A stretch of DNA of 8,217 nt from assembly GCA_027489105.1 (NCBI GenBank), contig JAIYAJ010000426.1:1-8217 (forward strand). The letters run 5' to 3'. Each line of letters begins with the position of its first letter. Position 1 is the first letter of the stretch. The notes under the pieces were generated by a model, which saw nothing but the letters and a program-made list of their open reading frames with translations, did not search any database and had not been told where the DNA came from. The stretch is from Zymomonas sp. (GTDB lineage Bacteria > Pseudomonadota > Alphaproteobacteria > Sphingomonadales > Sphingomonadaceae). Shown here in pieces: positions 1 through 8,217 of this stretch. Made by a program: the position numbers and the translations under genes.

Positions 1-305
1 CCGCGCGAGGCCCGGTCGTAGGTCGCGCTGAACTCAAGGATCTCGGAGACGCCAGGCGTGGCCGCGATCTCGGCTTTGATCACGCTCTCGGCGATCGGCA
101 ATTCCGAAGGCGGCCGGCCAAGGATGAAACGAAGATGGTCGACCCCGGCCGCCGTGTTCAGGAACCACTCGCCCCGCCACAGTTTTAGCCGCTGGCGGAT
201 GTGTTCGCCGATCGCCTCGGCGTCGTAGACCAGCACGGGCGAGCCCGTCGCGTCGACCCGCAGGTCGTTGTGCGGTTCGATGGATAGCCCGACAAAGTCG
301 ACCAT
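1..305 (-). CDS. GPW/gp25-like baseplate protein, 3' end outside the window
   Basis: Read leftwards from an ATG at 305, the frame stays open to the window edge (101 codons visible, no stop). The protein begins MVDFVGLSIEP and contains the motif RLKLWRGEWFLNTAAGVD, followed by ILGRPP and a C-terminal stretch about sampling successive positions (TPGVSEILEFSATYD). The GEWFLN..GV signature is typical of the GPW/gp25 family (P2 gpW, T4 gp25, Mu gp46), a baseplate wedge protein that nucleates sheath assembly in contractile tails. The usual length is about 110-140 aa, so only a short C-terminal part is missing. The start lies 4 nt after the stop of the spike gene, and no strong Shine-Dalgarno is seen, which fits translational coupling. 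Family assignment is fairly sure; the exact role is inferred from the family. Confidence 0.85.
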   Translation of the reverse strand, partial: MVDFVGLSIEPHNDLRVDATGSPVLVYDAEAIGEHIRQRLKLWRGEWFLNTAAGVDHLRFILGRPPSELPIAESVIKAEIAATPGVSEILEFSATYDRASR

Positions 306-309
306 GGCG

Positions 310-1014
310 TCAGGCTTTCATCCCGTCGATCTTGGCGATCAGCGCCGTCGCTGCAGTCTGCGTTGCGGAATCGGTCGGCGAGCCGCCGTTGAGGTGATCC
401 CGGATCAGAACCAGCGCATCCCGCACGATCTGGAGCAGGCTGTCGCCGCTCTCGGACTTCATGTCGATCTTTCCGGCCGCATCGACCGTGAACTTGTCGC
501 CACCACTCGGCCCGCCGACGATAGCCGTCGAGCCGTCAGCGCGGCGCTGCACCCCGCTCTTGCCGTCGTTCCCGCCGAAGTGAACTCCGCCGGCCGGCAT
601 GTTGGTCTGGACGCTGCTGTCCGGCCCGCCGCCCGGGTAGGCGATGGAATCGGACAGGTCATGCATCCGGCCAGGCGCCGCGTCCGCATCGCTGCCTTCG
701 GTCTGGCTCGTGTCGGTGTTGCGCATCCTCGCGTGGGCGACCACGGGGTCGCCAGGCTGCAGGTCGACGTGCACGCCGCCGCCCGCGCTCTTCGGCTGGA
801 CGATCTTGATCTTCTGCAGCGGCGGGGCCGTCAGTTGCTTGTCGCCGAACTTCCGCTTCAACTTCGGCTGGATCGTCGCCATCTGCGTGGCACGGTCATA
901 GCTGACGATCGTCGCGTCGAAGGTGGTGACGATCTCTCGGCGCTCGGACTCGGTGACGGCAGCCAGCAATTCGGCCGCGTCCTTGCGGGTCGATGATCCC
1001 TGATAGCCAGCCAT
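310..1014 (-). CDS. Gp138-family baseplate spike (membrane-puncturing) protein
   Basis: 234 aa. The N-terminal half matches the Gp138 N-terminal (OB-fold type) domain: residues about 31-125 carry ATIVSYDRATQMATIQP, then PPLQKIKIVQP, a glycine run followed by LQPGDPVV, and the family hallmark GRMHDLSDSIAYPG near residues 115-128. The second half (about 140-195) has short repeated Gly/Asp-rich beta segments such as VQRRADGSTAIVGG and KFTVDAAGKIDMKSESGD, as expected for a trimeric beta-helical needle. The last 40 residues are helical. This class forms the tip below the hub and pierces the outer membrane on contraction. The gene starts 1 nt after the hub stop (TAGcATG), so it is coupled to it. 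Length is ordinary for the family. No frameshift or missing part is seen. Confidence 0.9.
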   Translation of the reverse strand: MAGYQGSSTRKDAAELLAAVTESERREIVTTFDATIVSYDRATQMATIQPKLKRKFGDKQLTAPPLQKIKIVQPKSAGGGVHVDLQPGDPVVAHARMRNTDTSQTEGSDADAAPGRMHDLSDSIAYPGGGPDSSVQTNMPAGGVHFGGNDGKSGVQRRADGSTAIVGGPSGGDKFTVDAAGKIDMKSESGDSLLQIVRDALVLIRDHLNGGSPTDSATQTAATALIAKIDGMKA

Positions 1015-1015
1015 G

Positions 1016-1885
1016 CTATTTGACCACCTTCCCGCCCTCGATGCGGTTGCCCTCCGCTTCGACGTAGAATTCTTCGCCGCGGTTCGTGCCGCTGAACGTC
1101 ACTTCCGAAACCCGGAAAAGGCCGCCGCCGTCGTCGCTCGCCCGCTTGTCCTTGCCGCTGCTCTCGTCGAGAAAATCGGATCGGACATCGATCGTGCGAC
1201 CGGGCGCGATCTCCGGGTTGAGCAGTGCCTTGATCCGTACGCCCTTGTCGGTAACCGTCGGGATGCCGATCATTCCGGTTTCTTTCGAGACGACCGTGGT
1301 GCGCGAGAGCACTTGGTCGTTTTTGACCGCCTCGACCGCGCCATTTTGGATGCTCCAGTAGAACCCGTGCTCGCGGCCCAGTTTATCCATTTCGCGCCCG
1401 GCCCAACCGTAGAGGCTCACCGGGCGCTTGTAGGCGGGGAGATCGTCGATCCCCTTCATCTCGCCCTTGGTCGTGCCAGGCATCTCGCCCTGAAGGTATT
1501 CGACGATCGCCTTGGGCTTCGTGCCGGCCGGGAAGGTCTTGGACACGGCCCCCTTCTGAATGCCCTCGTTCCCGTCGCCACAGGTCATCTCCGACTTGAC
1601 GTCGGCAGTTTCCTTGGTGTGCTCGACGTCCTCGATGTCGCCCTTGAAGATGGTCGACAGCGGCCCGTCCTTGTAACCGGCCTTCAACTCGATCTTGTCG
1701 AACTCCTCGCCGAGTTGACGGCGATGGGATTTCGTCAGGTTCCAGATCGCGATCGTGGCGCTGTTCGTCTTGCTGCCGATCGTCTTCGTGATGTTGAAGT
1801 CGACCTTCAGGTCGCGGATGGTGAGCGTTCCGGCCTTGCCGGTTACCGTCACCTCGACGACCCGGCCCCATTGCCGGACGCTCAT
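1016..1885 (-). CDS. Baseplate hub protein (gp27 / late control protein D-like)
   Basis: 289 aa. The N-terminal region reads as a hub tube domain: LTIRDLKVDFNITKTIG, then ATIAIWNLTKSHRRQL (the usual 'a-i-IyNLs' segment), then KIELKAGYKDGPLSTIFKGD, followed by MTCGDGNEGIQKGAVSKTF. This order (non-local strand, AGY...iF.G, cgDG) is typical of gp27/gpD-type hub proteins of simple myophage baseplates. The hub is a trimer that closes the tail tube and carries the spike, and the next gene downstream is indeed the spike. The C-terminal part (about 225-289) includes LLNPEIAPGRTIDVRSDFLD and a final strand segment that is also common in hub proteins. The ATG lies inside the end of the plug gene (ATGA, 4-nt overlap). 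The assignment rests on motifs and gene order. Confidence 0.82.
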   Translation of the reverse strand: MSVRQWGRVVEVTVTGKAGTLTIRDLKVDFNITKTIGSKTNSATIAIWNLTKSHRRQLGEEFDKIELKAGYKDGPLSTIFKGDIEDVEHTKETADVKSEMTCGDGNEGIQKGAVSKTFPAGTKPKAIVEYLQGEMPGTTKGEMKGIDDLPAYKRPVSLYGWAGREMDKLGREHGFYWSIQNGAVEAVKNDQVLSRTTVVSKETGMIGIPTVTDKGVRIKALLNPEIAPGRTIDVRSDFLDESSGKDKRASDDGGGLFRVSEVTFSGTNRGEEFYVEAEGNRIEGGKVVK

Positions 1886-2202
1886 GCCGCCACCGCGTCG
1901 GGCTCGACATGGAACAGCCGCACGCGGCCGCTAGGCAGTTCGGTGCGGCCCGGCTCGGCCACGTCACCGCCCCAGGGCGCCGCGACAAGGCTGCCGATGC
2001 CCAGCGCGAAGGGCTGGACCAGATCCACGCCCAGCACGATCCTGCGGCCCGACAGAACCCGCACGCCATCGACGTCGAGATCGAAGGACCAGCGGTTCGC
2101 CCAGGTCGAATAGTTGACCACGAAATCGCAGCGCCGGCCCGAAAGGGTCGTCGTGAACGACTGCGACGGCGCGTCGATGATGGGGAGCTCGCGATAGATC
2201 AT
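1882..2202 (-). CDS. Baseplate plug protein, Pam3 gp18-like
   Basis: 106 aa from the ATG at 2202, or 107 aa from a GTG directly before it at 2205. Both starts overlap the Dit-like stop (TGATG or GTGA). I prefer the ATG, but neither is marked by a Shine-Dalgarno. The protein opens MIYRELPIIDAPSQSFTTTL, then has GRRCDFVVNYSTWANRWSFDL, DVDGVRVLSGRRIVLGVDL and a C-terminal GRVRLFHVEP. The compact all-beta pattern with a 'W..RW.fdl....g..ll.G' core is that of the small plug family known from the cyanophage Pam3 baseplate (gp18), which seals the inner tube near the hub. Its place between Dit-like protein and hub agrees. Function is by family; nothing unusual is seen in it. Confidence 0.8.
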   Translation of the reverse strand: MIYRELPIIDAPSQSFTTTLSGRRCDFVVNYSTWANRWSFDLDVDGVRVLSGRRIVLGVDLVQPFALGIGSLVAAPWGGDVAEPGRTELPSGRVRLFHVEPDAVAA

Positions 2203-2699
2203 CACTGCACCGCGTCGGAGAGAACCGAACTCGTCTTGGCCGGCGGCGTCGACGTCCGCGCCGACACCTGGCCGCGCTTCGTCGTGCCCTTGGCCTTATC
2301 GTCGTCGGTGTCGCCCGTGGAGCCGCTGGCCTGCGTGTCGACGATGATCACCTCCTGAAGCTCGGCGGTGAACTTCAGGACGCGGGAATGCTCGCGATCA
2401 CGCGTGGCCGTGATCTCCTTGACCAGCATGTTGCTGTAGACCTTCAGCCCAGTGACCAGGGCGAAAGGTTCGGCCTTCTCCTGTAGCGCGAGCAGCGCCT
2501 GATAGGACGAGACGGCCCGGTCGCTGCCGATCACCGATTCCAGCGTCACCGAATAGGGCATACGCCAGGCGTGATCGCTGATCTTCGCCCCGCTTTCGAC
2601 GGGGTGCTCGGCGATCTCCATCGAGGCGACGTGCTCTTCCGAGATCACGACGTCGACGAAAATGCCGCCGATCGAGCGGCTGACGAGGATGCAGGTCAC
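2202..2699 (-). CDS. Dit-like baseplate / distal tail protein
   Basis: 165 aa, read from a GTG whose bases overlap the tape measure stop (GTGA, 4 nt). The next in-frame Met (about residue 27) would remove conserved sequence, so the GTG is chosen. Residues about 8-60 (SIGGIFVDVVISEEHVASME, followed by IAEHPVESGAKISDHAW and YSVTLESVIGS) match the N-terminal domain of Dit-like phage tail proteins: a short strand, an acidic linker, 'hpv..Ga.isDH.....' and a hydrophobic strand. Such proteins form a hexameric ring at the tube end below the tape measure. The middle continues with tube-like strands (LKFTAELQEVIIVD). The last 45 residues (about 120-165) are Ser/Thr/Asp/Lys rich and look disordered. 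Confidence 0.82.
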   Translation of the reverse strand: MTCILVSRSIGGIFVDVVISEEHVASMEIAEHPVESGAKISDHAWRMPYSVTLESVIGSDRAVSSYQALLALQEKAEPFALVTGLKVYSNMLVKEITATRDREHSRVLKFTAELQEVIIVDTQASGSTGDTDDDKAKGTTKRGQVSARTSTPPAKTSSVLSDAVQ

Positions 2700-4300
2700 G
2701 GCGCAGCCCCTCCGCCGGTGGCGGTTTGCATGCGGATGTTGGCGGCAGCGGTGCGGACGCCATTTGCCGCCGCTCCCGCGATCTCGCCCAGACCATTCGC
2801 CGTCACCGACACGCTGAAGCTGTTGTTCTGCTCATTGTTGACGGTCGAGTTGTCGTTCGTGACCGTCGCGGCGCGATCGGAGGCCATCTTCGTTGCCTGC
2901 GTGCCGGGGGACATCTCGCCCTGCTTCTGGCGCAAGCGCTCAAGCCCGTCGATGCCGTCTTGGATCGTCTTGCGCCGGCGGGCGGCCGGCGTGTCGGCGT
3001 CCGCTGCGCCAGCGGGGGCCGCCGGCGAAATCTGGATGCCGGGAACGGCCTTCAACGCGCTGAGCAGCGCATCGACGGCTTCCTTGGCCTTCGTCGCCGC
3101 GCTGGCGATGGTGTCGAAGAAGTCCGAGAGAAAATTGGTTCCCCCCTCCTTCCATTCCTGGAATTTGGCCACGGCGAGAAGCAGCGCAGTGATACCAGCC
3201 GCGATGGCCGCGGCCGGGCTTGTGGCAATGATCGCCAAGGCCGCGCCGAGCGCGCCCAGCCCGGTCGCGATCTTGCCAAGGTTCCCGCCTGTAGCATCAT
3301 TGACCGATGCCATCGCCGACACGATCGATTGCAGGGCCTCGCCGACCTTCGTCAGGACAATGAAGCCGCCACGGGTGACGTCCTTCAGGAAGTCGCCGAG
3401 CCCGCCGCCGAACGCGCGGATGTTGGCCTGGATCTCCTGCAGCGGCAGATCGCGGAGATATTCGCCGAGCTTGCGGAATTCCTGCGAGAAGCTCGCCATG
3501 ATGCCGGAGCCGAAGGCGTTCTTGAAGCCGTCCATCACCGACTGGATCCGGCCCATGCCGGTCGTGATGTCCTCAGCATTCAGCACGTCGCCGAACGACA
3601 TGACGCCGGCGGTCTTCGCGGTCTCCTGGACGATCTTCTTGTAGGCTTCGAACGCGCTGGCGGCGCCGAGCAGCTGCGAGACGAGCTGATCGGGTGCGCC
3701 CTCCAGCGCCTCCGTCAGGAACGTCCGCTTCTTTTCCGGGTCGCGGATCTTGTCGGCGGCCTTCAGGATGTCGTCGATGACGACGCTGTAGGCCTTCACC
3801 GCGCCCTTGGCGCCCTTGATCTTGACGCCGGCCTTGCCAAGCGTCTCGGCCCAATCGCCGCCGTCCTTGGCACCCTCGCGGAGCTTCTGGACGAAGCCGG
3901 CGACGAACTTGCGACCATCTTCCGCGGACGCGCCGACGCGCTTCATCACGCTTTCGACGAGCGCTAGCTCCTTGACCGGCACGCCGCCGATGCGCGCGGA
4001 ATCGATCGTCTCCTGCCGAACTTTGGCGAAGCCGGATGCGAGGCGCGCCAGGGCGGCGCTGGCCGCAGCAGCCGCGCCGGTGATCAGAGCCGTCCGAGCG
4101 ATGAAGCCAGCGCCGAACTTGACCAGCCCAGCGGTGACGCGGGCGAGGATCACGGCAACCCGCCCGAGCCGGCGCGCGATGGCCGCGGCGAACAGGCCGA
4201 CTGCGCGGGTCAAGCGCTGGAAAGCCGCCGCAGCACGCTTCAGCTTGTCGAGCCCTTCGACGGTGAAGCCAAGTCGTGCTATAAGTTCTTCGACGATCAT
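2696..4300 (-). CDS. Tail tape measure protein
   Basis: 534 aa, almost wholly alpha-helical and Ala/Lys rich, placed directly before the baseplate genes, as tape measure genes are. The protein lines the tail tube, fixes its length and is released into the host on infection. Hydrophobic segments lie at about 55-90 and, strongest, at about 341-378 (GLGALGAALAIIATSPAAAI and on), which could cross a membrane during DNA delivery. The N-terminus (EELIARLGFTVEGLDKLKRA) is the usual start of short myophage tape measures. At about 0.15 nm per residue of helix the length would set a tail near 80 nm; that is an estimate from the general rule. The Asn/Thr/Ser-rich stretch at about 480-497 probably links to a C-terminal segment that binds the baseplate. 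A weak AGG lies about 11 nt before the ATG. Confidence 0.93.
   Translation of the reverse strand: MIVEELIARLGFTVEGLDKLKRAAAAFQRLTRAVGLFAAAIARRLGRVAVILARVTAGLVKFGAGFIARTALITGAAAAASAALARLASGFAKVRQETIDSARIGGVPVKELALVESVMKRVGASAEDGRKFVAGFVQKLREGAKDGGDWAETLGKAGVKIKGAKGAVKAYSVVIDDILKAADKIRDPEKKRTFLTEALEGAPDQLVSQLLGAASAFEAYKKIVQETAKTAGVMSFGDVLNAEDITTGMGRIQSVMDGFKNAFGSGIMASFSQEFRKLGEYLRDLPLQEIQANIRAFGGGLGDFLKDVTRGGFIVLTKVGEALQSIVSAMASVNDATGGNLGKIATGLGALGAALAIIATSPAAAIAAGITALLLAVAKFQEWKEGGTNFLSDFFDTIASAATKAKEAVDALLSALKAVPGIQISPAAPAGAADADTPAARRRKTIQDGIDGLERLRQKQGEMSPGTQATKMASDRAATVTNDNSTVNNEQNNSFSVSVTANGLGEIAGAAANGVRTAAANIRMQTATGGGAAP
4257..4285 (+). promoter_or_regulatory. Candidate promoter for the opposite-strand membrane protein gene
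   Basis: A good -10 hexamer, TATAAG, lies at 4280-4285. A weak -35-like hexamer, TTCGAC, lies at 4256-4261, with an 18-base spacer. Both sit inside the 5' end of the tape measure gene but point the other way, 40 bases before the ATG at 4325. A private promoter is what a moron gene would need. The -35 match is poor, so this is tentative. Confidence 0.3.
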
Positions 4301-4324
4301 CGGCTATCAACCTGCGGGGACGAA

Positions 4325-4513
4325 ATGCGGGACGCTGCGAGCTTCTGGAATGGCCTGGCCGTTGCTGTCGCGGCCATCGGCATGCTGTTGCTGGTCGCGG
4401 CGCTGTTCCTGCCCGCGGCGATCGCCGATAAGGGCCCGCTAGCCGCCTTCGGCGGGTTCGCGTTCTTCCTCGCCTATGCCTTTCGCGAGAAAAGCCAGCA
4501 GGCGGCGGAATAA
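4325..4513 (+). CDS. Small two-helix membrane protein (candidate moron)
   Basis: 62 aa on the strand opposite to the tail operon. It has a short polar N-terminus, a first membrane helix at about residues 11-33 (LAVAVAAIGMLLLVAALFLP), a turn ADKGP at 34-38, a second helix at about 39-53 (LAAFGGFAFFLAYAF) and a charged tail REKSQQAAE. A GGGGA Shine-Dalgarno lies 4 bases before the ATG. The gene exactly fills the space between the tape measure start (4300) and the end of the frameshifted chaperone frame: its TAA (4511-4513) abuts that stop (4514-4516). The two hydrophobic segments and the ribosome site make a chance frame less likely. Independent orientation suggests a moron expressed in the lysogen. 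Superinfection exclusion or a holin-like role are possible, but neither is shown. I do not recognise the family. Confidence 0.6.
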   Translation: MRDAASFWNGLAVAVAAIGMLLLVAALFLPAAIADKGPLAAFGGFAFFLAYAFREKSQQAAE

Positions 4514-5118
4514 TCAGCGCGGCCGCTCGCGCCGCTCTTGCGACTTAACCGCCAGCGCTTCCTTCAGGTCGAGCAATTCGTGAAGGTCGGCGACGTCGTC
4601 GATCGTCAGGCGGGCCCGCAGATCAGCGATGCAGCACAGCGGCGGATCGGCCATCACAGGCCGCATGAGCCACATTCGGTCGGCCACGTTGGGCGCGATG
4701 CGTTTGACGTCGGCCCCGGTCAGGCCCGAACCAGAGCCTTGCGAACGAGCGCCTTGCCCGCTCCGCCGCCCAAAAAATCACGGAACTGCACCTCCAAAAC
4801 CCAAAAGCACAGAGTGAAGATGTCCCCCAGGTCGCTCGGCGTCACGCCGAAGATCGCCGGGTCGCCGTTGCAGCGACACAGGCCGACCAGATCCTTGACG
4901 TAGGCGATAGCCTCGTCCTCGTCGAGCTTGGCCGCGAACTCGGCGATGGCCGCAATGGCCCCGGCTTCCTGCTTCGCTTTGTCGGGCTCGGTCAGCGCCG
5001 ACATGACGCCGGACGCTGGGCCGAACATCCGGGTCGTGCGCAGCAGAAGGCGCATCGCGCCCTCCGCGTCGAGCTTATCGCACCGATAGGTGTCGGCGCC
5101 GATCTTCTTTTCAGCCAC
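4514..5118 (-). CDS. Tail assembly chaperone, -1 frameshift extended product (G-T type)
   Basis: After codon 116 of the chaperone gene, a -1 shift on TTTTTTG enters a frame of 85 more codons and gives a 201-aa product ending at the TGA at 4514-4516. The added part starts GRRSGQGARSQG, then becomes ordinary protein: ADVKRIAPNVADRMWLMRPV, CCIADLRARLTIDDVADLHE and LLDLKEALAVKSQERRE. It holds a clear helical segment that would have no start codon of its own in a sensible place. This matches lambda gpG/gpGT logic: a short form and a rarer extended form that coat the tape measure during tube assembly, encoded just before the tape measure gene, as here. The C-terminal frame could easily be missed, since it has no own start. 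Efficiency cannot be judged from sequence. Confidence 0.82.
4720..5118 (-). CDS. Tail assembly chaperone, short (unshifted) form
   Basis: 132 aa from a GTG at 5118. A good AGGGAG Shine-Dalgarno lies about 8 nt before it, which decides this start. The protein begins with a small beta segment, KKIGADTYRCDKLDAEGAMR, the usual opening of phage tail assembly chaperones ('..i.g..y....l...eam.l...'). It continues with helices, including GAIAAIAEFAAKLDEDEAIA and a DLVGLCRCNG segment. The last 16 residues (GGGAGKALVRKALVRA) follow the slip site and are read only in the unshifted frame. It should bind the tape measure protein while the tube is built and is absent from the virion. It overlaps the CxxC gene before it by 8 nt. 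Confidence 0.82.
   Translation of the reverse strand: MAEKKIGADTYRCDKLDAEGAMRLLLRTTRMFGPASGVMSALTEPDKAKQEAGAIAAIAEFAAKLDEDEAIAYVKDLVGLCRCNGDPAIFGVTPSDLGDIFTLCFWVLEVQFRDFLGGGAGKALVRKALVRA
4747..4777 (-). promoter_or_regulatory. Programmed -1 frameshift site: slippery heptamer and hairpin
   Basis: On the leftward strand the heptamer T TTT TTG (4777-4771) is in the right register: GAT TTT TTG is codons 114-116 of the chaperone. After a 7-base spacer the message can fold GAGCG-GGCAAGG-CGCTC (4763-4747), a 5-bp stem in a GC-rich stretch, the usual place for a stimulating structure. A run GGGCGGCGG between them may add a pause. Confidence 0.8.
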
Positions 5119-5278
5119 GCGACTTTCTCCCTGTGATCTGACGAACGCGCTGCGACTCGGCGGCGTGGCCGAGAGCCTGGCGTGTCGATGCTGCGGCCTG
5201 TTTCAGGTCACCCGATGCTGCCGCCTTTAAAGCAGCAACGGCGGCCTTTCGGGCCGCCGCGCAGGAACTGCATGCCAT
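5111..5278 (-). CDS. Small CxxC protein of unknown function
   Basis: 55 aa. It starts MACSSCAAARKAAVAALKAA, with a CxxC pair at residues 3 and 6, and continues as a basic, Ala-rich helix ending QRVRQITGRKSRG. The CxxC could bind a metal or cap a helix, but one pair alone proves nothing. The start at 5278 is chosen because it has a GAGG-type Shine-Dalgarno about 11 nt before it and lies just outside the pentamer array. Starts further upstream would read through that array. The end overlaps the chaperone start by 8 nt, so it is the first gene of the tail operon seen here. The tail tube gene would normally be in this place. I do not recognise the family. Confidence 0.6.
   Translation of the reverse strand: MACSSCAAARKAAVAALKAAASGDLKQAAASTRQALGHAAESQRVRQITGRKSRG
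5240..5258 (-). other. GC-rich hairpin inside the CxxC gene
   Basis: GGCGGCC and GGCCGCC form a 7-bp stem around the loop CGAAA on the leftward strand. It lies inside the small CxxC reading frame, and no T-run follows, so it is unlikely to be an intrinsic terminator. It may only reflect alanine and arginine codon use. Confidence 0.35.
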
Positions 5279-5280
5279 TT

Positions 5281-5436
5281 TTGCCTGCCTCACCGTGACG
5301 CGCCCGGCCTTGCCTACCCGCGCCTGGACAAACCACGCCTGCCGTGCCCCGCCTTGCCTGAGCACGCCGAGCCCAGCCTAACCAAGCCTGCCATGCCGCG
5401 CCGTGCGTCGCCTTGCCTCGACTAACCTTGCCTGCC
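5281..5436 (-). repeat. Degenerate GGCNN pentanucleotide array with 44/49/54-base blocks
   Basis: On the leftward strand the sequence is a run of 5-base units in which the first three bases are mostly GGC (sometimes GGT, GTC or CGC) and the last two vary freely. The 5-base rhythm is broken by single 4-base units GGCA at 5433-5436, 5389-5392, 5340-5343 and 5286-5289. These cut the array into blocks of 8, 9 and 10 pentamers (44, 49 and 54 bases with the tetramer). Each block opens GGCA GGCNN GGTTW GKCNN, and each contains GGCAA followed by GGCNN. The units never match each other exactly, so this is not a fresh slippage repeat. Looser pentamers continue to about 5560. It lies just before the CxxC gene and its ribosome site. 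It has no clear coding sense. Its function is unknown. Confidence 0.75.
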
Positions 5437-5605
5437 CTGTTGCCCGAAGGCCGCGAGGTTGAGTTAGAGAACTCTCGCCGGAACTCTTGAGCCTGCCGCG
5501 CCAGAACTTGCCTAGCCGGGCCACTCCCGAACGCGCCGTGGCACGCCTGCCTTGTTCGCTTCTGCGCGGGCGGTTGATGACCGAACTCGCCCCGTAACGG
5601 CGTCC
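5437..5605. other. Gene-free remainder of the 5279-5605 gap
   Basis: No convincing gene is seen on either strand. The stretch holds scattered GGCNN-like pentamers, including a GGCA-GGC step near 5490-5515. It also holds a 7-base direct repeat GAACTCT at 5469-5475 and 5481-5487, spaced 12 bases start to start, with a nearby inverted GAGTT at 5461-5465. A binding site or late promoter for the tail operon could lie here, but no hexamers stand out. Confidence 0.45.
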
Positions 5606-6118
5606 TCATCCTGCCGATTTTATTGCTTTCGGCAAGGCCTTGATCGTCTCATCGACAACGGCAAACAGTTCGCTGAACTCCTTCAGGTCCGCATATCGCT
5701 GCCGCCACGCGGACAACTCCTTGAAGGCGCGCTGCAACACGAGCTTGCGCGTCTTCGACATCGACATCGCATGATCTGCCGATCGGTAATGCGAGGTCTC
5801 GCCCTCGGGGATGTGGACGAAGGCTCGTGTTCGAACAGCCGGCCTGTCGTCCGACGTGTAGATCGCCACCACCGAGCGGATGAGCCCGCGTGCCTGATTG
5901 AGGCGATGCTGGTGAGCCGCCGCGCTGTCATCCCATTCAAAAAAGCTGTGCAAAGGGCTGTTGTGGCTCTTAGCATCGGCCAGAACATCCTCTGGCGTGA
6001 GCTCACCCTTTTGCTGCTGACGCAGCATCTCGATGTGCTGCCCGACGATGGTGGCGTTCTGGACGGCTCCCTGTTGGAAACGGGCGCCCTCCGCGAATTC
6101 GAAGCCTGCGACCTTCAT
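5606..6118 (-). CDS. Conserved phage protein of unknown function (170 aa)
   Basis: 170 aa. The centre, KGELTPEDVLADAKSHNSPL then HSFFEWDDSAAAHQHRLNQA (residues about 37-76), is a pattern I know from many phage genomes as a hypothetical protein: 'G.LTPE.VV..A....SPLH..FEWDDS.AA...R..QAR.LI'. The middle (about 80-125) is beta-rich with RAFVHIPEG, and the last 50 residues are helical (KELSAWRQRYADLKEFSELF). No catalytic motif is visible. The ATG overlaps the stop of the 218-aa gene (ATGA), so the two are coupled and probably act together. This family tends to occur with early genes rather than with tail genes, but that is from memory of other phages. A role in replication or recombination is possible but not shown. 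Confidence 0.75.
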   Translation of the reverse strand: MKVAGFEFAEGARFQQGAVQNATIVGQHIEMLRQQQKGELTPEDVLADAKSHNSPLHSFFEWDDSAAAHQHRLNQARGLIRSVVAIYTSDDRPAVRTRAFVHIPEGETSHYRSADHAMSMSKTRKLVLQRAFKELSAWRQRYADLKEFSELFAVVDETIKALPKAIKSAG

Positions 6119-6771
6119 GACAGCCTCCGAATGTCAGCTTCGGTGGCAACATGGAACATGCCGTTCGATCCGTCCTTCTCAGGGCGCCATTCGCCAACGC
6201 CGACCGCAAAACCAGCGGTGTTGAGCAGGTTTAAAATCTGGCCTTCGGACAGGACGTTCCGATTGAAGCGCACGAGGATCTTGGCATGCCAGTCGACGAA
6301 CTCGCCGCGGTAACGGAGATCCGCCGTCCCCATGCCGACGCGCACCATGTCTTCGCGCATACTCGGCGGCCCGCCCTCGATGCGGACCAGATTGACCCGC
6401 GACTTGCACCCGTCGAATGCGCCTTCCACGTCGGCATCTTCGCCGAGGACATGGAAGGCTTGCCGCGCCGCGACCTTCGTGATGCCAGCGACCGAAGTGC
6501 CGGCCGTGACCGCGGCCCCTTTGAACGCCACCGACGGGAAGCCGTAGCCGCCGTCCGGTAGCCGGTAGAGCGAAGCGTCGAAGTCGGCGCGCGGGTCTTT
6601 CGCCTCCTTGGCGCCCTTGGCCTTCTTCATCTGCTTGTCGAGCATTTCGCGCTTGGCCTTCGCCGACCACGCGTGAACGATCAGGGGCGTGTCGCCGACG
6701 ATCGTGACTTCCATCAGCCCGATCTTCAGTGCCGGCAATTCGATGCCGACGTCTTCCTTCTTTGCAGCCAT
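6115..6771 (-). CDS. Conserved phage protein with RAMP/Cas7-like motifs (218 aa)
   Basis: 218 aa, unknown function. The motif order recalls the RAMP fold of Cas5/Cas6/Cas7/Cmr proteins. A first strand ends VTIVGDTPLIVHAWS (about 22-36). GYGFPSVAFKGAAVTAG (about 75-91) resembles the RAMP 'iPGsslKGalr' segment. A late Gly-rich loop, GVGEWRPEKDGSNGMFHV (about 191-208), resembles 'G.G..rs.G.G.f'. In between are the basic segment KAKREMLDKQMKKAKGAKEA (about 38-57) and MREDMVRVGMGTADLRYRG (about 138-156). I recognise the sequence as a recurrent phage hypothetical; the RAMP link is my inference from motifs. A GGAGG Shine-Dalgarno at 6782-6778, 6 bases before the ATG, fixes the start and is embedded in a structured leader. 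RNA or single-stranded DNA binding is a reasonable guess, given the fold idea and basic segment. Confidence 0.78.
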   Translation of the reverse strand: MAAKKEDVGIELPALKIGLMEVTIVGDTPLIVHAWSAKAKREMLDKQMKKAKGAKEAKDPRADFDASLYRLPDGGYGFPSVAFKGAAVTAGTSVAGITKVAARQAFHVLGEDADVEGAFDGCKSRVNLVRIEGGPPSMREDMVRVGMGTADLRYRGEFVDWHAKILVRFNRNVLSEGQILNLLNTAGFAVGVGEWRPEKDGSNGMFHVATEADIRRLS

Positions 6772-6774
6772 GAT

Positions 6775-6888
6775 ATGCCTCCATCAGCGCCCGGCCTGGC
6801 AGGCCCGAGACGCAAGGGTTCGCTTTCGCGAAACCGAGCGCTGATGAAGCTCTCGAATTCCGCGTCTCAACCGCCCTGCCAGGAGCGG
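6775..6888 (-). promoter_or_regulatory. Structured RNA leader (pseudoknot) upstream of the RAMP-like gene
   Basis: Between the acidic gene (ends 6920) and the ATG at 6771 the leftward transcript can form several perfect helices. Stem 1 is CCTGGCAGG (6883-6875) with CCTGCCAGG (6803-6795), continued inwards by GAGACGC (6868-6862) with GCGTCTC (6813-6807). Stem 2 is CATCAGCGC (6846-6838) with GCGCTGATG (6790-6782). A hairpin at 6835-6816 has stem TTCGC/GCGAA and a GAAA tetraloop. Stems 1 and 2 cross, so together they make an H-type pseudoknot. Stem 2 ends on the first G of the GGAGG ribosome site. Local alternatives compete with stem 1: hairpin 6888-6871 and GGCCT-GCC-AGGCC at 6805-6793. Two exclusive folds with the ribosome site beside one of them is riboswitch-like. 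I cannot match it to a known RNA family. Confidence 0.7.
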
Positions 6889-6919
6889 ATTCAGATGTTC
6901 AGAAGCCTTCGCGGCGGGC

Positions 6920-7345
6920 TTAGACCGCGCCCGCGAATTCGCTCATGCCGGTCATGAAGGCCCGCTGTTCGAGCAGGCCGTCGAGATCGACGATGCCGTT
7001 GTCCCACTCGGCGCCCTCGTCATCGCACTGGGCGCCTTCGTCCTCGCACGCGTCTTCGCAGTCGAGCGCGGCGATGTTGTAGTTCTCGCCGCCGAAGGTA
7101 ACGCCGGCCAGCGACGGTTCGAGGTCCGGGTCCGCGTCGACGAGGTCGAGCAGCCCGACCAGCCATTCGATCGTCGCCTCGATTTCACCGCGGCGAAGCG
7201 CGACCGCGCCTCCCCCGATGATCGGGTCGGTGCCAGGCACCACGTTGGCCAGTGCCGCGCCACCGTCGCGCTCGCCAGCCTCGAAGAAGCGGCGAAGAAC
7301 GGGGTCGCTGACGAGCGAGGAAAGGGGTATCGTGTTCGGAGCCAT
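6920..7345 (-). CDS. Acidic phage protein with DPDLEPSL motif and three cysteines
   Basis: 141 aa, unknown function. The N-terminal half has a helix, EIEATIEWLVGLLDLVDADP, running into DLEPSLAG (about 72-81). The pattern 'LL..iD.DPDLEPSLG' is common in small hypothetical proteins of proteobacteria and their phages. Residues about 95-115 (DCEDACEDEGAQCDDEGAEW) are almost all acidic, with Cys at about 96, 100 and 107. The C-terminal part (VDLDGLLEQRAFMTGMSEF) is helical. The strong charge could mimic DNA or bind metal, and neither is shown. The ATG at 7345 has GGGAG about 7 nt before it, inside a small hairpin. It is the first gene of the leftward operon, read from the divergent promoter region. 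A 148-base gap with a structured leader separates it from the next gene. Confidence 0.75.
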   Translation of the reverse strand: MAPNTIPLSSLVSDPVLRRFFEAGERDGGAALANVVPGTDPIIGGGAVALRRGEIEATIEWLVGLLDLVDADPDLEPSLAGVTFGGENYNIAALDCEDACEDEGAQCDDEGAEWDNGIVDLDGLLEQRAFMTGMSEFAGAV

Positions 7346-7348
7346 GAT

Positions 7349-7366
7349 CGATCTCCCAAAAGATCG
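7349..7366 (-). promoter_or_regulatory. Hairpin holding the Shine-Dalgarno of the acidic gene
   Basis: On the leftward transcript CGATCT and AGATCG form a perfect 6-bp stem around the loop TTTGGG. The GGGAG ribosome site begins in the loop and runs into the 3' arm, 3 bases before the ATG at 7345. Folding should lower translation of the acidic gene. The stem is short and AT-containing, so it may open easily. Confidence 0.45.
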
Positions 7367-7377
7367 GTTGAGGTCAG

Positions 7378-7410
7378 GACCGGGAGCGAGGTTGGCGCCT
7401 TGCCCCGGTC
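7378..7410. repeat. Inverted repeat in the divergent promoter region
   Basis: GACCGGG at 7378-7384 and CCCGGTC at 7404-7410 are a perfect 7-base inverted repeat around 19 bases. It lies over the rightward -35 (7400-7405) and in the leader of the leftward transcript. It may be a DNA operator or an RNA hairpin in that leader; the sequence does not decide. Confidence 0.45.
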
Positions 7411-7427
7411 TGTCTTTTATGTATAAC
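7400..7427 (+). promoter_or_regulatory. Rightward promoter for the RHH gene
   Basis: TTGCCC at 7400-7405 and TATAAC at 7422-7427, with a 16-base spacer, form a fair sigma-70-type promoter. Transcription would start at about 7432-7437, at or just before the ATG at 7437. No Shine-Dalgarno precedes that ATG, so the message may be leaderless. The -10 shares bases with the leftward -10. Confidence 0.5.
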
Positions 7428-7446
7428 CTCTAACCCATGGCGTCAA
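7420..7446 (-). promoter_or_regulatory. Leftward promoter for the 5606-7345 genes
   Basis: On the leftward strand TTGACG (7446-7441) and TATACA (7425-7420) are separated by 15 bases, slightly short. The -35 lies inside the first codons of the RHH gene, and the -10 overlaps the rightward -10 by four bases. Polymerase should not occupy both promoters at once. TAACC boxes at 7424-7428 and 7431-7435 and an inverted copy, GGTTA, at 7451-7455 lie over both and are candidate operators. Confidence 0.45.
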
Positions 7447-7664
7447 TAGCGGTTAAACCTAAAAAGCGTGGCCGGCCTGCTACCGGCAAAGACCCTCTCG
7501 TAGGGGTTCGTTTCCCCCCCGCGCTCACCGCGGCGGTTGATAAATTCGCTGCCGAGCAGGTTCCGCCGGCGTCCAGGTCAGAGGCCGTTCGGACCTTAGT
7601 GGCCGAACAGCTCACAGTGCTCGGGCTGATCCCCCACCGCGAAGACCCGGAGGGCGCAAACTGA
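7437..7664 (+). CDS. Ribbon-helix-helix (CopG/Arc-type) regulator
   Basis: 75 aa. An N-terminal basic, AT-hook-like segment KKRGRPATG (about 9-17) is followed by a beta strand, DPLVGVRFPPAL (about 19-30), that would lie in the DNA major groove as a dimer. Helix 1 is TAAVDKFAAEQ and the second helix is SRSEAVRTLVAEQL (about 47-60). The pattern 'v.vR.p..l...id.fa......SRSEAvR.Lv...L' is that of the ribbon-helix-helix family. The gene starts at the divergent promoter, without a Shine-Dalgarno and possibly at the first transcribed base. This resembles small phage repressors such as Arc. It probably represses its own promoter and the leftward one, using the TAACC repeats; that is inference from layout. 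Confidence 0.8.
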   Translation: MASIAVKPKKRGRPATGKDPLVGVRFPPALTAAVDKFAAEQVPPASRSEAVRTLVAEQLTVLGLIPHREDPEGAN

Positions 7665-7677
7665 GGTCCGGCTTGAT

Positions 7678-7917
7678 ATGAGCGACGAAGCCGCCATCGG
7701 CCCTGATCGACCCAGCGGTCCAGTAACCGAAACCTTCCGCCTGACCATAGGTCCAGACGGTTCCTGCCGCATCGACTTCCTGGCGGGGGACGAGTTGACC
7801 GTCACCGCCAGCGTCCTCCTTCACGCCGACCTCGCAGACACTCTGGCAAACTTCATTTCGGACCGCCGGGCGACGTGGGAAAAGGCGCGCAACGATTCTT
7901 TGAAAGCGAGACATTGA
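7678..7917 (+). CDS. Small protein of unknown function (79 aa)
   Basis: 79 aa from the ATG at 7678, 13 nt after the RHH stop. A GAGG at 7662-7665 overlaps that stop and lies about 12 nt before the ATG. The N-terminus is Pro/Gly/Asp rich. The middle is a beta unit (ETFRLTIGPDGSCRIDFLAG, then DELTVTASVLL) and the end a helix (HADLADTLANFISDRRATWE). I do not recognise the family. The sequence has no transmembrane segment. Its TGA overlaps the next start by one base (TGATG). It is probably cotranscribed with the regulator. Confidence 0.62.
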   Translation: MSDEAAIGPDRPSGPVTETFRLTIGPDGSCRIDFLAGDELTVTASVLLHADLADTLANFISDRRATWEKARNDSLKARH

Positions 7918-8126
7918 TGGAAATCTCCGAACGCCTCGACCGGCTTCAGGCCGAGGTCAGCGAACTGCGCGACATGGCCCTGATGCAGGTCGCGATCTTG
8001 CAGATCATCGCGATGAAGCTCGGGATCGCGCCAGCCGATTACCAGGGCCTGAGCCCAGTCCCGATCCCGACGCCGTTCGACGTCGATGACGCGTTCAGGG
8101 CGAAGGATCAGGCGGCCGGGTTGTAA
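7917..8126 (+). CDS. Small coiled-coil protein of unknown function (69 aa)
   Basis: 69 aa. The start at 7917 is preferred over a GTG at 7875 because it forms a TGATG junction with the previous gene, and the extra 14 residues would be coded over that gene. The first half, ISERLDRLQAEVSELRDMAL, followed by QVAILQIIAMKLGI, shows heptad spacing of Leu/Ile/Met and should make a dimeric coiled coil. The second half is Pro-rich (LSPVPIPTPFD) and ends in a short charged tail. No enzyme motif is visible. The 3' end overlaps the convergent leftward gene by 19 bases (8108-8126). Function is unknown. Confidence 0.62.
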   Translation: MEISERLDRLQAEVSELRDMALMQVAILQIIAMKLGIAPADYQGLSPVPIPTPFDVDDAFRAKDQAAGL

Positions 8127-8217
8127 GTGATGTCGTTGGGTTGCCAGCACCCGCAGAAGATCACCCACTCGCGCTCCGAGGCGTTGGCGCCATAAGCGAC
8201 GCTCGGCTCCTTGGTGA
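8108..8217 (-). CDS. C-terminal end of a leftward gene, 5' part outside the window
   Basis: Thirty-five codons are read from the right edge to a TGA at 8110-8108: TKEPSVAYGANASEREWVIF followed by CGCWQPNDITYNPAA. The aromatic and Cys/Trp-rich composition (WVIFCGCWQPND) is protein-like, and no stop interrupts the frame. The start and most of the gene are outside, so the family cannot be named. It converges on the 69-aa gene, with 3' ends overlapping by 19 bases. No terminator is seen between them. Confidence 0.5.
   Translation of the reverse strand, partial: TKEPSVAYGANASEREWVIFCGCWQPNDITYNPAA

What the first reader, a model, noticed from the sequence alone, without database searches (positions are those of the whole stretch)
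6775..6888. Riboswitch-like pseudoknot leader ending on the ribosome site of the RAMP-like gene
Three perfect long-range helices (9, 7 and 9 bp) and a GAAA-capped hairpin occur in about 110 bases. Stem 2 (6846-6838 with 6790-6782) crosses stem 1 (6883-6875 with 6803-6795, and 6868-6862 with 6813-6807), giving an H-type pseudoknot whose last base pair uses the first G of GGAGG. Local hairpins at 6888-6871 and 6805-6793 use the same bases as stem 1, so the leader has two exclusive folds. This layout is that of translational riboswitches or of protein-bound autoregulatory leaders. Chance pairing of this amount in 148 bases, placed exactly at a ribosome site, seems unlikely. I know of no named RNA family with these sequences.
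Basis: partly seen in the sequence, partly recalled or inferred. Interest (0 to 1): 0.85.

Follow-up and report, generated by a model that had tools for sequence, protein, structure and literature searches.

The report
Phage gene-start RNA switch
A folded stretch of messenger RNA that hides the ribosome's landing site sits in front of a phage RNA-guided gene, and related phages carry the same folding device in front of many unrelated genes, so it looks like a new and movable on/off switch for protein making.

Summary
The leader (minus strand, 6890-6772) belongs to an RNA family with no Rfam match. In 59 aligned leaders the double-pseudoknot fold pairs in 91.8% of cells, and 25 of 37 pairs show changes on both sides; 8 of 46 pairs stay significant against a tree-based null. 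The Shine-Dalgarno GGAG lies inside the 3' pseudoknot helix. A mutually exclusive helix (P2x) can form in 58 of 59 leaders. It is the predicted fold of the nascent RNA, largely replaced as the 3' parts appear. So this is a conserved, probably two-state, SD-hiding leader.

The gene is a Vipr homologue, the RAMP of VIPR RNA-guided systems (PMC13142463). But the leader is not a Vipr autoregulation site: 85 leaders precede 19 protein clusters (antirepressors, ParB-like, HTH and others), 17 of 17 non-Vipr records tested have no vipr match, and close vipr relatives may lack the leader. It is a movable translational switch of phages and prophages; the named hosts are Hyphomicrobiales. What flips it is unknown: folding kinetics, a host factor or a metabolite.

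The parts
6772..6890 (-). whole structured leader RNA (member of the family; model R1 match 6890-6769 includes the start codon)
   Evidence: 109.8 bits, E 4e-27 (the window is one of the 28 sequences the model was built from)
6871..6888 (-). P1 hairpin (6888-6884 with 6875-6871)
   Evidence: sequence; (4 of 4 pairs with both-side changes; 78.4% of cells paired)
6875..6883 (-). PK1 5' strand in the P1 loop (CCUGGCAGG)
6795..6803 (-). PK1 3' strand (CCUGCCAGG)
   Evidence: 3 pairs significant
6862..6868 (-). P2 5' strand (GAGACGC)
6807..6813 (-). P2 3' strand (GCGUCUC)
   Evidence: 2 pairs significant
6838..6849 (-). PK2 5' strand, anti-Shine-Dalgarno (CUUCAUCAGCGC), may extend to 6834
6779..6790 (-). 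PK2 3' strand with the SD (GCGCUGAUGGAG), may extend to 6794
   Evidence: 3 pairs significant
6817..6835 (-). P3 hairpin capped by GAAA (state A)
   Evidence: P3 of 5 or more bp in 59 of 59; no single pair significant
6856..6864 (-). P2x 5' strand (CGCGGAAUU), alternative partner of the P3 5' arm (state B)
6827..6835 (-). P2x 3' strand (GGUUUCGCG), shared with the P3 5' arm
6804..6818 (-). P4, short helix CCC 6818-6816 with GGG 6806-6804 (tentative)
   Evidence: 83.1% of cells paired, covariation score 0.173 against at most 0.064 when slid; another register failed
6778..6782 (-). Shine-Dalgarno GGAGG
   Evidence: sequence
6115..6771 (-). vipr homologue (218 aa, RAMP; phrog_4652), the regulated gene
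   Evidence: (profile hit to PDB 36pp SUSP1 Vipr, E 3e-11)
5606..6118 (-). 170-aa gene next to vipr (phrog_15946), candidate vipr-accessory gene
   Evidence: role inferred from the VIPR locus layout only
5282..5432 (-). GGY/NN pentamer tract, candidate vrRNA guide array
   Evidence: 26 GGY sites, 15 followed by another exactly 5 bases on; 0 of 2000 dinucleotide shuffles as high; at most 3 in 634 other stretches of the window

Best explanation
The leader is a cis-acting translational switch RNA. Shown by comparison of sequences: two mutually exclusive sets of helices, both kept. State A has P1 pairing through its loop with a 3' strand (PK1), P2, the P3 hairpin, and the PK2 helix that buries the SD GGAG. 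State B has P2x, in which a 5' copy of the P3 partner strand captures the P3 5' arm and closes the anti-SD strand into a loop. Inferred: state A is OFF and state B is ON or a waiting state. P2x forms first on the nascent RNA and keeps the anti-SD strand away; once P2 and P3 form, PK2 closes over the SD. Either the refolding itself is the timer, giving a short burst of translation per transcript, or a host-derived factor holds one state. Phages swap the module between genes whose product must stay scarce or be made only at a given moment: vipr, antirepressors, ParB-like and HTH regulators.
For: 59 leaders: 91.8% of cells paired, 25 of 37 pairs with both-side changes, covariation score 0.319 against at most 0.123 when slid. 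Tree-based null: 8 of 46 tested pairs at E<0.05, in PK1, P2 and PK2. RNAalifold, left free on 28 leaders, drew P1 and PK2, which hold 12 of its 13 compensated pairs, plus some inner pairs of its own. Of 10 later leaders not in the alignment, 10 form a PK2 helix and 9 form PK1 and P2 helices (no null run; L379, which has lost the PK2 3' strand, was not among the 10). P2x: 88.8% of cells paired, score 0.418 against at most 0.112 slid; 6 or more bp in 58 of 59; mean duplex -14.0 against -7.9 (shuffled) and -10.4 kcal/mol (partners swapped between sequences); median P2x -11.5, P3 -9.9. Predicted nascent fold: P2x in 58 of 59 up to the P3 5' arm; P2 in 46 and P3 in 47 of 59 once P2 is complete; PK2 in 45 of 59 at full length; SD unpaired probability below 0.2 in 44 of 59. 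In the 59 aligned leaders the start codon of an open frame lies at the 3' end or, in L035 and L106, within 8 bases beyond. 19 protein clusters behind 85 leaders.
Against: No experiment. Which state is ON is inferred. P2x pairs are individually weak in the tree test (four of seven at p 0.004-0.009, none at E<0.05 over 46 pairs), P3 pairs weaker still, and for both the tree shows about as many pair-breaking as pair-keeping changes (P2x 25 against 30, P3 21 against 18); MAFFT misalignment may add to this. For P2x, two of five measures do not exceed the shuffles (94 and 56 of 500). At full length 15 of 59 leaders do not have the SD below 0.2 unpaired in the nested model, and 2 are above 0.8; P2x remains in 8 of 59, and P2 and PK1 are drawn in only 9 each (the model cannot draw pseudoknots). 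In L106 the SD lies just outside PK2, L035 has a second SD-like GGAG beyond PK2, and L379 has lost the PK2 3' strand. The search model R1 contained P1, P2 and P3, so counts for these lean towards the structure; PK1, PK2, P2x and P4 were not in it.
Confidence: 0.72

Rival explanations
1. Metabolite riboswitch of a new class: a host small molecule binds the pseudoknot core and sets SD access.
For: Portable between unrelated genes, one copy per record in 14 of 14 records with a hit (of 16 searched), conserved alternative folds at the ribosome site. Phage-borne riboswitches exist (PMC9004378, passages: glutamine riboswitch in phage Melnitz).
Against: Hardly any conserved unpaired bases: of columns outside the six helices only 97, 115, 116, 117 and 126 reach 90%, and 97, 115, 116 fall in P4. 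The genes share no metabolic theme that I could see.
Confidence: 0.25
2. Binding site of a host RNA-binding protein (for instance a ribosomal protein or an RNA chaperone) that phages exploit as a signal of host state.
For: Limited host range so far: in a draw of 299 genomes across the phylum only the 2 seed genomes had hits, against 11 of 397 in the seed's order, 8 of them at 50 bits or more, seeds included. Many helices, few conserved unpaired bases.
Against: No host leader that resembles it was found; no copy was recognised at a host gene, though the contexts of several copies are undetermined.
Confidence: 0.25
3. Autogenous operator of the RAMP (Vipr) protein, like the T4 gene 32 pseudoknot.
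For: 53 of 85 leaders precede Vipr-type genes, close or distant, and Vipr is an RNA-binding RAMP (PMC13142463).
Against: 32 of 85 leaders precede other genes; 17 of 17 such records tested have no vipr match (11 of them are virus records that may be fragments, and a distant Vipr could be missed); 53 of 98 distinct vipr homologues lack the leader, with 16 changes on a quick tree, 5 forced by starred branches. The loci were largely collected by Vipr homology, which inflates the Vipr share.
Confidence: 0.04
4. Read-through silencer of the T4 gene e / soc / I-TevI type: long upstream transcripts hide the SD, while a later transcript that starts inside the leader lacks the 5' strand and is translated.
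For: T4 precedent with sequestered ribosome sites (PMC3014915, passages). PK2 needs a 5' strand some 50-65 bases upstream of its partner.
Against: Does not need PK1, P1 or the alternative helix P2x, all of which are kept. I ran no promoter search.
Confidence: 0.12
5. The leader is the 3' tail of a vrRNA, the VIPR guide RNA.
For: vrRNA tails of the SUSP1 clade are said to hold a pseudoknot (PMC13142463).
Against: No GGY/NN tract in the 29 bases between the upstream gene and the leader of the window. The RNA occurs in records without a vipr match and ends on start codons.
Confidence: 0.02

Closest known systems
Translational riboswitches with an SD-hiding pseudoknot (SAM-II, preQ1-II type; recalled, not from a call)
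   Same: compact pseudoknot at the start codon, SD inside the 3' helix
   Different: two crossing long-range helices plus a loop-to-3'-strand pairing, few conserved unpaired bases, unrelated phage genes, no Rfam match
T4 gene 32 autogenous pseudoknot (PMC3014915, passages)
   Same: phage leader pseudoknot that controls translation start
   Different: there the pseudoknot lies 67 nt upstream and nucleates binding of the gene's own product; here the pseudoknot contains the SD and the RNA is shared by many genes
T4 gene e, soc and I-TevI sequestered ribosome sites (PMC3014915, passages)
   Same: phage mRNA hides its own SD
   Different: described there as an RNA helix over the SD or AUG; here a conserved, portable double pseudoknot with an alternative fold
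VIPR system (PMC13142463; abstract, main text parts 1-2 of 4, figure legends, word search)
   Same: window gene is a Vipr homologue with a GGY/NN tract downstream
   Different: that paper's main text mentions one pseudoknot, in the vrRNA tail, and has no occurrence of 'leader', 'UTR' or 'riboswitch'; its supplement was not read
Ribosomal protein leaders with pseudoknots (S15 rpsO from PMC3014915 passages; S4 alpha operon recalled)
   Same: pseudoknotted, translationally acting leaders
   Different: each bound to one host gene and its own protein

Membership tests
any Rfam 15 family | covariance model match | tested here: not met
   window and 9 relatives, E up to 1: only matches below the gathering score, none on the leader
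SD-hiding structured leader | SD paired in a conserved helix with compensatory changes | tested here: met
   PK2: pairs 58-140, 65-139 and 66-137 significant; the GGAG columns 141-144 are paired in 58-59 of 59 but hardly vary, so the compensatory changes lie in the rest of the helix
two-state RNA switch | two mutually exclusive helices, both conserved | tested here: met
   P2x and P3 share one arm; both can form in 58 and 59 of 59, P2x covaries above slid controls; single-pair support is weak and real switching is untested
metabolite riboswitch | conserved aptamer that binds a small ligand | not testable with these tools
   few conserved unpaired bases speak mildly against it
autogenous operator of Vipr | found with vipr and only with it | tested here: not met
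VIPR locus (context) | Vipr RAMP protein | tested here: met
   profile E 3e-11 to PDB 36pp; Csm3/Cas7-like fold, Foldseek best E 9e-6, TM about 0.5
VIPR locus (context) | vrRNA of YNNGG repeats | tested here: met
   sequence only: minus 5432-5282, 15 of 26 GGY sites followed by GGY 5 bases on, 0 of 2000 shuffles. By a stricter run count the window nets 5 units (9 of 13); 32 of 98 vipr loci net 6 or more, 0 of 98 shuffles. Expression unknown
VIPR locus (context) | vap accessory gene | tested here: inconclusive
   170-aa neighbour, phrog_15946; not compared with vap1-6

The most novel reading that the evidence does not exclude
A phage-borne regulatory RNA class that works as a plug-in, self-timed gate: the two conserved folds are successive stages of co-transcriptional refolding, so any gene put behind the module gets a limited pulse of translation per transcript with no dedicated protein or ligand. 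Phages trade the module between conflict and regulator genes (RNA-guided Vipr, antirepressors, ParB-like proteins).
Probability: 0.3. Interest if true: 0.85.

Novelty: new variant of a known kind. Interest (0 to 1): 0.72.

Why it matters
Structured leaders are usually tied to one gene or pathway. This one moves between unrelated phage genes while its double pseudoknot and its competing fold are kept, so it reports a common control need of these phages. It also gives part of VIPR, a newly reported RNA-guided system, a translational gate. Because the module is short and its helices are known base by base, its mechanism and trigger can be tested at once with a reporter.

Tried and rejected
Rejected: vrRNA tail and Vipr operator (see rivals). 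Matches at 26-31 bits (L107-L109, L147, L148, L153, L154, L382-L384, L393) and L152 at 36 bits were left out as probable noise. The four at 37-50 bits from one family draw (L380, L381, L385, L386) were kept because L380, L381 and L385 form PK1, P2 and PK2 (L386 is a near copy of L385). L392 (49.9 bits) was kept for its PK2 and Bro-N-like gene although PK1 and P2 do not fit. An all-pairs covariation test gave only 3 pairs at E<0.05, 2 of them in the drawn structure and the third (15-118) one column off a PK1 pair: the null is harsh and MAFFT shifts some helices by a column. P4 in a first register gave no support; the register found by sliding did on three of five measures. P2 and P4 probably cannot both be complete, since 0-2 bases join them; not resolved. 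One blastn query, the L015 leader, found nothing in named phages. Paper searches listed no description of this RNA; the library is open-licence PMC only, I read no supplement, and the listed papers on structured RNAs were seen as listings only. No whole genome is held for the window.

Records reached through several collections repeat (L005/L081, L037/L087, L038/L088, L039/L089; L285, L314, L317, L335 and L337 are contigs of L003, L034, L035, L004 and L018); the 85 leaders include near copies (L081, L087-L089; L117, L123, L124, L130, L145; L118/L128; L319/L349; L126/L378) and the damaged L379. A check of the neighbours of ten copies gave a portal gene (L100), a phage regulator (L101), a weak terminase match (L381) and unknown families (L385), and nothing for the other six proteins (L104, L106, L380, L381 second gene, L390, L394), so a phage setting is not shown for every copy.

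Full report
Observation. Stem 2 runs three pairs further (6849-6847 with 6781-6779), so all of GGAG is paired.

What the gene is. The 218-aa protein matches phrog_4652. By sequence it matches one solved structure clearly, PDB 36pp 'SUSP1 Vipr protein' (single sequence E 3.7e-5; 23-sequence profile E 3e-11). Its AlphaFold model (mean pLDDT 90) matches Csm3/Cas7-type RAMPs (best Foldseek E 9e-6, TM about 0.5). VIPR is described in PMC13142463 (I saw the abstract, main text parts 1-2 of 4, the figure legends and a word search): a phage RAMP plus guide RNAs of YNNGG repeats. The window has such a tract on the sense strand at 5432-5282: 26 GGY sites, 15 of them followed by another exactly 5 bases on, against at most 7 in 2000 shuffles and at most 3 in 634 other stretches of the window.

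The leader is an RNA family. A model was made from 28 leaders picked by protein homology and eye. Of the 98 loci found by protein homology plus the window, 40 matched at 63-133 bits and the next best scored 14.8 (93 loci and the window, the other five); the 28 are among the 40. Of 25 further loci from one pattern scan, 16 matched at 76-128 bits and 9 did not (best 15.8). Among 194 loci from two other patterns, 13 matched at 67-111 bits, five of them contigs already known, and the next was 20.7. Rfam has no match on the leader in the window or 9 relatives.

Fold. In a MAFFT alignment of 59 leaders the structure P1, PK1, P2, P3, PK2 pairs in 91.8% of cells, with both-side changes at 25 of 37 pairs. 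The covariation score is 0.319 against 0.057-0.123 when slid, and 0 of 500 shuffles reach it. With changes re-thrown on a tree of 55 of the 59 rows (near copies dropped), 8 of 46 tested pairs stay at E<0.05: three in PK1, two in P2, three in PK2. P1, P3, P2x and P4 have no pair at that level. An all-pairs version found only 3 such pairs, 2 in the structure. PK1 and PK2 were not paired in the search model, so these counts are not circular. Ten leaders found later keep PK2 (10 of 10), PK1 and P2 (9 of 10, L392 being the exception), with new pair combinations (a best-helix search without a null). L379, found with them, has lost the PK2 3' strand and was not among the ten.

The second fold. The strand just 3' of P2's 5' arm repeats the 3' arm of P3, so both can pair with the P3 5' arm. 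This alternative, P2x, pairs in 88.8% of cells (score 0.418 against at most 0.112 slid; two of the five measures do not exceed the shuffles). It reaches 6 bp or more in 58 of 59 leaders, while P3 reaches 5 bp or more in 59 of 59. Median energies are -11.5 and -9.9 kcal/mol. The P2x strands fit each other better than shuffled strands or strands swapped between sequences. In the tree test four of its seven pairs reach only p 0.004-0.009. Folding the RNA in steps from its 5' end gives P2x in 58 of 59 up to the P3 5' arm and 55 of 59 with P3 complete. Then P2 appears in 46, P3 in 47 and P2x in 15 of 59 once P2 is complete; P2x 29, P3 31, P2 30 and PK1 45 of 59 when the PK1 strand is out; and PK2 45, P3 48, P2x 8, P2 9 and PK1 9 of 59 at full length. 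The model is nested, so helices that cross cannot be drawn together. A short helix P4 (CCC after P3 with GGG after P2) is likely but its place in the two states is open.

The leader moves. 85 leaders with a readable gene fall into 19 blastp clusters. One is Vipr in the wide sense (53). The others include antirepressors with ANT, Bro-N or Rha domains, a P22_AR_N protein, an anti-repressor-like protein (phrog_63), ParB-like proteins, a weak HTH_17 match, an AAA-like ATPase, a weak Peptidase_S24 match and unknowns. Remote homology may merge some clusters, and some leaders are near copies. In L387 a leader identical to the window's at 117 of 122 bases precedes a 174-aa gene that did not cluster with Vipr. 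Of 20 records tested, the 17 with other genes have no vipr match and the 3 with vipr do. On a quick tree of 98 distinct Vipr proteins, 45 with the leader and 53 without, the trait changes 16 times; starred branches force 5.

Where it occurs. Genomes with a match at E<=0.001, weak ones and seeds included: 11 of 397 (order of a seed genome), 4 of 385 (class), 6 of 394 (its family), 2 of 299 (phylum, both seeds), 9 of 228 and 7 of 229 (families of two other seeds). Named hosts of leader-bearing loci are Phyllobacterium, Mesorhizobium, Martelella, Methylobacterium, Ancylobacter and unnamed Hyphomicrobiales or Xanthobacteraceae; that Phyllobacterium is in Hyphomicrobiales was looked up, the others are recalled. 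In 14 of the 16 records there was one copy each; 2 had none. One genome held three copies and one held two. Neighbour genes show a phage setting for some copies and leave it open for others.

Mechanism. Shown: the SD is inside a conserved helix; an exclusive alternative helix is kept; the predicted folding order is P2x, then P2 with P3, then PK2. Inferred: PK2 closed is OFF; P2x keeps the anti-SD strand in a loop and so leaves the SD open; either kinetics or a bound factor sets the time in that state. Few unpaired bases are conserved, which leans away from a classical ligand pocket. The gene set (many regulators and conflict genes) suits a gate that keeps strong effectors off until, or for a short time when, the prophage is transcribed.

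Verdict. A new family of SD-hiding leader RNAs, probably two-state, used by VIPR genes and many others. The kind (structured translational leader) is known; the architecture and the gene-to-gene mobility were not described in what I could search.

Noticed in passing
window 5282-5432, minus strand: Tract of GGY/NN pentamers (candidate VIPR guide RNA array) between the 170-aa gene and the tail assembly chaperone gene; targets not decoded.
   Followed up: partly
L006 336-510 and L019 1823-1997: Two vipr homologues without this leader share another leader (both hold TTTTGTAAACGCAA) whose predicted fold pairs the SD region GGAACC with an upstream GGTT strand: possibly a second, analogous SD-hiding leader.
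   Followed up: partly
L387 123-986, minus strand of the locus: The gene after the leader-controlled 174-aa gene has a weak match to IS110-type Transposase_20 (E 0.007, below Pfam's cut-off).
   Followed up: no
L380, L385, L386: Three diverged leader copies in one genome (G1606), each before a short 68-69 aa frame; PK2 may reach 16 bp.
   Followed up: partly
L379 1501-1619: Leader that keeps the 5' parts but has lost the PK2 3' strand, before a gene with a weak Peptidase_S24 match: perhaps a natural loss of SD hiding.
   Followed up: no
window 7437-7664, plus strand: Divergent 75-aa gene with a match to a phage repressor family (phrog_4738, E 1.7e-5); L387 has a similar gene near its leader (by eye).
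   Followed up: no
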